From contig NZ_CP037920.1 of the NCBI RefSeq assembly GCF_007748195.1, forward strand, positions 4,291,800-4,355,799: DNA of 64,000 bases, given 5' to 3'. This DNA is from Gimesia aquarii (lineage in GTDB: Bacteria > Planctomycetota > Planctomycetia > Planctomycetales > Planctomycetaceae). Under the pieces are notes generated by a model. The model was given only the letters and a program-made list of their open reading frames with translations, did no database searches and had not been told where the DNA came from. The position numbers and the translations under genes are program-made. Position 1 is the first letter of the stretch, and every line of letters starts with the position of its first letter. Positions 1-64,000 of this stretch are shown piece by piece.

Positions 1-1522
1 CGGCTGCATCGCGTGCAACGACCTGTAGATAAAACTTGGATGGATTACCTTGCTTAACAGACCAGGTAAACCGTCCTAAATCTTCCTGCCATTCTACAAT
101 GGGCTCCCATGGTCCCTGTGGTTGAGTAGAAAAATTGATAGAGATCGGTTTTTCGGCCGGATTCAATTCGTTTACTGTCCAGGAAATGGTTACTTTGTTT
201 CCTTCCCCACCCAGTCCCTGTTTTACTGGATTTAATTTGATTGTGGGGGCAGTTCGATCAACGGCAACCACAACATCGGGCTTTTCACCGGACTTGGGTA
301 GGGCATCTGCCAGTCCGACACCACTGCGAACACGCAGCGCAAATCCATAAACTCCGTCATGAGGAACCTCCACAAGAAATGGGCTCTTCTTGTCGGGATC
401 TTCTCCATACTTATACCACTTTAGACCATTATCTTCTGTAATATAAAGTTCCACTGCCCCCACTCCGGAAGGTCCTACTTCATCAATTTGAAAACCGATC
501 TGAAAATTTGTAGCGTTCACTATCTGCTTTCGTTCAGAAGACCATTTCTTCTCTTTTACGGGATATCGATTTTTAGCATACAGCGGTCGTTTCTCCGGAT
601 CATCGGCGACATATTGTCCTTTGATCTGGTCAGGAATTGACTGCCCTCCAAGTGATGGTTCAGTCGATCCATCATTTTTAGGAAAGACATTGGGAAGTTG
701 TTGATTTGCAAGTGGCGTTTGATTCTCAAACGAATCCGGCTGGCTCGTCTGTAATGGCTGGGGCACATCAGAATAGGGAGTCAACGCTTCTGGTTTCGAA
801 AATCCTGAACTACCCTGGGCAATTGGTTGATTAAAATCAGGCACATCTTGTTTAGGTTTTGGTACTGTACGGCTCGCAGCAGCTACTACACGGATCTGTT
901 TTTGACTGGTCCCTACATTTGCAGCCCTGTCTTTGATTGATCCCCTCACCGCGACCACACCGCCTTGGGAAATAGACCAGGTTGTTTGACCTTTACTATG
1001 CGGAGCCACAATCACACGTTGCCAGTTCTGACTGCCATTTTGAGCATATTCGAGAACCAGTTTTGTTGGATCAAGATATTTATCGGTTGCGTTCCAAACG
1101 AGTTGTACTTTTCCGGGAGAAACCTGCCTCAAATCCAAATCTAACTGGGGAGGCGTGGTATCGATTACAACACGTAATCCTGGTTCAAAAACTCTCCCTG
1201 AAGGATGAAGCTGATTATTGGAATCCAGAGTTCTGACTGAAAACCAGTATTCTCCATCCTGAGTCGCCTCGAATGGAAACTTTCGAGCGGTAGGCGCTAC
1301 GGATTTCATATGATTCCAAGTCACCCCCCGATCGGTAGAAACATAGAGCCGGATTTCTCGAGCCCCCAAGCGTTCTATCTCAGCTTGATCATAGTGGTAG
1401 GGAATTCGAAACTGAGTCTTACTGGTATAGACGGGCGTGGAAGAAACTGCTGCTGCCTGGGTTATAAAAGGAAAAAATCCATAGACCCAGCAACTGACCG
1501 CCAGTAATGTCACTCGTCTCAT
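1..1522 (-). CDS. secreted beta-sandwich (Ig/fibronectin-like) protein, C-terminus cut by the window edge
   Basis: An open frame runs on the minus strand from an ATG at 1522 to the window edge without a stop, giving about 507 residues. GGAGG lies about 9 bases before the ATG. The N-terminus (MRRVTLLAVSCWVYGFF, then ITQAAA) looks like a Sec signal peptide, so the product is probably exported. The rest alternates beta-rich stretches of about 90-100 residues with repeated themes such as an aromatic 'EYWFSVRT' or 'VYGFALRV' strand followed by 'VxxDTTPP' or 'VAVDRTAP', which resembles tandem Ig-like modules of secreted bacterial proteins. A Pro/Gln/Ser-rich linker separates two halves. No catalytic motif is visible. 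The family is not named with certainty; a cell-surface or periplasmic role is inferred only from the signal peptide and the repeat architecture. Confidence 0.75.
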   Translation of the reverse strand, partial: MRRVTLLAVSCWVYGFFPFITQAAAVSSTPVYTSKTQFRIPYHYDQAEIERLGAREIRLYVSTDRGVTWNHMKSVAPTARKFPFEATQDGEYWFSVRTLDSNNQLHPSGRVFEPGLRVVIDTTPPQLDLDLRQVSPGKVQLVWNATDKYLDPTKLVLEYAQNGSQNWQRVIVAPHSKGQTTWSISQGGVVAVRGSIKDRAANVGTSQKQIRVVAAASRTVPKPKQDVPDFNQPIAQGSSGFSKPEALTPYSDVPQPLQTSQPDSFENQTPLANQQLPNVFPKNDGSTEPSLGGQSIPDQIKGQYVADDPEKRPLYAKNRYPVKEKKWSSERKQIVNATNFQIGFQIDEVGPSGVGAVELYITEDNGLKWYKYGEDPDKKSPFLVEVPHDGVYGFALRVRSGVGLADALPKSGEKPDVVVAVDRTAPTIKLNPVKQGLGGEGNKVTISWTVNELNPAEKPISINFSTQPQGPWEPIVEWQEDLGRFTWSVKQGNPSKFYLQVVARDAA

Positions 1523-1941
1523 GCCAAAACACCTCCCTACCTGGACAACATAAATAATAAAATGATCCAGGCTTGGAGCCCCTCCTGAGAAGTTGGAAAT
1601 CAGTCAATAGCCAATGCGAACGGATACGAGAGCCTGCACTCCCATAAGCCGGAACTCGGGCGAGTAAACGGAATATCGACTATCTAGGCATATCGTCAAA
1701 TGAGTTCTTATGACTTGAGAGGATCTTTCTGGTTAAATCAGTAGGGTAGTTGGAGGTAATTTTCCCTGTATTGAGTAACAGCAAGGTCAAGATGACACAA
1801 ACGATTCAGCAGAATACAAGTTCTTTAGCAGTTTCTACTGAATGTCTAATACTTAGAACAATAAACACCATCTATAAATACATTTACGAAGAAATACACA
1901 ACCTAATAAATGTCAGCATCACACAAGATAGTATTTACCGA
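1523..1941. other. intergenic region, no gene seen
   Basis: This 419-base gap separates the KDPG aldolase gene from the secreted protein gene, both on the minus strand. It is AT-rich towards 1850-1930. A plus-strand frame of 79 codons crosses it and runs into the aldolase gene, but has no ribosome-binding site and no recognisable protein features. It probably holds the promoter of the secreted protein; no terminator hairpin was convincing. Confidence 0.5.
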
Positions 1942-2589
1942 CTAGATTTTGCGTATCTCTTTGATCTTATTCATGTATTCAGTAGTTAAATTCTGAATTC
2001 CCTCCAGGTCTCCTGCTTCAACCATCTGTTTTGTGACAAGGGAACTTCCTAAACCAACTGCACATGCTCCTGCCTGGAGATAGGCCGGTATTGTTTCTAA
2101 ATCGACTCCTCCAGTAGGCATCAGTGGAATTTGTGGCAGAGGACCATGTAATGCTTTGAGATATTCAGGCCCCCCCACAAACGCCGGAAAGATTTTAATA
2201 ATGTCAGCACCCGCTTCCCAGGCAGTGAGTGCTTCTGTCGGAGTTAAAGCCCCTGTCATAATCAATTTGTCGTAACGATTACATAACTCAATGACATCAG
2301 TGTTAACTGTAGGAGTTACAATAAACTCCGCTCCGGCAAGAATTGCAGCACGAGCTGTCTCTGAATCAAGCACAGTCCCTGCACCTAAGAGAATCCGGTC
2401 TCCTAACTCCTGCTTCACCTGAGACAGAATATCGAGAACTCCGGGCACCGTAAAAGTTACTTCGATCACATCCAAACCACCAGCATAGACTGCTTTTGAG
2501 ACATCAACCAGTAACTCACCTGATTTTGCACGAATAATGGCAACGGCACCACGATCAATAACCTGAGAGAAAGCCGTGTGTCGACTCAT
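1942..2589 (-). CDS. eda: 2-dehydro-3-deoxyphosphogluconate / 4-hydroxy-2-oxoglutarate aldolase
   Basis: This cytosolic class I aldolase cleaves KDPG to pyruvate and glyceraldehyde-3-phosphate in Entner-Doudoroff or uronate catabolism. The 215-residue length is normal for the family. The (beta/alpha)8 barrel signatures are present: an early 'VAIIRA' strand, Glu43 in 'DVIEVTFT' as the catalytic acid/base, 'GAGTVL' at 69-74, 'VTPTVN' at 91-96, and the Schiff-base Lys132 in 'DIIKIFPA', followed by 'PTGGV' for phosphate binding. A purine-rich AAGGTAAG lies upstream of the ATG. The gene starts 46 bases after a small conserved gene on the same strand, so the two may be cotranscribed. The other Entner-Doudoroff genes are not in the window, so the physiological substrate (KDPG or KDPGal) cannot be told. 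Confidence 0.9.
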   Translation of the reverse strand: MSRHTAFSQVIDRGAVAIIRAKSGELLVDVSKAVYAGGLDVIEVTFTVPGVLDILSQVKQELGDRILLGAGTVLDSETARAAILAGAEFIVTPTVNTDVIELCNRYDKLIMTGALTPTEALTAWEAGADIIKIFPAFVGGPEYLKALHGPLPQIPLMPTGGVDLETIPAYLQAGACAVGLGSSLVTKQMVEAGDLEGIQNLTTEYMNKIKEIRKI

Positions 2590-2635
2590 AAAATGCTTAC
2601 CTTTTTTTATTAACGAAAACGTCGATATTAATCAG

Positions 2636-3121
2636 TTATGTTTGAAAGGAAAATTGCTCAGCAAACTCTAAGATCCATAAGTCCACCAAGTCCTGAAATG
2701 ACTGCATATCAACTTCAGCGATGAATTGATAATGAGAACGATTATAAGTCTCTTTATTTCGGATTGTTGCCTTAGCAACCAATTCAATGATATGAGTATC
2801 CGTAAATGGTCTGACTACCATTTCCAAACGGCTATAAAGACTTTGCGCCCTTTGCTTCGATCCGATGCTGACATCATCACGAGTGATTCTTGATCCCCAG
2901 CCATCTTCTTCCATTAGTGTTTTAAATTGGAATCCGGGAAAATGATCGGTTAGTTTCTTCAGACAATCATCAATGTGGTCTGTTAGTTCCAGTCGGTATT
3001 TCAAATGCAGATTCCGAAATTCTTCTTCCGTCATCTTCTTGCCGACTTCTTGTTGTAATTCTTCATCTTTGGCTGCACGCCCTTTATTGATGGCATGCTG
3101 AAGACGTTTATTAAAGTCCAT
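2636..3121 (-). CDS. conserved hypothetical protein, 161 aa
   Basis: A 161-residue soluble protein without signal peptide or membrane segment. The first 60 residues are charged and helical ('MTEEEFRNLHLKYRLELTDHI'), and the rest alternates strands and helices ending in 'DLWILEFAEQFSF'. TGAGGA sits about 6 bases before the ATG, which supports the start. It lies 46 bases upstream of eda on the same strand and may be the first gene of that transcript. I do not recognise a named domain. Codon use looks like its neighbours', so I take it as a real gene of unknown function. Confidence 0.65.
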   Translation of the reverse strand: MDFNKRLQHAINKGRAAKDEELQQEVGKKMTEEEFRNLHLKYRLELTDHIDDCLKKLTDHFPGFQFKTLMEEDGWGSRITRDDVSIGSKQRAQSLYSRLEMVVRPFTDTHIIELVAKATIRNKETYNRSHYQFIAEVDMQSFQDLVDLWILEFAEQFSFQT

Positions 3122-3784
3122 CCAAAATCCTCAGTAAAATTGAGCGTATGCTGCTGGTTCGATTGTCACAAACTCTACTCAGAAGGCATGAATCATGGTA
3201 GTTCAAGAATCGATCATAAAAATGAGCAGTCGGGGATGCAAGGTATGCTACTACTTGCATGTCAATTCTGTCAGTCTGTTATGAATCAGCTAATTAAATT
3301 AATAGTCCGATTTTGTGCTTCGGTAACATCAACAATGTAAGCTTTACTTTTTTCAGGGTCCGAAAGTACATTTCTCGCTAATATGAAACCAATTCACATT
3401 TTTTCTATTTTCTGTGAGATGATCACTCATCAACGAACTTGATTTAAGTGATTTTCAACGGAATCCAGTTGTTTTTACCGTATCCCATGCAAAAATAATT
3501 TATTATGTCAACACCAAATCAGATGCTGGCAATCTTTGTATTACATCATATTTTACGAATTTTTGGCGCGAGATATGCTAAATATTCCCGTATACTAATA
3601 CAAGTCTTTAATATTCAGGAGGACTTGCCTCAAACTTGACTGTACCCAATAATTAACGATATGCCAGAAATGAGATTGGGATCAACAGTGGGGTAAGTTC
3701 AAAAGAGGATTGTTTTCGTAGCGAAACAATTTAGGGATTCGTATTAGGAAAGGCAGGGAGAAAATACTTTCTGCTCACTTTAAA
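3122..3784. other. divergent intergenic region with a hairpin at 3709-3730
   Basis: This 663-base region lies between a minus-strand gene and a plus-strand gene, so it should hold two divergent promoters. It contains an imperfect hairpin: ATTGTTTTCG (3709-3718) pairs with CGAAACAAT (3722-3730) with one bulged base and a three-base loop. No U-run follows, so it is not a terminator. An 81-codon plus-strand frame at 3095 overlaps the minus gene and is not credible. Confidence 0.45.
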
Positions 3785-4105
3785 GTGATTCAGCTTAATT
3801 TAACTCTAGGAAATTTATCAGGAAAACAAAAGCTATTCAAGGAACTCTTTGAAGGTCAGGTTCTTGGGTGGATTTTAGCGGCTTTCATTATCAGTTTTTT
3901 GATTTGGTTGACCGTAAGGATCGTAGGGCGTTTTCGGGAAAATGAGGATCGTCATGTTGATACATCTGAATTACTTCTACAATTCTCAGAAATGCGCCGA
4001 GAAGGTGACCTCACCGACGACGAATTCCGATCCATCAAAAAACGGCTTACTGACCTGCCCGATAAAGGTCTCAAAGAAAATGAAGCTACTGATCAAACTG
4101 ATTAG
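3785..4105 (+). CDS. small membrane protein with C-terminal SHOCT-like helix
   Basis: A 106-residue protein opening with GTG. Residues about 28-48 (GWILAAFIISFLIWLTVRIV) form a single membrane helix. The cytoplasmic tail carries 'LLLQFSEMRREGDLTDDEFRSI', reminiscent of the short SHOCT oligomerisation motif (L-x-x-G-x-I/L-T-x-E-E-F). No strong ribosome-binding site precedes the GTG and no in-frame ATG occurs before residue 69, so the start is uncertain. It sits 219 bases upstream of clpX on the same strand. Function unknown. Confidence 0.55.
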   Translation: MIQLNLTLGNLSGKQKLFKELFEGQVLGWILAAFIISFLIWLTVRIVGRFRENEDRHVDTSELLLQFSEMRREGDLTDDEFRSIKKRLTDLPDKGLKENEATDQTD

Positions 4106-4324
4106 TCCGATTAGAAAATTTGGACTGTTAGAATCTTATTATTCTTAATTGATTATCAAATGATCGTAAATTTACTCAATTGCCTCTTGTTAAATTAAAG
4201 TAGATTCAACCTTTAGATTCATGTCGCAAGTTTTTTTACATATCAAGTGATTTGCACGGAGGCAGAATCAAAACTCACTGGACGTTGAACGCCATTATTT
4301 AGATGACACCGTTGAAGGGAAGCT

Positions 4325-5608
4325 ATGCCCACCGGACGAGATATCACCTCTGGAAAACGTAATTCTTCTGGGAAGAAAAATGCAAATTGTTCTTTTTGTA
4401 GAAAAAGTTATCGCGAAGTTGGCCCCTTAGTAGAGGGTCCTGACAACGCGTACATCTGCGGAGAATGTATTGAAGTATGTCAATCAATACTGGAACAAGA
4501 GCATCGACGTAGAGGAACTACAAAGAAACTCTTTAAGAATGTTCCTACACCTCGCGAAATTGTAACTCACCTGAATGATTACGTCATTGGTCAGGAACGA
4601 GCCAAAAAAATCATGGCTGTTGCTGTGCACAATCATTATAAAAGACTCATGCATGCCGAAGATGATAGTTCGGAAGTCGAACTTGATAAATCCAATATCC
4701 TCCTGATTGGACCAACAGGATCCGGGAAGACATTGCTGGCAAAAAGCTTGGCGCGTTATCTCCAAGTTCCCTTTGCGATCGGAGATGCAACAACCCTTAC
4801 GGAAGCTGGCTATGTTGGTGAAGATGTCGAAAACCTTTTATTGAAATTATTACATGCTGCTGACTTTGATGTTGAAGCGGCACAAAGAGGAATTCTGTTC
4901 ATCGACGAGATCGATAAGATCGGAAAAACGAGTCAGAACGTCTCGATTACACGCGATGTTTCAGGTGAAGGGGTCCAGCAGGCTTTACTTAAGATGCTGG
5001 AAGGAACAGTTGCCAACGTTCCTCCACAAGGAGGACGTAAACACCCAGAGCAGCAATATATTCAATTAGACACGACCAATATTCTCTTTATCTGTGGCGG
5101 GACGTTTGTAGGCCTGGAAGATATTGTAGGTAAACGTCTTGGTCGAAAAACGATCGGCTTTGGTCAGTCTGGCCAACAGAAAGAGCAAGAAAAAACGAAA
5201 AACGAATTACTTGCTCACGCATCAGTCGATGATGTCTTAGAGTTCGGGCTGATACCAGAACTTCTTGGACGTCTTCCCGTACTATCATCATTGGCCCAAC
5301 TTGGCGAGGATGATCTGGTTAAGGTATTAACTGAGCCTAAAAACTCACTCGTGAAGCAGTTCCATAAATTCTTTGAGATGGAAAATGCAAAACTCGAATT
5401 CACTGATGCGGCTCTTCATGAAATCGCATGTATTGCTCAAAAGAAGAATACAGGGGCTCGTGGTTTACGTAGTGTTATCGAACAGGCAATGTTCGATATT
5501 ATGTTTGAGCTTCCCGAACAGGAACCAGGTAAAAAATATGTTGTCACACCTGAAGTTATCCAGGGAACAGAACAGTTATTCCCCACGGATGATTCAGCAG
5601 CCGCATAG
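4325..5608 (+). CDS. clpX: ATP-dependent Clp protease ATP-binding subunit ClpX
   Basis: ClpX is the AAA+ unfoldase that feeds substrates to ClpP in the cytoplasm. The N-terminal zinc domain is complete, with Cys22, Cys25, Cys45 and Cys48. The Walker A motif is GPTGSGKT, the [11 protein letters not shown] stretch carries the pore loop, Walker B is ILFIDEIDK, the RKH pore loop appears in 'GGRKHPEQ', and 'KTIGFGQ' is the IGF-type loop that docks on ClpP. The C-terminal small domain has sensor-2 in '[14 protein letters not shown]'. The 427-residue length is normal. GAAGGGAAG precedes the ATG. No clpP or tig is adjacent, unlike many bacteria, so clpX is a stand-alone gene here, closed by a strong terminator at 5659-5691. 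Confidence 0.97.
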
Positions 5609-5658
5609 ACTTCCAGCCACCCAGTCCCTATAATTCAATACGAGAAATGATCACATTT

Positions 5659-5691
5659 CCCGCCGAAGTCTTTATCTTCGGCGGGTTTTCT
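5659..5691 (+). terminator. rho-independent terminator of clpX
   Basis: A perfect 10-bp stem, CCCGCCGAAG (5659-5668) with CTTCGGCGGG (5676-5685), has a 7-base loop and is followed by TTTTCTT. It lies 51 bases after the clpX stop and 17 bases before the next gene. Confidence 0.9.
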
Positions 5692-5707
5692 TACTTGTGG
5701 CTGAGTC

Positions 5708-6277
5708 ATGAAAATTCGACTGAACGTCCAAAATCCCTCAAAAAAAACCAAACCAATCACACTCACAAAAAACACGCTTATTGGGAGAGCATCTGATTGT
5801 GATTTGAAGCTAAATTCCGATCTAGTCAGTCGTTATCACTGTAAAATTTTTCTGACTGATTCAGTTGCTTTACTGCATGACCTGGGCAGTTCAAATGGTA
5901 CCTTTATAGACGGAAAAAAACTCACCCCCAAACGTGACACTAAATTGTCTTCGGGCAGTCTACTGTCCATCGCCGATGTAAGTTTTCGGATTGAGTATGA
6001 TTCACAGGAATTCCTTGAAGTAGGATCAACAATTCATTTAAATAGTCTTGATGAACTTACTTCAGATAATCCACTCGTTTCAGTTTCTGATGACGTTGTT
6101 CCCATCGATTCACCTGCGGAAATTTCACTCCCCGAAAATCACACGCATCCAGATCAGAAGAAACCGAAGGACACTGTTACGATTGAAGATTATTCTCCCG
6201 ATGATCAGACAGAGGAAAACAAAAAGACAATTCAATTTCCCGAAATTGACCTGACCGACAATATGGAACAAGATTGA
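5708..6277 (+). CDS. FHA-domain protein
   Basis: Residues about 20-95 form a forkhead-associated domain, the phosphothreonine-binding module. The canonical residues are present: 'IGRASDCDLKL', 'VSRYHCKI' (Ser and His of the SxxH motif) and 'DLGSSNGTFIDG'. The remaining 95 residues are acidic and low in complexity, with no membrane segment, and look like a disordered tail. The gene begins just after the clpX terminator and heads a group of three short plus-strand genes with gaps of 33 and 17 bases. Binding to phosphorylated Ser/Thr-kinase substrates is inferred from the family; no kinase gene is in the window. Confidence 0.88.
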   Translation: MKIRLNVQNPSKKTKPITLTKNTLIGRASDCDLKLNSDLVSRYHCKIFLTDSVALLHDLGSSNGTFIDGKKLTPKRDTKLSSGSLLSIADVSFRIEYDSQEFLEVGSTIHLNSLDELTSDNPLVSVSDDVVPIDSPAEISLPENHTHPDQKKPKDTVTIEDYSPDDQTEENKKTIQFPEIDLTDNMEQD

Positions 6278-6310
6278 CACAACTTAATCTTTTTTTAACG
6301 GGATTCATTC

Positions 6311-6697
6311 ATGTCAGATAATGATGTTCAACAGCTCTTGAAATTAAATAAACAATTACTTGATGCCATTGATCACAAAGACTGGAATACTTATACCGCC
6401 CTTTGTGATGAAGAATTGACATCGTTTGAACCAGAATCGGAAGGGCATTTAATTTCCGGAATGGATTTTCACCGTTTTTACTTTGAGATGAACCCTACGG
6501 GGAGACCGAGGCAATCCACAATCAGTTCCCCCATGGTTTCCATTATGGGTGACGTTGCACTCGTAACCTTCGTTCGAATCGTCCAGGCCATCGATGAGCA
6601 TGGCCTTGATTCAAGTTCTGCTTTTGAAGAAACACGTATTTGGCAAAAACAGAATGATGAATGGCAGCATGTTCATTTTCACCGATCAATCGTATAA
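6311..6697 (+). CDS. SnoaL / CaMKII-association-domain-like protein
   Basis: A 128-residue single-domain protein of the NTF2-like fold. It opens with a long helix ('QQLLKLNKQLLDAIDHKDW'), then 'YTALCDEELTSFEPES' and a beta-sheet ending in 'TRIWQKQNDEWQHVHFHRS', a pattern typical of DUF4440 and the bacterial relatives of the calcium/calmodulin-dependent kinase II association domain. Such proteins often dimerise and may bind small ligands; the substrate is not predictable. It is the middle gene of the FHA group, 33 bases after the FHA gene. Confidence 0.75.
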   Translation: MSDNDVQQLLKLNKQLLDAIDHKDWNTYTALCDEELTSFEPESEGHLISGMDFHRFYFEMNPTGRPRQSTISSPMVSIMGDVALVTFVRIVQAIDEHGLDSSSAFEETRIWQKQNDEWQHVHFHRSIV

Positions 6698-6714
6698 AGA
6701 TTTCACGTTAAAAA

Positions 6715-7098
6715 ATGAATGAACCCACGCAAACACCTCAAATTGTCATTCTTTGCTCAGACATGCTTTTTCTAAGCAAGATCACAGGAGTTGCAAAACA
6801 TCTGGATCTCTCGTTTTGTACTGTCCTCAGTGCTAAAAGGGCTTCAGAATCGATTATTGAAGGAACAAGACAACTACTACTGGTAGATCTCAACCAGCCT
6901 GACCTGAACTGGCAACAACTTGCATCAATTCATGATCGTTATTCAAATGTGGTCAGCATTGCGTTCGGACCACATGTGGATACAGAGGGTCTTGAAAAAG
7001 CTAAAGCAGCAGGGTGTACTCAAGTATTGCCACGCAGTCAATTTTCTGCACAGCTTCCTCAGCTCTTGCAAACAGCACTTTCAGTAGAAACAGACTAG
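6715..7098 (+). CDS. degenerate response-regulator receiver-like protein
   Basis: A 127-residue protein with the alternating strand/helix pattern of a receiver domain and nothing after it. A strand with 'LLLVDLNQPDL' places Asp58 where the phospho-accepting Asp belongs. The acidic pair after the first strand is reduced to Ser15-Asp16, and the usual Lys-Pro near the end is replaced by 'LPRSQF'. It may therefore be phosphorylated poorly or not at all. It lies 17 bases after the SnoaL-like gene and only 24 bases from the convergent end of the aspartokinase gene. It could act with the FHA protein as a small signalling unit, but that is inference from proximity. Confidence 0.7.
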   Translation: MNEPTQTPQIVILCSDMLFLSKITGVAKHLDLSFCTVLSAKRASESIIEGTRQLLLVDLNQPDLNWQQLASIHDRYSNVVSIAFGPHVDTEGLEKAKAAGCTQVLPRSQFSAQLPQLLQTALSVETD

Positions 7099-7122
7099 CA
7101 TCACTGTTGACGCATCAGGGAG

Positions 7123-8919
7123 TTATGTCAATTTGAATTTTTTTAACAGTCCCTCATAAGCCTTTTCACCATGCTTAAGATCGACAACTGCGCTAATGCG
7201 GGTTTCGCTGGTGTTAATCATCTGAATATTGATATTAGATTCTGCCAGTGCATAAAACATGGATTGTCCCACGCCCGTATGACTGCGAAGTCCAATCCCA
7301 ACAACAGAAAGCTTCGCAATTTCCGCTTCATGGCTGACTTCTGCCTCACCCCATTCAGAAAGTAGAGGCTCTACCAATTCCAGGCTTTTTTCCAAAGAGG
7401 TTCTAGGAACTGTAAATGACAAGTGTGCCTGCTCTTCCTCACCCATATTCTGCACGATCATATCGACAGACACGCCTCCCTCGGCCACAACAGAAAACAG
7501 TCTTGAGCAGATCCCTGGACTATCTGGTAAATTTCTGACCGTCACGCGAGACTGACTTTGATCAAGTAATACCTCGCTGACGACGATATCTTCCATATTG
7601 GCTAACTGATCGATGATTTCCTGCTCTAACTGCGACATTTTTTGTACTTGTATTTCAGTATCAGAATCATCTGATTGCTTCTCGTTAGTAGCAAATTCAT
7701 AACTTGGGAGGCGATTAAGCTCAAAGCCGTTATGAATGACTTGTACTGCTTCTTCACACTGGTTTCGATCTACGAGAACGGTCACTTTAATTTCGCTGGT
7801 GGTAATCATGCCAACATTAATGTCGGCATCGGCCAGGATTGAGAACATACGACTAGCTACACCATAATTATTCCGCATTCCGCTACCAACAATCGAAACC
7901 TTAGAAAGGTTTGTCCCATGTTGAATCTTTCCTGCACCGATTACATCAATCGCTTCACTGGCAGCAGTCAGGGTTTCAGCCAGATCGGACTGAGGAACGG
8001 TAAAAGATACACGAGCCACTCCACCTGTTCCCACATCCTGAACGATCATGTCCAGACTGATCTTCCGTTCTGCCATGCGGGTAAAAATACTGCTCATGAT
8101 ACCAGGCTCATCAGGAATGTCGGTCAAACTGACTCTGACTTCATCTCGAACAAAAGCAATTCCTGTGACTACTGGTGCCTCTGCAAGTGGTTGGATAGCG
8201 ATCAAAGTTCCCTCACAGTCTGAGAATGAGGGGCGTACCTTCAATGGGACTTTATATTTTTTAGCAAATTCGATAGACCGTGAATGCATCACCCCAGCTC
8301 CCAAACTTGCCAGTTCGAGCATTTCGTCGTACGAAATGCTGTCCACTTTGTGAGCTTCTGGGACAATGCGCGGGTCTGTTGTGAAAACTCCTTCAACATC
8401 AGTATAGATCTCACACATATCAGCATCCAGCACAGCGGCTAACGCTGTTGCCGTTGTATCACTTCCACCTCGCCCGAGCGTGGTAATGTTCCAATCTTTA
8501 TCTCTTCCCTGAAAACCGGCGGCAATGACAATCTTACCTTCGTTGAGTGCTGTTCGCATTCTATCTGTCGAAATCGAGATAATTCGCGCCTTCGTATGTG
8601 AGGAATCAGTCACGACACCAATTTGTGAGCCAGTCAGACTAATTGCTTCTCCTCCGAGCTTGTGAATCGCCATAGCCATTAATGCGACAGATTCCTGTTC
8701 GCCAGTCGAAAGTAGCATGTCCATTTCACGCGGAGTAGGGTCATCTGTAATTTCAGCGGCTAGCCTGACAAGCTCGTCGGTCTTCTTTCCGCGCGCACTC
8801 ACGACCATGACCACCTGATGTCCTGCCTGATGCATGTCAGTGGCACGCTGAGCCGCAGCTTGAATCTTGCTAGTATCGGCTACACTTGTTCCACCAAATT
8901 TCTGGACAATCAGTGACAC
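7123..8919 (-). CDS. lysC: aspartate kinase with four ACT domains
   Basis: Aspartokinase phosphorylates aspartate in the first step of lysine, threonine, methionine and diaminopimelate synthesis. The kinase domain (about 1-245) opens with 'VQKFGGTSV' and holds 'GRGGSDTTA'. Two ACT pairs follow: '[16 protein letters not shown]' and '[16 protein letters not shown]', then a linker and '[16 protein letters not shown]' and '[16 protein letters not shown]'. At 598 residues it matches the long, four-ACT type known from cyanobacteria rather than the 400-450-residue two-ACT type. The start is GTG, preceded by ACGGAG. It lies 268 bases downstream of murG on the same strand, which is suggestive because diaminopimelate is needed by MurE. 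Confidence 0.95.
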
Positions 8920-8964
8920 GTTTCTTCTCCGTTTCTTTTTTTTAAAAAAACTCGTTTTAACAGC

Positions 8965-8983
8965 GGGACAACCAGAGTGTCCC
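8965..8983 (-). promoter_or_regulatory. hairpin in the lysC leader
   Basis: GGGACA and TGTCCC form a 6-bp stem with a 7-base loop, 46 bases before the lysC GTG. On the minus strand a U-run follows only after about 13 bases, so it is a weak candidate for an attenuator. The leader is too short and lacks the features of a lysine riboswitch. Confidence 0.25.
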
Positions 8984-9187
8984 TGATAACAATTAACATA
9001 CAGCTCATTCGACTAAGTTAACGAACCTAGAAAAGGTAACAAATGGCCTCGTCTTCGTGAATCATTAGCGTTTTCGGATTCCATAAAACATTGAAAACCG
9101 CATCGAAAGTTCGGTTTTCTCTGTTAGGAGACACGTTGATTTAGTCTTAGTTCTTTCTCAGAACAAAAAAATGAACAAATAAACACA

Positions 9188-10339
9188 TTACCTGGCAATC
9201 AATTTTATCACCTCGTCCGCAACATGCCGTGCAGCACCTGGAATTGAGATTTCCTGCATCGACTGCCTCATTTGTCTTCTACGTTCATCCTCCTCCAGTA
9301 AAGCAGTTATCGTCTCTCCCAGCAATCTGACAGTGCTATCAGATTCCTTAGACTGCAATGCGATAGTCGCTGCACCCCGGTCTGCATAAAATCGAGCGTT
9401 TTTGAGCTGATGATCCCCAATGGAACCCGGAAAGGGAATAAGGACCGTAGGACACCCCACACTTGCCAATTCTGCAAGTGTGGTTGCTCCTGCTCGGGAG
9501 ATTACCAGGTCAGCTTGCAGATACCAGTTTTTCAGGTCATTAAAGAAGGGCTGAACCGTGACTTTGAGATTTGGATGCCTCTCTCGCAACAGCTCATATT
9601 TTTGCTCAATATTTGAAAAATCAAGTATGCCTGTTTGATGAACCATATGAAGTGGACCGCTTATCTTGTCCAAATACTCTTCCAACATTGAGATTACTGC
9701 AGCATTGACCGCAGTGGCTCCCTGACTGCCTCCTAAGACCAGAATCGAAGTTTTATCAGATGGTGTTGTACTTTTTTCTTTCTGGGAAACTGCTTGAACA
9801 ATTTCCTTTCTGATTGGATTTCCAGTAAATACAATCTCAGGAATCACAGTTTTTCGAGTCATTTTGATTTCAAATGGCGTCTCTGCAAAAGAGGTACAAA
9901 CCAGGTTTGAAAGTGGAAATAAAAATCGATTGGCTCTTCCTGGTACGGTATTCTGCTCCAGTAAGACAATGGGAATCTTGAGACGCGATGCTGCCAATAC
10001 AACTGGTACACTGGCAAAACCTCCCAAGCCAATCACGACTGCCGGCTTTTCTCGTATTAAGAAACGACGCGTCCGAAAGAACGCACGGCTATTATTCCAC
10101 AGAAAACGAAAGGGAGCTCGTTTTAAATCACTCGTTGAGGAAGAAGGTAGGGGAAGATGCTGGTATCCAGAACTTTTAATGATTTGTTGCTCGACTGATC
10201 GATTGGAACCAACAAACGTAATTCGACATTGGCCGAGAGCAACCAACTGCTCAGCGACAGCAATTCCCGGAAGCAAATGACCGCCTGTTCCGCCACCTGC
10301 AAAAACGATCGATTTCGTATCTGAAATGGTTTCGGCCAT
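9188..10339 (-). CDS. murG: UDP-GlcNAc : undecaprenyl-PP-MurNAc-pentapeptide GlcNAc transferase
   Basis: MurG makes lipid II from lipid I on the inner face of the cytoplasmic membrane. The N-terminal 'FAGGGTGGHLLPGIAVAEQL' carries the GGGTGGH loop, 'VIGLGGFASVPVVLAA' and 'LLEQNTVPGRANR' are family signatures, and the C-terminal nucleotide-binding domain has 'LVLGGSQGA' and 'VISRAGATTLAEL' with 'PFPGSIGDHQLKNA' (the usual form is ATDDHQ). The 383-residue length is normal. It starts 89 bases after ftsW and is the last gene of the mur cluster here. Confidence 0.96.
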   Translation of the reverse strand: MAETISDTKSIVFAGGGTGGHLLPGIAVAEQLVALGQCRITFVGSNRSVEQQIIKSSGYQHLPLPSSSTSDLKRAPFRFLWNNSRAFFRTRRFLIREKPAVVIGLGGFASVPVVLAASRLKIPIVLLEQNTVPGRANRFLFPLSNLVCTSFAETPFEIKMTRKTVIPEIVFTGNPIRKEIVQAVSQKEKSTTPSDKTSILVLGGSQGATAVNAAVISMLEEYLDKISGPLHMVHQTGILDFSNIEQKYELLRERHPNLKVTVQPFFNDLKNWYLQADLVISRAGATTLAELASVGCPTVLIPFPGSIGDHQLKNARFYADRGAATIALQSKESDSTVRLLGETITALLEEDERRRQMRQSMQEISIPGAARHVADEVIKLIAR

Positions 10340-10428
10340 GGTACTGAGGAATCACTGCTGAAGATACTTTTAAAGTTCAAAGACTGATTGAAAGTGACAG
10401 CATAGAGGAATTCCACTTAGTTTCCCAG

Positions 10429-12030
10429 TCAAGCCTCCTCTTCATCTTCGTACTCTTCATCTTCGTACTCTTCGTCTTCGTACTCTTCGTCTTCGTACTC
10501 TTCGTCTTCGTACTCTTCGTCTTCGGACTCTTCATCTTCGGACTCTTCATCTTCGTACTCTTCATCTTCGTACTCTTCATCTTCGTACTCTTCATCTTCG
10601 GACTCTTCATCTTCGGACTCTTCATCTTCGGACTCTTCATCTTCGGACTCTTCATCTTCGGACTCTTCATCTTCGGACTCTTCATCTTCGGACTCTTCAT
10701 CTTCGGACTCTTCGTCTTCGGACTCTTCGTCTTCGTACTCTTCGTCTTCGTACTCTTCGTCTTCGTACTCTTCATCTTCGGACTCTTCGTCTTCGGACTC
10801 TTCATCTTCGGACTCTTCAGCCTCATAGATTGGCGATATCATGGCGAGTTCTGAGATCGCTGCCTCTGCTGACAATGAGCTGTCTTCATCTTCACTGATG
10901 GTATCGATGAGTAACTCATCTTCCCCAGTTGATCGCGTCAAGCTGACAATAATACCCAAAGAGAGCAGGCTCACCATCAAATTCGTTCCGCCATAACTAA
11001 TCAAAGGATGCGATATTCCTTTTGGAGGTACCATGGCTGTCACAACCGAAACATTGATAATCGCCTGCAAAACTAACTGTAGTAACAGTGTGAATCCCAC
11101 AACATAAGCAAATGATTTCTGATTTTGTGACCTTAAAATATTGTAACCAGCAAGAAACAATCCTAACCAAAGTCCGACAATCCCAAGTGTTCCAATCAAA
11201 CCAAGCTCTTCACCTGCTACCGAAAACACAAAATCAGTGTTGGCTTCTGGTAGGAAGCTCAATTTTTGAGCACCTTTCCCTAAACCAGATCCAGTCACTC
11301 CACCGGTTCCTAAAGCCATGAGAGACTGTTTGACTTGATAGGGAGCCGATTGCCAATTGGTCCAGGTATCAAGAAATCCACTGATACGTTTTAACTGATA
11401 GGGACGCAATGCGACTAAGACTCCCAATACGGGAATAGCACACAGCCCTCCCACAACAAAGTTGCGCAGAGGCCACCCTCCCAAAAATAACGCGATTGTG
11501 ACGCCACCAACCAGGAAAAGTGAAGTTCCCAAATCGGGTTGTTTCAACACAAGCGGTATAACAATTGCGAGAGGAACCAGTAAAAAGACCGTGCCTTTAA
11601 TCCAATGCTTTAGAACTCTCCTGCGCTGAACCATAAGGCGTACAGTCAGAAGGGGCAGCGCAATTTTAGCAAGTTCAGAAGGTTGCAGTGAGATCGGTCC
11701 AAATCTCAGCCAGCGTTGTGCACCATTCACGCGCGTCCCAATTCCCGGCACAAGCACGAGTGCTAACAACGCAACTGTGACCCAAAAGAGAAGGGGGGCC
11801 CGATCATACCAGAAACGAGCGGGCAGATAAGAAGCAATCGAAGCAACAATGGCGGCAATCGTCAGAAACGTTAAATGCTTTGATAAGTAAACCTGCTCAA
11901 ATTCAGTCGGCCAGGACGTAATACTGGCGCTGTGCACCATGAGCACACCCAACCCCAACAGCGCACATGCCATTGAGATAAAAAGACTGCGATCATGTTC
12001 TGGATTTGATAAAAGCGAAGCCGACTTCAT
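10429..12030 (-). CDS. ftsW: FtsW-type lipid II polymerase (SEDS) with a long acidic repeat tail
   Basis: SEDS proteins polymerise lipid II into glycan strands at the septum or sidewall. Residues 1 to about 375 hold the multi-helix SEDS core with 'PARFWYDRAPLLFW', 'GAQRWLRFGPISLQPSELAKI', 'QPDLGTSLFLVGG', 'PEANTDFVFSVAGEELG' and 'PLISYGGTNLM'. The core is of normal length. The last ~130 residues are cytoplasmic and contain 25 tandem ESEDE/EYEDE pentapeptides, which I do not know from other FtsW proteins. It sits between mraY and murG, the usual position, which favours FtsW over RodA. Its usual partner ftsZ is not in the window. Confidence 0.93.
   Translation of the reverse strand: MKSASLLSNPEHDRSLFISMACALLGLGVLMVHSASITSWPTEFEQVYLSKHLTFLTIAAIVASIASYLPARFWYDRAPLLFWVTVALLALVLVPGIGTRVNGAQRWLRFGPISLQPSELAKIALPLLTVRLMVQRRRVLKHWIKGTVFLLVPLAIVIPLVLKQPDLGTSLFLVGGVTIALFLGGWPLRNFVVGGLCAIPVLGVLVALRPYQLKRISGFLDTWTNWQSAPYQVKQSLMALGTGGVTGSGLGKGAQKLSFLPEANTDFVFSVAGEELGLIGTLGIVGLWLGLFLAGYNILRSQNQKSFAYVVGFTLLLQLVLQAIINVSVVTAMVPPKGISHPLISYGGTNLMVSLLSLGIIVSLTRSTGEDELLIDTISEDEDSSLSAEAAISELAMISPIYEAEESEDEESEDEESEDEEYEDEEYEDEEYEDEESEDEESEDEESEDEESEDEESEDEESEDEESEDEESEDEESEDEEYEDEEYEDEEYEDEESEDEESEDEEYEDEEYEDEEYEDEEYEDEEYEDEEEA
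10441..10815 (-). repeat. 15-bp tandem repeat, 25 units, in the 3' end of ftsW
   Basis: Exactly 375 bases made of 25 uninterrupted 15-bp units. Units vary at two positions only: one choice gives Ser or Tyr (14 ESEDE, 11 EYEDE) and one is synonymous (GAT or GAC for Asp). In protein order the blocks are S3, Y3, S9, Y3, S2, Y5. Each unit is five codons, so gain or loss of whole units keeps the reading frame. The tail ends 'EEA' and the stop follows the array directly. Confidence 0.97.
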
Positions 12031-12243
12031 GTTGAATATCTCATTGCTCTTTGCGGATGGATATCAATAAAATCGACTTTCAATCTGATTTAGCCGCAGC
12101 CGTAAGCCCTTTGGTAATTCACGATTGAGAAACATTCAGTGACCAGATGAATTAGCTGACAGAATCGTGATAACAGGCCTTTTCCCAATCATGTCGAATT
12201 TCCTGACTGGTAGAAACCGTATTATCAACAAACTACTTCAGGT

Positions 12244-13350
12244 TTACGTTGCAATCTTCAGGCTAGCAATCGCGATAATGGCCAGTAATGCTGAACAAAT
12301 CCAAAAACGAACCACGATTTTCATTTCATGATGTCCTTTGAATAAAAAATGATTGTGCAAAGGACTACAGGCAAGTATGCGGTTTCCTGTTCTCCGAAAC
12401 CAGAACACCTGCAAGATGACGCTTAATGTTTCAGCAACAAATACCCCACCAGCAATCACTAACAATGCCTCCTGGCGAATGACGAGCGCCGCGAATCCCA
12501 ACAACGCTCCCAGAGGCAGCGAACCGGTATCTCCCATGAAAACCTGAGCCGGATAGCAATTGAACCATAGGAAACCAAGAACCGCACCGACGGCGGCTCC
12601 CAAAATAATGCTCATTTCTCCAGCACCAGGAATGTAAGGTACTTGTACATATTCAGCCATCACTTTATGACCGGCCAGGTAGGTTAGTCCGGCAAATGCG
12701 GAACCAGCAAAAACCATACAACCACTGGCCAGCCCGTCCAAGCCATCAGTGAGATTCACAGCATTGGAACTTCCCACCAGCACTAACACTGCCCAGGGGA
12801 CAAAGAATATACCCAGGTAAAAAGTGAGCCGAGTCACAGGCATAATCAAGTCTAAACCAGAAGTTAAACTGGAATTGCTAAACCAGATTCCTGTCCCTAT
12901 CAAGCAGGCAAGCACAATTTGAACAACCAACTTCTGCCGTGGTGTTAATCCATTCCGGTTAGTACTGAGTTTGATCCAATCATCATAAGCCCCCAATAAT
13001 GCGAAACCAGTAGCTGTAAAGATCCCCAACTGTACGTATCGATTTGAAAGATCCGCCCAAAGCAATGCCGAGATCAGGATGGATCCAATAATAAAAATTC
13101 CCCCCATTGTCGGAGTCGCATTTTTAGAGGCATGGATTTCATTAAGCCTGGCAGAAGCACTATCGACCCGTTCGCGAAAGCGTTTTTCCAGCCATCGAAT
13201 TGCGATAGGGCCTAGCAGTATGGCAATTAAAAAAGAAGAGATGCTGGCTAATGCAATCCGCGCAGTAAGAAAGACGCGCGAATCACCCGTTGAAACCACT
13301 TCAAGTTGTTCTAACAAAGGAGAAAATGTCTTCAACAACCAGATTATCAT
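12244..13350 (-). CDS. mraY: phospho-N-acetylmuramoyl-pentapeptide transferase
   Basis: MraY transfers phospho-MurNAc-pentapeptide to undecaprenyl phosphate, making lipid I in the cytoplasmic membrane. About ten membrane helices are visible. Signature stretches are 'KNATPTMGGIFII', 'GAYDDWIKL' (the DDxxK motif), 'SSNAVNLTDGLDGLASG', 'FLWFNCYPAQVFMGDTGSLPLGA' and 'PLHNHFLFKGHHE' (the HHH-type loop). The 368-residue length is normal. A 295-base gap with a terminator-like hairpin separates it from murF upstream, so it may have its own promoter; ftsW follows after 213 bases. Confidence 0.97.
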   Translation of the reverse strand: MIIWLLKTFSPLLEQLEVVSTGDSRVFLTARIALASISSFLIAILLGPIAIRWLEKRFRERVDSASARLNEIHASKNATPTMGGIFIIGSILISALLWADLSNRYVQLGIFTATGFALLGAYDDWIKLSTNRNGLTPRQKLVVQIVLACLIGTGIWFSNSSLTSGLDLIMPVTRLTFYLGIFFVPWAVLVLVGSSNAVNLTDGLDGLASGCMVFAGSAFAGLTYLAGHKVMAEYVQVPYIPGAGEMSIILGAAVGAVLGFLWFNCYPAQVFMGDTGSLPLGALLGFAALVIRQEALLVIAGGVFVAETLSVILQVFWFRRTGNRILACSPLHNHFLFKGHHEMKIVVRFWICSALLAIIAIASLKIAT

Positions 13351-13466
13351 GAAGTAATTTTCTCGTCGCCTACTAGTTCACAGGAAAAGATCTAAGGGTC
13401 GATTTCAAACTTAGCAGTCTAATTAATCCGGCACGGACTCACTACCCCTTATTGTCGTAACTTCTC

Positions 13467-13513
13467 AAAAAAAAGAGAGACCGGACGCCGAGACCCCATA
13501 TCTCGACGCCCGG
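13467..13513 (-). terminator. terminator-like hairpin between murF and mraY
   Basis: On the minus strand a 13-bp stem pairs 13513-13501 with 13493-13481 through a 7-base loop. It is fully paired if two G.U wobbles are allowed; on the plus strand those become mismatches, which points to minus-strand use. TCTCTC and then eight U follow. It lies about 135 bases after the murF stop and about 115 bases before the mraY start. Confidence 0.75.
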
Positions 13514-13645
13514 AAATGATTTCATCATGCTACAGCAGTGGAGTGATCGACCCAATGAATCACATATTTCCTTTGCTGATTTGTCCGCCGAAACGAACGC
13601 ACTTAGGATTCCCGCAAACCCAAAGTACATGATGAAATCACAATG

Positions 13646-15046
13646 TTAGACACATGATATTTTTTCTTCCCTCAATGTAGCCTGCTGTTTGAGACTTTCA
13701 ATGAGTCGTTCCATTCGCATGCTACGAGAGCCTTTTATTAAAACAACATCTCCCGGCTCTAACCGAGAGTAAAATTCCTTTTGTATTTCACTGACATCTG
13801 CCGCTTGTAACACTTGATCTTGAGAGAGAGTTCCAGAAATTGCCCCTTTTGCTACTGCTTCTGCCTGTTTTCCACAAACGAAAAGTAAATCAATTCCTGA
13901 TGAAGCGATCAACTCACCTATTTCCTGATGATACCTGTTTGATTCAGCCCCCAATTCAAGCATGTCGCCCATTACAACAATTCGCTTACCCGTACCAGTC
14001 CAATCCTGAATCACCTGACAAGCTGCTTTCATCGATACCGGGCTCGAGTTATAAGAATCATCAATGATCGTCCAGGGGCCGATTTGTTCGATATGACAAC
14101 GGCCCTGAACTGTAGTAAATTGACGAATTCCTTCAACTAGATCTTGGTTTGATAATCCAAACTCTTTCGCGACAGCAATGGCAAACAGAGCAGGGTAGAC
14201 AAAATGTTTGCCAAGTACTGGCATGAAGAACTCAGTTCCTTCTACCTTAAACGAAACTCCCTCGCTTGTTTGCCGGAGGGATGCCACACGGATATCATTC
14301 AACTCACTGAGCCCAATCTTCAATGTACGCGCTGAAGACTTAGAAATTAAACAGGAAGCAAAAGGATCGTCCCCATTTAATATCGCCAAGCCATTTTCAG
14401 GTAACTGTTCGAAGAGCTCTCCTTTAGCTTCTGCCGTTCGATCCAGACTGCCAAAGTGCTCCAGATGGGAAGGGCCAATCCCAGTGATCACCCCTATTTC
14501 TGGTCTGGAAAGTTCGGCTAAAGCTCGGATTTCCCCCTGATGCGAAGCCCCCAACTCCAGAACCGCATATGCGTGATCAGAATTAATTTGTGCAATACTC
14601 AAGGGTACGCCAAATTCATTATTATAATTCGCAGGACTTTGAATGCCTTTCAAGAAAGGTGACAAAGCCGTATGAATCATAGTACGTGTTGTCGTTTTCC
14701 CAACGCTTCCCGTCACTCCGATTACGATTAATTGTTGTTGACTACGATACCAACTCGCGAACTGCTCAAAAGCCCGGTTAACATCATCAACATAAATGAA
14801 TGGCTGTTGTAGTTTTTCTGGTTCACATCCCTGTTTTACGACGCAAGCTCGAGCACCTTGCTCTAATGCGTTTGAAACAAATTGATGACCATCCTGACGT
14901 TTGCCTTGGATCGCAAAGAATAAATCTCCTCTCTTAATTCTTCGCGAGTCGATCGAAAGCCCCTCAACATCGGACATCATCAGATCGGGACATATAAACT
15001 TCCCCTGTATAACCTGACTAATTTTGCTGAGTGACACACGATCCAT
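13646..15046 (-). CDS. murF: UDP-MurNAc-tripeptide : D-Ala-D-Ala ligase
   Basis: MurF adds D-Ala-D-Ala to the UDP-MurNAc-tripeptide in the cytosol. The ATP loop reads 'GVTGSVGKTTTRTMI', then 'YNNEFGVPLS' and 'VLELGASHQGEI' mark the central domain, 'NGDDPF' precedes the C-terminal domain, and 'IIDDSYNSSPVSMKAA' is the MurF-type signature. The C-terminus has 'VMGDMLELG' and 'VLIKGSRSMRMERL'. The 466-residue length is normal. It starts 54 bases after murE, so the two are probably cotranscribed, and a terminator-like hairpin follows. Confidence 0.96.
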   Translation of the reverse strand: MDRVSLSKISQVIQGKFICPDLMMSDVEGLSIDSRRIKRGDLFFAIQGKRQDGHQFVSNALEQGARACVVKQGCEPEKLQQPFIYVDDVNRAFEQFASWYRSQQQLIVIGVTGSVGKTTTRTMIHTALSPFLKGIQSPANYNNEFGVPLSIAQINSDHAYAVLELGASHQGEIRALAELSRPEIGVITGIGPSHLEHFGSLDRTAEAKGELFEQLPENGLAILNGDDPFASCLISKSSARTLKIGLSELNDIRVASLRQTSEGVSFKVEGTEFFMPVLGKHFVYPALFAIAVAKEFGLSNQDLVEGIRQFTTVQGRCHIEQIGPWTIIDDSYNSSPVSMKAACQVIQDWTGTGKRIVVMGDMLELGAESNRYHQEIGELIASSGIDLLFVCGKQAEAVAKGAISGTLSQDQVLQAADVSEIQKEFYSRLEPGDVVLIKGSRSMRMERLIESLKQQATLREEKISCV

Positions 15047-15100
15047 GCTATTTTTTCTCGGTTTTAAAACAATTAATAAATGGTAGTTCTTAAGAAGGCT

Positions 15101-16642
15101 TTAAGCGGGAATCTTATCTGATTTCCTGGAGTGTAAATTTCCAAAATAATTCTCTACAACTAAACGGTCACTGAATGGTATCTTGCAATCTCCGATAATC
15201 TGTTCACATTCATGCCCTTTACCGGCAATCAATACCAAATCTCTCTCGCAGGCAATTTCCAAAGCCCGATATATGGCCTCTTTTCGGTCCACAATCAATT
15301 CTGGTGTTACTCCTGTCTCGCTAAAGCCTGTAGCAATCGCCTGCATAATTTGTTCTGGATCTTCACTTCGCGGATTATCACTCGTAATGATTGCCAAATC
15401 TGCTTCGCTTCCAGCCAAACCCAATAAGCCACGTTTTGAGCTGTCACGATCTCCGCCAGCTCCAAATACACAGATAACGCGTCGATCACAAACTTGCTTT
15501 GCCGAACGAATGGCGTGCCTTAAAGCATCATCGGTATGTGCATAATCAATCAGAACTGAAAACGTCTGGCCACAATTGACCTGTTCCATCCTTCCAGGAA
15601 CAGATCCAAGGTTGCTAATACCCTCTGCAATTTCGGTTAAAGATAAACCTAATACCAGACAGACAGCTGCCGCTGCCAAACAATTAGAAATATTATGAGT
15701 TCCTATCAAATTCGTAATGACAGGAGCTCGAGACCCATTATACAAAATTTCAAACTTGGACTGCTTATCTGATTCCTGAAGTTGAGATGCGGTTACATCC
15801 GCGACATTTTCAATGGCATAGGTCAACAATGTTTTTGATTCATTCACGTTCGATAAGAATGAATGGCAGACAGGATCATCTAAATTTAAGACAACCGTTC
15901 CATCCCGTTTGACATGCTGAATAATTTTTGACTTACATGCAGCATAATTATCCATGTTTTGATGATAATCAAAGTGATCCTGCGTCACGTTGGTTATCAC
16001 ACCAACCGAAAGCTCTGTGCCTGCTAGCCGGCTTTGATCTAAAGCATGGCTGGAAACTTCCATCACTGCATGTGTTGCATTGTTCTTAACCATCTCTGAG
16101 AAAAGATGAGATAGCTCTTGCGCATCCGGAGTCGTTAAAGGTGCAGGGCGTGATGAAACACTATCATGATACTCTACCGTTCCCAGCAAACCGGTCTTTC
16201 GTTGCGTACTTTGCAAAATTGCTCTGACCAACCAGGAGACGGTTGTTTTGCCGTTTGTTCCAGTCACTCCCACAGTCTGCAATTGCTGCGAAGGTGAACC
16301 TGCTAATTCAGAACAGACAAGTGCATAAGCTTTGCGTACATCATTAACAATACACTGTGGGACCTGAAGTCCAGTCAACGGACGCCCTGTGAGTACAGCC
16401 TTAGCACCATTCTTCAGTGCTTCGGGAATAAATTTCTCTGCATGTTGCCTTGTTCCTGAAATGACAGCAAAGATATCACCTGGTTTACAGAGACGACTAT
16501 CAGATTGAATTGAAGTCACACAAATATCTGCACAATCTACAAAACTAGCTGAAGGAAGCAGGGCTCTTAAACTAACAACCACTGATCCTGAGGATAAGCT
16601 GAGCGATGAAGACGGCATGGAAGTGAGGTAAGAACCATGCAT
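15101..16642 (-). CDS. murE: UDP-MurNAc-L-Ala-D-Glu : meso-diaminopimelate ligase
   Basis: MurE adds the third residue of the peptidoglycan stem peptide. 'TGTNGKTTVSWLV' is the ATP loop, 'LTTPDAQEL' and 'MEVSSHALDQSR' are MurE signatures, and 'ITSDNPRSEDPEQI' contains the DNPR motif that marks enzymes for meso-diaminopimelate, whereas lysine-adding enzymes have a different loop. At 513 residues it is normal. The ATG at 16642 has no clear ribosome-binding site; a second ATG at 16618 is possible. It is the first gene of the mur cluster, divergent from a DUF1559 gene. No mraZ, rsmH or ftsI lies upstream. Confidence 0.96.
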   Translation of the reverse strand: MHGSYLTSMPSSSLSLSSGSVVVSLRALLPSASFVDCADICVTSIQSDSRLCKPGDIFAVISGTRQHAEKFIPEALKNGAKAVLTGRPLTGLQVPQCIVNDVRKAYALVCSELAGSPSQQLQTVGVTGTNGKTTVSWLVRAILQSTQRKTGLLGTVEYHDSVSSRPAPLTTPDAQELSHLFSEMVKNNATHAVMEVSSHALDQSRLAGTELSVGVITNVTQDHFDYHQNMDNYAACKSKIIQHVKRDGTVVLNLDDPVCHSFLSNVNESKTLLTYAIENVADVTASQLQESDKQSKFEILYNGSRAPVITNLIGTHNISNCLAAAAVCLVLGLSLTEIAEGISNLGSVPGRMEQVNCGQTFSVLIDYAHTDDALRHAIRSAKQVCDRRVICVFGAGGDRDSSKRGLLGLAGSEADLAIITSDNPRSEDPEQIMQAIATGFSETGVTPELIVDRKEAIYRALEIACERDLVLIAGKGHECEQIIGDCKIPFSDRLVVENYFGNLHSRKSDKIPA

Positions 16643-17357
16643 TTCAGGGAAACCAATTAATTAAAAGGCGAGATGGCTGAAAGAAACTTCGTTGACTAAA
16701 TTGATTGTTAAAAAATAAAAGCCGGAATCGGCATTGGAGAGAACAAACTTAGATGTGATCAGAATGCTGCTTTCTGAAAACGAAGGGCATTCTCTTAATT
16801 CCTTGAATATCGTCAACCCTGGATATCCAAAAAATGTGGTTTTCAAATCTTCCTTGTAATTATTACAGAGACTAACAGGAGTCACTCAACCGGGAAAATT
16901 GCGAACACTACTAGATTCAATGTCCCTGCAAAATCAAGTAAAACCTTACGGTTCTATACAGTAAATATCCTCATTTTCAAAGCCGAACTAAGAACACTAC
17001 AGGTATGAATAATCAAGGCGTCCTCATTGAATCTTTACTATTTCACGCGATTATACTTAAGAATTAATATTAGTATTTTTACCTATTTAGTAAATAATAC
17101 TATAGATAACGAAGTAGTACCTCGATATGCTATTTCTTATCAGATGTTTAAAGTCCCATCTCCAAAAAGTATCTGATTCTCAGGCCATTTAGGCTGATTG
17201 TTTCAAAATGCGAGTTCTCGTTAGCAAATCCTGCCAAGTCCGGCATTGGGTTTGCGATACATTTAGATAGATAGGAAAACTGTGTGGAGAAAGTCTTCGT
17301 ACACCAACTTTCCCCTTTCTCAATGATCTCATTTCAATCTGTTAAAGGATAGAGAAG
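16643..17357. other. divergent intergenic region between murE and a DUF1559 gene
   Basis: 715 bases, strongly AT-rich around 17030-17110 (runs such as TATTAGTATTTTTACC), where promoters for one or both genes may lie. A small hairpin at 16722-16733 (GCCG, GAAT loop, CGGC) is followed on the minus strand by TTTTATTTTTT and could be a weak terminator or leader element before murE. A 74-codon minus-strand frame (16661-16885) overlaps it and has no convincing start or protein features. Confidence 0.45.
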
Positions 17358-18365
17358 ATGCAAAGGCACTCACGATTGAAAAAAGGCTTCACTCTGATTG
17401 AACTACTTGTTGTCATCGCAATTATCGCTATTTTAATTGCCCTTTTGTTACCGGCAGTCCAACAGGCCAGAGAAGCAGCCAGAAGGTCTACCTGTAAAAA
17501 CAATTTGAAACAGCTTGGCCTGGCGTTTCACAACTACCATGACACTCACCGCTGTTTCCCTTTCGCCTGGTTTTTAGACCCTACGAACCCGGCCAATATT
17601 AAGGCAGGTGGTTACGGTGTCATGCTACTTCCGCTCATAGATCAGGCCCCTCTCTATAATCAGTGGAACTCCTCGTATCCTGCAATTAACGAATTCGCAG
17701 CCATTCCAGAAGTCCAACAAAATTTATCAGTAATTGCTACACCACTCCCCGTATTCATGTGTCCGTCCACACCAGAAGCGTCAGTGCATGACTACACCCT
17801 GGCCCCAGCTTTTCCTTTCAGCTGGACTGCCGCTCGTACTGACTATTGCCCTGCATCTGGTGTCCGTGGTACTTATTCTTCTCTTGCCTACACTGGGCAT
17901 CCTGCAGCTGCGAGCCGTAGCGGAATGCTGAATTTTGTAGGACTAGATACATCCGGCTCACCCGGAGACTCTGTCACTAGAATTCGCGATATCGTTGACG
18001 GCTCCTCTAATACTATTTTGCTCGGAGAGAGAGTAGGAGGAACGAATATCTACAGCGGCCAAACAATTAGCCCCACTTTATCAGTAGCCTTGGGCCCAAG
18101 TAACGGTGGTGCCTGGGGAGACTTCCTGAACGGCGAACATTGGTATCAAGGATCCCTGCGAGATGGGACTGACGGAGGCAGTGGAGGACCTTGTGCCATC
18201 AATTGCAGTAATGCAAGAAGCACTGGTTTCTTGAGCTTCCATGTAGGCGGTGCACATTTTCTGCTAGGAGATGGTGCAGTCCGTTTCATTAGCCAAAATG
18301 TGGATGCTTACACATTTGCATCACTTACCACCCGGGCAGGTGGCGAAGTGGTTGGAGAATTTTAA
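17358..18365 (+). CDS. DUF1559 protein with type IV prepilin-like N-terminus
   Basis: Planctomycetes carry many of these proteins, with a class III signal peptide that a prepilin peptidase may cut. The N-terminus is '[31 protein letters not shown]', with cleavage expected after the Gly of KKG and Glu five residues into the mature protein. 'NNLKQLGLAFHNYHDT' follows, and the C-terminus has the family's glycine motif 'FHVGGAHFLLGDGAVRFIS'. AAAGGA lies about 10 bases before the ATG. The 335-residue length is typical. A terminator follows at 18396, then a lipoprotein gene, a pairing often seen in this group. Whether it makes pseudopili or another surface structure is not established. Confidence 0.93.
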   Translation: MQRHSRLKKGFTLIELLVVIAIIAILIALLLPAVQQAREAARRSTCKNNLKQLGLAFHNYHDTHRCFPFAWFLDPTNPANIKAGGYGVMLLPLIDQAPLYNQWNSSYPAINEFAAIPEVQQNLSVIATPLPVFMCPSTPEASVHDYTLAPAFPFSWTAARTDYCPASGVRGTYSSLAYTGHPAAASRSGMLNFVGLDTSGSPGDSVTRIRDIVDGSSNTILLGERVGGTNIYSGQTISPTLSVALGPSNGGAWGDFLNGEHWYQGSLRDGTDGGSGGPCAINCSNARSTGFLSFHVGGAHFLLGDGAVRFISQNVDAYTFASLTTRAGGEVVGEF

Positions 18366-18395
18366 TTCTCGAAACCTTTCTTAAGTTAATCGTTT

Positions 18396-18431
18396 GCCGG
18401 CAGTACATCACAGAGATACTGCCGGCTTTTA
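18396..18431 (+). terminator. rho-independent terminator after the first DUF1559 gene
   Basis: A perfect 10-bp stem, GCCGGCAGTA (18396-18405) with TACTGCCGGC (18417-18426), has an 11-base loop and is followed by TTTTAAT. Confidence 0.88.
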
Positions 18432-18476
18432 ATCCCCTCTTTCAAACACTCTATACGATTCTGAGAGTGCGTGACG

Positions 18477-18914
18477 ATGATACGACTGATTTTATCTCTG
18501 GTTTTGACTACATTCTTACTTCTTTCCTGCAAAAGTCCTGAAGAACCTTTCACAAAAAAGACCTATCCTGTTAAAGGGAAAATCATGGTCGATGGAAAGG
18601 AACCTGACTTCCCCCTTCAGATCACCTGCCACAATACTGGCGAAATCGACACGGAACATCCCACTGCCTCTGGAAGTATCTCCAAGCGAGGTGGTACATT
18701 CGAACTTTCAACTTATACTACCGGTGATGGAATCCCTCCAGGTGACTATGTTTTAACATTCGTCTGGAAGAAATTTGATGTAATGTCGCGTAGTTATACC
18801 GGCCCCGATAAACTCAATAAGCGCTACGACGAACCTGAAAAATCGGATATTAAGTTTTCTGTCGTCGAAGGAAAGCCAACCGATCTCGGGATCATTGAAT
18901 TAACGACAAAATAG
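18477..18914 (+). CDS. small secreted lipoprotein, carboxypeptidase-regulatory-like
   Basis: The N-terminus 'MIRLILSLVLTTFLLLSC' is a lipoprotein signal with the lipobox LLSC, lipidation expected at Cys18. The mature part (about 128 residues) has 'YPVKGKIMVDGKEP' and 'GDGIPPGDYVLTFVWKK', the layout of small beta-sandwich lipoproteins that planctomycetes encode next to DUF1559 genes. I chose the ATG at 18477; an in-frame GTG at 18471 would add two residues. It follows the DUF1559 terminator by about 45 bases and so probably has its own promoter or depends on read-through. No enzymatic motif; role unknown. Confidence 0.78.
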   Translation: MIRLILSLVLTTFLLLSCKSPEEPFTKKTYPVKGKIMVDGKEPDFPLQITCHNTGEIDTEHPTASGSISKRGGTFELSTYTTGDGIPPGDYVLTFVWKKFDVMSRSYTGPDKLNKRYDEPEKSDIKFSVVEGKPTDLGIIELTTK

Positions 18915-19015
18915 CTAGGCTCCTTCTCTACTAGTTAACCAGATAAGAAAAACGACCAGTCATTAGGATTTAAACGGTCCTAAAATAATATCATTAACAC
19001 AACTTCTAGATTGAG

Positions 19016-20353
19016 ATGATTACTATGTTCTTACGAGTCGTTACAAGCCTGTTGGTAATCACACTCTGCACATCATTCATTTCGGCAGAGAGTTCCAATA
19101 TTCCCGCGTCATTGAGAGATGCCAAGGAGATTCCTGAAGCATTTTTCAAATATATCGAACGAGAAGAACCAGAGTATAAGTGGGAAATTCACGATTCATT
19201 TTCTCATGAGGGCGTTACCGCTTATCCCGTCGAATTGACATCTCAAACCTGGCAGGGAATCACCTGGAAGCACTGGTTGTATATCTTTGAACCGGATGAC
19301 GTTCGCATCAACAGCAAGGTTTTATTGTTCGTAACAGGTGGCAGTAATGGATCTCGTCCGAATGAAAAACGACTCAAGCCCGCATTTTTGCTGGCAAAAG
19401 CAACTGGTGCCCGAATCGCTTTACTCACACAGGTTCCCAATCAGCCTCTATTCGATGGCAAGAAGGAAGATGATCTGATTACAGAAACCTGGTTGCGTTA
19501 TCTGAAAACCGGCGACGAAAACTGGCCACTGCTGTTCCCTATGGCTAAGAGCGCAGTGAAAGCCATGGATGCGATTCAGGAAATCGCCTTAGAGAAACGA
19601 AACCTTGCAATCGACGGTTTTGTCATTACAGGGGCGTCCAAACGCGGATGGACAAGTTGGCTAACCCCGGTTGTAGACAAGCGAATCATCGCTACTGCGC
19701 CAATCGTCATTGACACACTCAATTTCCGCAAGCAGATGAAGCATCAAATTGCGACCTGGGGCAAATACAGCGAACAAATCATCGATTACACAAGTAAAGG
19801 ACTGATCGTAGAAGGCAAAGAAAATGCCCGAGAAAAACACCTCCGCCTGATGATGGACCCTTACACCTATCGACAACAGATCAAAATCCCCAAATTGCTC
19901 GTGAATGGCACCAATGACCCATACTGGGTGGTTGATGCCATGCGTTTTTACTGGTCAGATCTGGTCGGACCCAAATATATCCTCCAGGTTCCCAACGCCG
20001 GTCATGGCCTAGGGGATGGAGTCGAGTATGCCCTGCAGACAATCGGCGCGTTTTTCATTCATGCTGCCACAGGAAAAGAACTTCCTGCTATCAAATGGGA
20101 TAACACCAACGAATATGAATTAAAACTGACATGTATCAATAAACCAGCGCAGGTCCGAGTCTGGAGCGCCTACTCAGAAGACAAAGATTTCCGCGACGCA
20201 GAATGGACCTCCAAAGAAGTGAGCCCAGAAGACAATGTATATCTAGCTAAAATAAGCAAACCTGAAAAAGGTCATGTCGCCTATTACATGGAAGCAGTCT
20301 ACTCAATAGGTCAAATCCCTTTTTCATTATGTACTATCACAACATCTAAATAA
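19016..20353 (+). CDS. PhoPQ-activated pathogenicity-related (PqaA-like) alpha/beta hydrolase
   Basis: A 445-residue exported protein; the first 25 residues (LRVVTSLLVITLCTSFISA) form a signal peptide. The body matches the PhoPQ-related family: 'WKHWLYIFEPD', 'LLFVTGGSNG', and the nucleophile elbow 'TGASKRGWTSWL' with Ser208. Asp301 in 'VNGTNDPYWV' and His330 in 'VPNAGHGLGD' complete an apparent catalytic triad. A short beta-rich C-terminal domain follows ('VRVWSAYSEDKDFRDAEW'). The substrate is not known for the family; despite the name it is common in environmental planctomycetes. ATG at 19016 or 19025 is possible. It is flanked by gaps and seems monocistronic. Confidence 0.88.
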   Translation: MITMFLRVVTSLLVITLCTSFISAESSNIPASLRDAKEIPEAFFKYIEREEPEYKWEIHDSFSHEGVTAYPVELTSQTWQGITWKHWLYIFEPDDVRINSKVLLFVTGGSNGSRPNEKRLKPAFLLAKATGARIALLTQVPNQPLFDGKKEDDLITETWLRYLKTGDENWPLLFPMAKSAVKAMDAIQEIALEKRNLAIDGFVITGASKRGWTSWLTPVVDKRIIATAPIVIDTLNFRKQMKHQIATWGKYSEQIIDYTSKGLIVEGKENAREKHLRLMMDPYTYRQQIKIPKLLVNGTNDPYWVVDAMRFYWSDLVGPKYILQVPNAGHGLGDGVEYALQTIGAFFIHAATGKELPAIKWDNTNEYELKLTCINKPAQVRVWSAYSEDKDFRDAEWTSKEVSPEDNVYLAKISKPEKGHVAYYMEAVYSIGQIPFSLCTITTSK

Positions 20354-20534
20354 CCCACTCTTCCCCAATTCTTTATTTCCATTAACGGAGGCTCTTTTTA
20401 AAAATAATCAGAGAAGATTTCTTTTTCGATCTATTAGTTTTGTTTTTGAATGTTAAGATAATGTGTAGAGGTTGTTAGCCTCTCGGAAGAAACTGATAGA
20501 AGGAACGTATTTTAGTGGTGAAAGGAACAGCCAC

Positions 20535-20852
20535 ATGAAGAAGAAATCCCTCGCCCCCTCTTCAAAAGTCATGCCCCCCAAAACCGCTGCAGATCGGACC
20601 TCCGCACTACAGCTAAGTGATCCTCATTCTCTGGAATGCGAGATCCAACATGCATTGGCACTGGATTCCGATGTTTGTCTGAATTCCCTAGTAGTCCGTC
20701 GCACTAAAAACGGAGTCTGCCTCGAAGGAGTTCTGGAATTTGATGATGAATGTCCAGATATCTGCAAGAGAGTTCGAGCTCTCACCGGAGTTGAAGAGGT
20801 TATTAATCATTTACTGGTTAAAAAGCGTATGCCTCTCCCTCCCAAAGGGTAA
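20535..20852 (+). CDS. small BON-like domain protein
   Basis: From the ATG at 20535, preceded by AAAGGAA, the protein has 105 residues. A longer frame starts at a TTG at 20472 but has no ribosome-binding site. The second half, 'LECEIQHALALDSDVCLNSLVVRRTKNGVCLEGVLEF' followed by 'DICKRVRALTGVEEVINHLLV', has the alpha-beta-beta-alpha-beta plan of a BON domain, which tends to bind phospholipid or mediate contacts between proteins. There is no signal peptide, so a cytosolic location is likely. Three cysteines are present. Function unknown. Confidence 0.7.
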   Translation: MKKKSLAPSSKVMPPKTAADRTSALQLSDPHSLECEIQHALALDSDVCLNSLVVRRTKNGVCLEGVLEFDDECPDICKRVRALTGVEEVINHLLVKKRMPLPPKG

Positions 20853-21187
20853 AACTCATCGTTGAATTCTCAACTGTGGTTCTGTAATCAGGTTGAATCT
20901 TACGTGAGTCTCTTCAGCACCTTGAGAGCTGTTAATCAATTGTTATTTTGACAAAAATTGAAAATTCCTCTGTGCGCCGATTGTCACATCTGATAAGTTT
21001 CGCGAATCTACTTCGCTGTTTTAGGTGTCCTCAATACATTGAAACACATCCTCAACCGTAACATCCTTTTCGGACGCCCAAATTAAATTTTTTACTTCTA
21101 TACCTGACCATTGCAATAATTCATGAAGAATTCAGCAACTGTTAAAGGTACAAATTGAAGCACTTATCAGTAGCAAGGAAGGCCACT
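20853..21187 (+). other. intergenic region, no gene seen
   Basis: 335 bases before the rimI-like gene, AT-rich around 20940 and 21085. No terminator, tRNA or repeat was recognised; promoters for the downstream gene presumably lie here. Confidence 0.4.
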
Positions 21188-21739
21188 ATGAGTCTCAATA
21201 AACATTCTAATCAGGATCTCATGGTTCAAATTCGCTGGCTGATCCGGAGGGATATGCCAGAGGTTCTTCAAATCGAGCAGGAAAGTTTTGAGTATACCTG
21301 GACCGAAGAGTATTTTCTCAGCTGCTTGAGACAAAGAAACTGTATTGGGATGGTGGCAGAATATAATCACCAGATTGTAGGATTCATGATTTATGAACTT
21401 CATAAGTCGATGATTCAGGTATTGAATTTTGCTGTTGCACCTGAATATAGGCAACAGGGCATCGGTCGCCAAATGGTCCAACGGGTGATTGATAAACTTT
21501 CTCAACAACGTCGCCGAGAAATTACACTCGAAGTCCGAGAAACCAACCTTGAAGCGCAACTGTTTTTCCGTAAGATGGATTTTCGTGCTGTCTCTGTATT
21601 ACGAAATTACTTTGAAGATGCGGAAGAAGACGCCTACGTTTTGCAATACCGCTTAGAACGTTCAGAACAGGATTTCGCCCCAGGGCTCTCACCCAAAAAT
21701 CGAATCAGTAATTATCTCGACGCTTCAGATGCCGCTTGA
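21188..21739 (+). CDS. rimI: GNAT acetyltransferase, RimI-like (ribosomal protein alanine N-acetyltransferase)
   Basis: GNAT enzymes transfer acetyl from acetyl-CoA to amines; RimI acetylates the N-terminal Ala of protein S18. The acetyl-CoA motif is 'NFAVAPEYRQQGIGRQMVQ' (residues about 80-98), preceded by 'IVGFMIYEL' and followed by 'LEVRETNLEAQLFFRKMDF', with a tyrosine (Y108-type 'LRNYF') near the end as in RimI. I start at the ATG at 21188 because AAGGAAGG lies 6 bases upstream; a TTG at 21155 would add 11 residues. The 183-residue length is slightly longer than RimI (about 150), with an extra C-terminal tail. Identity as RimI rather than another GNAT is probable, not certain. Confidence 0.8.
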   Translation: MSLNKHSNQDLMVQIRWLIRRDMPEVLQIEQESFEYTWTEEYFLSCLRQRNCIGMVAEYNHQIVGFMIYELHKSMIQVLNFAVAPEYRQQGIGRQMVQRVIDKLSQQRRREITLEVRETNLEAQLFFRKMDFRAVSVLRNYFEDAEEDAYVLQYRLERSEQDFAPGLSPKNRISNYLDASDAA

Positions 21740-21823
21740 ATTGATTAACAAAAGCGCGTTCAACAAATCCATAGCGATATTTGATCCATTCATTGGCATT
21801 AAACTCTAAAAAAAGACGTTTTC

Positions 21824-21835
21824 CCCGAATTCGGG
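21824..21835. repeat. perfect 12-bp palindrome at the start of the UvrA-like gene
   Basis: CCCGAATTCGGG is a perfect palindrome ending three bases before the ATG at 21839, where a ribosome-binding site would be expected. It has the form of a dimeric operator, but there is only one copy and chance is possible. Confidence 0.3.
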
Positions 21836-21838
21836 CTA

Positions 21839-24457
21839 ATGGCAAAACAGTCACCACGCGAATCTTCTTCCATTCAACCAACATCAATGATTCAATTGCG
21901 TGGCATTCGGGTCCATAACCTGAAAAGTATCGACCTGGATCTTCCCTTAAATCAGCTGACTGTCATCTGTGGAGTCAGTGGCTCAGGCAAAACCAGCCTT
22001 GCGTTTGATACGCTTTACGCTGAAGGCCAAAGGCGTTACATCGAAACGCTCTCCACATCTGCCCGGCAGCACCTCAATCAGCTCCCTAAACCCGATGCTG
22101 ATCACATCGACCACATCCCACCTGCCATCGCACTCAAACAAAACACTCGGAAGTATTCTACGGCTAAAGCTATCGAACCGACTGTCGCAACCGAGTCAGG
22201 CATTCATCACTATCTGCGTTTACTTTATACATCGCTCGGCAAGATCTGTTGTCCCGATTGTCAACTGCCCGTGAATCCTCAATCTCCTGAATCTGTCTTT
22301 GCATTCATAAAAACTCTTCCAGCTGGTACCCGATATCAAATTGGGTTCCCTATTACCAAGACAGCGGAACGGTCGACAGCTGAGGTTGTTGAAGATTTAA
22401 CTCGCGAGGGGCTTACACGTGTTATTATCAATCACGAAACTGTGAACTTGTCAGACAGCTTCACTCATGTCGATGAGGAATGGGATGATTTTTTGGTCGT
22501 TCTTGACCGCCTGAATACCAAAAGCCTCGACGAGCAACGTGTCTTGGACAGCCTGGAAATCGCGTTTCAGGAATCTTCTGGACTCGCGACGATACTAGTT
22601 GAACAAACGGAACTAGTGCAGTCCGATATTGGGTTCCCCTTTATTATCGATCAGAAAACATGGTTTCGATTTGACTTCTCAACGGAATTAATCTGCCCTC
22701 AATGCAGTAAACAGTTTATTTTTCCCGAGCCACAGCTTTTCAATTTTTACAGCCCGACAGGAGCCTGTCCGCTTTGTCAAGGATCGGGGGTTGTTTCAGA
22801 TCCCCAAGCTCATCCCAAAACAACTAAGATCTGTTCAGCCTGCAATGGGAGTCGGTTGAATGAATCAGCACTTGCAGTACACGTACAAAATTCCCATCTC
22901 GATCAACTTTGCCAACACTCGATTCTGGAACTTGTTGACTGGTTTCAAAACCTGATTCAGAGCTTAAGTGCTCCCATTCAACAGAGCCTGTCACCCATAT
23001 TCCGTGAGATCAAGGACCGTTTAGCCCTGTTAAACGAATTGGGAGTCAGCTATCTCACCTTAAACAGATCGGTCCGAACCCTCTCTGGCGGAGAGAGTCA
23101 ACGAATCACATTGGCATCTGTTTTATCCTCGAGCCTTGTAAATACGCTTTATGTACTAGACGAACCTTCGTCAGGACTCCATCCTGCCGATAATGATCGC
23201 GTGATTTCTGTGCTTCACAAACTACGTGACTTAAAAAATACCCTCGTTGTAGTGGAGCATGATGCAGAATTCATAAGAACTGCCGATCACATCGTGGAAT
23301 TGGGTCCTGCTGCGGGCAAAGCAGGGGGGGAAGTTGTTTTTGAAGGTGGATATAAGAAGTTAATCGCAACTACAGCTACACCTACAAGTAATTTCCTGAA
23401 TACTCCCTCAATCAAAACTTTGAAATCGGCTCCCAGAAATGAAGCGTCCCAATGCCTCACACTCTATGATGTCACTCAAAATAATCTCAAAAACCTGACC
23501 GTTTCATTCCCTTTGGGGCAATTATCCGTAGTCACAGGTATCAGCGGTAGTGGAAAAAGTAGTCTGATTGAGCAAACATTGTTTCCTGTGCTCTCTGACA
23601 TGATGACCGAATCCACAACTGCTGAGACATTTTCATTCTGCCAATCAATTAAGGGCGTTGAACAAATTGATGAAGTGATTTTACTTGATCAAGCTCACGT
23701 CGGTCAAACATCACGTAGCATACCGGCGACGTATCTCAATCTGTTCGATGATATCAGGGCTGTTTTTGCCCAAACAGCCGACGCGAAATTACGTAACCTC
23801 TCCCCAAAACACTTCAGTTTTAATAGCAAAAACGGTGGCCGCTGCCCCGAATGCAAAGGAACTGGATTGATAGACATCGATTTACAATTTCTGGGTGACC
23901 TCACGATGGTCTGCCAGGAATGTCATGGTAAGCGTTATCAACGAGAATTGCTGGAAATCAAATACCGTAAACTTAATATCGCCGAAGTGTTAGCCTTAAC
24001 CGTTGATGAAGCCTTCCCTTTTTTCAGAGGCCAAGTGGCTTTACAGAAGAAGCTAAAACAACTGAAAGATGTGGGTCTGGGCTATCTCCCGTTAGGGCAA
24101 CCGGTATCTTCGCTCTCTGGTGGTGAATGCCAACGCTTGAAACTGGCGGCCTATTTAACCACAACGAGCCGCAACAAAACGCTGTTTCTGATGAATGAAC
24201 CCACGTGTGGCTTGCACCCCCTTGATGTGAAACATGTATTGAACTGCTTTGAACATTTACTGTCGGCAGGACACTCCTTCATTGTCATTGAACATAATCT
24301 GCAGGTCGTCTCAAATGCTGACCATATCATTGACCTTGGACCAGGAGCCGGAGAGCAGGGAGGGAGTATTGTCGTTACAGGAACGCCTAGTGAAGTTGCT
24401 TTACACCCGACATCTTATACTGGAATGGCGCTCAAACAACTGACGACTACGAATTGA
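21839..24457 (+). CDS. UvrA-like ABC ATPase (UvrA paralogue lacking the insertion domain)
   Basis: UvrA is the damage sensor of nucleotide-excision repair. This 872-residue protein has both ABC modules: Walker A 'GVSGSGKTS' and 'GISGSGKSS', signatures 'LSGGESQRITLAS' and 'LSGGECQRLKLAA', and zinc modules CPQC...CPLC and CPEC...CQEC. The UvrB-binding region between 'CCPDCQ' and 'CPQC' is present. Two oddities: the ~100-residue insertion domain of classic UvrA, between 'CQGSGV' and 'CSACNGSRL', is cut to about 15 residues, and the second Walker B reads 'LFLMNEPTCGLH', with Asn786 where Asp is expected. It converges on uvrB with a 14-base gap. I read it as a divergent UvrA-family paralogue (UvrA2/drug-resistance type possible); no ribosome-binding site is clear. 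Confidence 0.88.
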   Translation: MAKQSPRESSSIQPTSMIQLRGIRVHNLKSIDLDLPLNQLTVICGVSGSGKTSLAFDTLYAEGQRRYIETLSTSARQHLNQLPKPDADHIDHIPPAIALKQNTRKYSTAKAIEPTVATESGIHHYLRLLYTSLGKICCPDCQLPVNPQSPESVFAFIKTLPAGTRYQIGFPITKTAERSTAEVVEDLTREGLTRVIINHETVNLSDSFTHVDEEWDDFLVVLDRLNTKSLDEQRVLDSLEIAFQESSGLATILVEQTELVQSDIGFPFIIDQKTWFRFDFSTELICPQCSKQFIFPEPQLFNFYSPTGACPLCQGSGVVSDPQAHPKTTKICSACNGSRLNESALAVHVQNSHLDQLCQHSILELVDWFQNLIQSLSAPIQQSLSPIFREIKDRLALLNELGVSYLTLNRSVRTLSGGESQRITLASVLSSSLVNTLYVLDEPSSGLHPADNDRVISVLHKLRDLKNTLVVVEHDAEFIRTADHIVELGPAAGKAGGEVVFEGGYKKLIATTATPTSNFLNTPSIKTLKSAPRNEASQCLTLYDVTQNNLKNLTVSFPLGQLSVVTGISGSGKSSLIEQTLFPVLSDMMTESTTAETFSFCQSIKGVEQIDEVILLDQAHVGQTSRSIPATYLNLFDDIRAVFAQTADAKLRNLSPKHFSFNSKNGGRCPECKGTGLIDIDLQFLGDLTMVCQECHGKRYQRELLEIKYRKLNIAEVLALTVDEAFPFFRGQVALQKKLKQLKDVGLGYLPLGQPVSSLSGGECQRLKLAAYLTTTSRNKTLFLMNEPTCGLHPLDVKHVLNCFEHLLSAGHSFIVIEHNLQVVSNADHIIDLGPGAGEQGGSIVVTGTPSEVALHPTSYTGMALKQLTTTN

Positions 24458-24471
24458 AAACACGATTCATG

Positions 24472-26517
24472 TTATTTTCTACGTCGCTGCCGTTTTCTTT
24501 TTTTTCCGCCGCGCGATGCTTTCCCTTTTTTAGGTCTACCCGATGATCCACCTTGATTCTTAAGATCGTCTATCCGATCGCGTAACAACGCAGCCCGCTC
24601 AAACTCCAGTTGATCTGCGGCTTCCAACATTTCTTTTTCCAATTCACCCAAAAATTCTTGCGTGATGTACTCTGACTCATCTGAAAAACCCACAGACTCA
24701 CGAACGAACTGCCGCGCTTCTACTTCTTCTTCAATTCCCCGTTTGATCGCCTTTTTAATGGTCTCTGGTGTAATCCCGTGCTCTAGATTATACTCTTGCT
24801 GAATTTTGCGACGTCGTTCTGTTTCGTCAATGGCATTCTGCATGCTGTTTGTGACTCGATCAGCATACAAAATCACTTCTGCATTAACATGCCTGGCAGA
24901 GCGACCAATGGTTTGGACCAGACTGGTTTCACTTCGTAAAAATCCTTCCTTATCTGCATCTAATATAGCAACCAGAGAAACTTCGGGAATATCTAATCCT
25001 TCCCGTAAGAGATTGATACCTACAACGACATCATATTGTTTTTCTCGTAGCCCTCTCAAAATTTCGACACGTTCGAATGCATCCAATTCGGAATGCAACC
25101 AGGCACAACGAATTCCTTCTTCCTGAAAATATGAAGAAAGATCTTCAGCAAGCCGCTTTGTGAGTGTGGTTACCAAGACACGTTCCTGTACTGCGACGCG
25201 TTTGAGAATTTCTTCTTTCAAATGAGGTACCTGACCACGTGCAGGAACGATTCTTATTGCAGGATCAATCAATCCTGTGGGACGAATCACCTGTTGGATC
25301 ACTTCACCTTCAACACGTTCTAACTCCCAATCACCGGGTGTTGCTGAAACAAAGATTGTCTGCTTGCGGCGTGAATTCCACTCATCGAACGTCAGGGGAC
25401 GGTTATCCAGTGCCATCGGTAGACGAAAACCATGCTCCACAAGATTGGTCTTTCGCGAACGGTCGCCCGCAAACATGGCGCGAACTTGAGAAACGGTCAC
25501 ATGCGATTCATCTACAAACAAAAGGAAGTCTTCAGGAAAAAAGTCCAGTAATGTATCTGGCGGTGACCCTGGTTTCCTGCCTGCTAATGCACGACTGTAA
25601 TTTTCAATCCCGGGACAAAAGCCAACTTCCTCCAACAACTCCATATCGTAGCGCGTTCGTGCACTGAGCCGTTGTGATTCCAGCAATTTGCCTTCATTCT
25701 GCAATACCTTGAGGCGTTCATCCAATTCGTTCTGAATCTCATTGAGCGCCGACTCAATTCGCTCTTGTGGCAAAACAAAATGCTTGGCTGGATAAATATA
25801 TGCTTCATTGACTGTTCTGAGCACTTCCCCCGTCAAGGGGTCAATGACAGCTAAATTTTCGATTTCGTCTCCCCAGAACTCGACCCGATATGCAAATTCT
25901 TCATAAGCGGGCCAACATTCGACTACATCTCCACGAACACGAAACTTTGCCCGTGATAGTTCAACATTGTTTCGGTCGTACTGAATATCAATCAGCTTAC
26001 GCAGCATTTCATCACGGTCGATCTCAACACCGACTCGGAGGGGGATCATCATTTCCAGATAGTCTTTGGGGGACCCCAAGCCATATATGCAACTCACACT
26101 GGCAACGACAATGACATCCCGTCGACTCACCAGTGCACTGGTCGCTAATAAGCGCAGGCGGTCTATTTCGTCATTGATCGATGCATCTTTCTCGATATAA
26201 ATATCCCGCTGAGGAATATACGCTTCCGGTTGATAGTAATCATAGTAACTCACAAAATACGTGACAGCGTTATTCGGAAAGAACTCCTTGAACTCTGAAT
26301 ATAACTGAGCCGCTAGAGTTTTGTTATGAGAGAGAATCAAAGCGGGCCGCCCCAACTCTGCGATCACATTCGCCATTGTGAATGTTTTCCCCGATCCAGT
26401 GACGCCCAGTAGAACTTGTTCTGCTTTTCCCTGCTGAATACCTTTAACCAGACCTTCAATGGCACGGGGCTGATCGCCAGAAGGTTGAAAGTCACTTTGA
26501 AGCTGAAACACAGACAT
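24472..26517 (-). CDS. uvrB: excinuclease ABC subunit UvrB
   Basis: UvrB verifies damage handed over by UvrA and recruits UvrC. Walker A 'GVTGSGKT' (38-45), '[12 protein letters not shown]', the beta-hairpin '[13 protein letters not shown]', '[11 protein letters not shown]' and helicase motif VI 'QTIGRSARH' are all present, and the C-terminal UVR domain reads '[21 protein letters not shown]'. I start at the ATG at 26517 because AAGGA lies 10 bases upstream; the GTG at 26523 would leave only four. The last ~25 residues after the UVR domain are Lys/Arg-rich ([10 protein letters not shown] at the end), an unusual extension. It follows scpA by 214 bases and converges with the UvrA-like gene. Confidence 0.97.
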
Positions 26518-26731
26518 GGTCACTAAATCCTTTGGCCCTGCAAATAGCAGAAGGCGCTCTCTGGCGCGGAGGTAGTACAGGGATGTAAGCAGCTATTGTA
26601 AAGAATAGACGCCCCTCAAGGAAAGGGACCAAAGGAGCAGGGAAAACAGCTAACGATCTTCAGAGATGAAAAAATCGGAATCGCTTGATGCAACACGTGT
26701 CCTGTTTTGGCACCTGATCACTCAATATGAT

Positions 26732-27589
26732 TCAGTCTTCCGCGGCAGGTTCATCCAATGAATTTTCCTCTTTGGACGTAACCTCGCCTGGCTGATCTGC
26801 TTCTTCAGTGAGTGTTTCTGACTCTGAAGGATTCAAGCCTTCTTCCGTATCATCCTCTTCAGGCAGAGGAGGCATAATCCAGATTTCGCCATATTCTATC
26901 GGCTGTTCAGCTCGAAACTGATGATGCCGCAGCAACTCCAGAATGGCCAGAAAGATACCAATGATGCGACTGCGAAGTTTCTCACCTTCAAAGAAATCAC
27001 TAAACGCAAGGCGACCTTGTTCACGCACTTTTTCACCGATCCGTTCAACATACGTTGAAATCGGTGTATCATCATAGGTGATACTGGATTCTTCTTCGAC
27101 TTCCTTACGCTTCACAACCCGAGCTAAGGCACTTACCAGATCCCATAGTTCAACTTCTTTAATCAAATCTTCTGAAGGATCTTTACCCGTTTTGGGGCGT
27201 TCATCGGATAACCGCGGATAATGCTCCTGCCATTCAGCGGCATGCTCTTCCAAAGCCGTAGCGGCATCTTTGAATTTTTTATACTCAAGTAACTGCTGGA
27301 TCAAATCACTGCGTGGATCATCGATGACTTCTGCGATTTCTTCTTCTTCCGCGCGGGGCAGAATCATCCGACTTTTAATCTCAGTTAACGTGCTGGCCAT
27401 TACGATAAAATCGCCGACCAAATCCAAATCAATTAATTCCAAGACATCAAGAAACTCATTAAATGATGCCGTGATGGAAGCAATCGGGAAATCAAGAATG
27501 TCGAGTTCATTGCGGCGAATCAAATATAACAGCAGATCCAATGGACCACTGTATATATTGAGATCGACCCGGTATTGAGCAGTCGTCAT
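26732..27589 (-). CDS. scpA: segregation and condensation protein A
   Basis: ScpA is the kleisin that bridges SMC heads and ScpB in chromosome condensation. The N-terminal kleisin motif is clear: 'YSGPLDLLLYLIRRNELDILDFPI', then 'FIVMASTLTEIKSRMILP'. The C-terminal winged-helix part lies around 'FLAILELLRHHQFRAEQ'. The final ~45 residues are very acidic and probably disordered. The 285-residue length is slightly above normal. No scpB or smc is nearby. It is upstream of uvrB on the same strand with a 214-base gap, so the link is loose. Confidence 0.94.
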   Translation of the reverse strand: MTTAQYRVDLNIYSGPLDLLLYLIRRNELDILDFPIASITASFNEFLDVLELIDLDLVGDFIVMASTLTEIKSRMILPRAEEEEIAEVIDDPRSDLIQQLLEYKKFKDAATALEEHAAEWQEHYPRLSDERPKTGKDPSEDLIKEVELWDLVSALARVVKRKEVEEESSITYDDTPISTYVERIGEKVREQGRLAFSDFFEGEKLRSRIIGIFLAILELLRHHQFRAEQPIEYGEIWIMPPLPEEDDTEEGLNPSESETLTEEADQPGEVTSKEENSLDEPAAED

Positions 27590-27785
27590 AGCGAAATTTC
27601 AGGCTCTGTTAGCTGTCGCATTTTCTACGGCTTATCGATAAACCGTTTTCAATCATTAAGTTACAACGAATTGAAAACGTAACATAGTGAATCGTCGGGA
27701 GTCACTATCTTCAATCCAACATTATCGTTATCGTCAGATTAACTGTCACAAATTCAAAGATTCCCCCTGTGAGACTCAGAAATAA

Positions 27786-27818
27786 AAAATCGGCAAGTCG
27801 TTATGACTTGCCGATTTT
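27786..27818 (-). terminator. bidirectional terminator after the GATase-like gene
   Basis: A perfect 14-bp stem, AAAATCGGCAAGTC (27786-27799) with GACTTGCCGATTTT (27805-27818), has a 5-base loop, with A-rich and T-rich arms that give a U-run on either strand. It lies 28 bases after the stop of the minus-strand GATase-like gene. Confidence 0.85.
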
Positions 27819-27846
27819 AAACGCAACAACTCCAGATCACACAAAG

Positions 27847-28611
27847 CTAAGCAGCTCTGCGGACAGGCATCTGGAGAATCTGTGGTTCCGGCTCTTCACA
27901 GGCAGCCAGGAAGTTCTCGAAGACCTGCATATCCAATGCAGAAGAAGAATGATTTTGTGGATGCCATTGCACACCCACGCAGAACCAATCTTCATCTGGA
28001 ATTTCAATTGCTTCAATAACTCCGTCCGGGGCCGTCGCTGAAACAATAAACATCTTTGAAATGTAATTGACAGCCATATGATGCTGACTGTTTACTCGAA
28101 TTTCACCAGGTCCATACATTTTATCAACACGTGTGCCTGGGACAATATCAATAATATGTCTTAAGTTTGCTTCAACACCATCTCGGTGATACATAGCACC
28201 AGGAACATCCTCTGTCACATGTTGATGCAATGTCCCCCCACAGAGCACGTTCATCAATTGCATTCCAGAACCGATTGCCAATAGAGGTAATTTCATTTCC
28301 ATAGCGATGGTACAAATTCTGCGATCGAAATCTTCACGACGAAGTGGCATAGCACGTGAAGCAGGGTGCTTTTCAAACCCCAGTCGAATCGGGTCCAGAT
28401 CTAAAGCACAGCCAGAAAGAACCAGACCATCAAGCTGGTTCAAGAATTGTTTTAAATCATCATCGTCAGACAAAGGCGGAATCATCATGGGAATTCCGCC
28501 AGCATTTGTGATCGAATCATAATAGCCGGTGTAAAACCAGCTGATTGCCTGGGCTTCTTTTTGTTCGGGGCGAAAGTCTCCAGTGATTCCGATTAAAGGT
28601 TTTTTAGACAT
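27847..28611 (-). CDS. class I glutamine amidotransferase-like (peptidase C26/PuuD-like) protein, catalytic residues lost
   Basis: The fold matches gamma-glutamyl-GABA hydrolases: 'KPLIGITGDFRPEQ', 'GGIPMMIPPLSDDD', 'LDGLVLSGCALDLDP', and 'CVGVQWHPQNHS' near the end. The nucleophile elbow, normally Cys in an L-G-I-C-R-G-x-Q context, reads 'LAIGSGMQLMNVLCGGTL', with Gly114 in place of Cys. The triad Glu in the usual QWHPE is Gln219, while His217 is kept. The protein is therefore probably not a hydrolase of the normal kind. The start is the ATG at 28611 with GAAGG 9 bases upstream; an ATG at 28620 touches that site and is less likely. Length 254 residues. It is monocistronic and ends in a strong terminator. 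Confidence 0.85.
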   Translation of the reverse strand: MSKKPLIGITGDFRPEQKEAQAISWFYTGYYDSITNAGGIPMMIPPLSDDDDLKQFLNQLDGLVLSGCALDLDPIRLGFEKHPASRAMPLRREDFDRRICTIAMEMKLPLLAIGSGMQLMNVLCGGTLHQHVTEDVPGAMYHRDGVEANLRHIIDIVPGTRVDKMYGPGEIRVNSQHHMAVNYISKMFIVSATAPDGVIEAIEIPDEDWFCVGVQWHPQNHSSSALDMQVFENFLAACEEPEPQILQMPVRRAA

Positions 28612-28620
28612 TGGTTCCAT

Positions 28621-29573
28621 CCTTCACTTCTATGCACATCCTGTGCGGTAAATATTTCCATGGAGACAACGGAAAGTCCCCATTCAAAAAAACCGGAGGA
28701 AGCGAATGACGTAGAATCGCAAAGAAGTGCGTTCGAGCGGATGAAAATCCCCCCATCGAACGAATAGAAAAATAGAATCCATTCTCTCTTCTAGCGGTCC
28801 GTTCCTTCGGTCCGATTGTCACTGAATCATACCAGTAACCTCAAATGTTTGTTGATTCAATCATTTCAAATCATTTGAGTGAGCGAATCTTAGTAACCTC
28901 AAATCAGGCTGTCCAGCGAATCGATTATTTTGAGCGAATATTTTCCCATTGTCGATTTCGACCACCATATCTTGTGTCAGGTTGACCTGGATGAATTTCA
29001 TTTTGATGGTTCATCAAAAAAATTCTAGATAATGGTTTCGATGAGTAGTCGGAAATCGCAGAAAATAATATGGAATTGACCATATATTGACTTCATGGGA
29101 AATATCGTTTTGTGTGAATTAATCCTAAAAAATGAGGCATTTATGTTTAGCTTGACCCTATGGCGACGCAACTTAAACTGCGCAATCTGCGTCGCGCGCG
29201 TGGAAAAGATTTCTGGGTAGTGCATAAATCTATCCGTGTGATTCTTATCACTACAAAATCAGTCAGACAATTGAAAATTTGGAAGGAATCATACGATTTA
29301 GTAGTCATAGATTCTCAATATTCAGCTGCTATCAAACGTTATCATTCCTGTCTGATAAGTATTTGACAACAGATGAACTGGTTTTCGAATCACATTCACA
29401 ACATATTACCCTTGAAGTTACTATCCACACATAAATGTCTTCCGTAATTAAAAGAAAATGAATCAATCAAGAACAAAATCGAATTCTAGTAGATATCACC
29501 TCAATAAGAGAGATGAAAAATTGACCCTACAAAAATAATTCTGATCGTGGAATCATATTGAGACATAAATCAA
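28621..29573. other. 953-base gene-free region
   Basis: No frame here has a ribosome-binding site, family motif or sensible composition; three short frames (around 28604-28822, 29025-29225, 29160-29366) overlap one another on both strands and are rejected. The region is AT-rich, holds a 13-bp direct repeat (28834 and 28892) and a short palindrome around CAAATCATTTG, and separates a minus-strand gene from the end of another minus-strand gene. It could hold the promoter of the GATase-like gene and possibly an unrecognised RNA. Confidence 0.5.
28834..28904. repeat. 13-bp direct repeat flanking a palindrome
   Basis: AGTAACCTCAAAT occurs at 28834-28846 and again at 28892-28904, 58 bases apart. 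Between them lies CAAATCATTTG, an odd palindrome that shares the CAAAT core. This could be a regulatory site for a dimeric protein upstream of the GATase-like gene, about 230-290 bases from its start. Confidence 0.4.
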
Positions 29574-30788
29574 TCAAGCCGTCTCGATGGCTTCGGTTTT
29601 TGATTCCGTTTTTGAGGTCAGAGAAGGTAATAGCACCGCACCGATCGTCGCCAGGATAAGACAAGGGATAATGGCATGAAACGCTTTATGGGGAATCCCC
29701 AACGCCACAAAATGACTCGTAATCTTTGCTTGAATCATACCGCCTCCCCCCCAGGCCATTCCCATTGTAATTGCTGATGCCACACCGCCTCCCTTAGGAA
29801 ACAGTTGATGGGAATAGGAAACCATCGCCGGACTGGTCCCCCATAAAATCAGACCACTGGGAATTAAGAGCAGGGTCATCAACCAGGTAGGACAACCTTC
29901 CCAGCCAAGTACAAACATCAAGGGAATCCCCAACAGCGGACATCCTATCATGAAGGCTTTTTCATGCCCCGACTTGAAACGAAACGCCATTAACAGCATT
30001 CCTGCGCTGGCAGAAAACAGGAACACTGATTGGACCATGCCGATCTCAAATGCCGACGCATCATGATTTTTGAGTATGAATGAAATCAACTTATCCATCG
30101 CCATGTTCGGCACCAGGCGTAAAGAACAAACCATGAACAAAAACAGTGCTAACAAGACTCTCCCCTCCAGCATCTGGGAGAGAGACTGTGCGGGTGCTTT
30201 GCGATCTCGCTCGAAAAGTTCCGCTGGCGGCTTTCCCAATTGATACAGGAATAGTATCAGACCAGAATATAGTGGCGCGAGTATCCAGACACTGGCTAGA
30301 CCCCATATCGAAACAATAGAACCACAGATAATGGGCCCTAGAGCCAGTCCCATCGCTCCCCCAAACATAAACAGTGAGAGACTGCGGGTGCGACGTTCTG
30401 GAATTAATGAACCTGCTACAACCGCTGCTTCAGGATGAAAGGAACCGATTCCAATTCCTCCCAGCAAAAGTGCGACACATAACACAAACACACTGTTTGC
30501 TGGCCCCACCATAGGCATCATAACAGCACCCAAAACAGGCCCGATCCACAAGATGGATTTAATGGGATAACGATCACGAATGTATCCAAATACAGGTTGC
30601 GCTAAAGAGGAGGCTAATGCATGAATTGTTAAGACAATGAACAGTGAATTTTCTGTTAAGGAATGCACCCGTTCCAGCTCACCCCACAAAGGTCCCACGA
30701 CGATTGCTGATGCGTCAACAATGATATGCGTGAGTGTGAGACAAATCAGACAACGATAGGCGTGAGACATTTTCAGTGATATTTTCAA
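29574..30788 (-). CDS. MFS transporter, fosmidomycin-resistance (Fsr)-like
   Basis: A 404-residue membrane protein with about twelve helices, cytoplasmic membrane. 'LTHIIVDASAIVVGPLWGEL' in the first helix, 'FGYIRDRYPIKSILWIG' (the MFS loop 2-3 signature), and 'GGIGIGSFHPEAAVVAGSLIPERR' are close to the Fsr group, in which the F-H-P-E stretch is characteristic. Substrate unknown; efflux is inferred from the family. The gene lies in a gene-poor stretch, transcribed away from the divergent tsaE gene, with about 160 bases between the starts. Confidence 0.85.
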   Translation of the reverse strand: MKISLKMSHAYRCLICLTLTHIIVDASAIVVGPLWGELERVHSLTENSLFIVLTIHALASSLAQPVFGYIRDRYPIKSILWIGPVLGAVMMPMVGPANSVFVLCVALLLGGIGIGSFHPEAAVVAGSLIPERRTRSLSLFMFGGAMGLALGPIICGSIVSIWGLASVWILAPLYSGLILFLYQLGKPPAELFERDRKAPAQSLSQMLEGRVLLALFLFMVCSLRLVPNMAMDKLISFILKNHDASAFEIGMVQSVFLFSASAGMLLMAFRFKSGHEKAFMIGCPLLGIPLMFVLGWEGCPTWLMTLLLIPSGLILWGTSPAMVSYSHQLFPKGGGVASAITMGMAWGGGGMIQAKITSHFVALGIPHKAFHAIIPCLILATIGAVLLPSLTSKTESKTEAIETA

Positions 30789-30948
30789 GGCGGGAATTCA
30801 GAAACAGATGAGGCTTCATTCTACAGGACGAGACAGTAAAATGGGAATCAGGTTCATGGAACTCTCTGATTCTTTTTGAGACATTTTCAGATTTTGACTT
30901 GTATTGTGATTTCTCCCTGAAAAAGCTATATCTGCACTCTCATATGAT

Positions 30949-31476
30949 TTGAACGTCAATAAATTCACGAAAGACTTTTTGTTGAACACAACTGCAGAGT
31001 GGATCTTTAAATCAGCAAGCGAATCTGAGACCCAACGTCTGGGAGTCATGCTCGCAAAGCAACTGGAACCGGGTGCGGTGATCGCCTTAAATGGCAACCT
31101 GGGCGCAGGCAAAACACGCCTGGTACAAGCGATTGCTACAGCTCTGGGAGTCAATCCCAATGAAGTAAACAGCCCCACATTTGTTCTGATTCAGGAATAT
31201 CAAGGGGAGCTGCCGCTCTACCACTTCGATACGTATCGTTTGAAAGATACTGATGAATTTTTAGAATTGGGAGCAGATGATCTCCTGTATGCAGATGGGG
31301 TTTGTCTGATCGAATGGGCCGATAAAGTTGCTGAGGTCTTGCCCCGTGATCTTATTCAAATCAAAATTGAACATACATCGGAAACAGCACGAACGTTTTA
31401 TTTCCAGGGGCAGGGGCCGCGTTCAGTCAAAATTGTAACCGCATTGCAACAAGCGAACGATTCCCCAACCGAGTAA
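30949..31476 (+). CDS. tsaE: tRNA threonylcarbamoyladenosine biosynthesis ATPase TsaE
   Basis: TsaE is the ATPase that works with TsaB and TsaD to make the t6A modification at position 37 of ANN-decoding tRNAs. The P-loop 'LNGNLGAGKTRLVQ' (Lys55), 'VNSPTFVLIQEY', 'LYHFDTYRL' and 'LIEWADKV' are the family signatures. Length is 175 residues from the TTG at 30949; typical members have about 150-160, so a later start is possible but no in-frame ATG with a ribosome-binding site was found. It is 20 bases upstream of an SDR gene and probably cotranscribed. tsaB and tsaD are not in the window. Confidence 0.92.
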   Translation: MNVNKFTKDFLLNTTAEWIFKSASESETQRLGVMLAKQLEPGAVIALNGNLGAGKTRLVQAIATALGVNPNEVNSPTFVLIQEYQGELPLYHFDTYRLKDTDEFLELGADDLLYADGVCLIEWADKVAEVLPRDLIQIKIEHTSETARTFYFQGQGPRSVKIVTALQQANDSPTE

Positions 31477-31496
31477 ATATTCTAATCTGAGGCAAG

Positions 31497-32510
31497 ATGC
31501 CAGTTATGATTGTAGAATCTCAAGAAAAGCTGTTAGTCACTGGCGGCACAGGGCTTGTTGGCAGTAGTGTCATTCAACGCGCTCGTACTGCAGGTATTAC
31601 AACTGTCGCACTCGTTCGTTCCGCATCAAAAGCTTCATATCTTAAAGAGGTGGGTGCAGAAGTGATTGAAGCGGATCTCACAGACAAAAAATCGCTGGAC
31701 GATATACTTCGTGGTGTGACGATTGTCGTCCATACTGCTGCTAAAGTTGGTGACTGGGGCAGTATTGATGAATACCGCAAAACAAATGTTGTCGGATTCG
31801 GGCATTTATTGTCTGCACTTCAAGAACAAAGTCTCATCAAACATTTGATTCATATCAGTTCGCTGGGAGTTTACGAGGCGCGCGATCATTACGGCACAGA
31901 TGAGACAGAACCTCCGCATGCATCTGGCATCGATGCCTACACTCTCAGCAAGATCGAATCAGAAGAACTTCTAAAACAACAATCCATCCCGTTCACGATA
32001 TTACGACCCGGCTTTATCTATGGCCCGCGTGACCGTACTGTATTACCTCGCATCTTAGAGCGTTTGAAATCAGGGCAGTTTGCTTATCTCGGTTCACCCG
32101 AGCAATTAATGAACAATACATACGTAGAACATCTGGTAGATGCTATTTTTCTGGCATTCTCAAACGAAGATGCGATAGGTCAAACATATAACATCACAGA
32201 TGTAACACTGGCCAGCAAACGAGAATTTATCTCCACCATTGCAAGACTGGCTGAATATAAAGAGCCGAACAAAGTCGTTCCACTCCCGGTTGCACGCAAT
32301 CTGGCTCGGATTCTGGAACGTCTCTGGAGATTCTTAGGCAAAAAACAGGCACCGATTCTCTCTCAAGCTCGGATTAAATTCCTGGGTCTGAACCTCGATT
32401 TCAGCACACAAAAAGCACAATCCGAACTGAACTACCATCCCAGTAAAACCTTTCAGGAAGCAATAAAAGAGACGATTGACTGGTTTCACCAAAATCAAAA
32501 AATCCCCTAA
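31497..32510 (+). CDS. NAD-dependent epimerase/dehydratase (extended SDR)
   Basis: A Rossmann enzyme of the extended short-chain dehydrogenase family. The NAD-binding motif is 'VTGGTGLVGSSVIQRA' and the acidic residue after the second strand is followed by 'VRSASKASYLKEVGAEVIEADLTD'. The catalytic pair is 'YTLSKIESE' (Tyr-x-x-x-Lys), and Ser is in 'HISSLGVYE'. 'ILRPGFIYGPRD' is typical of this group, and the C-terminal part resembles 3-beta-hydroxysteroid dehydrogenase-like sugar or lipid epimerases. Substrate not predictable. It lies directly after tsaE and 680 bases before dnaE. A link to the hopanoid gene shc 6 kb downstream is conceivable but not supported by context. Confidence 0.85.
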   Translation: MPVMIVESQEKLLVTGGTGLVGSSVIQRARTAGITTVALVRSASKASYLKEVGAEVIEADLTDKKSLDDILRGVTIVVHTAAKVGDWGSIDEYRKTNVVGFGHLLSALQEQSLIKHLIHISSLGVYEARDHYGTDETEPPHASGIDAYTLSKIESEELLKQQSIPFTILRPGFIYGPRDRTVLPRILERLKSGQFAYLGSPEQLMNNTYVEHLVDAIFLAFSNEDAIGQTYNITDVTLASKREFISTIARLAEYKEPNKVVPLPVARNLARILERLWRFLGKKQAPILSQARIKFLGLNLDFSTQKAQSELNYHPSKTFQEAIKETIDWFHQNQKIP

Positions 32511-32602
32511 TCGACTTGAATCTGATGAAGTCTGATGAAGTCTATATGAATTAACGATCCCATCAAAACGGAAGCCTAAAAGGCATTTGACCCCGATCAC
32601 TT

Positions 32603-32914
32603 GTGGTGGATACAATACCAGATATGGAAAGTGAAACTACTCCACAACAAGCGCGAACTCAATTTGAACAGCAGGCAGCGCCCCCAAAGCGGTCATGGCG
32701 ACGTTATCTGATCAGTTCACTGATTCAAGTAACGATCTTGTTAACACTGTATGTGCTTTCCATCGGGCCTTTCTTCTGGCAATGGTTCGCTTCATATAAC
32801 TCAATGGGTTCTCCTTTCTTCGCTGCATTCTACATGCCCCTTTTGTTTGTCTGTGAATATGTGCCCCCGATTTCTGATGGGGTAAACTGGTATATCAATC
32901 TCTGGATTGGTTGA
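32603..32914 (+). CDS. small membrane protein
   Basis: A 103-residue protein starting at GTG 32603 or at the ATG at 32624 (96 residues); neither has a strong ribosome-binding site. Residues about 35-58 (YLISSLIQVTILLTLYVLSI) and 62-90 form two hydrophobic segments, which suggests a two-helix membrane protein with a polar N-terminus containing 'TPQQARTQFEQQ'. No family recognised. It sits between the SDR gene and dnaE on the same strand. A 10-base tandem duplicate (TCTGATGAAG twice) lies at 32521-32541 just upstream of it. Confidence 0.55.
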   Translation: MVDTIPDMESETTPQQARTQFEQQAAPPKRSWRRYLISSLIQVTILLTLYVLSIGPFFWQWFASYNSMGSPFFAAFYMPLLFVCEYVPPISDGVNWYINLWIG

Positions 32915-33190
32915 TTCCAGACTCTTCGACCCCACCGTAACCAAAACGGCTTTTTTGGATTCAAGCTCGCGTTGAAAGAGTTTCATCTCTGATCCGACAT
33001 CAATCATCACACATATCAAAAACAAAAATCTCAAAGTGACTGGGTTGATTGACAAATGAGATAATCCAAATACACTCATTAGTAGGGAAGCTGATGAAGA
33101 ATTCTCTCCAGCTTCCAATATCAAAATCTCTCACAGCTCAAGCTGATTACTGCCTGGATGGCATCCAAATAGACGGGAGCACGGAATACT

Positions 33191-36100
33191 ATGAGCGACC
33201 CACGCCCTTTTGCTCATTTGCATTGTCATACGCACTTTAGCATGCTGGATGGCGCCAGCCGCATACCGGAAATGGTAAGCAAAGTCAAAGAAGCCGGTAT
33301 GAATTCGCTTGCGATCACAGATCATGGCAATTTATACGGAGCCATGGACTTTTATCAGCAATGCCGCAGTCAGGAAATCAACCCCATCTTAGGGTTGGAA
33401 GCTTACATTGCACCGCGCAGCCGCTTTGAAAAAGGGGCCTCGCGAATGAAGGAAGCCAGCTTTCATCTGACATTGCTGGCACAAAACCGTAAGGGATTCG
33501 AAAATCTGATCAAGCTCTCTTCCACCTCCTATCTCGAAGGCTTTTATTATAAACCTCGCATCGATAAGGAAATCCTGGAAGCACATAGCGAAGGTCTGAT
33601 TCTGCTTACGGGGTGTGCAGCCGGTGAACTATCGCACCATATTCTTGGTGAAGATTGGGAAGAGGCGGAAAAGCTATGCGCCTGGTATGAGAAAGTATTT
33701 GGTGACCGCGTTTATATGGAAATTCAGAATGCGGGTCTGGAAATTCAAAGACAGTGCCTGGAAGGAACCGTCGATCTGGCCAATAAAATGGGCCTGCCCT
33801 TAGTCGCTTCTAATGATGCCCATTACGTAGATCAAAAGGATGCTTTCGCGCAAGATGTGCTTTTGTGTGTCAGCACGCGTTCTGTCGTCAGCGATGAAAA
33901 ACGAATGAAAATGACTGGCGATCAATTTTTCGTCCGTACTCAGGATGAAATGTATGACGCATTTCCAGGTTTGGAACACGCGGTCGCACGCACTCAGGAA
34001 CTGGCTGATCGAGTCGACATTCAGATGTCTGACAAAAAGTACTATCCGGTCTTTCAACCACCTGACGAAATGACTGACACACAATACTTGCGAAAACTGT
34101 GTGAAGAACGCTTACCATTAAAATATGGTGATGAGCTGACGCAGGAACATTGGGATCGCCTCGACCTCGAATTAGGCGTGATCGAACAAATGGGCTACGA
34201 CAGTTACTTTCTAATTGTATGGGATTTCGTGCAATTTGCAGAAAGTGAAAAAATCCCTTGTACTGCGCGTGGTTCAGCCTGTGGTGCGATTGTGGCATAC
34301 CTGCTGGGTATGTCACAAGTCTGCCCTCTGAAATATGACTTGCTGTTTGAACGATTCCTTGATCCCAGTCGAAGCGAGCCACCAGATATCGACATCGATT
34401 TCTGCCGTGACCGACGCCAGTTGGTCATCGATTATACGAAGCAGAAATACGGCGAGCACAGTGTAGCGCAAATTGGAACATTTGGTACGCTCAAAGCAAA
34501 AGCCGCCATTCGAGATGTAGGCCGCGCGCTGGGAGTTCCACTGGCGCGTGTCAATGAAATTGCAAAAATGATTCCGGAAACACTGGGAATCAAACTCAAA
34601 GATGCACTGAAGGAAAGTCCTGATCTGCAAGCCGCCTATGATCAGGACCCAGATATTAAACAGCTGCTGGATCTGGCTATGCAACTTGAGGGGTTGAGCC
34701 GTAGTGCCGGTACGCATGCCGCGGGAGTCGTAGTCGCCGATTTACCACTGTCCGAAGTAGTTCCACTCCAAATGATCACCGGGAAGACTGATATCATTAC
34801 TCAGTGGGATGGCCCCACCGTGGAATCAGTGGGCCTGCTCAAAATGGACTTCCTGGGGTTACGCAACCTGACGATCCTCGACAAAGCCGTTCAAAACGTC
34901 AAAAAACATTGCAACATCGACATTGATCCACACAAACTTCCGCTGGATGATAAAAAAACATTCGCGTTATTACAGCGGGGAGAAACCAAAGGTATCTTCC
35001 AGTTGGAAAGTGGCGGCATGCGCGACTTGCTGACAAAAATGAAGCCGGACAAGTTCGAAGACATTATTGCTACTTCTGCCTTGTATCGCCCCGGTCCGCT
35101 GGAAGGGGGCATGGTGATGCAATATGTTGATGTCAAGAATGACCGCATTCCGATTCCGAAAGTACATCCTGTTGTAGATGAAATTCTCAATGAAACCTAC
35201 GGTGTGATGGTTTACCAGGAACAGGTCATGCGGATCCTGAACCGAGTCGGGGGAATCGAACTTTCTGCTGCGTATCGTTGTATTAAAGCGATTAGCAAGA
35301 AAAAACTAAAAACCATCGCCGAATTCAAAGACCAGTACATTAGCGGCGCCAAAGAACGAGGAGTCGATGAACAACTGGCGGTCGATCTGTTTGACATGAT
35401 CGAAAAATTTGCCGGCTATGGATTTAACAAATCACATTCGACCGCTTATGGAGGCGTGGCCTATGCAACCGCTTACCTCAAAGCACATTATCCGAAGGAG
35501 TTCATGGCTGCATTGCTTTCATGTGGTATGGAGAGCCATGAACGGATCAACGAACATGTCGATGATTGCCGTCGCATGAAACTTGAAGTATTGCCGCCTG
35601 ATATTAATCGATCTGATGTCGAATTTAGTGTGGATGGTGAAAAAATTCGCTTTGGCATGGGTGCGATCAAAGGCGTTGGCGAACAAGCTCTGGAAGAGGT
35701 TGTTAAAGAAAGAGAAGAAAACGGACCTTTCACAAGTATTTTTAATCTCTGTGAACGCGTTGATCCTAAAACACTAAATAAAAGTATGCTTGAAATTCTG
35801 ATCAAAGCGGGCGCACTCGACAGTCTGGGAGGCCATCAGGCTCAGTTGATGCTTACAGTCGAACGCGCTGTGCAATCAGCGATCAATATTCACCGTGATC
35901 GGGCCCGCGGACAAAAGAGTCTGTTTGATGATGATCCTGTCGATGATGAAGTTGAATCCAGTGATAACGCATTACTACCAGAAGCGGAAGAGTGGCCGCG
36001 AGCCCAGAAACTGGCCGCAGAAAAAGAAGTTTTCGGTTTTTACCTTACATCACATCCATTGGCTGAGGTGGGAGATACCCTTACCAAATATGCACAACAT

Positions 36101-36706
36101 AAGACCAATGAACTGTCTGAAATGGAAGATCGCGAAGAAGTCATCTTAGCAGGTATGATTTCTTCGATTAAAAATGCGGCCACCAAAAAAGCCAGCAAGA
36201 ACGGTCATACACGTTATGTTAACTTTGACTTGGAAGACCCCCATGGTTTAGTACGTTGCATCATGTGGCCAGAACAATTTGCCCGCGTGGGCGAAAAGGT
36301 CAAACTGGAAGAGATGGTAATCATCAAAGGGAAAATTGATAAACGAGGCAGAGAGCCCAATGTGGTTGTCGATCAGCTCTTTACTTTGAATGATGCCCGA
36401 AAACAGTTTACAGACCGCTTGGCGATTAACTTCAAACGAGGCGTCCATACCCGCCAGGATATGGTCAATGTGCACGATATTTTATCTCAATTTCCTGGCC
36501 AGACTGAAGTCATTCTGGTAGTCGACTCCGTCGATCAGGAAAAATCAGACACACAGTTACGCTACGTCTTGAATCCTCCCGGAAATCTACGTGTTTCCTG
36601 TAGTCAGGAGTTTGAATCGCAGCTCTCAGCCGTGATTGGAGAGAGCCACATTCACTTCCATACAACAAACAAGAAAAAAAGCATGAATGGAAGTATTGGC
36701 CGGTAG
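33191..36706 (+). CDS. dnaE: DNA polymerase III subunit alpha
   Basis: The replicative polymerase of the chromosome. The N-terminal PHP domain keeps the metal-binding residues: 'AHLHCHTHFSMLDGASR', 'AITDHGNLYGAMDFY' and 'SNDAHYVDQ', unlike the degenerate E. coli PHP, so this PHP domain may be active. The palm signature 'PPDIDIDFCRDRR' holds Asp399, Asp401 and Asp403. Helix-hairpin-helix and OB domains occupy the C-terminus ('EVILAGMISSIKNAATKKASK'). At 1171 residues this is normal for DnaE1-type enzymes. The start is the ATG at 33191. No other replisome genes are nearby. Confidence 0.97.
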   Translation: MSDPRPFAHLHCHTHFSMLDGASRIPEMVSKVKEAGMNSLAITDHGNLYGAMDFYQQCRSQEINPILGLEAYIAPRSRFEKGASRMKEASFHLTLLAQNRKGFENLIKLSSTSYLEGFYYKPRIDKEILEAHSEGLILLTGCAAGELSHHILGEDWEEAEKLCAWYEKVFGDRVYMEIQNAGLEIQRQCLEGTVDLANKMGLPLVASNDAHYVDQKDAFAQDVLLCVSTRSVVSDEKRMKMTGDQFFVRTQDEMYDAFPGLEHAVARTQELADRVDIQMSDKKYYPVFQPPDEMTDTQYLRKLCEERLPLKYGDELTQEHWDRLDLELGVIEQMGYDSYFLIVWDFVQFAESEKIPCTARGSACGAIVAYLLGMSQVCPLKYDLLFERFLDPSRSEPPDIDIDFCRDRRQLVIDYTKQKYGEHSVAQIGTFGTLKAKAAIRDVGRALGVPLARVNEIAKMIPETLGIKLKDALKESPDLQAAYDQDPDIKQLLDLAMQLEGLSRSAGTHAAGVVVADLPLSEVVPLQMITGKTDIITQWDGPTVESVGLLKMDFLGLRNLTILDKAVQNVKKHCNIDIDPHKLPLDDKKTFALLQRGETKGIFQLESGGMRDLLTKMKPDKFEDIIATSALYRPGPLEGGMVMQYVDVKNDRIPIPKVHPVVDEILNETYGVMVYQEQVMRILNRVGGIELSAAYRCIKAISKKKLKTIAEFKDQYISGAKERGVDEQLAVDLFDMIEKFAGYGFNKSHSTAYGGVAYATAYLKAHYPKEFMAALLSCGMESHERINEHVDDCRRMKLEVLPPDINRSDVEFSVDGEKIRFGMGAIKGVGEQALEEVVKEREENGPFTSIFNLCERVDPKTLNKSMLEILIKAGALDSLGGHQAQLMLTVERAVQSAINIHRDRARGQKSLFDDDPVDDEVESSDNALLPEAEEWPRAQKLAAEKEVFGFYLTSHPLAEVGDTLTKYAQHKTNELSEMEDREEVILAGMISSIKNAATKKASKNGHTRYVNFDLEDPHGLVRCIMWPEQFARVGEKVKLEEMVIIKGKIDKRGREPNVVVDQLFTLNDARKQFTDRLAINFKRGVHTRQDMVNVHDILSQFPGQTEVILVVDSVDQEKSDTQLRYVLNPPGNLRVSCSQEFESQLSAVIGESHIHFHTTNKKKSMNGSIGR

Positions 36707-36839
36707 CTCTTTTGCAGCGACATTCCTAAATAAACTGCCAGATCCCTGATTTTTTGCGGAATCCAACTGTTCTTACAAGCCGAATATAAGATATAGTTAT
36801 ATTGTTGTTTGGTGAACAGAACCTAACAGGACGTTTGGA

Positions 36840-37436
36840 ATGAGAAAAACTGGTATCATATTCGTAATTTTGATGGGAATCTCCATGTTGATCCTGTCAA
36901 AAACGCGGAATTCTGATCAGAACCGGTCTAAGAAAAGCTTGCGTGCTGCTCAGCTCACATTGCAACAGATTCCCGCGCGCATCAAATCCCGTCCATCAGT
37001 GGCTCGCACAGTCACATCAACCAAAACTGATACATCACCTGCTTTAGATGAGACAGTTCCATCTGCTTCTTTTCAAGGTTTATCAACAGACGAAATCCTT
37101 GCCAAACTCGTAGGTCAATGGGAACAAACGAAGAGCAATAGCAAACGGATTCTCACAATCAAAGAAAATGGGGCTGCGACAATGGTGATTCAACCTCAGG
37201 GAATCTGGAAAACGATCCTGGGGAATCAAATTACTATTGATATCGAATGGAGCCTCAACGAGGGCACTCTGACGTTACGCACTGTCGGTGGAAAACCGGA
37301 AAATAAGCTGGAATATATCAATCAAGTCTGGGGAGATAAATTTACCCGGAAAATTCATTCGATTGAAGATAAAATGTTCACTCTTCGAGATGACGAAGGT
37401 GATGTCAGCCAGAAATGGGTCAGAACTTCATACTGA
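36840..37436 (+). CDS. exported/membrane-anchored hypothetical protein
   Basis: A 198-residue protein with a hydrophobic N-terminus (GIIFVILMGISMLILS), which is a signal anchor or uncleaved signal. A basic, Ser/Thr-rich linker of about 60 residues follows. The C-terminal ~105 residues, beginning 'ILAKLVGQWEQTKSNSKRILTIKENGAATMV', have the beta-rich layout of small lipocalin-like secreted domains of planctomycetes; 'GQWE' and 'KENGAATM' are typical of that type. No catalytic motif. It follows dnaE by 133 bases. Function unknown. Confidence 0.65.
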   Translation: MRKTGIIFVILMGISMLILSKTRNSDQNRSKKSLRAAQLTLQQIPARIKSRPSVARTVTSTKTDTSPALDETVPSASFQGLSTDEILAKLVGQWEQTKSNSKRILTIKENGAATMVIQPQGIWKTILGNQITIDIEWSLNEGTLTLRTVGGKPENKLEYINQVWGDKFTRKIHSIEDKMFTLRDDEGDVSQKWVRTSY

Positions 37437-37653
37437 GCCAATATAGACAATTCCCGTACACCGCTCCAATTCCAGCCGCCCGACTCACTTGTACTCTCCC
37501 CCATTTCGCCTATCATAGTGGCAATACGTGTCCTAAACACGGTATGCATTCTGATGTACCCACTGGATATGTTAATATGGATTCAACTTCGTATCACTAA
37601 AAATCGTGTGGAACCACACGGCTGATAATAAATTGCTTCTCCTACTTCGAAAG

Positions 37654-38721
37654 ATGGCTTCGATGAATGTTCAGGTTAATTCGTCTCTTTCCCGCTGGCA
37701 GACTCTGGCTGACCAGGTTTTGTCCGGTTACCAGATAACCCGCTCCGAAGGTTTGGAAATATTAAATGCGTCTGATGACGAATTATTGGAAATGCTGGCA
37801 GCAACTTTTCGGATTCGAAAGCAATATTTCGGGAAACAGGTACAGCTCTATTACCTTAAAAACGCCAAAAGTGGTCTCTGTCCCGAAGATTGTGGTTATT
37901 GTTCACAGGCGCGTGGCTCACAAGCAGAGATCCCCAAGTACCGAATGCTGAACGAAGAAAAGTTGATGGATGGAGCCAAAGCCGCTGATGAAGCCAAAGC
38001 GGGAACTTACTGCATTGTTGCCAGTGGACGCGGCCCGACTGACAAAGAAGTAGAACACGTGGCTTCCGTCGTTGAGAAAATCAAGTCCACTTATGACTTG
38101 CGTATTTGCTGCTGTCTGGGGCTGTTAAACGAAGATCAGGCTCAACGTCTTCAGCAGGCAGGCGTGAATCGCATCAATCATAATCTCAACACCAGCCGCG
38201 ACTATTATGACAAAATCTGTTCGACACATACCTATGAAGACCGTATACAAACACTAAAAGTCGCCCGTGATGCAGGTATGGAACTCTGTAGTGGACTCAT
38301 TGTGGGAATGGGCGAAACTCCCGAAGATATCGTCGACACGACATTCGAACTGCGTAATTTGGAGCCTAAGTCAATTCCGGTGAATTTCCTGAACTCGATT
38401 GAAGGTACTTCACTCGAAGCAGTCGATGAACTTGATCCTCGCTATTGCCTGAAGGCGCTCTGTCTCTTCAGAATGGCCAACCCGGCCTCAGAAATTCGAA
38501 TCGCCGGTGGTAGAGAAGTTAATCTGCGTTCTATGCAGGCCATGGGCTTATATGCAGCAAACTCGATATTTGTGAGCGATTATCTTACCACGAAAGGCCA
38601 GTCTGCAGATGCGGACTACGAAATGATTGCCGACCTCGGTTTCGAAGTCATCATTTCTGGCCACGAGGTGGAAGCCGGTAGCGAACCTCCCAAACTCGCT
38701 GCCCAAAGCGAATCCTGTTAA
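37654..38721 (+). CDS. bioB: biotin synthase (radical SAM)
   Basis: BioB inserts sulfur into dethiobiotin. The radical-SAM cluster is 'GLCPEDCGYCSQ' with Cys76, Cys80 and Cys83. The [2Fe-2S] ligands follow in 'LRICCCLGLL' and 'NLNTSRDYY', and 'GGREVNLRSM' is the Arg-containing end motif. From the ATG at 37654 the protein has 355 residues; an ATG at 37663 is also possible, and a GTG at 37606 begins a longer frame without support. The start is uncertain because no clear ribosome-binding site is seen. No other bio genes are in the window. shc follows after 196 bases. Confidence 0.95.
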   Translation: MASMNVQVNSSLSRWQTLADQVLSGYQITRSEGLEILNASDDELLEMLAATFRIRKQYFGKQVQLYYLKNAKSGLCPEDCGYCSQARGSQAEIPKYRMLNEEKLMDGAKAADEAKAGTYCIVASGRGPTDKEVEHVASVVEKIKSTYDLRICCCLGLLNEDQAQRLQQAGVNRINHNLNTSRDYYDKICSTHTYEDRIQTLKVARDAGMELCSGLIVGMGETPEDIVDTTFELRNLEPKSIPVNFLNSIEGTSLEAVDELDPRYCLKALCLFRMANPASEIRIAGGREVNLRSMQAMGLYAANSIFVSDYLTTKGQSADADYEMIADLGFEVIISGHEVEAGSEPPKLAAQSESC

Positions 38722-38917
38722 CTTAACAGGTCCAGGTAAAGTTCCCGTTTCTTTCTAATCTCAAACCCCTTATGAGGATTGAGGTTGTACGAAAACCAAT
38801 ACATCTCTAAGATCCTGGTTTCGAAATGGGGTGCGCATAGACTCTCAGCTCTTGCTGAAAAATACCCCAAATTCAAGGAATGGAATCCTTTGTAAATCAA
38901 GTCAGGGAGCACCTGAA

Positions 38918-41071
38918 ATGAATTCAGGCAGACTAAGAGCCAGCGACCTTACCGGTAGCACGGCGGACGGCCACCAAACGCCCACCTTCAAAATTTTTCC
39001 CAGTACGGAAGCCGCTCCTTTTGATCACCCAGAAAATCTGCTGAAAGGTATTGCGCGATCTCGAGACTATCTCCTTTCACTACAACATGATGATGGATAT
39101 TGGGTCGGAGAATTGGAAGGTGACTCGATCCTGGAATCGGAATACATTCTACTCTTGGCGTTTCTGGGAAAACAAAACTCTGAGGATGCAATACAAGCTG
39201 CAAACCATTTGATGGATACACAAATGCCTGAAGGCGGTTGGAACATGTATCCGGAAGGTCCCATCGAAATCAGTGCTTCGGTCAAAGCCTATTTTGCACT
39301 CAAGCTGACAGGACATTCGCCAGAAGCAGATTATATGCAACGTGCCTGCAGCGCGATCCTTGCAGCGGGAGGAGTCGAAGCCGTCAATAGTTTTACCCGC
39401 TATTATCTCGCTTTGCTGGGAGTGATTCCCTATGCAGCATGCCCGGCAGTCCCACCAGAACTGATGCTGATTCCACGTTGGATGCCTTTTAATATTTTTG
39501 AGATGTCGGCCTGGTCACGCACGATTCTGGTCCCGCTTAGTATTCTATGGGCTTATCGTCCTTCGATTTCACTCGCACCAGAGCAGGGGATTACCGAGTT
39601 GTTTACAGGTAATCCTGGAGAATATCCAAAGTTCATGCCAAAGTCGGAAGCCCTCGATTCGCTCAAACAAAAAACCTGGATCAACTGGCATCGGGTATTC
39701 CAGTTCGTAGATCAGGGAATCAAAGTTATAGAAAATTGGGGAATCAAACCACTTCGCAACAAAGCCGTCAACAAAGCCCATCAATGGATGAAGGCCCGTT
39801 TCGAATTGAGCGATGGACTGGGCGCGATTTTTCCGCCTATTATCTGGACTGTGATTGCGTTGAAATGCCTGGGAGAAGAAGAGACCAGTCCTGATATCCA
39901 GCGTGCATTACGCGAGTTGAAAAAACTACAGATTCGCGAGGGAGATCGCATCCGCCTGCAACCCTGCAAATCCCCTGTCTGGGATACTGCTCTCAGTACC
40001 ATCGCCTTGCGGGAAGCGGGAGTTTCTAATCGACATCCAGCAATTCGAAAATGTGTTACATGGTTGCTTTCTCAGGAAGCCAAACAACCGGGAGACTGGA
40101 TTAACTCCAGCCAATCAAAAACTCCCGGTGGTTGGTATTTTGAATTTAATAATGAGTTTTACCCCGATGTGGATGATACAGCCATGGTCATCATGGCACT
40201 CCGCCGCTGTATGCCTAAAACATTAAAGAATGATCGTTGGCTGACCGACTTTCTGGTAACACCGGAATGGAATCCCTATGACGAAAATACAAACACCGAA
40301 GCCATTATTACCGGGCGAAGTGAGTCCCGGGAGCAAGCCTACGCTGATCTGGATCTCTTACAGCCAATGATTAGTGCCATCCAACGTGGGGTCCACTGGA
40401 TTTTGGGTATGCAAAATAAAGATGGAGGCTGGGGGGCTTTTGATCGCGATAATAACCGGGAATTGTTCACACAGGTTCCTTTCGCTGACCATAATGCAAT
40501 GGTCGATCCCAGTACCGCCGATCTAACGGCGCGTGTTCTGGAAGCCTTTGCTGATGTTCAACTCCCCATCGGACACCCTGCCTCTCAAAGCGCGATCGAA
40601 TATGTATGGAGCGAACAGGAAGAGGACCATTGCTGGTATGGCCGCTGGGGTGTCAATTATTTATATGGAACCTGGCAAGCCATTACAGGACTGACTCAAA
40701 TAGGAATTCCTGAAGATGACCCTCGGATCGTCCGTGCTGTGGGATGGATCAAGTCAAAACAGCAACCATCGGGTGGCTGGGGTGAAACAGCAGACAGCTA
40801 TGCAGACCCTTCCTTACGCGGGCAGGGAACTGTCACGCCTTCACAGACTGCCTGGGCTTTAATGGGATTAATGGCAGCCGGTGAAATTGATTCCGCGGCG
40901 GTAAGACGTGGCATCCACTTTTTAATCGATGCGCAAAATGAAGATGGAAACTGGGACGAAGAACCATTTACAGGAACCGGATTTCCCAAAGTGTTCTATC
41001 TCAAATATCACCTCTATCGCACTTACTTTCCTTTGATGGCACTGGCTCGATTCGAGCGTTTACGACGCTGA
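38918..41071 (+). CDS. shc: squalene-hopene cyclase
   Basis: SHC cyclises squalene to hopene or hopanol on the cytoplasmic membrane. The catalytic 'DVDDTA' is at residues 417-422, and repeated QW motifs ('QHDDGYWVGEL', 'MPEGGWNMYPEG', 'QNKDGGWGAFDRDN', 'PSGGWGETADSY', 'NEDGNWDEEPF') support the two-domain alpha-barrel. 'GRWGVNYLYGTW' is also typical. I start at the ATG at 38918, preceded by CAGGGAG 8 bases upstream, giving 717 residues; an upstream GTG at 38831 has no ribosome-binding site. Length is normal. No other hpn genes are in the window, so the hopanoid pathway is split. Confidence 0.96.
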   Translation: MNSGRLRASDLTGSTADGHQTPTFKIFPSTEAAPFDHPENLLKGIARSRDYLLSLQHDDGYWVGELEGDSILESEYILLLAFLGKQNSEDAIQAANHLMDTQMPEGGWNMYPEGPIEISASVKAYFALKLTGHSPEADYMQRACSAILAAGGVEAVNSFTRYYLALLGVIPYAACPAVPPELMLIPRWMPFNIFEMSAWSRTILVPLSILWAYRPSISLAPEQGITELFTGNPGEYPKFMPKSEALDSLKQKTWINWHRVFQFVDQGIKVIENWGIKPLRNKAVNKAHQWMKARFELSDGLGAIFPPIIWTVIALKCLGEEETSPDIQRALRELKKLQIREGDRIRLQPCKSPVWDTALSTIALREAGVSNRHPAIRKCVTWLLSQEAKQPGDWINSSQSKTPGGWYFEFNNEFYPDVDDTAMVIMALRRCMPKTLKNDRWLTDFLVTPEWNPYDENTNTEAIITGRSESREQAYADLDLLQPMISAIQRGVHWILGMQNKDGGWGAFDRDNNRELFTQVPFADHNAMVDPSTADLTARVLEAFADVQLPIGHPASQSAIEYVWSEQEEDHCWYGRWGVNYLYGTWQAITGLTQIGIPEDDPRIVRAVGWIKSKQQPSGGWGETADSYADPSLRGQGTVTPSQTAWALMGLMAAGEIDSAAVRRGIHFLIDAQNEDGNWDEEPFTGTGFPKVFYLKYHLYRTYFPLMALARFERLRR

Positions 41072-41392
41072 TTTCTCTCTACAGTCTCTGCCTTTTTTTA
41101 GTAGTGTTTTTTCTTATGCACAGAACGTCACGTTCGTGCAAAAAACGAAACATTCACAAATTTTTAATAAAAAAACACCCTATAAAAAAGGGTTAAAAGG
41201 CAACTTACTACACACAACAGCACTACGAAAAAAATATTTTTAGTTTTTTTTAAACTAAGTTTATTCCGTTCTTGTTTCCTCTTCATGACAGGTGTAATTT
41301 CTGGCCTGCTCGAACTCACTCTTGATTCTAAAGAGTAGCTGTAAGCTTTTTCGCAGGCACCCTCTAAACCCATAGTTTCACTGGAGTCTTAA
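41072..41392 (+). other. intergenic region before the second DUF1559 gene
   Basis: 321 bases with an inverted repeat at 41118-41139 and several T- and A-runs (TTTTTTT near 41093, A-runs near 41170 and 41230). No clear rho-independent terminator follows shc. The promoter of the DUF1559 gene presumably lies in the AT-rich 41160-41270 stretch. Confidence 0.45.
41118..41139. repeat. inverted repeat upstream of the second DUF1559 gene
   Basis: GCAC-A-GAACGT, one central base C, then ACGTTC-GTGC: two 10-base arms with a single extra base in the left arm. No U-run follows on the plus strand. It could be an operator or an RNA hairpin between shc and the DUF1559 gene. Confidence 0.45.
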
Positions 41393-42364
41393 ATGAAGAG
41401 ATGTACTGGAACCTCTAAGCGCGGGTTCACGCTAATCGAACTACTTGTCGTCATTGCAATCATCGCGATTCTGATTGCATTACTTCTCCCGGCAGTGCAG
41501 CAGGCTAGAGAAGCAGCCCGCCGTTCAAACTGCAAAAACAATTTGAAGCAAATTGGATTGGCTCTCCACAACTACCACGAAACATTTAGTATCTTCCCTC
41601 CGGGATATGTAGGTACTGGTGCTGCTGCTCAGAATCCAAATCTGATTGCCTGGTCAGCCATGATTTTGCCATTCATTGATCAAGCCCCTTTGTATAACCA
41701 AATTAGTTCTACCATGTTCCACAATCCTGGTACAGGTGGGTGGTTGACTGTAGCGAATGTAACTCCTGATAACGCAGCAACGACACAGGCAAAGACAATT
41801 ATCCCATTTTATAACTGTCCATCAGACCCTATGGGCGGACGAAACACGGATCGTCCTAGTCCAGCTCCCGGAAACCACTCTTGGGGTAAATCAAATTATC
41901 CAGCAGTGAGAAATTCAGTTTACTGGAATACAACCCCATCAACACCTGTGGCTGCGACTGTTCAAGCGTCTTTTGGAAACAGTGACAGGACAGTACGTTT
42001 TCGCGATATGACAGATGGTACAAGTAACATTATCATGGTTGGTGAGAGAGCAACACTCGACTCTACCAATCCAGTCATTAATCGAACTGGAGCAATTTGG
42101 GTTGGTTTTCATGTTGATGGAGATGTTAATACGAATGACCTGAATTCGATTTCTGGTACAGCATCCAGCGCTAACAGCTCTGGTCCTTTAACAGCTGAAC
42201 TTATCAATCAAGCAGGTGAAAATGCAATGAGTAGTCCACATGTGGGTGGATGCCACTTCTTGATGGGTGACGGAAAAGTTCGATTCATCAGTGAAAACAT
42301 CAACGGTGACACCTACACTTGGCTTGCCGGTATTAACGATGGTCGTGTCATTGGTGAATTCTAA
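41393..42364 (+). CDS. DUF1559 protein with type IV prepilin-like N-terminus (second copy)
   Basis: A 323-residue protein of the same family as the one at 17358. The N-terminus is '[32 protein letters not shown]', cleavage expected after the Gly of KRG, then '[17 protein letters not shown]'. The C-terminus has '[21 protein letters not shown]' and ends 'GRVIGEF', closely matching the other copy's 'GEVVGEF'. The central regions differ. TGGAGTC precedes the ATG. A strong terminator follows at 42427, so it is a single-gene transcript. Confidence 0.94.
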
Positions 42365-42738
42365 TGCAAAACTGACACTTTAAACTTTGTTCCAGCTAAA
42401 TTTTAGCATCTGAACAAAAATCACAAACAGGCAGAATCTCAACACGCAACCCGTTGAGATTTCTGCCTGTTTTGTTTTGATCTTAGCGTGAAATGCAATC
42501 TGTAAGTGTAATCCAAATCCCTCCCAATAAAACTCTTCTTGCACACATCAAGGATATCAGATATGGTTCCCTGTTGGCTCACACTCATGATCTACAGCAA
42601 GCGTCCTTAAAATTGAGTCAAAACAAATTCTTCAGTGCCATTGGATTGGAGTTGTTTTCCACCCTCTCTCTGTAGAATACTGATTTCAATGTACGCGAAT
42701 GAATTTCGCCGATTGAACGTTCCCATGGAAGGGCGCAT
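42365..42738 (+). other. intergenic region between DUF1559 terminator and the MoxR-type cluster
   Basis: After the terminator (42427-42480) about 260 bases remain, enough for the promoter of the eight-gene cluster. A 60-codon frame at 42493-42675 has no ribosome-binding site or family features and is rejected. Confidence 0.4.
42427..42480 (+). terminator. rho-independent terminator after the second DUF1559 gene
   Basis: A 17-bp stem, 42427-42443 with 42453-42470, has one bulged T and a 9-base loop, and is followed by TTTGTTTTG. It separates the DUF1559 transcript from the downstream cluster. Confidence 0.9.
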
Positions 42739-45348
42739 ATGCAAAGAGTGCAGAGTTTACGATTCTGGATTGATTACACCATTCCACTTCTGCACCAGCT
42801 TTCTACTTATAAACTCCGTCCCCTCTGTCAACTTCTGTTATCACTTTGTTTGATCGTTGCCTACTCTGCAATCCCTGGATTTTCTTACGCCTCAGAGATT
42901 GAGAGTTGCGAACGATTATTAATTACTGGCCAATATGAAAAATGCATTGCAACCGCTAAAACTGCCATCACCCAAAAAGCATATGGCTCAGAATGGCCTG
43001 CACTCAAAGCACAAGCTGAGCTAGCCGTTGGACAATACGTTGAAGCCAGACAAACAATTGATGCCGGCCTCAAACGCTATTCCTGGAGCCTGCCACTTAG
43101 ACTGTTAGCTTATGAAATCTATCGATTGAATAATCAACACGATGAGGCCTTCGTGTTCTTAAACAGCATGCATGAACTCGCCAATCGCTCTGCCTGGCGT
43201 TATACCGACGCCGATAGCCTGGTCGCATTGGGACAAGCTTCATTATTGAAAAATGTTGATCCGGGAGAAGTGCTTGAGTCATTTTACGATCGTGCGATCA
43301 AAGAATATCCTACTCATCGAAATGCGTATCTGGCCAGTGGGAGCCTGGCATTAGCTAAGAACGACTTTGTTTTGGCACAAGAAACATTTCAAACGGCATT
43401 GAAACACATTCCTAATGACGCCGACCTTCTATTTGGTCTGGCGATGTCAATACAACGTTCAAATCCGGAACGTTCACAAAAACTACTCATTCAGGTACTC
43501 AACTCAAATCCTAACCATATCCCCACACAGCTACATCAAGTTTCCCAGTTGATTCACTCTGAACAATACGATGACGCTAAAAAGCAACTGGATCAAATTT
43601 TGTTAATCAACCGACATCTGGCAGAGGCTTGGTCCTATCTGACAATTATCGCCCATCTGGAAAATCAATCTGATGCTGAAACCGCTTATTACTGGCAGGC
43701 ATTAAGTCACCACGATCAAAATCCCGAAGTCGACTATCTCATTGGAAAAAAGCTATCTGAACACTATCGGTTTCAAGAAGGAGCCGCATATCAACGTCAG
43801 GCTCTTGAGAAAGACTCGAATTTCCTTCCAGCGCGGATCCAATTGGCACAAGACGAACTTCGTCTGGGAAAAGAAGTCAGTGGTTGGGAGCATGCACTGC
43901 AAGCCCATCAACAAGATGGGTACGATACAACGACGTTCAACCTGCTGGAACTGAAAGACCAATTGGCAAAATTCAAAACACTGGAAGATGATTATTTTGT
44001 CATCCGTATGGAATCGAAAGAAGCTGACGTCTACGGCCAGGAGGTCATCAAGCTCTTACACGAAGCGCGAGAAGTACTTTGCCAAAAATATGATTTCAAA
44101 CTCAAAGATAAAATCACCGTCGAAATCTTTCCCGATCCCGACGATTTTGCCGTACGTACATTTGGAATGCCTGCCGTCTCCGGCTATCTGGGGGTCTGCT
44201 TCGGAAAAGTGATCACCGCGAACAGCCCTGCGTCTCAGTCAGAGAACCCCACTAACTGGCAGTCTGTCTTATGGCATGAATTCTGTCATGTTGTTACTTT
44301 AGAACTTACAAAAAACAAAATGCCGCGCTGGATCAGTGAAGGCATTTCTGTTTATGAAGAACGGCAAAAAAATCCCCGTTGGGGTGAGACCATGATTCCT
44401 GAATACCGGGAGATGATTCTCAAAGGGGAAGCTACACCAATAAGTGAATTAAGCAGTGCGTTTCTAAGCCCCAAAAGCGGCATGCACATTCAGTTCGCAT
44501 ACTATCAATCCTCGATTGTTGTTGAATACCTGATCGAACAATTCGGATTTGAAGCCTTAAAACAAATTTTAAATGATCTACGTGTTGGAATTCCCATTAA
44601 TGTCTCCATTGAACGACGTACAAAGACTCTGGGAGAGCTGGAACAGGAATTCGCGATCTACATAAAAGAGAAGGCCCGGAATTTTGGGCCTTCTATCGAT
44701 TGGTCAGAACAGAATTTGACTGCTCTGATGAGTGATGATACACAGCGATTTGAGGAATGGATTCGCCAACACCCCCATCACTTCAAAGGTCTCATGGCAT
44801 ATGCTCAGGTACTTGAAGAAGAGAATCGACTGAAAGAACTTGAAGTGGTATTGAGGAAACTGATTCAACTCTATCCTCACTATACGGGATCAGATAATGC
44901 CAGTGAGAAATTGGCGAAACTCTTTAGACAACAAAAACGTTTTGATCAGGAACAGAAATTTCTTGAGCAATACGCGAAAATTGATCCCAATGCCCTGAAT
45001 GTCTTTCATCGACTCAGTGAACTGTATCAGAGGTCGAAAAACTGGCCCGCAGTTTACAAAACAGCCCAACAGGCGCACGCAATCAATCCACTCTACCAAG
45101 AATCTCAACAGGCGCTTGCTAAAGCCTGTATCGAACTGAAACGACAGCAGGAAGCCATCAACGCTTATCGCGCCATTTTGGTGCTCAATCCGCACAATAA
45201 GGCAGAAGCTCATTATCAACTTGCCCGTTTACTGAAACAAAATGATTTCCAACTGGCAAAACGACACACACTCATTGCACTCGAAGAGGCTCCTCGTTTC
45301 CGAAAGGCGCATCAACTATTACTCGAACTGACAACGAACAAACCTTAA
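42739..45348 (+). CDS. TPR-repeat zinc metallopeptidase (peptidase MA/gluzincin-like), exported
   Basis: An 869-residue protein. The N-terminal ~55 residues hold a hydrophobic segment (LLLSLCLIVAYSAIPGFSYA), probably a signal with a long n-region. TPR-like helical repeats fill about 60-400 and again 650-869 ('AEAHYQLARLLKQNDFQLAK'). Between them is a gluzincin domain with the zinc motif 'HEFCH' (His513, Glu514, His517) and a third ligand Glu534 in 'RWISEGISVYEE', as in peptidase MA-like proteins. 'FAYYQSSIVVEYLIEQFG' follows. It is the first gene of the plus-strand cluster, 54 bases before the DUF4159 gene. Protease activity is inferred from motifs; substrate unknown. Confidence 0.85.
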   Translation: MQRVQSLRFWIDYTIPLLHQLSTYKLRPLCQLLLSLCLIVAYSAIPGFSYASEIESCERLLITGQYEKCIATAKTAITQKAYGSEWPALKAQAELAVGQYVEARQTIDAGLKRYSWSLPLRLLAYEIYRLNNQHDEAFVFLNSMHELANRSAWRYTDADSLVALGQASLLKNVDPGEVLESFYDRAIKEYPTHRNAYLASGSLALAKNDFVLAQETFQTALKHIPNDADLLFGLAMSIQRSNPERSQKLLIQVLNSNPNHIPTQLHQVSQLIHSEQYDDAKKQLDQILLINRHLAEAWSYLTIIAHLENQSDAETAYYWQALSHHDQNPEVDYLIGKKLSEHYRFQEGAAYQRQALEKDSNFLPARIQLAQDELRLGKEVSGWEHALQAHQQDGYDTTTFNLLELKDQLAKFKTLEDDYFVIRMESKEADVYGQEVIKLLHEAREVLCQKYDFKLKDKITVEIFPDPDDFAVRTFGMPAVSGYLGVCFGKVITANSPASQSENPTNWQSVLWHEFCHVVTLELTKNKMPRWISEGISVYEERQKNPRWGETMIPEYREMILKGEATPISELSSAFLSPKSGMHIQFAYYQSSIVVEYLIEQFGFEALKQILNDLRVGIPINVSIERRTKTLGELEQEFAIYIKEKARNFGPSIDWSEQNLTALMSDDTQRFEEWIRQHPHHFKGLMAYAQVLEEENRLKELEVVLRKLIQLYPHYTGSDNASEKLAKLFRQQKRFDQEQKFLEQYAKIDPNALNVFHRLSELYQRSKNWPAVYKTAQQAHAINPLYQESQQALAKACIELKRQQEAINAYRAILVLNPHNKAEAHYQLARLLKQNDFQLAKRHTLIALEEAPRFRKAHQLLLELTTNKP

Positions 45349-45402
45349 AACCATGAATACAGGTTTTGATATGGACTAATCAGACTCAAGGAGGAGCCGA
45401 CC

Positions 45403-46209
45403 ATGAGAACAAGTTTGATTTCATCAGCAGTGATCTGCGTGTCATTGATCGTGGTTACGATCTGCATTGGACAATACAGTCCGTCAATTCCCTCGGAACG
45501 AGGTGGAGTTCCGGACTGGAAAAATGACTCGGAATTCAAACATGATGTCTTCACATTTGTCCGAATCAGATATAACTCACATCAAGGCTGGCGACGCTGG
45601 GCTACCGATTACCCCGATAGTGATCTCAATTTCTCTTATCGTTTGCAGCAACTCACTTCCATGAAAGTCGACCCACAAGGACGCATTCTGGAATTGAGCG
45701 ATGAAGAACTATTCGATTACCCCTTCATCTATATGATTGAACCCGGCTCTCTGGAATTCACAGAAGAAGAAGTGACCGCCCTCAGACGTTATTTAACCAA
45801 CGGAGGGTTCATGATGGTCGACGACTTCTGGGGTGAAGCGGAATGGGATAACTTCGCATTGGAAATGAAACGCGTTTTCCCAGAACGAGACCTGGTAGAT
45901 ATTCCGCTGGAGCATCCGATTTTTCACTGCGTCTATGATCTTAAAGAAAAACCACAGGTTCCCAGTATTGGTGTAGCACAGTGGGGACGTTCTGAGGGAA
46001 TCACCTGGGAACGGGAAGATGCGAAAGAAGTTCATTATCGCGGCTTATTCGACGACCAAGGTCGTCTGATGACCGTTGTTTGCCACAATACTGATCTGGG
46101 TGATGGCTGGGAAAGAGAAGGGGAGGACAAATGGTATTTCCAAGAATTTTCGGAAAAGAAAGCCTACCCCCTGGGAATTAATATCGTCTTTTATGCAATG
46201 ACACATTGA
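45403..46209 (+). CDS. DUF4159 protein, exported
   Basis: A 268-residue protein with an N-terminal hydrophobic signal (SLISSAVICVSLIVVTICIG). The mature part is DUF4159: 'FVRIRYNSHQGWRRWATDYPDSDLN', 'YPFIYMIEPGSLEFTEEE', 'LRRYLTNGGFMMVDDFWGE' and 'YPLGINIVFYAMTH'. The fold resembles a class I glutamine amidotransferase shell without its catalytic residues. An AAGGAGGAG ribosome-binding site lies 8 bases before the ATG. DUF4159 genes are often linked to MoxR/DUF58/vWA genes, as here; the next gene is moxR after 42 bases. Confidence 0.9.
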   Translation: MRTSLISSAVICVSLIVVTICIGQYSPSIPSERGGVPDWKNDSEFKHDVFTFVRIRYNSHQGWRRWATDYPDSDLNFSYRLQQLTSMKVDPQGRILELSDEELFDYPFIYMIEPGSLEFTEEEVTALRRYLTNGGFMMVDDFWGEAEWDNFALEMKRVFPERDLVDIPLEHPIFHCVYDLKEKPQVPSIGVAQWGRSEGITWEREDAKEVHYRGLFDDQGRLMTVVCHNTDLGDGWEREGEDKWYFQEFSEKKAYPLGINIVFYAMTH

Positions 46210-46251
46210 ATGCAGCGCACGTCATTTTATCGTTTTTTCAGGAGCTGAATC

Positions 46252-47277
46252 GTGAACTTGAAACTTGTCACCCCTGAGGGCCGCAGTGAAGAAGAGCGCA
46301 TTTTCGAAATGCTGCAGAATAGTCGTCAACAGATCGACTCAGAAATTTCCAAAGCGGTCATCGGACAAAAAGAAATCATTGATCAACTTCTGATTGCTTT
46401 ATTTGCAGGAGGACACTGTCTCATTACAGGAGCCCCCGGACTTGCCAAAACATTACTGGTGAATTCACTGGCTCAGGTATTCAAATTGAAATCACAACGC
46501 ATTCAGTTCACACCAGACCTGATGCCTGCAGACATCACGGGCACAGAAATTTTAGCTGCAGATTCTCAAGACGAACAAGGATTGAAATTCGTCAAAGGAC
46601 CTGTCTTTACCAATATCCTTTTAGCCGATGAAATCAACCGGACACCTCCTAAAACTCAAGCAGCTTTATTAGAAGCAATGCAGGAAAAACAAGTCACGGT
46701 CACCGGCGTCAAGTACGAACTGGATAAACCCTTTTTTGTACTGGCAACACAAAACCCAATCGAAATGGAGGGCACCTACCCGCTACCCGAAGCGCAGCTG
46801 GACCGTTTTATGTTTAATCTGGTCATCGACTATCTTTCGGAGGATGACGAAGTCGCCGTGGTCACTCAAACCACGGCCCGCGATTCTGAACCGATTGTCC
46901 CTCTCTTCACGGGCCATGACATTCAACAGTTTCATCAATTTGTCCGCGACGTTCCGGTTGCTGAAGAGATTGTGCGTTATGCAGTTCAACTCTGTGCCGC
47001 TTCTCGTCCTCATCAGCCGGGCACTCCTGACTTTGTGAATGAATGGGTCAACTGGGGTGCTGGACTGCGAGCTGCGCAAAGCTTGATTCTCGGAGCCAAA
47101 GCACGCGCGGTCTTACGGGGTCGAGTGCACGTCACAATGGAAGACATTCAGGCGTTATTGGCGCCCGTCCTCAGACACCGCATCCTGATCAATTATCGTG
47201 CTGAAGCGGAAGGAATTACCGTCGAACAGATCGTTCAGCAATTGATTGAATCTACGAAAAGGCCTGTTGAAGCATGA
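46252..47277 (+). CDS. MoxR-family AAA+ ATPase
   Basis: MoxR ATPases act as chaperones that mature or load metal-dependent vWA proteins. Walker A is 'GAPGLAKTLL', Walker B 'LLADEINRTPPKTQAALLEAMQE', 'FVLATQNPIEMEGTYPLPEAQLDRF' holds sensor 1 and the Arg finger, and 'SLILGAKARAVLRGR' is a C-terminal MoxR feature. The 341-residue length is normal. The start is GTG with CAGGAG 7 bases upstream. It overlaps the DUF58 gene by 4 bases (ATGA), so the two are translationally coupled. Confidence 0.95.
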   Translation: MNLKLVTPEGRSEEERIFEMLQNSRQQIDSEISKAVIGQKEIIDQLLIALFAGGHCLITGAPGLAKTLLVNSLAQVFKLKSQRIQFTPDLMPADITGTEILAADSQDEQGLKFVKGPVFTNILLADEINRTPPKTQAALLEAMQEKQVTVTGVKYELDKPFFVLATQNPIEMEGTYPLPEAQLDRFMFNLVIDYLSEDDEVAVVTQTTARDSEPIVPLFTGHDIQQFHQFVRDVPVAEEIVRYAVQLCAASRPHQPGTPDFVNEWVNWGAGLRAAQSLILGAKARAVLRGRVHVTMEDIQALLAPVLRHRILINYRAEAEGITVEQIVQQLIESTKRPVEA

Positions 47278-48212
47278 GTCCATATTCAATGAAACAAGGA
47301 TCCCCTCACAAAAAGAATCAGAATCAGCGATTCGCATCCCAGCGCATTGACCCAGCCTGTTTAATGCGCATCAAATCTTTAGAACTAAGAGCCAAATCGG
47401 TTGTGGAAGGATCCTGGAATGGTTTACATCGCAGTCCTTACCACGGGTTTTCGGTAGAATTCACTGAATACCGAGAGTACTCACCCGGTGATGATCCCCG
47501 CCACATCGACTGGAAACTGGCAGCCCGATCGAATCAGCACTTTATCAAACGCTACGAAGAAGAAACGAATCTATGCTGTCATATGCTGCTCGATTTAAGT
47601 TCGTCCATGCAATTCCACAGTCTGGGTTATTCCAAAGCGGATTATGCCAAAACCCTGGTCGCGACGTTTGCTTATTTTCTTTCAACTCAACGTGATGCGA
47701 GTGGTCTGATTATCTTTGATGAACAGGTCGAATCGGTTGTGCCTGCGCGTTTTACCCGCGGACAGCTGAGAAGAATCCTGATTGAACTGGAACGACCTCC
47801 ACAGGGATCGCATACCAATTTTATCTCTCCGTTAAAACATGCAGTGGAAACCATCAAGAAACGGGGGTTGGTCGTGTTAGTCTCCGACCTGCTTTCTCCC
47901 ACTGAGGAGTTAAGTACACACCTGGGATATCTGCGTGCCAAAGGCCATGAGGTTGCTTTGTTTCAAATCCTTGATCCGGCTGAGCTTCATTTTGACTTCA
48001 GTGAAACCGCGATTTTTGAAGATCTGGAATCAGGAGACCATATGGCCCTGAATCCGAAAGCAGCTCAGGCAAATTATCAGCAGCAAATGGACCAACATTT
48101 GGAAGAAATTCAAACGATTTGTCGACAGCAAGGAGTGCATTACCACAAGTTGACGACGGACACGCCGCTGGAGTCGGGTTTATCCAGTTTTCTAACCGAT
48201 CGCGTCGCATGA
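47274..48212 (+). CDS. DUF58 vWA-like protein
   Basis: A 312-residue cytosolic protein that usually partners MoxR. The DUF58 signature 'GFSVEFTEYREYSPGDDPRHIDW' is complete. The vWA-like metal site is 'LLDLSSSMQF' with Asp107, Ser109 and Ser111 (D-x-S-x-S), and 'LVVLVSDLLSP' holds a later metal-site Asp. Its first four bases overlap the end of moxR; the next gene follows after 28 bases. Substrate-loading together with MoxR is the family expectation, not shown here. Confidence 0.92.
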   Translation: MSPYSMKQGSPHKKNQNQRFASQRIDPACLMRIKSLELRAKSVVEGSWNGLHRSPYHGFSVEFTEYREYSPGDDPRHIDWKLAARSNQHFIKRYEEETNLCCHMLLDLSSSMQFHSLGYSKADYAKTLVATFAYFLSTQRDASGLIIFDEQVESVVPARFTRGQLRRILIELERPPQGSHTNFISPLKHAVETIKKRGLVVLVSDLLSPTEELSTHLGYLRAKGHEVALFQILDPAELHFDFSETAIFEDLESGDHMALNPKAAQANYQQQMDQHLEEIQTICRQQGVHYHKLTTDTPLESGLSSFLTDRVA

Positions 48213-48240
48213 AAGTAATTTAATAATAGAGGAAGTACCG

Positions 48241-50343
48241 TTGAGTTTTTTGACCCCACTCTATTTATTTGGAATCATAGCCGTCGGCTTACCGATCTTA
48301 TTGCATCTGGTCAGACATCAACCTAAAAATGTCTTTCAATTCAGCACGCTCCGCTTCCTGGAACACAAGCCCCCTCAGACGAACCGCAAAAACAAAATTG
48401 AACACTGGCTACTATTACTGCTTCGGGCTGTCGCCGTAATGTTATTGGTCGCCGCTTTTGCACGTCCCTTTTTCAAAAGCAAGGATCTCGAGCTGACTGC
48501 GAATTCCACAACTCAGCAAACTATTTTGTTGATCGATACGAGTTCCAGCATGCGGCGGGAAACACTTTGGAACGCAGCTTTAGAAAAAGCCAAAAACATC
48601 ATTCAACAAGCGGGGAAGAATCAAATCGCAATCTACACCTTTGATTCGAAGCTGACTCCTGTTAAAGGTCTTAATGAAACAAAACAGCTAAAAACTCATC
48701 AGTCTCGTAAATTCGATCAGGAGCGGCTCACAAAGTTAACCCCTGGATGGAATTCAACAAATCTTGGTAAGGCTTTGACTGAAATTGCTGCGATCTTACA
48801 GCAGCAGGCCGCTTCCGATCCAGCAAAAACCTCTCTGCAAAACAGCACGATTGAACTGATCACTGATTTCCAGGCAGGTTCTCAAATTAATTCACTTAAT
48901 AGTTTCTCATGGCCAGAGGAACTCAAAGTTCGTTTACATCGACTGTCAGTCAAAGAAACAAGTAATGCCGGTTTACAATTGCTCGCATTGAATGAGTCAT
49001 CCGAGGCGACTGTGCGCATCGTCAATGCCGCCGATTCCAAAGCGGAGCAATTTACACTCACCTGCCAGGGGAAAGAGAGTACATCGAAACAAGTTTATGT
49101 TCCCCGAGGTCAATCACGCGTGGTCGAGATACCGACACAAGAAGAAATGGAGCATGTCAAAGAAATTGTTCTCAGTGGCGATGAGCACGATTTCGATAAT
49201 ACGCTTTATCTTCAACCAGGTACAAAAACAAAATTGAATGTCGTGCATTACGCCACACCCGAAACCAGCGACACTCAATCTCCTGATTTTTTTGCCAAAC
49301 GGGCGTTTCCTTCCACCAAATCGCGAGAAGTTCATTATCTCACAGTCGGCCCTGATTCACCCAAAATTCTGATTTCTTCGACCAAGATTCATCTGATGAT
49401 ACTCAGCCGCCAACTATCACAGTCTGAAACCAGTCTGGTGAAACAGTATCTGCAACAAGGTGGAATCGTGCTCTGTTCTTTACATGATGAGAGCGCCAGC
49501 CAAACGTTAAAATCATTACTTCCGTTCCCACAAAAAATAACCAGAAAAGTGACAGTTGCTCCCGCCGAAGTAAATGGCTACGCACTACTCACGAACATTC
49601 ACTTTGATCATCCCACTTTTCAAATGTTTCAGGCTCCTGAATTCTCAGACTTTACAAAACTGAAGTTCTGGAAGTATCAACGACTGAGCTTGCCAGACAG
49701 TATACCACATCAGGTTCTCGCGCGCTTCGATCATGACAATCCTGCGATTCTGAATATTCCAAGTGGAGAAGGGCAGTTGATCGTCATGACATTTGGTTGG
49801 ACTCCCCAGGAAAGTCAGTTCGCACTCTCTACCAAATTTGTGCCGATGATGAATGCGATTCTGGCTCAGAATGCAAAGCTAGTCGAAGTTCCTTCACAAT
49901 TCACAGTCGACGATAATTTCAAATTGCCGAACATCAAACAACTCACAAAAATCACTAACCTCAACTCATCCCCCATTAAGTTAGCTATCGGCAAAACCGA
50001 CCTTGAAGAAAACATTCAACCGGGTCTCTATGAGGTCATGGTCGAACACGAAAACATGCCAGCACAAAAGTTTGCGGTCAATCTGGCAATTGACGAAAGC
50101 AAAACCGCCCCACTAGCAATGGAAAAGCTGGAAGCATTGGGAGTCAAGTTCCTTAAACCTGGTGAAACCACCGAAGCAGAGTCAAAGTCTTTCGATATTC
50201 GACGTCAGGCACTCATACGAGAACTGGAACAAAAACAAAAAATCTGGCGTTGGCTGATCATTGTCGCTCTCGCAATGCTTTGTCTGGAAACCTTGCTGGC
50301 GAAATGGATCGCCAGTCCTACTTCAGCGACACGAAAGGCGTAA
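48241..50343 (+). CDS. BatA-like membrane protein with vWA domain
   Basis: A 700-residue protein starting at TTG. Residues 1-25 and about 56-75 (WLLLLLRAVAVMLLVAAFA) are membrane helices of the BatA N-terminal region ('LYLFGIIAVGLPILLHLVR'). The vWA metal site is 'LLIDTSSSM' with Asp99, Ser101 and Ser103. A large periplasmic part follows, and a C-terminal helix (WLIIVALAMLCLETLLAKW) closes the protein. The TTG start follows GAGGAAG by 5 bases. The next gene starts 2 bases after the stop. It resembles the Bat (aerotolerance) proteins of Bacteroides, but the function in planctomycetes is unknown. Confidence 0.88.
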   Translation: MSFLTPLYLFGIIAVGLPILLHLVRHQPKNVFQFSTLRFLEHKPPQTNRKNKIEHWLLLLLRAVAVMLLVAAFARPFFKSKDLELTANSTTQQTILLIDTSSSMRRETLWNAALEKAKNIIQQAGKNQIAIYTFDSKLTPVKGLNETKQLKTHQSRKFDQERLTKLTPGWNSTNLGKALTEIAAILQQQAASDPAKTSLQNSTIELITDFQAGSQINSLNSFSWPEELKVRLHRLSVKETSNAGLQLLALNESSEATVRIVNAADSKAEQFTLTCQGKESTSKQVYVPRGQSRVVEIPTQEEMEHVKEIVLSGDEHDFDNTLYLQPGTKTKLNVVHYATPETSDTQSPDFFAKRAFPSTKSREVHYLTVGPDSPKILISSTKIHLMILSRQLSQSETSLVKQYLQQGGIVLCSLHDESASQTLKSLLPFPQKITRKVTVAPAEVNGYALLTNIHFDHPTFQMFQAPEFSDFTKLKFWKYQRLSLPDSIPHQVLARFDHDNPAILNIPSGEGQLIVMTFGWTPQESQFALSTKFVPMMNAILAQNAKLVEVPSQFTVDDNFKLPNIKQLTKITNLNSSPIKLAIGKTDLEENIQPGLYEVMVEHENMPAQKFAVNLAIDESKTAPLAMEKLEALGVKFLKPGETTEAESKSFDIRRQALIRELEQKQKIWRWLIIVALAMLCLETLLAKWIASPTSATRKA

Positions 50344-50345
50344 AT

Positions 50346-53300
50346 ATGGGCCTTCCCGATCTCATACAACAACTTAATCAAGTCGTGTTTCGTTATGAGG
50401 CCAGTCGAAAATTGAAACGGCTGACACTGATTTGGCTGGCTGCCAGCGGCCTGACGATACTCGCATGTCTCTTTCTCAAACCGATTTCCTCGCAGCAAGA
50501 CCAACTCTTTTTATTGGCTGTACTGCTTGGGATTCCATTTTTAGCTGCGATAGGAACACTTTTTTCTCGGGTTCACAAACTCCTTTCGCCCGCCAACAGA
50601 CATAAAGTTGCAACATTAATAGAACGAACTTATCCAGACCTCGATACCAGTCTGCTGGCTACATTGGAATTGGAAAACGCGATGAATGAAGTTCGCCCGA
50701 CATTTCTACAACATCGCCTGGTTCAACAAGTCATCGAACACGGGACTCACCACGATTGGCGACAAACCATCTCCAACCGCAAGTTATTTCTGCAAAGTAC
50801 CGCTCATGTACTCTGTTTCATAGCCTGGTTTATTGGTTGCCTCAGTTGCTGGTCCTACCTGAAAGCAGCGCCTCTGCCAAAAGAAACCCCACTCGCGACT
50901 GCCTTAGTTAACAAACAGTATCTGGTCGAAATCAAACCGGGAACAACAGAGCTTGAAAAAGATCATCCTTTGTTGATCACTGCCCGTTTTACAGGAGAAA
51001 CTCCCGAAACGGCAACCTTGCGAATCGTCTCAACTTCAGATGAACCCCAAACCATCCCATTGGACAAGCATCTGGACGATCCTGTATTTGCGGTCCGACT
51101 GCCTATGATTACTCATGATCTTTCCTATGTCGTCCAGGCAGATTCCTGGGAATCAGAAACCTATCAGGTCAAAGTCTTTGTTCTGCCTGAACTGGTTCAA
51201 CTGGATACGGTGATTAACGCTCCTGACTATACAGGACGACCCACGCAAAAAATGGAAGACGCGTTACAAATGAGTGCGATCGTCGGTTCGTCAATTGAGT
51301 TACAGGCTCGTTTTAACAAACCAGTGCAAACCGCGTTACTCGAATCAGAAAATCAGCAACCGCTTCCGCTGAAAGTCAGCTCAGATGGCATGTCAGCCCG
51401 AATCAGAATCATCGCAGAGAATAACCAGTCCTGGAATCTGCGTTTGATCGATTCTCAATCACGCGAAAATCGAACACCACCTTATATTGATCTGGTGGTC
51501 GTTCCCAACCTGCCTCCCGAAATCAAGGTCACATTTCCAGCCCGGGATACGCGTGTCTCTCCACTGGAAGAAGCGTTAATTCAAGGTAGTGTCAGTGATG
51601 ATTTTGGTCTGCAACAAGTGAGTCTCGTCTATACAATTCCCGGACAAACAGCGCAGACTCTCTCGCTACGTGAAACAACAAAGCCTGTTTTAGAATTTGT
51701 CGCAGAACATCTGCTCTCTATGGAACGCCTCCAGGTCCAGCCAGACACTTTAATTTCGTATTACCTCTTTGCAGAAGATATTGCCCCTGATGGTAACACG
51801 CGCAAGGTACTCAGTGATATGTACTTCATGGAAGTTCGCCACTTTGAGGAAATCTTCAGAGAAGGCCGATCTGCGAGTAGCTCATCACAATCAAAAAAGT
51901 CTGGAGGGAATGCAAAGCAGGTAGAAAAACTGGCGGAACAACAAAAACAAATCATCAATGCGACCTGGAAAATTATTCGAAGGGAAATCAAATCCACAGT
52001 CTCTGATCAATTCAACAAAGATGTATCGACGGTTCAGGAAGCTCAACAGGCATTAGTTGCCAGTGTTTTAAAACTGGGTTCAAAGATTAAATCGCATAAG
52101 TCCAAAGTAATCATCGATTCTGTCGTCCAAAAAATGCAGGAAACCGTCTCGATTCTCGATTCAGTCAATCAATCTCGCAATGTTGAACAACTCACGGCTG
52201 CCCTCAATACAGAACAGTCAAGTTACCAATTATTGTTGAAACTGAGAGCAAGAGAACATCGTGTTTCACAAAACAAAAATGGTGGAGGCAGTAAAGGAGG
52301 AGGTAGCAGTCGCTCTCAACAGCAAATGCAACAACTTGAGTTGACCAACAAGAAACAACGTTACGAAACAGAAAACCAGGCGTCTCAAGCTCAAGCAGCA
52401 CAACCTGATCGCGAAGCATTACAAATTCTCAATCGACTCAGAGAACTTGCACAACGTCAAAAAGATCTGAATGAACAATTGAAAGCGTTATCTGATAAAA
52501 AGCGGCTCGCAAAAAATGACCAGGAACGAGAAGAAATCGAACGGCAACTCAAGCGACTTAGAGAGCGTCAACGGGAATTGCTCCGTAATACCGACGAAGT
52601 GGCCCAAAAAATGGATCAGTCGAAAAAAGCCTCTTCCGCAAAATCGAGACGCGAACTTGAACAAACGCGTTCTCACTTACAACAAAGCTCAGAAGCACTG
52701 AAAAAAGGACAGGTCTCCCGCGCACTCAATTCAGGCACCAGAGCACAACAACAATTGGATCAACTCAAAAATGAATTCCGCAAAAAAACAGCCAACCAAT
52801 TTGCAGATGCAATGCGTTCCCTGAATAAGCAGGCAGAACAGCTTAATGAGAAGCAAAAAGAAATCAGCCAGGCACTCAACAAACAACAGCAGTTAACGCA
52901 GCCAGAAAAAAAACGTTCATTACGTAAAAATAAAGGGCAGCAGGCACTGGCCGACAAATTACACGAACAGGAATCCGATCTGAAAAATCTTGTCGAGCAA
53001 ATGAAGAAAATCGTTCAGGAATCAGAAAAATCAGAGCCTTTACTTTCGAAACATCTTTATGATGCGATTCGGAAAACCAGACCTTATCGTCCTGCAGATT
53101 CCTTAAAAAATGCAGCCAACTTTCTGAAAGAGGGTGCCTCTGAACGTGCACAGCAGGCGGAACAACGTGCCGCAGAGGGAATTGAGGCAATGAAACAGGG
53201 AATCGAAGTTGCTGCTGAAAGCGTTTTAGGAAATGACCTGGAATCTCTTAAACGGGCGAGAGAGGCAATCAAAGCACTCTCATCAGAAATGAAGAACGAA

Positions 53301-53972
53301 CAAAAGCTGGCTGGCAACCCGAATTCACAAAACCAGCGCACCGCTTCTTCACCAAAAGCCACACCCTCTGGTAGCCCAAAAACTCCTACAGATAAACAAT
53401 CGAATTCCTCAAAGCCGGGACAGCAAAAGCAGGCTGGTTCGCCTTCCGGTCAGGGTAAATCTCCTGTGCAACTCGCTTCTGCACAAAAGGGAAAAGGGCA
53501 GAGTTCTGGATCAAAACCGGGAGTTTCACAATCATCAACATCAAAGGCAGGTCCGAAATCACTGAAAAGCGCTAAGGGAAAACCCAAAGGTGGCTCGGGT
53601 GGCAGTCAGGGAGGTCCTGGAGGTCAAACAACCGGGCCAATTACAGGTAATCAATTTCGAAAGTGGTCTGACCGTATGCGGGATGTGGAGGAAATGGTAG
53701 GCGATCCCGATCTCCGCAGTAAAGTGGCTCAGATTCGAGAACGTGCACAAAGTATGCGTGAGGAATTTAAACGACACTCTAAAGTACCGAAGGGAGACCT
53801 GGTTAATGCGCAAATCCTGGAACCGCTGGCTGAACTTCAAAAAATATTGTCCAACGAAATCATTAAACGAGGCGCGCAAACAACGTTGGCACCAATCGAC
53901 GGTGACCCGGTACCGGAAAAATACTCCGATCTGGTCCGTCGCTATTATGAAGAATTAGGGAGTGGAAAATGA
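50346..53972 (+). CDS. large membrane-anchored coiled-coil protein (DUF4175-like)
   Basis: The real start is probably the ATG at 50346, two bases after the preceding stop with AAAGGCG upstream, giving 1208 residues; an in-frame start at 50250 would overlap the previous gene by 94 bases. Three hydrophobic segments lie in the first ~170 residues (e.g. 'LIWLAASGLTILACLFL', 'VLCFIAWFIGCLSCW'). A beta-rich extracytoplasmic part follows. Residues about 510-980 are charged helical coiled coil rich in Glu, Gln and Lys. About 985-1098 are a Gly/Ser/Pro/Lys/Gln low-complexity region. The last ~110 residues are conserved-looking ('FRKWSDRMRDVEEMVGD'). It resembles DUF4175-type proteins that accompany MoxR/vWA genes. 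Function unknown. Confidence 0.8.
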   Translation: MGLPDLIQQLNQVVFRYEASRKLKRLTLIWLAASGLTILACLFLKPISSQQDQLFLLAVLLGIPFLAAIGTLFSRVHKLLSPANRHKVATLIERTYPDLDTSLLATLELENAMNEVRPTFLQHRLVQQVIEHGTHHDWRQTISNRKLFLQSTAHVLCFIAWFIGCLSCWSYLKAAPLPKETPLATALVNKQYLVEIKPGTTELEKDHPLLITARFTGETPETATLRIVSTSDEPQTIPLDKHLDDPVFAVRLPMITHDLSYVVQADSWESETYQVKVFVLPELVQLDTVINAPDYTGRPTQKMEDALQMSAIVGSSIELQARFNKPVQTALLESENQQPLPLKVSSDGMSARIRIIAENNQSWNLRLIDSQSRENRTPPYIDLVVVPNLPPEIKVTFPARDTRVSPLEEALIQGSVSDDFGLQQVSLVYTIPGQTAQTLSLRETTKPVLEFVAEHLLSMERLQVQPDTLISYYLFAEDIAPDGNTRKVLSDMYFMEVRHFEEIFREGRSASSSSQSKKSGGNAKQVEKLAEQQKQIINATWKIIRREIKSTVSDQFNKDVSTVQEAQQALVASVLKLGSKIKSHKSKVIIDSVVQKMQETVSILDSVNQSRNVEQLTAALNTEQSSYQLLLKLRAREHRVSQNKNGGGSKGGGSSRSQQQMQQLELTNKKQRYETENQASQAQAAQPDREALQILNRLRELAQRQKDLNEQLKALSDKKRLAKNDQEREEIERQLKRLRERQRELLRNTDEVAQKMDQSKKASSAKSRRELEQTRSHLQQSSEALKKGQVSRALNSGTRAQQQLDQLKNEFRKKTANQFADAMRSLNKQAEQLNEKQKEISQALNKQQQLTQPEKKRSLRKNKGQQALADKLHEQESDLKNLVEQMKKIVQESEKSEPLLSKHLYDAIRKTRPYRPADSLKNAANFLKEGASERAQQAEQRAAEGIEAMKQGIEVAAESVLGNDLESLKRAREAIKALSSEMKNEQKLAGNPNSQNQRTASSPKATPSGSPKTPTDKQSNSSKPGQQKQAGSPSGQGKSPVQLASAQKGKGQSSGSKPGVSQSSTSKAGPKSLKSAKGKPKGGSGGSQGGPGGQTTGPITGNQFRKWSDRMRDVEEMVGDPDLRSKVAQIRERAQSMREEFKRHSKVPKGDLVNAQILEPLAELQKILSNEIIKRGAQTTLAPIDGDPVPEKYSDLVRRYYEELGSGK

Positions 53973-56308
53973 ATTGTTTGGCCCAAATACAATTCGCTGC
54001 ACCTCATTGGACCACAATTGCAGTCGTCACAATCATCGCTGGTCTGGCTCTCGTGTTTTTTGCGTATCGATCTCTCACGTTAAAACGCTCTCTGGCGAGT
54101 GCTGCGATATGCTTGAAAATCTTCGGTATCGCAATTCTTTCAATTGCCTTGACCGAACCACTCTGGAGTGGCACACATGTCCAACCCGGTACCAATTTGT
54201 TTGCCGTAGTAGTCGACAATAGTCAAAGTCTGCAAATCAAAGATCCGAAAACGAGGCAGCCACGCCTGGAGCAAGTCAAACAATTACTCACTTCATCACA
54301 CCCGGCTCAAAAGAACAATCTCCCAGAATGGCTCATCAATCTGGAACAGAATTTTTCCGTTCGGAAATATTCAGTCAATGCATATACAAAAGCGATACCA
54401 GAACTGCAACACCTTCAATTTGATGGTTCAATAACAAATCTTGTTTCAGGACTCAACGAATTAAATCAACGTTATACCAAGTTACCGTTAGCGGGTATCC
54501 TGTTGATGACCGATGGAATTTCCGCTGAGGAAATCAGTCGTCTGGAAACATCCGTCCCCATCTATCCGATTGTGATTGGAAGCACTTTACCAGCCATTGA
54601 TCTTGCCATCACAAACACAGCAATCAGTTATTCACCTTTTGAAGATGCGCCGATTCGAATTCTCGCAGACCTCTCTGCGAGTCAGTGTCAGAATCAACAA
54701 ATAAAAGTAGAACTACAGGACGAATCTGGTAAAACTGTCGAAACCGTGACGCGCGAGGTTAATCAGCAGGAACAACAGTTTCAAATTCGATTTCAGATCC
54801 GTCCTGAAGAAACCGGTATTGCCTTTTATCAACTCAAAGCCACTCTTAGCGCACCACAAAGTGCAGAAGTGACGCTTGCCAATAATCATCGCATGTTGAA
54901 AATTGATCGCGGTCGTAAAGCACATCGGGTGCTCTATGTCTCTGGTCGTCCTAACTGGGAATTCAAATTCCTCCGACGCGCGATTGAAGAAGATGAACTT
55001 ATTAATCTCGTGGGCCTGATTCGTATCGCAAAAAAAGAAACCAAATTTGACTTTCGCAGTCGAGACGGAGAAGAAGGCAATGCTTTATTTCGAGGCTTTG
55101 ATCAAGACAATGAATCCGATCTCGAACGCTATGATCAGCCTGTTTTCGTACGAATCAACACGAAATCGCCTCACGAATTGCAAGATGGTTTCCCCAAAAC
55201 AGAAGAAGAACTCTTTCAGTATGAATCGATCATCATTGATGATTTGGAAGCGGCTTTCTTTTCGCACGATCAAATAGAGCTGATTACTCGATTTGTTTCA
55301 GAGCGAGGAGGTGGACTGTTGATGCTGGGCGGACAAGAGTCGTTTCAAAAGGGTGGTTATCATAAAACTGATCTCGCTCGCCTCTTACCCATTTATTTCC
55401 CACAAAGAAAAACTGCTGCCATCGAAACGGAATATCAATTTTCACTGACCCGCGACGGTTGGCTTCAACCCTGGACGCGGCATCATAAGAATGAGCAAGA
55501 GGAACACAAACGTCTGGCCGAGATGCCACCATTCAAAACGATCAATCGTGTCGATACCACAAAACCCGCTGCAACTCTGGTTGCAGAATTGAAAAGCTCA
55601 CAAACCGATGCACAGCCGGCTATAGCCACTCAACGCTATGGCCGGGGGCGTGTCGCAGCGGTAATGGTTGGTGACCTCTGGCGGTGGCGACTGAAAGAAG
55701 ATTCCCAGTCTCCCCAACTCAACAAATCCTGGCGACAGCTATTACGCTGGATGACAACCGATGTGCTGGAGCCCATTGATTTACAGGTTGAGAACAATCC
55801 GAGTGGAAATAAAGGTACAAAAATCAGAGTCTTCGTCCGCGATCCTCAGTTTCAGAAGCGTAGTGACTATCAAGTGCAACTGGAAATCACAACGCCTCAA
55901 AAAGAACGGATCAAGCTGATTGCCGACCCCGTCAACGACAAACCTGGAGAATACCAGTCGGTTTATCTCCCCTCTCAATCAGGCGGGTATCATATTTCAG
56001 CTACTGTGACCGCCCCCGACTCGAAAACCAAAACGATTCAAGGTGGTTGGGTGCATGATCCGCAAAGTATTGAATTTCGTACGATTCAACCGAATCTTGA
56101 ACTACTACAACAACTCGCCACACAATCAAAGGGTGAAGTGATCCCGGCTGACAAGTTATCACAGTTTGTCAGTACACTCGATCAACGTCATATTCCTGTT
56201 ACAGCAGAGGTAGTAACTCCCCTCTGGCATCATCCCTGGGTCCTGTTGCTTGTACTTGGCTGCCTGTTTGGTGAATGGTCTTTACGACGATGGAAAGGAT
56301 TACCCTGA
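53969..56308 (+). CDS. membrane vWA / glutamine-amidotransferase-like-domain protein
   Basis: A 779-residue protein with two N-terminal membrane helices (about 15-32 and 45-62). The vWA metal site 'VVVDNSQSLQI' (Asp83, Ser85, Ser87) and 'ILLMTDGIS' follow. The middle has a class I glutamine amidotransferase-like fold ('VLYVSGRPNWEFKFLRRAIEED', 'SIIIDDLEAAFFS', 'ERGGGLLMLGGQESFQKGGY') with no catalytic Cys in the usual place. A C-terminal beta domain and a last helix (HPWVLLLVLGCLFGEWSLR) end the protein. It overlaps the previous gene by 4 bases (ATGA) and the next by one (TGATG), so translation is coupled through the end of the operon. Confidence 0.88.
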   Translation: MNCLAQIQFAAPHWTTIAVVTIIAGLALVFFAYRSLTLKRSLASAAICLKIFGIAILSIALTEPLWSGTHVQPGTNLFAVVVDNSQSLQIKDPKTRQPRLEQVKQLLTSSHPAQKNNLPEWLINLEQNFSVRKYSVNAYTKAIPELQHLQFDGSITNLVSGLNELNQRYTKLPLAGILLMTDGISAEEISRLETSVPIYPIVIGSTLPAIDLAITNTAISYSPFEDAPIRILADLSASQCQNQQIKVELQDESGKTVETVTREVNQQEQQFQIRFQIRPEETGIAFYQLKATLSAPQSAEVTLANNHRMLKIDRGRKAHRVLYVSGRPNWEFKFLRRAIEEDELINLVGLIRIAKKETKFDFRSRDGEEGNALFRGFDQDNESDLERYDQPVFVRINTKSPHELQDGFPKTEEELFQYESIIIDDLEAAFFSHDQIELITRFVSERGGGLLMLGGQESFQKGGYHKTDLARLLPIYFPQRKTAAIETEYQFSLTRDGWLQPWTRHHKNEQEEHKRLAEMPPFKTINRVDTTKPAATLVAELKSSQTDAQPAIATQRYGRGRVAAVMVGDLWRWRLKEDSQSPQLNKSWRQLLRWMTTDVLEPIDLQVENNPSGNKGTKIRVFVRDPQFQKRSDYQVQLEITTPQKERIKLIADPVNDKPGEYQSVYLPSQSGGYHISATVTAPDSKTKTIQGGWVHDPQSIEFRTIQPNLELLQQLATQSKGEVIPADKLSQFVSTLDQRHIPVTAEVVTPLWHHPWVLLLVLGCLFGEWSLRRWKGLP

Positions 56309-57375
56309 TGCAATATCGATGTCTGTACAGATTACTATCGGGAATCATCAGCACATTGTTACTCTGTAACTTTGAACTTGCCCGTTCTGAAGCGGCCGTT
56401 CCCAGCGAGAACAAAGAACGTATTCTGATCGTCGTCGGTGCAACCGGTCAGGAAAAATATGAGCAGCAGTTCGCGAGTTGGGTTGCGCGTTGGAAAGAAA
56501 TCGCATCCCATAAAAGAGCAGAAGTATCAGTCATAGGTGAAAGCATCGATGCGCGATGTTCCGACCTGAAATTGTTGCAGAAGGAACTACAGCGTGAAAC
56601 AGACAACACAACAGCTACCTGGTTGATCTTAATCGGGCATGGTACATTCGATGGAAAAACGGCGCGATTTAACTTAAGAGGACCTGATGTCACTGCCGAG
56701 CAGTTAAGCGAATTCTGTGAACCCGTTAAACATCCCCTGGCAGTGATTAACTGCTTTTCTGCCAGTGGCCCCTTTATAGAAGCACTTTCGGCAGACAAAC
56801 GTGTGATCATTACTGCAACCAAGAACGGACATGAATTCTACTTTTCTCGCTTTGGTGGCTTTCTTGCTGAGACAAGTACTCAAGAGCAAACCGACCTGGA
56901 TCACGATGGCCAGGTCTCTCTGCTGGAAGCTTATTTGTCGGCTTGTCGTGCTACAAACGCGTATTATCTGCAGAAAGGAGAGTTAGCCACCGAACACGCA
57001 TTGCTGGATGATAATGCCGATCGAAGTGGAACACGCGGCGATCAATATCAGGGGCTGGTTAAGATCCCCGATCTGAATTCGAATACAGCGACTTTAGCAG
57101 ATGGCCACAGAGCTCATCAATTCATCCTGTTCTCTACTCAGAAAGTAGAACTGCTTTCCGGAGAACAAAAACGAAAACGAGATGAACTGGAAATTCAAAT
57201 TCTGGAATTGAAACAACGCAAAGCGTCATTTTCCAGTCTGAATGAATACTACCTGACTCTGGAACCGTTAATGGTTCAGCTGTCACAGATCTACCGTCAG
57301 CTTGACCAACAGAAAAGACCTGTGATTTATGATCCTCTGGTCATTCCCGCCAATGCAAAAAAGACCGGAAAATAA
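56308..57375 (+). CDS. caspase-like (peptidase C13/CD-clan) protein, exported
   Basis: From the ATG at 56308, with GGAAAGG upstream and overlapping the previous stop as TGATG, the protein has 355 residues. The first ~30 are a signal peptide (LLSGIISTLLLCNFELARSEA). The caspase-like dyad is His111 in 'LILIGHGTFDGKT' and Cys149 in 'AVINCFSASGPF'. 'DLDHDGQVSLLEAYL' resembles an EF-hand-type calcium loop and is followed by 'LLDDNADRSGT'. A helical C-terminal region follows ('KRKRDELEIQILELKQRK'). I interpret it as a clan CD protease-like protein; activity is not shown. It is the last gene of the cluster and ends inside a terminator hairpin. Confidence 0.82.
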   Translation: MQYRCLYRLLSGIISTLLLCNFELARSEAAVPSENKERILIVVGATGQEKYEQQFASWVARWKEIASHKRAEVSVIGESIDARCSDLKLLQKELQRETDNTTATWLILIGHGTFDGKTARFNLRGPDVTAEQLSEFCEPVKHPLAVINCFSASGPFIEALSADKRVIITATKNGHEFYFSRFGGFLAETSTQEQTDLDHDGQVSLLEAYLSACRATNAYYLQKGELATEHALLDDNADRSGTRGDQYQGLVKIPDLNSNTATLADGHRAHQFILFSTQKVELLSGEQKRKRDELEIQILELKQRKASFSSLNEYYLTLEPLMVQLSQIYRQLDQQKRPVIYDPLVIPANAKKTGK

Positions 57376-57386
57376 CCGGTCTTTTT
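57358..57386 (+). terminator. terminator closing the MoxR/vWA cluster (bidirectional)
   Basis: A perfect 11-bp stem, AAAAAGACCGG (57358-57368) with CCGGTCTTTTT (57376-57386), has a 7-base loop. The stop codon of the caspase-like gene is in the loop. The A-rich and T-rich arms would also serve the convergent sigma factor gene. Confidence 0.88.
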
Positions 57387-57419
57387 GCTGATTGATGTAT
57401 CTATTGGATTATCAGAGAA

Positions 57420-58259
57420 TTATTCCCCGGTAATTTCCTTAGCTAATTTTTTGAGTGCTTCGCTTTCAATCTGACGCACACGTTCTCGGGTCAGCCCCAA
57501 TGTCTGGCCGATCTCCTTAAGTGTTTTTGGTTCGTCGCCATCCAACCCAAAACGCATGCGTAGAATATTGGCTTCGCGATCGGGAATTTCTTTCAACAAA
57601 CGAAAAACGTGCTTAAGGTTGTCATTCTCAACCAACTCATCATCGGGACCTTTCAATCGCTCATCGGGAATCATCTCTCCGAGCGACCAGCCAGCGTCCT
57701 GTTGTTCTGATTGTGGTGAAGAGTTATAAAGCTGAATCGCTTTCTTAACAATCTTCAACTTTTTCGGAGGCAGATCTAATTCTTTTGCGACTTCTTCCGT
57801 AGTGGGAGTTCGATCAAGCGAATCTTGAAGCTGCGCCGTCGCGCGTCGCCATTTGGTGAGCAACTCAACCATGTAAGCGGGAATACGAATTGTTTTCGCA
57901 GAATTCACAAGTGCCCGCTTGATTGATTGTTTAATCCAGTAGCTGGCATACGTACTGAACCGGGTCCCCATATCGGGGTCGAAACCTTCTACGGCTCGTA
58001 ACAATCCAAGATTACCTTCTTCAATCAGATCTTGAAGCGGTAACCCTTTACCGGCATAAGCACGGGCAATATTAACGACCAACCGCAAATTCGCACGCAC
58101 CATCCGGTCGCGGGCCTCTTTATCGCCACTTTCAATACGACGAGAAAGATCTCTTTCTTCATCTGCTGAGAGCAGGGCGGTTTCGTTAATTTCTTTGAGG
58201 TATGTTTCTAACGGATTCTGTACGGCTGAAGAGGAGCGCCGTCGAGCAGTTTTCTGCAT
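57420..58259 (-). CDS. RNA polymerase sigma-70 family factor (group 1/2, RpoD-like, no region 1.1)
   Basis: A 279-residue sigma factor. Region 1.2 is 'NPLETYLKEINETALLSADEERDLSRRI', region 2 'NLRLVVNIARAYAGKGLPLQDLIEEGNLGLLRAVEGFDP', 2.4 'GTRFSTYASYWIKQSIKRAL', region 3 'IRIPAYMVELLTKW' and 4.2 'LGLTRERVRQIESEALKKL'. There is no region 1.1 and the length is far below a classical RpoD, so it is a short primary-like or group 2 factor. Planctomycetes often have several such genes. It converges on the caspase-like gene with 44 bases between the coding ends. Confidence 0.92.
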   Translation of the reverse strand: MQKTARRRSSSAVQNPLETYLKEINETALLSADEERDLSRRIESGDKEARDRMVRANLRLVVNIARAYAGKGLPLQDLIEEGNLGLLRAVEGFDPDMGTRFSTYASYWIKQSIKRALVNSAKTIRIPAYMVELLTKWRRATAQLQDSLDRTPTTEEVAKELDLPPKKLKIVKKAIQLYNSSPQSEQQDAGWSLGEMIPDERLKGPDDELVENDNLKHVFRLLKEIPDREANILRMRFGLDGDEPKTLKEIGQTLGLTRERVRQIESEALKKLAKEITGE

Positions 58260-58741
58260 GGAAAACCTGTTATCTATTTGTTGTTAGCAAATGGAAAAGC
58301 CGAAAGATTTCCGTGGCTTCCCATTAAATTGCAGATGTTCGCGGGAACTCGTTTCCTCTCGATACGATGTCTCTCACAGAATGCAGGCAGGTATATATAC
58401 CTTGCACTCTGTAGAACTCTTATCGGCAAAGAATGACTAGTTCCTGAACTTCGTATGGAAAAGCAGGGCAGTGAAAGAGGAATCTGCGGAAAGTGTGTCG
58501 GTTGTAACGAATGAATAGATTTCGAATGCTAAAATCCAGCTGTTATTATAGTTTCGGAGATTTCTCACTCCCAGGCATTGCATCAATGGCAGTTGATATG
58601 CGTCTCAAAAACGAACAGGGGAACATATCTATAGAAAACGTCTGTCACAATCGATTTGGAGTTTTAAAAAAAGCGGTGGCCACTGATGACCACCGCTTTC
58701 GTATTTCTCAAACTGTAAATCGAGATTCAATTTACAGGGAA
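58260..58741. other. intergenic region with rpsA terminator
   Basis: 482 bases lie between the start of the sigma factor gene and the end of rpsA, both on the minus strand. The region holds the rpsA terminator (58664-58699) and presumably the sigma factor promoter nearer 58300-58500. A 100-codon plus-strand frame (58511-58813) crosses the terminator and the rpsA 3' end and is rejected. Confidence 0.5.
58664..58699 (-). terminator. rho-independent terminator of rpsA
   Basis: On the minus strand a 13-bp stem (58699-58687 with 58682-58670, one G.U pair) has a 4-base loop and is followed by seven U. It lies about 43 bases after the rpsA stop. Confidence 0.88.
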
Positions 58742-60586
58742 CTATTCCGTCTGTTCTTCAGCCTCAGCTTCTTCAGCCGGGGCCTCGTCAGCAGGAGCTT
58801 CCGTTGGCATTGAGAACAAAGGAGCATCGCCTCCAGTTCCCCCCATCAATTCCTTACGAGGTGCAACAGCTGCTGCCTCTCCACCTTCTGCTGAATCGGC
58901 CTCTTCTTCAATTGGTTCTTCGAGTTTGCGGCTCAAGCCGATCTTTCGATCATCCGTATCGACACGCAGGATTTTGACGTCCAGTGTTTCACCCACTTTG
59001 ACGATATCCTCCGGATTTTCCACTTTCTGATCTGAGAGTTCTGAAATATGTAACAGACCTTCCAGTTCTTCTTCCAATTCTACGAAGACACCAAAGTTGG
59101 TGATCTTGGTAACCACACCCTGAACAATCGCACCTGGCTGGTACTTTTCCGGGATGTCTGTTTCCCAAGGGTCGGAGGCAAGTTGTTTTAGCCCCAAGGC
59201 AATTCGTTTACGCTCTTCATCAACGGAAATGACCAGACACTCGATCTCGTCGCCTTTTTTCATCACTTCACTGGCATGGGAAATCTTTCGCGTCCAGGAC
59301 ATATCACTGACATGTAACAATCCGTCGACACCTTCTTCGAGCTCGATGAAAGCACCATAGTTGGTCAGGTTCCGAACCGTTCCTTTGACCTTGGCACCCT
59401 CTGGGTACTTCTTAGTGACTTCGTCCCATGGGTTGGACTGAGTCTGCTTCATTCCAAGCGAGATTTCCTGTTTGTCTTTGTTGACTCCCAGGACAACCAC
59501 TTCGACTTCATCGCCAATATTGACCAGTTCACTGGGGTGATTGATGCGTTTCGTCCAGGACATTTCACTAATATGAACCAGACCTTCAATCCCATCTTCC
59601 AGTTTCACGAACGCACCGTATGACATGACGTTGACGACATGACCGATGACTTTCGTTCCAACGGGATATTTAGACTCAACCAACTCCCAGGGGCTTGGTG
59701 TTTTTTGCTTCAGTCCCAGAGCAATTTTTTCTTTTTCGCGATCAACGCTCAAGATCATGACTTCGACTTCGTCATCAATCTTGACAATTTCAGTGGGATG
59801 ATTAATACGTCCCCAACTCATGTCGGTAATGTGTAATAAACCGTCAATACCACCCAAGTCAACGAAGGCACCAAAGTCGGCGATATTTTTAACGACACCT
59901 TTAACGACTTGGGCTTCTTCAATTTTGCTGAGTAAATCCTGTTTGAGTTTTTCGCGTTTTTCTTCGATGAGTTTACGACGGGAAACAACGATATTGCGTC
60001 TTGCTTCATCAATCTTAAGAATGACGCACTCAATGGTACGACCAATGTAGTTGGCAATATCAGAGGGACGGCGAATATCAACCTGGCTGGCTGGCAGGAA
60101 GACGTTTACGCCGATGTTAATGAGCAAACCACCTTTAATTTTACGAACAACTGTTCCGGAAACGACATCGCCTTCAGCATGTGTCGCGATGACTTTTTCC
60201 CACTCACGAATACGATCCGCTTTCCGCTTGGAAAGCATCGTCAATCCGAATTCGTCTTCTACTTCTTCAAGCAGAACTTGTACCTTATCACCGGCCTTGG
60301 GAACTTCCTCTTCCTCAGACCATTCATCGATATGGACAACGCCTTCACTTTTAAATCCGATATCGACAAGAACTTCTTCACCTTCGACACTTAAAATCAC
60401 ACCGTCAATGATTTGATTTACGTCATAAGCACAGGAGACGGAGGCATAGATATCGTCCAGAACCCAGTCCGCTTCATCGCCTTCTACATCACCCTCAGTC
60501 TCAACATCAGACATGATCCCTGCAAATGCAGCATCAAGGTCGTCATCAGAAACATTAAACTCTCGAATTAAATTACGATCAACCAT
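58742..60586 (-). CDS. rpsA: 30S ribosomal protein S1 (six S1 domains)
   Basis: S1 brings mRNA to the small subunit. Six S1/OB domains are visible: 'DGVILSVEGEEVLVDIG', 'SGTVVRKIKGGLLINIG', 'GVVKNIADFGAFVDLGGIDG', 'GHVVNVMSYGAFVKLEDGIEG', 'GTVRNLTNYGAFIELEEGVDG' and 'GVVTKITNFGVFVELEEELEG'. The 'HISEMSW' motif recurs. Length is 614 residues, slightly longer than E. coli S1 (557) because of an acidic N-terminus and an acidic, Ala-rich C-terminal tail (APADEAPAEEAEAEEQ). The ATG at 60586 lacks a ribosome-binding site. Terminator at 58664. No cmk gene lies upstream. Confidence 0.97.
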   Translation of the reverse strand: MVDRNLIREFNVSDDDLDAAFAGIMSDVETEGDVEGDEADWVLDDIYASVSCAYDVNQIIDGVILSVEGEEVLVDIGFKSEGVVHIDEWSEEEEVPKAGDKVQVLLEEVEDEFGLTMLSKRKADRIREWEKVIATHAEGDVVSGTVVRKIKGGLLINIGVNVFLPASQVDIRRPSDIANYIGRTIECVILKIDEARRNIVVSRRKLIEEKREKLKQDLLSKIEEAQVVKGVVKNIADFGAFVDLGGIDGLLHITDMSWGRINHPTEIVKIDDEVEVMILSVDREKEKIALGLKQKTPSPWELVESKYPVGTKVIGHVVNVMSYGAFVKLEDGIEGLVHISEMSWTKRINHPSELVNIGDEVEVVVLGVNKDKQEISLGMKQTQSNPWDEVTKKYPEGAKVKGTVRNLTNYGAFIELEEGVDGLLHVSDMSWTRKISHASEVMKKGDEIECLVISVDEERKRIALGLKQLASDPWETDIPEKYQPGAIVQGVVTKITNFGVFVELEEELEGLLHISELSDQKVENPEDIVKVGETLDVKILRVDTDDRKIGLSRKLEEPIEEEADSAEGGEAAAVAPRKELMGGTGGDAPLFSMPTEAPADEAPAEEAEAEEQTE

Positions 60587-61064
60587 ACTAAAATAAATCC
60601 AAACACGCTTAAAAATTTCGAAGATGAATTCTTACGAGAATATCAACAGTATTTCGTGAGTTAGCGAAACTGGGGTTCGGCGTTCCCGCTCCAACACCAT
60701 TATGGCGTCTCTTTAACGACGGCTCAGAGGAGCCACGCTCACAGAATCAGACTTGTGAGAATTTGGCCGAATTTGCGATCTAACAATCCAAAACAATGCA
60801 AAGAGAATGAGAATATCTCTTGCAACATTCCAGTGAATATCAACTTCTCCAAAACCAATTGCCTCACTTCGCGGATAACGCCCAACGCGTTATTCTATGC
60901 ACCAAGGAGGTCAGTCCAGCAAATATATCAGAATGATTTGATTTAATTCCAGCCATATACATGGCTTAAAGTCATGAAATCAGTGAATTCTTCTATATTT
61001 CATCTATTTGGGCCCTGATCATTGATCTGGCCGGAAAAAGAACTCGCAAGGTGTCAATCAATCA
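60587..61064 (-). other. rpsA leader and intergenic region
   Basis: 478 bases upstream of rpsA, also containing the end of the DUF4432 gene's downstream region. Apart from the tandem hairpins at 60721-60759 I see no gene. A 63-codon plus-strand frame (60755-60946) lacks a ribosome-binding site and is rejected. The rpsA promoter is expected here. Confidence 0.45.
60721..60759 (-). promoter_or_regulatory. tandem hairpins in the rpsA leader
   Basis: In minus-strand order, CTCACA and TGTGAG (60759-60754 and 60743-60738) form one stem with a 10-base loop, and GGCTC with GAGCC (60734-60730 and 60725-60721) forms a second with a 4-base loop. They lie about 135-170 bases before the rpsA ATG, which has no ribosome-binding site. 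Such leaders can mediate autoregulation by S1; the role here is inferred. Confidence 0.35.
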
Positions 61065-62243
61065 TTAAGAAAACTGCGCATGAGGCTCATCATGGATTAT
61101 CGACGCGCTTTTTTCACTTAACTTCGTGATTTTTTGCCGTATCTCATCAACCGAATCTGAATTATTTAAAATGGAAATCTGGATTTCTGTTTGATAGCTA
61201 CTTCCAGGACCGAGATTTCTCAACCGACCTTGCTCTCGTTCAATCGCCCTGAAGTTAGGAAAGTTGATGCCTGGTTCCAATCCGGTCACATAACCGGCCG
61301 ACTCCGTTTGAGTATTTTTCCAGAGCGTAAAATAGGGTAAATCGACCTGCTTAAAATTCACCAAAAAACCCAAGCCACCCTTTTTATCGCAAAGCATGGC
61401 AGGAGTGTACCCGTTATCATCACAGATTGGCTTAAAATAGTATGCCTGCTCAGCATAATCGGGAGTTGGCCCTAAATAGGTATTAAAGTCGGTAATTCCT
61501 TCTGCGGCACGGGAATCACGGGGCGCCATCTCAGCAAAAGGGATTTCAAATTGCGCCCCCGCTTCCAGAAAAGGTGAACCAATATTAATGTGATACAACA
61601 ACTCTGATTCTGCTGTGACGGGTCCCAGATTCGTCACCCTGTCATGAATTGCAAATTCAGCCGATCCTAATTGTGTTTCCAATGTCGATTCCAGCAAAAA
61701 GTGACTGCCGAATAACATTCCTTCCTCCATCTTGCCTGTAATTCTGATCCAACCACCATCCCTGGGGTCAAGTTCCACGCTCACATAATGAGCGGGGGTA
61801 TTGGCAATACGTCCATGTAAGGTTAAGTCAGATTCAATGGGATTCCCGGCAGTATCCTGTCCAGGAGGACCATTGGAAATCAGGCCACACCGACAAACCA
61901 ACTCATTGAATCCACTGAGCCACCCCAGTCCCCCCCGTTCTGAAAGGTTGATAAAAGCGGGATTCACGGGAGCTTTCACAGGAGAGTCCCATCCCAGGGG
62001 AATCTCCTGATAGCTGCCTTTCCAGACTCCCATACCCCGTGTTGGTAACAGGGAAAGTCTCAGCGCTCCGTTATCAATTTCGATAAGATCAACGCCGTCT
62101 GACTGTCCACCGTGCATTTGTTTTTTGTGAATCGACCAGTTTGGATCTTCTGAAAATTCGGAGTGACTCTCTGCATTTAGCAGAACTTCTTCGATCCAGG
62201 TTTGAGTATTAATATCAGTGAACAGGACTTGCTTTGCTTCCAT
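61065..62243 (-). CDS. DUF4432 protein (aldose 1-epimerase-like fold)
   Basis: A 392-residue cytosolic protein. 'IEIDNGALRLSLLPTRGMGVWKGSYQEIPLGWDSPV', 'GLGWLSGFNELVCRCGL' and 'LHGRIANTPAHYVSVELD' are typical of DUF4432, a branch of the galactose mutarotase superfamily. 'ESELLYHINIGSPFLEAGAQF' and 'YVTGLEPGINFPNFRAIERE' follow the same pattern; conserved His in 'LLYHINIG' and Glu in 'GLEPG' occupy the positions expected for mutarotase-like chemistry. Substrate unknown; sugar binding is likely. It is divergent from the glycosyltransferase gene. Confidence 0.88.
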   Translation of the reverse strand: MEAKQVLFTDINTQTWIEEVLLNAESHSEFSEDPNWSIHKKQMHGGQSDGVDLIEIDNGALRLSLLPTRGMGVWKGSYQEIPLGWDSPVKAPVNPAFINLSERGGLGWLSGFNELVCRCGLISNGPPGQDTAGNPIESDLTLHGRIANTPAHYVSVELDPRDGGWIRITGKMEEGMLFGSHFLLESTLETQLGSAEFAIHDRVTNLGPVTAESELLYHINIGSPFLEAGAQFEIPFAEMAPRDSRAAEGITDFNTYLGPTPDYAEQAYYFKPICDDNGYTPAMLCDKKGGLGFLVNFKQVDLPYFTLWKNTQTESAGYVTGLEPGINFPNFRAIEREQGRLRNLGPGSSYQTEIQISILNNSDSVDEIRQKITKLSEKSASIIHDEPHAQFS

Positions 62244-62578
62244 GATCTTACCTTCGTTCTAGCCTGGCCTCTATCCAGGTTGATTGTAGCGTCTCCAGGA
62301 CTGTTTGGACCTCGTATCATCGCTTTGGAGCCGCTATGGTTAAATTGGACGCGATATAGAATATCAGTATATTTAAAATATCCGGTATGACCGAATTATA
62401 TTGAAATATCAATCTGACAGTCTGGATAATGTAAACCGGTTTGTTCCTCTTGGCCAGCGATGAAAGCCAAAACGAATCAGAAACTCCTCTTGCAGTTGGG
62501 ATTTACGACATATAATACAGAAAGTATTACTCAAATCCAAAACCATGTCCTTATAGTTTCATCACGGATTTCCACTCA
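62244..62578. other. divergent intergenic region
   Basis: 335 bases between the DUF4432 gene (minus) and the glycosyltransferase gene (plus). AT-rich around 62350-62410. Both promoters should lie here; no repeat, RNA gene or riboswitch was recognised. Confidence 0.4.
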
Positions 62579-63421
62579 ATGACACCAGTTCCTCAACCGG
62601 ACGAACACGGTTATCCTTACACGACTGAATGGTATGATTCCTTGAAAGCTTCACTGGGAGAAGCCGGTTGTCGTCAACTTGGCTTTTATCCCATTCCGGA
62701 AGGCTTTCTGCTTTCCGTTGTGATTCCCATTTTCAATGAGAGCAAAACCGTAGAAAATCTGATTGATCAGGTGAGAGCAGTTCCCATTCGCAAAGAATTG
62801 GTACTCGTCGACGATGGTAGCACCGATGGAACTCGTGAGATTTTGAAACGGCTGGAAGAACAAAACAAGTCTCAAGAAGATTCACAAAATCAAATCCGTG
62901 TGATTTTTCACGAAGTGAACCAGGGAAAAGGAGCCGCTGTTCGGACTGGGTTTCTGGAAGCGCAAGGTGATGTCATGATCATTCAGGATGCCGATCTTGA
63001 ATACGATCCTTCAGAATACCCGCGTTTATTACAACCGATCATCGAAGGCAAAGCAGACGTTGTCTATGGCAGCCGCTTTCTGGGGGATCAGCCCCACCGT
63101 GTGCTCTATTACTGGCATTTCCTGGGAAACAAGTTTCTGACGACGCTCTCGAATTGTTTTACAAATCTCAATCTCACCGATATGGAAACTTGCTACAAGC
63201 TTTTCAAAAAAGAAGTCATTAAGGAGATCGCTCCCGGTCTTTGCCAGAATCGATTCGGAATTGAACCGGAAATCACAGCAAAAGTGGCACGGCGCCAGTG
63301 CCGCATATTTGAAATGTCGATCAGTTATGATGGTCGCACATACGATCAGGGGAAAAAAATTGGCTGGCGAGACGGAGTGAAGGCACTGTGGTGCATTGTG
63401 CGATATGGATTGAAAGATTAG
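62579..63421 (+). CDS. family 2 glycosyltransferase (dolichol-phosphate-mannose-synthase-like)
   Basis: A 280-residue GT-A enzyme. '[21 protein letters not shown]', '[17 protein letters not shown]', '[32 protein letters not shown]' (DxD metal site) and '[10 protein letters not shown]' are the signatures of DPM1/polyprenyl-phosphate-sugar synthases. The middle '[27 protein letters not shown]' is also typical of that group. No C-terminal membrane helices are visible, so it acts on the cytosolic face. Donor and acceptor are not predictable. It is followed by a 289-base gap and then ftsH. Confidence 0.9.
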
Positions 63422-63710
63422 TTAGATATCCAAATACCATGCAATAACATCCCATCTGCGAAGTACTTATTTTGCCGATTGCTTATCTGATCCTTTCTAA
63501 AAACAGGCTTCCAAGCATTGCCTGAAGGGCTGATTTTCTCATAGAATCAGCAACATGTTATCGAAACAAAGAAATAAACATACGTATCCTTCAAGTCTGC
63601 GATGTCGAATTCCCAACGACAGGCAGATTCAAAGTGAACACCACATCATGCTTAATGCATTAATCAGCAATCAGAATCATTAAGATCTCAGTCAACGAAC
63701 GGAAATACAT

Positions 63711-64000
63711 ATGGACTCTCCTTCGGAGAACCCACAAAACGAACCTCCCAAAGGCAAAGCCCCCCAAAAGCAATCAGGCAAAGAAAACCAGGGCACTCCC
63801 TCGACGGGCCCCTGGTTAATCATCCTGCTGATTCTGGTGATTGGCAGCCTGATCATGATGAAAACCTCGCCGGGAAATATCGGCTCGAAGGTGGACTACA
63901 GTTTTTTCATTTCAGAACTCAAACGTGGAAATGTCGATTCTGTAGATTTTCATGGCGACATTCTGACCGGCAAATGGAAGATTCGTCCTGATAATCCTGA
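63711..64000 (+). CDS. ftsH: ATP-dependent zinc metalloprotease FtsH, N-terminal part (cut by window edge)
   Basis: The frame opens at the ATG at 63711, with ACGGAAA upstream, and stays open to the window edge (96 residues). A hydrophilic N-terminus rich in Pro, Lys, Gln and Ser (about 30 residues) is followed by one membrane helix (PWLIILLILVIGSLIMM) and the start of the periplasmic FtsH-extracellular domain, 'VDYSFFISELKRGNVDSVDFHGDILTGKW'. That order and motif match FtsH. The AAA and protease domains lie outside the window, so the call rests on the N-terminus only. Confidence 0.8.
   Translation, partial: MDSPSENPQNEPPKGKAPQKQSGKENQGTPSTGPWLIILLILVIGSLIMMKTSPGNIGSKVDYSFFISELKRGNVDSVDFHGDILTGKWKIRPDNP

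Follow-up and report, generated by a model that had tools for sequence, protein, structure and literature searches.

The window analysed here, a 64-kb stretch of DNA from genome G000 (a single 7.4-Mb contig; G-numbers denote the genomes compared and L-numbers the loci read), carries an ftsW-like gene between mraY and murG (Table 1), a position in the division/cell-wall cluster that speaks for FtsW rather than RodA. Further upstream of ftsW lie what we take to be murF and murE, names given from the reading of their open frames without a family scan. The 533-residue product is a member of the SEDS family, with Pfam PF01098 (FTSW_RODA_SPOVE) matching residues 17-367 over profile positions 4-353 of 356. 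The nearest solved structures are the FtsW chains 25hr (2e-60) and 8bh1 (3e-60), and the best NCBIfam model is TIGR02614 (ftsW) at 332 bits, while the RodA model scores 249.6. The name FtsW appears well supported, although that score lies just below the curated cut-off of 337.5. P261, E262, N264, T265, D266 and F267, as well as G273-E274-E275-L276-G277, are invariant in 14 FtsW sequences, and the P261-F267 region presumably holds the catalytic Asp. Elsewhere, G000 has a second, RodA-like gene and two transpeptidase genes. FtsZ was not found in the genus: a search for the FtsZ/tubulin family gave no match in 17 Gimesia genomes, while the control was positive in 13 of 14 well-known genomes, which bears out the initial annotation in assigning the gene to an organism group that lacks FtsZ.

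Table 1. Features at the ftsW locus, with coordinates in the window
Feature	Coordinates	Strand	Basis
murG, adjoining gene downstream of ftsW	9188..10339	-	ORF list and family scan
Alternative-frame ORF, mechanical, 149 aa, KSPKM/KSTKT repeats	10377..10826	-	ORF list
ftsW-like gene, 533-aa SEDS glycosyltransferase with extended C-terminal tail	10429..12030	-	Pfam, solved structures, NCBIfam
ftsW stop codon	10429-10431	-	Sequence reading
Terminal Glu-Ala after the array	10432..10437	-	Sequence reading
In-frame array of 25 x 15 bp encoding (S/Y)-E-D-E-E	10438..10812	-	Tandem Repeats Finder (TRF) and frame reading
Acidic linker, non-repetitive, 39 codons, from last helix to array	10813..10929	-	Coordinates counted back from array start
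mraY, adjoining gene upstream of ftsW	12244..13350	-	ORF list and family scan

The gene had been described initially as an FtsW that ends in a long acidic tail of 25 pentapeptide units, and both TRF and the Pfam match (1.4e-87) confirm this. The array is the only one that TRF reports in the window (10438-10819, period 15, 25.5 copies, 97% matches, no indels, score 624); the coordinates first given to it, 10441-10815, mark a real array and are three bases off the in-frame units at 10438-10812. It had also been called a perfect minisatellite that varies at two positions. Two of the 15 bases indeed vary, one in the codon of the first residue, X (second base, TCC/TAC), and one in the Asp codon (third base, GAT/GAC), so that "perfect" is slightly too strong. 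Residue X follows the order S3 Y3 S9 Y3 S2 Y5, exactly as had been noted, and these six runs are fewer than a random order would give (p = 0.002; p = 0.012 for runs of the Asp codon). The longest exact repeated block comprises only four identical units, which taken alone is no proof of the recent block duplication that had been proposed. The alternative-frame ORF over the array is a by-product of the array's composition. Across 14 genomes this shifted frame is nearly open, with 0-4 stops per tail and a Lys-rich KSPKM/KSTKT reading, and a frameshift ahead of the array would reverse the charge of the tail.

An assembly artefact is argued against by the unbroken contig of G000 and by the recurrence of such an array at the corresponding position of 13 other genomes. 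The AlphaFold model of tailed FtsW (14 rows) has no secondary structure after residue 394, and its pLDDT lies below 50 from residue 368 on; the mean is 51, and parts of the core are of low confidence as well. The C terminus of FtsW is cytosolic in the known topology of the protein. We place the tail on the cytosolic side on the strength of this topology and of homology to solved FtsW, because the core of the model is itself partly uncertain.

Genus-wide distribution and turnover of the array

Among the ftsW genes found, the acidic tail is a genus-wide, single-locus trait. An ftsW gene was found in 14 of 17 Gimesia genomes, and all 14 carry the array; the remaining three (G011, G013 and G015) are fragmented assemblies of 590-1020 contigs without a close ftsW match and were not scored as losses. 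Twelve tails are complete, while those of G012 and G016 run into contig ends after 15 and 2 units, respectively. The complete tails extend 63-176 residues past the last helix, with 3-27 interior units and a net charge of -32 to -119; the shortest arrays have three units (G010) and four (G014). In other Gimesia species the tail ends in LEKE, DLESE-(E/R)-(K/R)S or KN. None of the 15 RodA-like paralogues in the genus has an array, all ending in a short PGYE...EPFRF tail; this count excludes the third SEDS-like match of G015 (L029), which has an internal stop. A dispersed repeat was considered and rejected: among the matches listed for 17 genomes, the two-unit pattern EDEE-x-EDEE occurs only in ftsW and in one ftsK match in G013.

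Outside Gimesia the picture differs. No array was seen in the FtsW of 75 genomes from 49 other genera of the family (76 loci), a set picked for genus coverage from the 133 genomes (53 genera) searched; four genera (g8, g13, g19 and g54) gave weak RodA-like matches only and were left out. The expectation that close relatives would share the acidic tail was thus borne out within the genus and failed beyond it. In these 76 loci the tail past the last helix has a median length of 19 residues, and the longest, at 72, is basic. This longest tail, in the FtsW of genus g29 (L117, L144), is rich in Pro, Lys and Arg and carries the charge opposite to that of Gimesia. Across the class, 79 of 249 genomes have a close FtsW match (E up to 1e-60), and all but one of these belong to this family. 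Among the openly licensed papers listed on FtsW, Gimesia and planctomycete minisatellites, no title or abstract opening describes an acidic repeat tail on FtsW, and the available portion of a paper that treats both Gimesia and FtsW (PMC12288469) makes no mention of one.

Both the length of the array and residue X change quickly. With one genome compared per species, the array has 25 units in G000 and 22 in its sister G003, with the blocks ordered differently, at a 4-fold divergence of 0.045 and a difference of 0.8% in the core protein, as would be expected from the in-frame length change that had been predicted for this repeat. At divergences of 0.10-0.25, G004, G005, G006 and G014 have 12, 14, 8 and 4 units. 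With tandem 15-bp units, in frame, and 3-27 of them among the 12 complete arrays, the locus qualifies as a coding minisatellite. Residue X was scored in 169 interior units of 13 species, with G012 counted apart, using only units between the first and the last exact one; degenerate edge units were left out (FEDEA twice in G004, CEEGE and YEEDE in G010, YEDED in G007). Cys occupies X in 81 of these units, followed by Tyr (46), Ser (29), Pro (6), Phe (5), His (1) and Leu (1). The residue differs between clades on the core-gene tree, a tree with one outgroup and good support for only 3 of its 12 inner branches.

This turnover bears on the suggestion that each unit offers a Ser or Tyr in an acidic context for phosphorylation or sulfation, such that modification of the tail would switch FtsW. 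Within the window species the suggestion is a natural one, since X there is only Ser or Tyr, and the sister G003 adds just two Phe and one His. One would expect a modification site to be preserved, and X is not: no acceptor residue is conserved at this place in relatives, 94 of the 169 units having neither Ser nor Tyr, four arrays (G002, G006, G010 and G014) carrying Cys throughout and G009 having mostly Pro. The idea is not supported by these data, and we consider a regulated tail of this kind extremely unlikely.

Probable selection on charge and competing explanations

While X varies, the acidic quartet is retained. EDEE is exact in 166 of the 169 interior units, over a range of species in which 62% of the 4-fold sites of the FtsW core differ in the median pair. 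We placed the 26 unit types, including those of G012, on a minimum spanning tree. On this tree, which is not unique and whose events are few and incompletely independent, the acidic codons undergo 12 changes, of which 10 either leave the residue as it is or exchange Asp and Glu, against an expected fraction of 0.34-0.36 (P about 0.001 for transition weights of 1-10), whereas only 3 of 14 changes at X are silent (Fisher p = 0.005). With the count restricted to codons 2 and 3, 8 of 10 changes are conservative (P = 0.006), and a hand count that includes the degenerate edge units gives 14 out of 18 (P = 0.0004). The pattern of change favours selection on charge. In G012 the unit is SDEEE in place of SEDEE, of equal charge, and because it retains this charge, what persists would seem to be dense acidity rather than the exact sequence.

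The third bases complicate this reading, being nearly frozen in codon 4 (GAA in 169 of 169 units) and codon 5 (GAG in 166 of 169). Conservation at these two codons may perhaps not act at the level of the protein, and either a nucleotide-level constraint or a slow renewal of the unit is possible. One could argue, then, that the GA-rich array is kept as DNA or RNA, for example as a recombination signal or a translation signal before murG, with the peptide incidental. The near-invariance does contrast with the invariant Glu and Asp codons of the FtsW core, for which, on average, 36% of species pairs disagree. Yet freezing is not peculiar to the array, as 2 of 10 such core codons are silent-invariant across the 14 species too. 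Within the unit, codon 2 is free to vary (0.53), and all four letters occur at the second base of X. The altered codon order of G012, which keeps the charge, likewise does not fit a nucleic-acid element. A habit of the genome may lie behind codon 4, given that GAA comes first in 1210 of 1524 Glu-Glu pairs in our sample. On balance we think it very unlikely that the nucleic acid, rather than the peptide, is what is maintained.

How unusual such a tail is in this genome was gauged from a 1.66-Mb sample of G000 (22% of the genome), made up of the window and 80 further 20-kb stretches. Coding arrays do arise now and then: among 77 TRF rows, weaker ones included, three other coding arrays have a unit of at most 15 bp and a score above 150, namely, KPAPA x14, KPDP x9 and an Asp-His run, and among arrays with units of that size the ftsW array scores highest. 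A general acidic habit of the genome could be rejected as an explanation, the ftsW tail being the only 60-residue stretch of the sample with at least 30 Asp or Glu in open frames of at least 100 codons. Some features of the other arrays may be recorded. The KPAPA array, of 15-bp in-frame units (L246, 15821-16029), lies near the N terminus of a large protein (PSCyt; open frame of 911 aa) with several homologues per genome; the composition of the tract is kept in 16 of 17 orthologous loci (the 16 that are readable), and the unit has decayed in many. The protein with KPDP x9 (L209, 3928-4036) is matched in full only in G000. The Asp-His run (L244, 498-579) stands at the C terminus of a protein that, as we presume, resembles a LarC-type nickel insertion protein. 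In three Gimesia genomes FtsK carries a densely acidic linker ahead of a Lys-rich stretch (L082 in G013, L293 in G003 and L294 in G000); this linker was dismissed as a genus-specific match to the tail, as acidic FtsK linkers are also present in several other genera of the family (G085 and G076 are examples).

We favour the reading that the disordered acidic tail on FtsW is maintained by selection, at a probability of roughly 0.55. Several observations weigh against it. Arrays as short as those of G010 and G014 persist, so that length would not be critical; other coding minisatellites occur in the same genome; codons 4 and 5 hardly vary at their third bases; and in Planctopirus limnophila, according to the part of the report available, ftsW can be deleted without a defect in growth or division, so that selection may be weak (PMC6952346). 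Much of the same evidence is what makes a tolerated repeat a serious rival, one that is somewhat less likely but may be correct: an acidic seed past the last helix would have been amplified in the Gimesia ancestor, and the C terminus of a dispensable enzyme would accept any soluble disordered extension. The free variation in length and in X, the presence of other coding arrays, of which KPAPA keeps its composition while its unit decays, the non-essential status of ftsW in P. limnophila and the diverged FtsW tails of related genera, one of them Lys/Arg/Pro-rich, all agree with such tolerance. It accounts less readily for a quartet kept in nearly every unit, where amino-acid changes are biased to Asp and Glu, and for an array in every Gimesia FtsW found.

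A candidate role and its relation to known systems

For a selected tail, we propose that the in-frame 15-bp minisatellite adds a disordered polyanion to the cytosolic side of Gimesia FtsW. Slippage or unequal exchange would supply the changes in length, and purifying selection would retain the Asp/Glu quartet, with X as a free spacer. More tentatively, multivalent electrostatic attraction to the tail might keep a basic partner or cations close to the FtsW synthase in cells that have no FtsZ ring; we regard such a tether as doubtful, though the tail as a binding platform, as the initial annotation had it, is possible. A bolder version, which we think rather improbable, is that a polyanionic cloud built into FtsW partly replaces the missing FtsZ scaffold. 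Its charge would be fixed by selection and its reach tuned by slippage, and a basic partner or cations would be gathered where the bud forms; the synthase would in this way be its own assembly platform, of fast-evolving length.

The search for a partner counts against the tether: neither charge correlations across 12 species nor inspection of the FtsI N terminus in 14 genomes revealed one. The net charges of MurG (rho 0.72) and FtsI (rho 0.91) both rise with the acidity of the tail; PSCyt follows them more weakly (0.55, p = 0.06), RodA runs the other way (-0.76, 11 species), and PBP2 (-0.05) and the FtsW core (0.12) have no trend. Phylogenetic contrasts lower the MurG value to 0.30 (7 of 11 of the same sign) and the FtsI value to -0.13, and the two clades of lowest GC are those with the most basic MurG, FtsI and PSCyt. 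The charge correlations of MurG and FtsI were set aside, being taken as an effect of composition and kinship. Nor does FtsI offer a basic counterpart: the N-terminal segment ahead of its helix is short and has no basic repeat. The net charge of FtsI (L151-L164) itself differs strongly between species (+22 in G003, -3 in G010), with the highest values in the low-GC clades.

For the question of how planctomycetes divide without FtsZ, a genus-specific, fast-changing tail of conserved charge provides a small handle that can be deleted. The tail could serve as bait for partners, and the natural variants of 3 to 27 units allow comparison of lengths. It is also a clean case for following how slippage and selection would jointly shape a disordered part of a bacterial enzyme.

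Among known systems, the C-terminal linker of FtsZ is likewise a disordered, length-variable segment on a division protein. The Gimesia tail shares both properties; it differs in sitting on a membrane synthase, in being acidic and in being encoded by a homogeneous minisatellite. In Mycobacterium tuberculosis, a charged C terminus joins FtsW to a division protein, and the acidic side of this FtsZ-FtsW contact lies on FtsZ (Datta et al. 2002, as given in the accessible part of PMC3989709). The Gimesia tail is not this arrangement, because the aspartates there belong to FtsZ, whereas in Gimesia the acid is on FtsW and FtsZ was not found. Closer at hand are the FtsW proteins of other Planctomycetales, for example that of P. 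limnophila (406 aa; excerpt of PMC6952346), which also come from an FtsZ-less group. In those examined the SEDS core has 37-63% identity, and they differ in their short tails without an acidic array. Deletion of ftsW in P. limnophila gave rounder cells with normal growth and budding, as stated in the same excerpt (PMC6952346), and the non-essential status of the gene is restated in the available text of PMC10632474. A role of the tail related to shape rather than to viability would fit these data, and so would a tolerated repeat. Finally, the array resembles the coding satellites described for prokaryotes, in which, as far as the accessible part of PMC6749651 relates, unit lengths are divisible by three and the product carries amino-acid repeats; it differs from them as one conserved, genus-wide locus in a cell-wall synthase.
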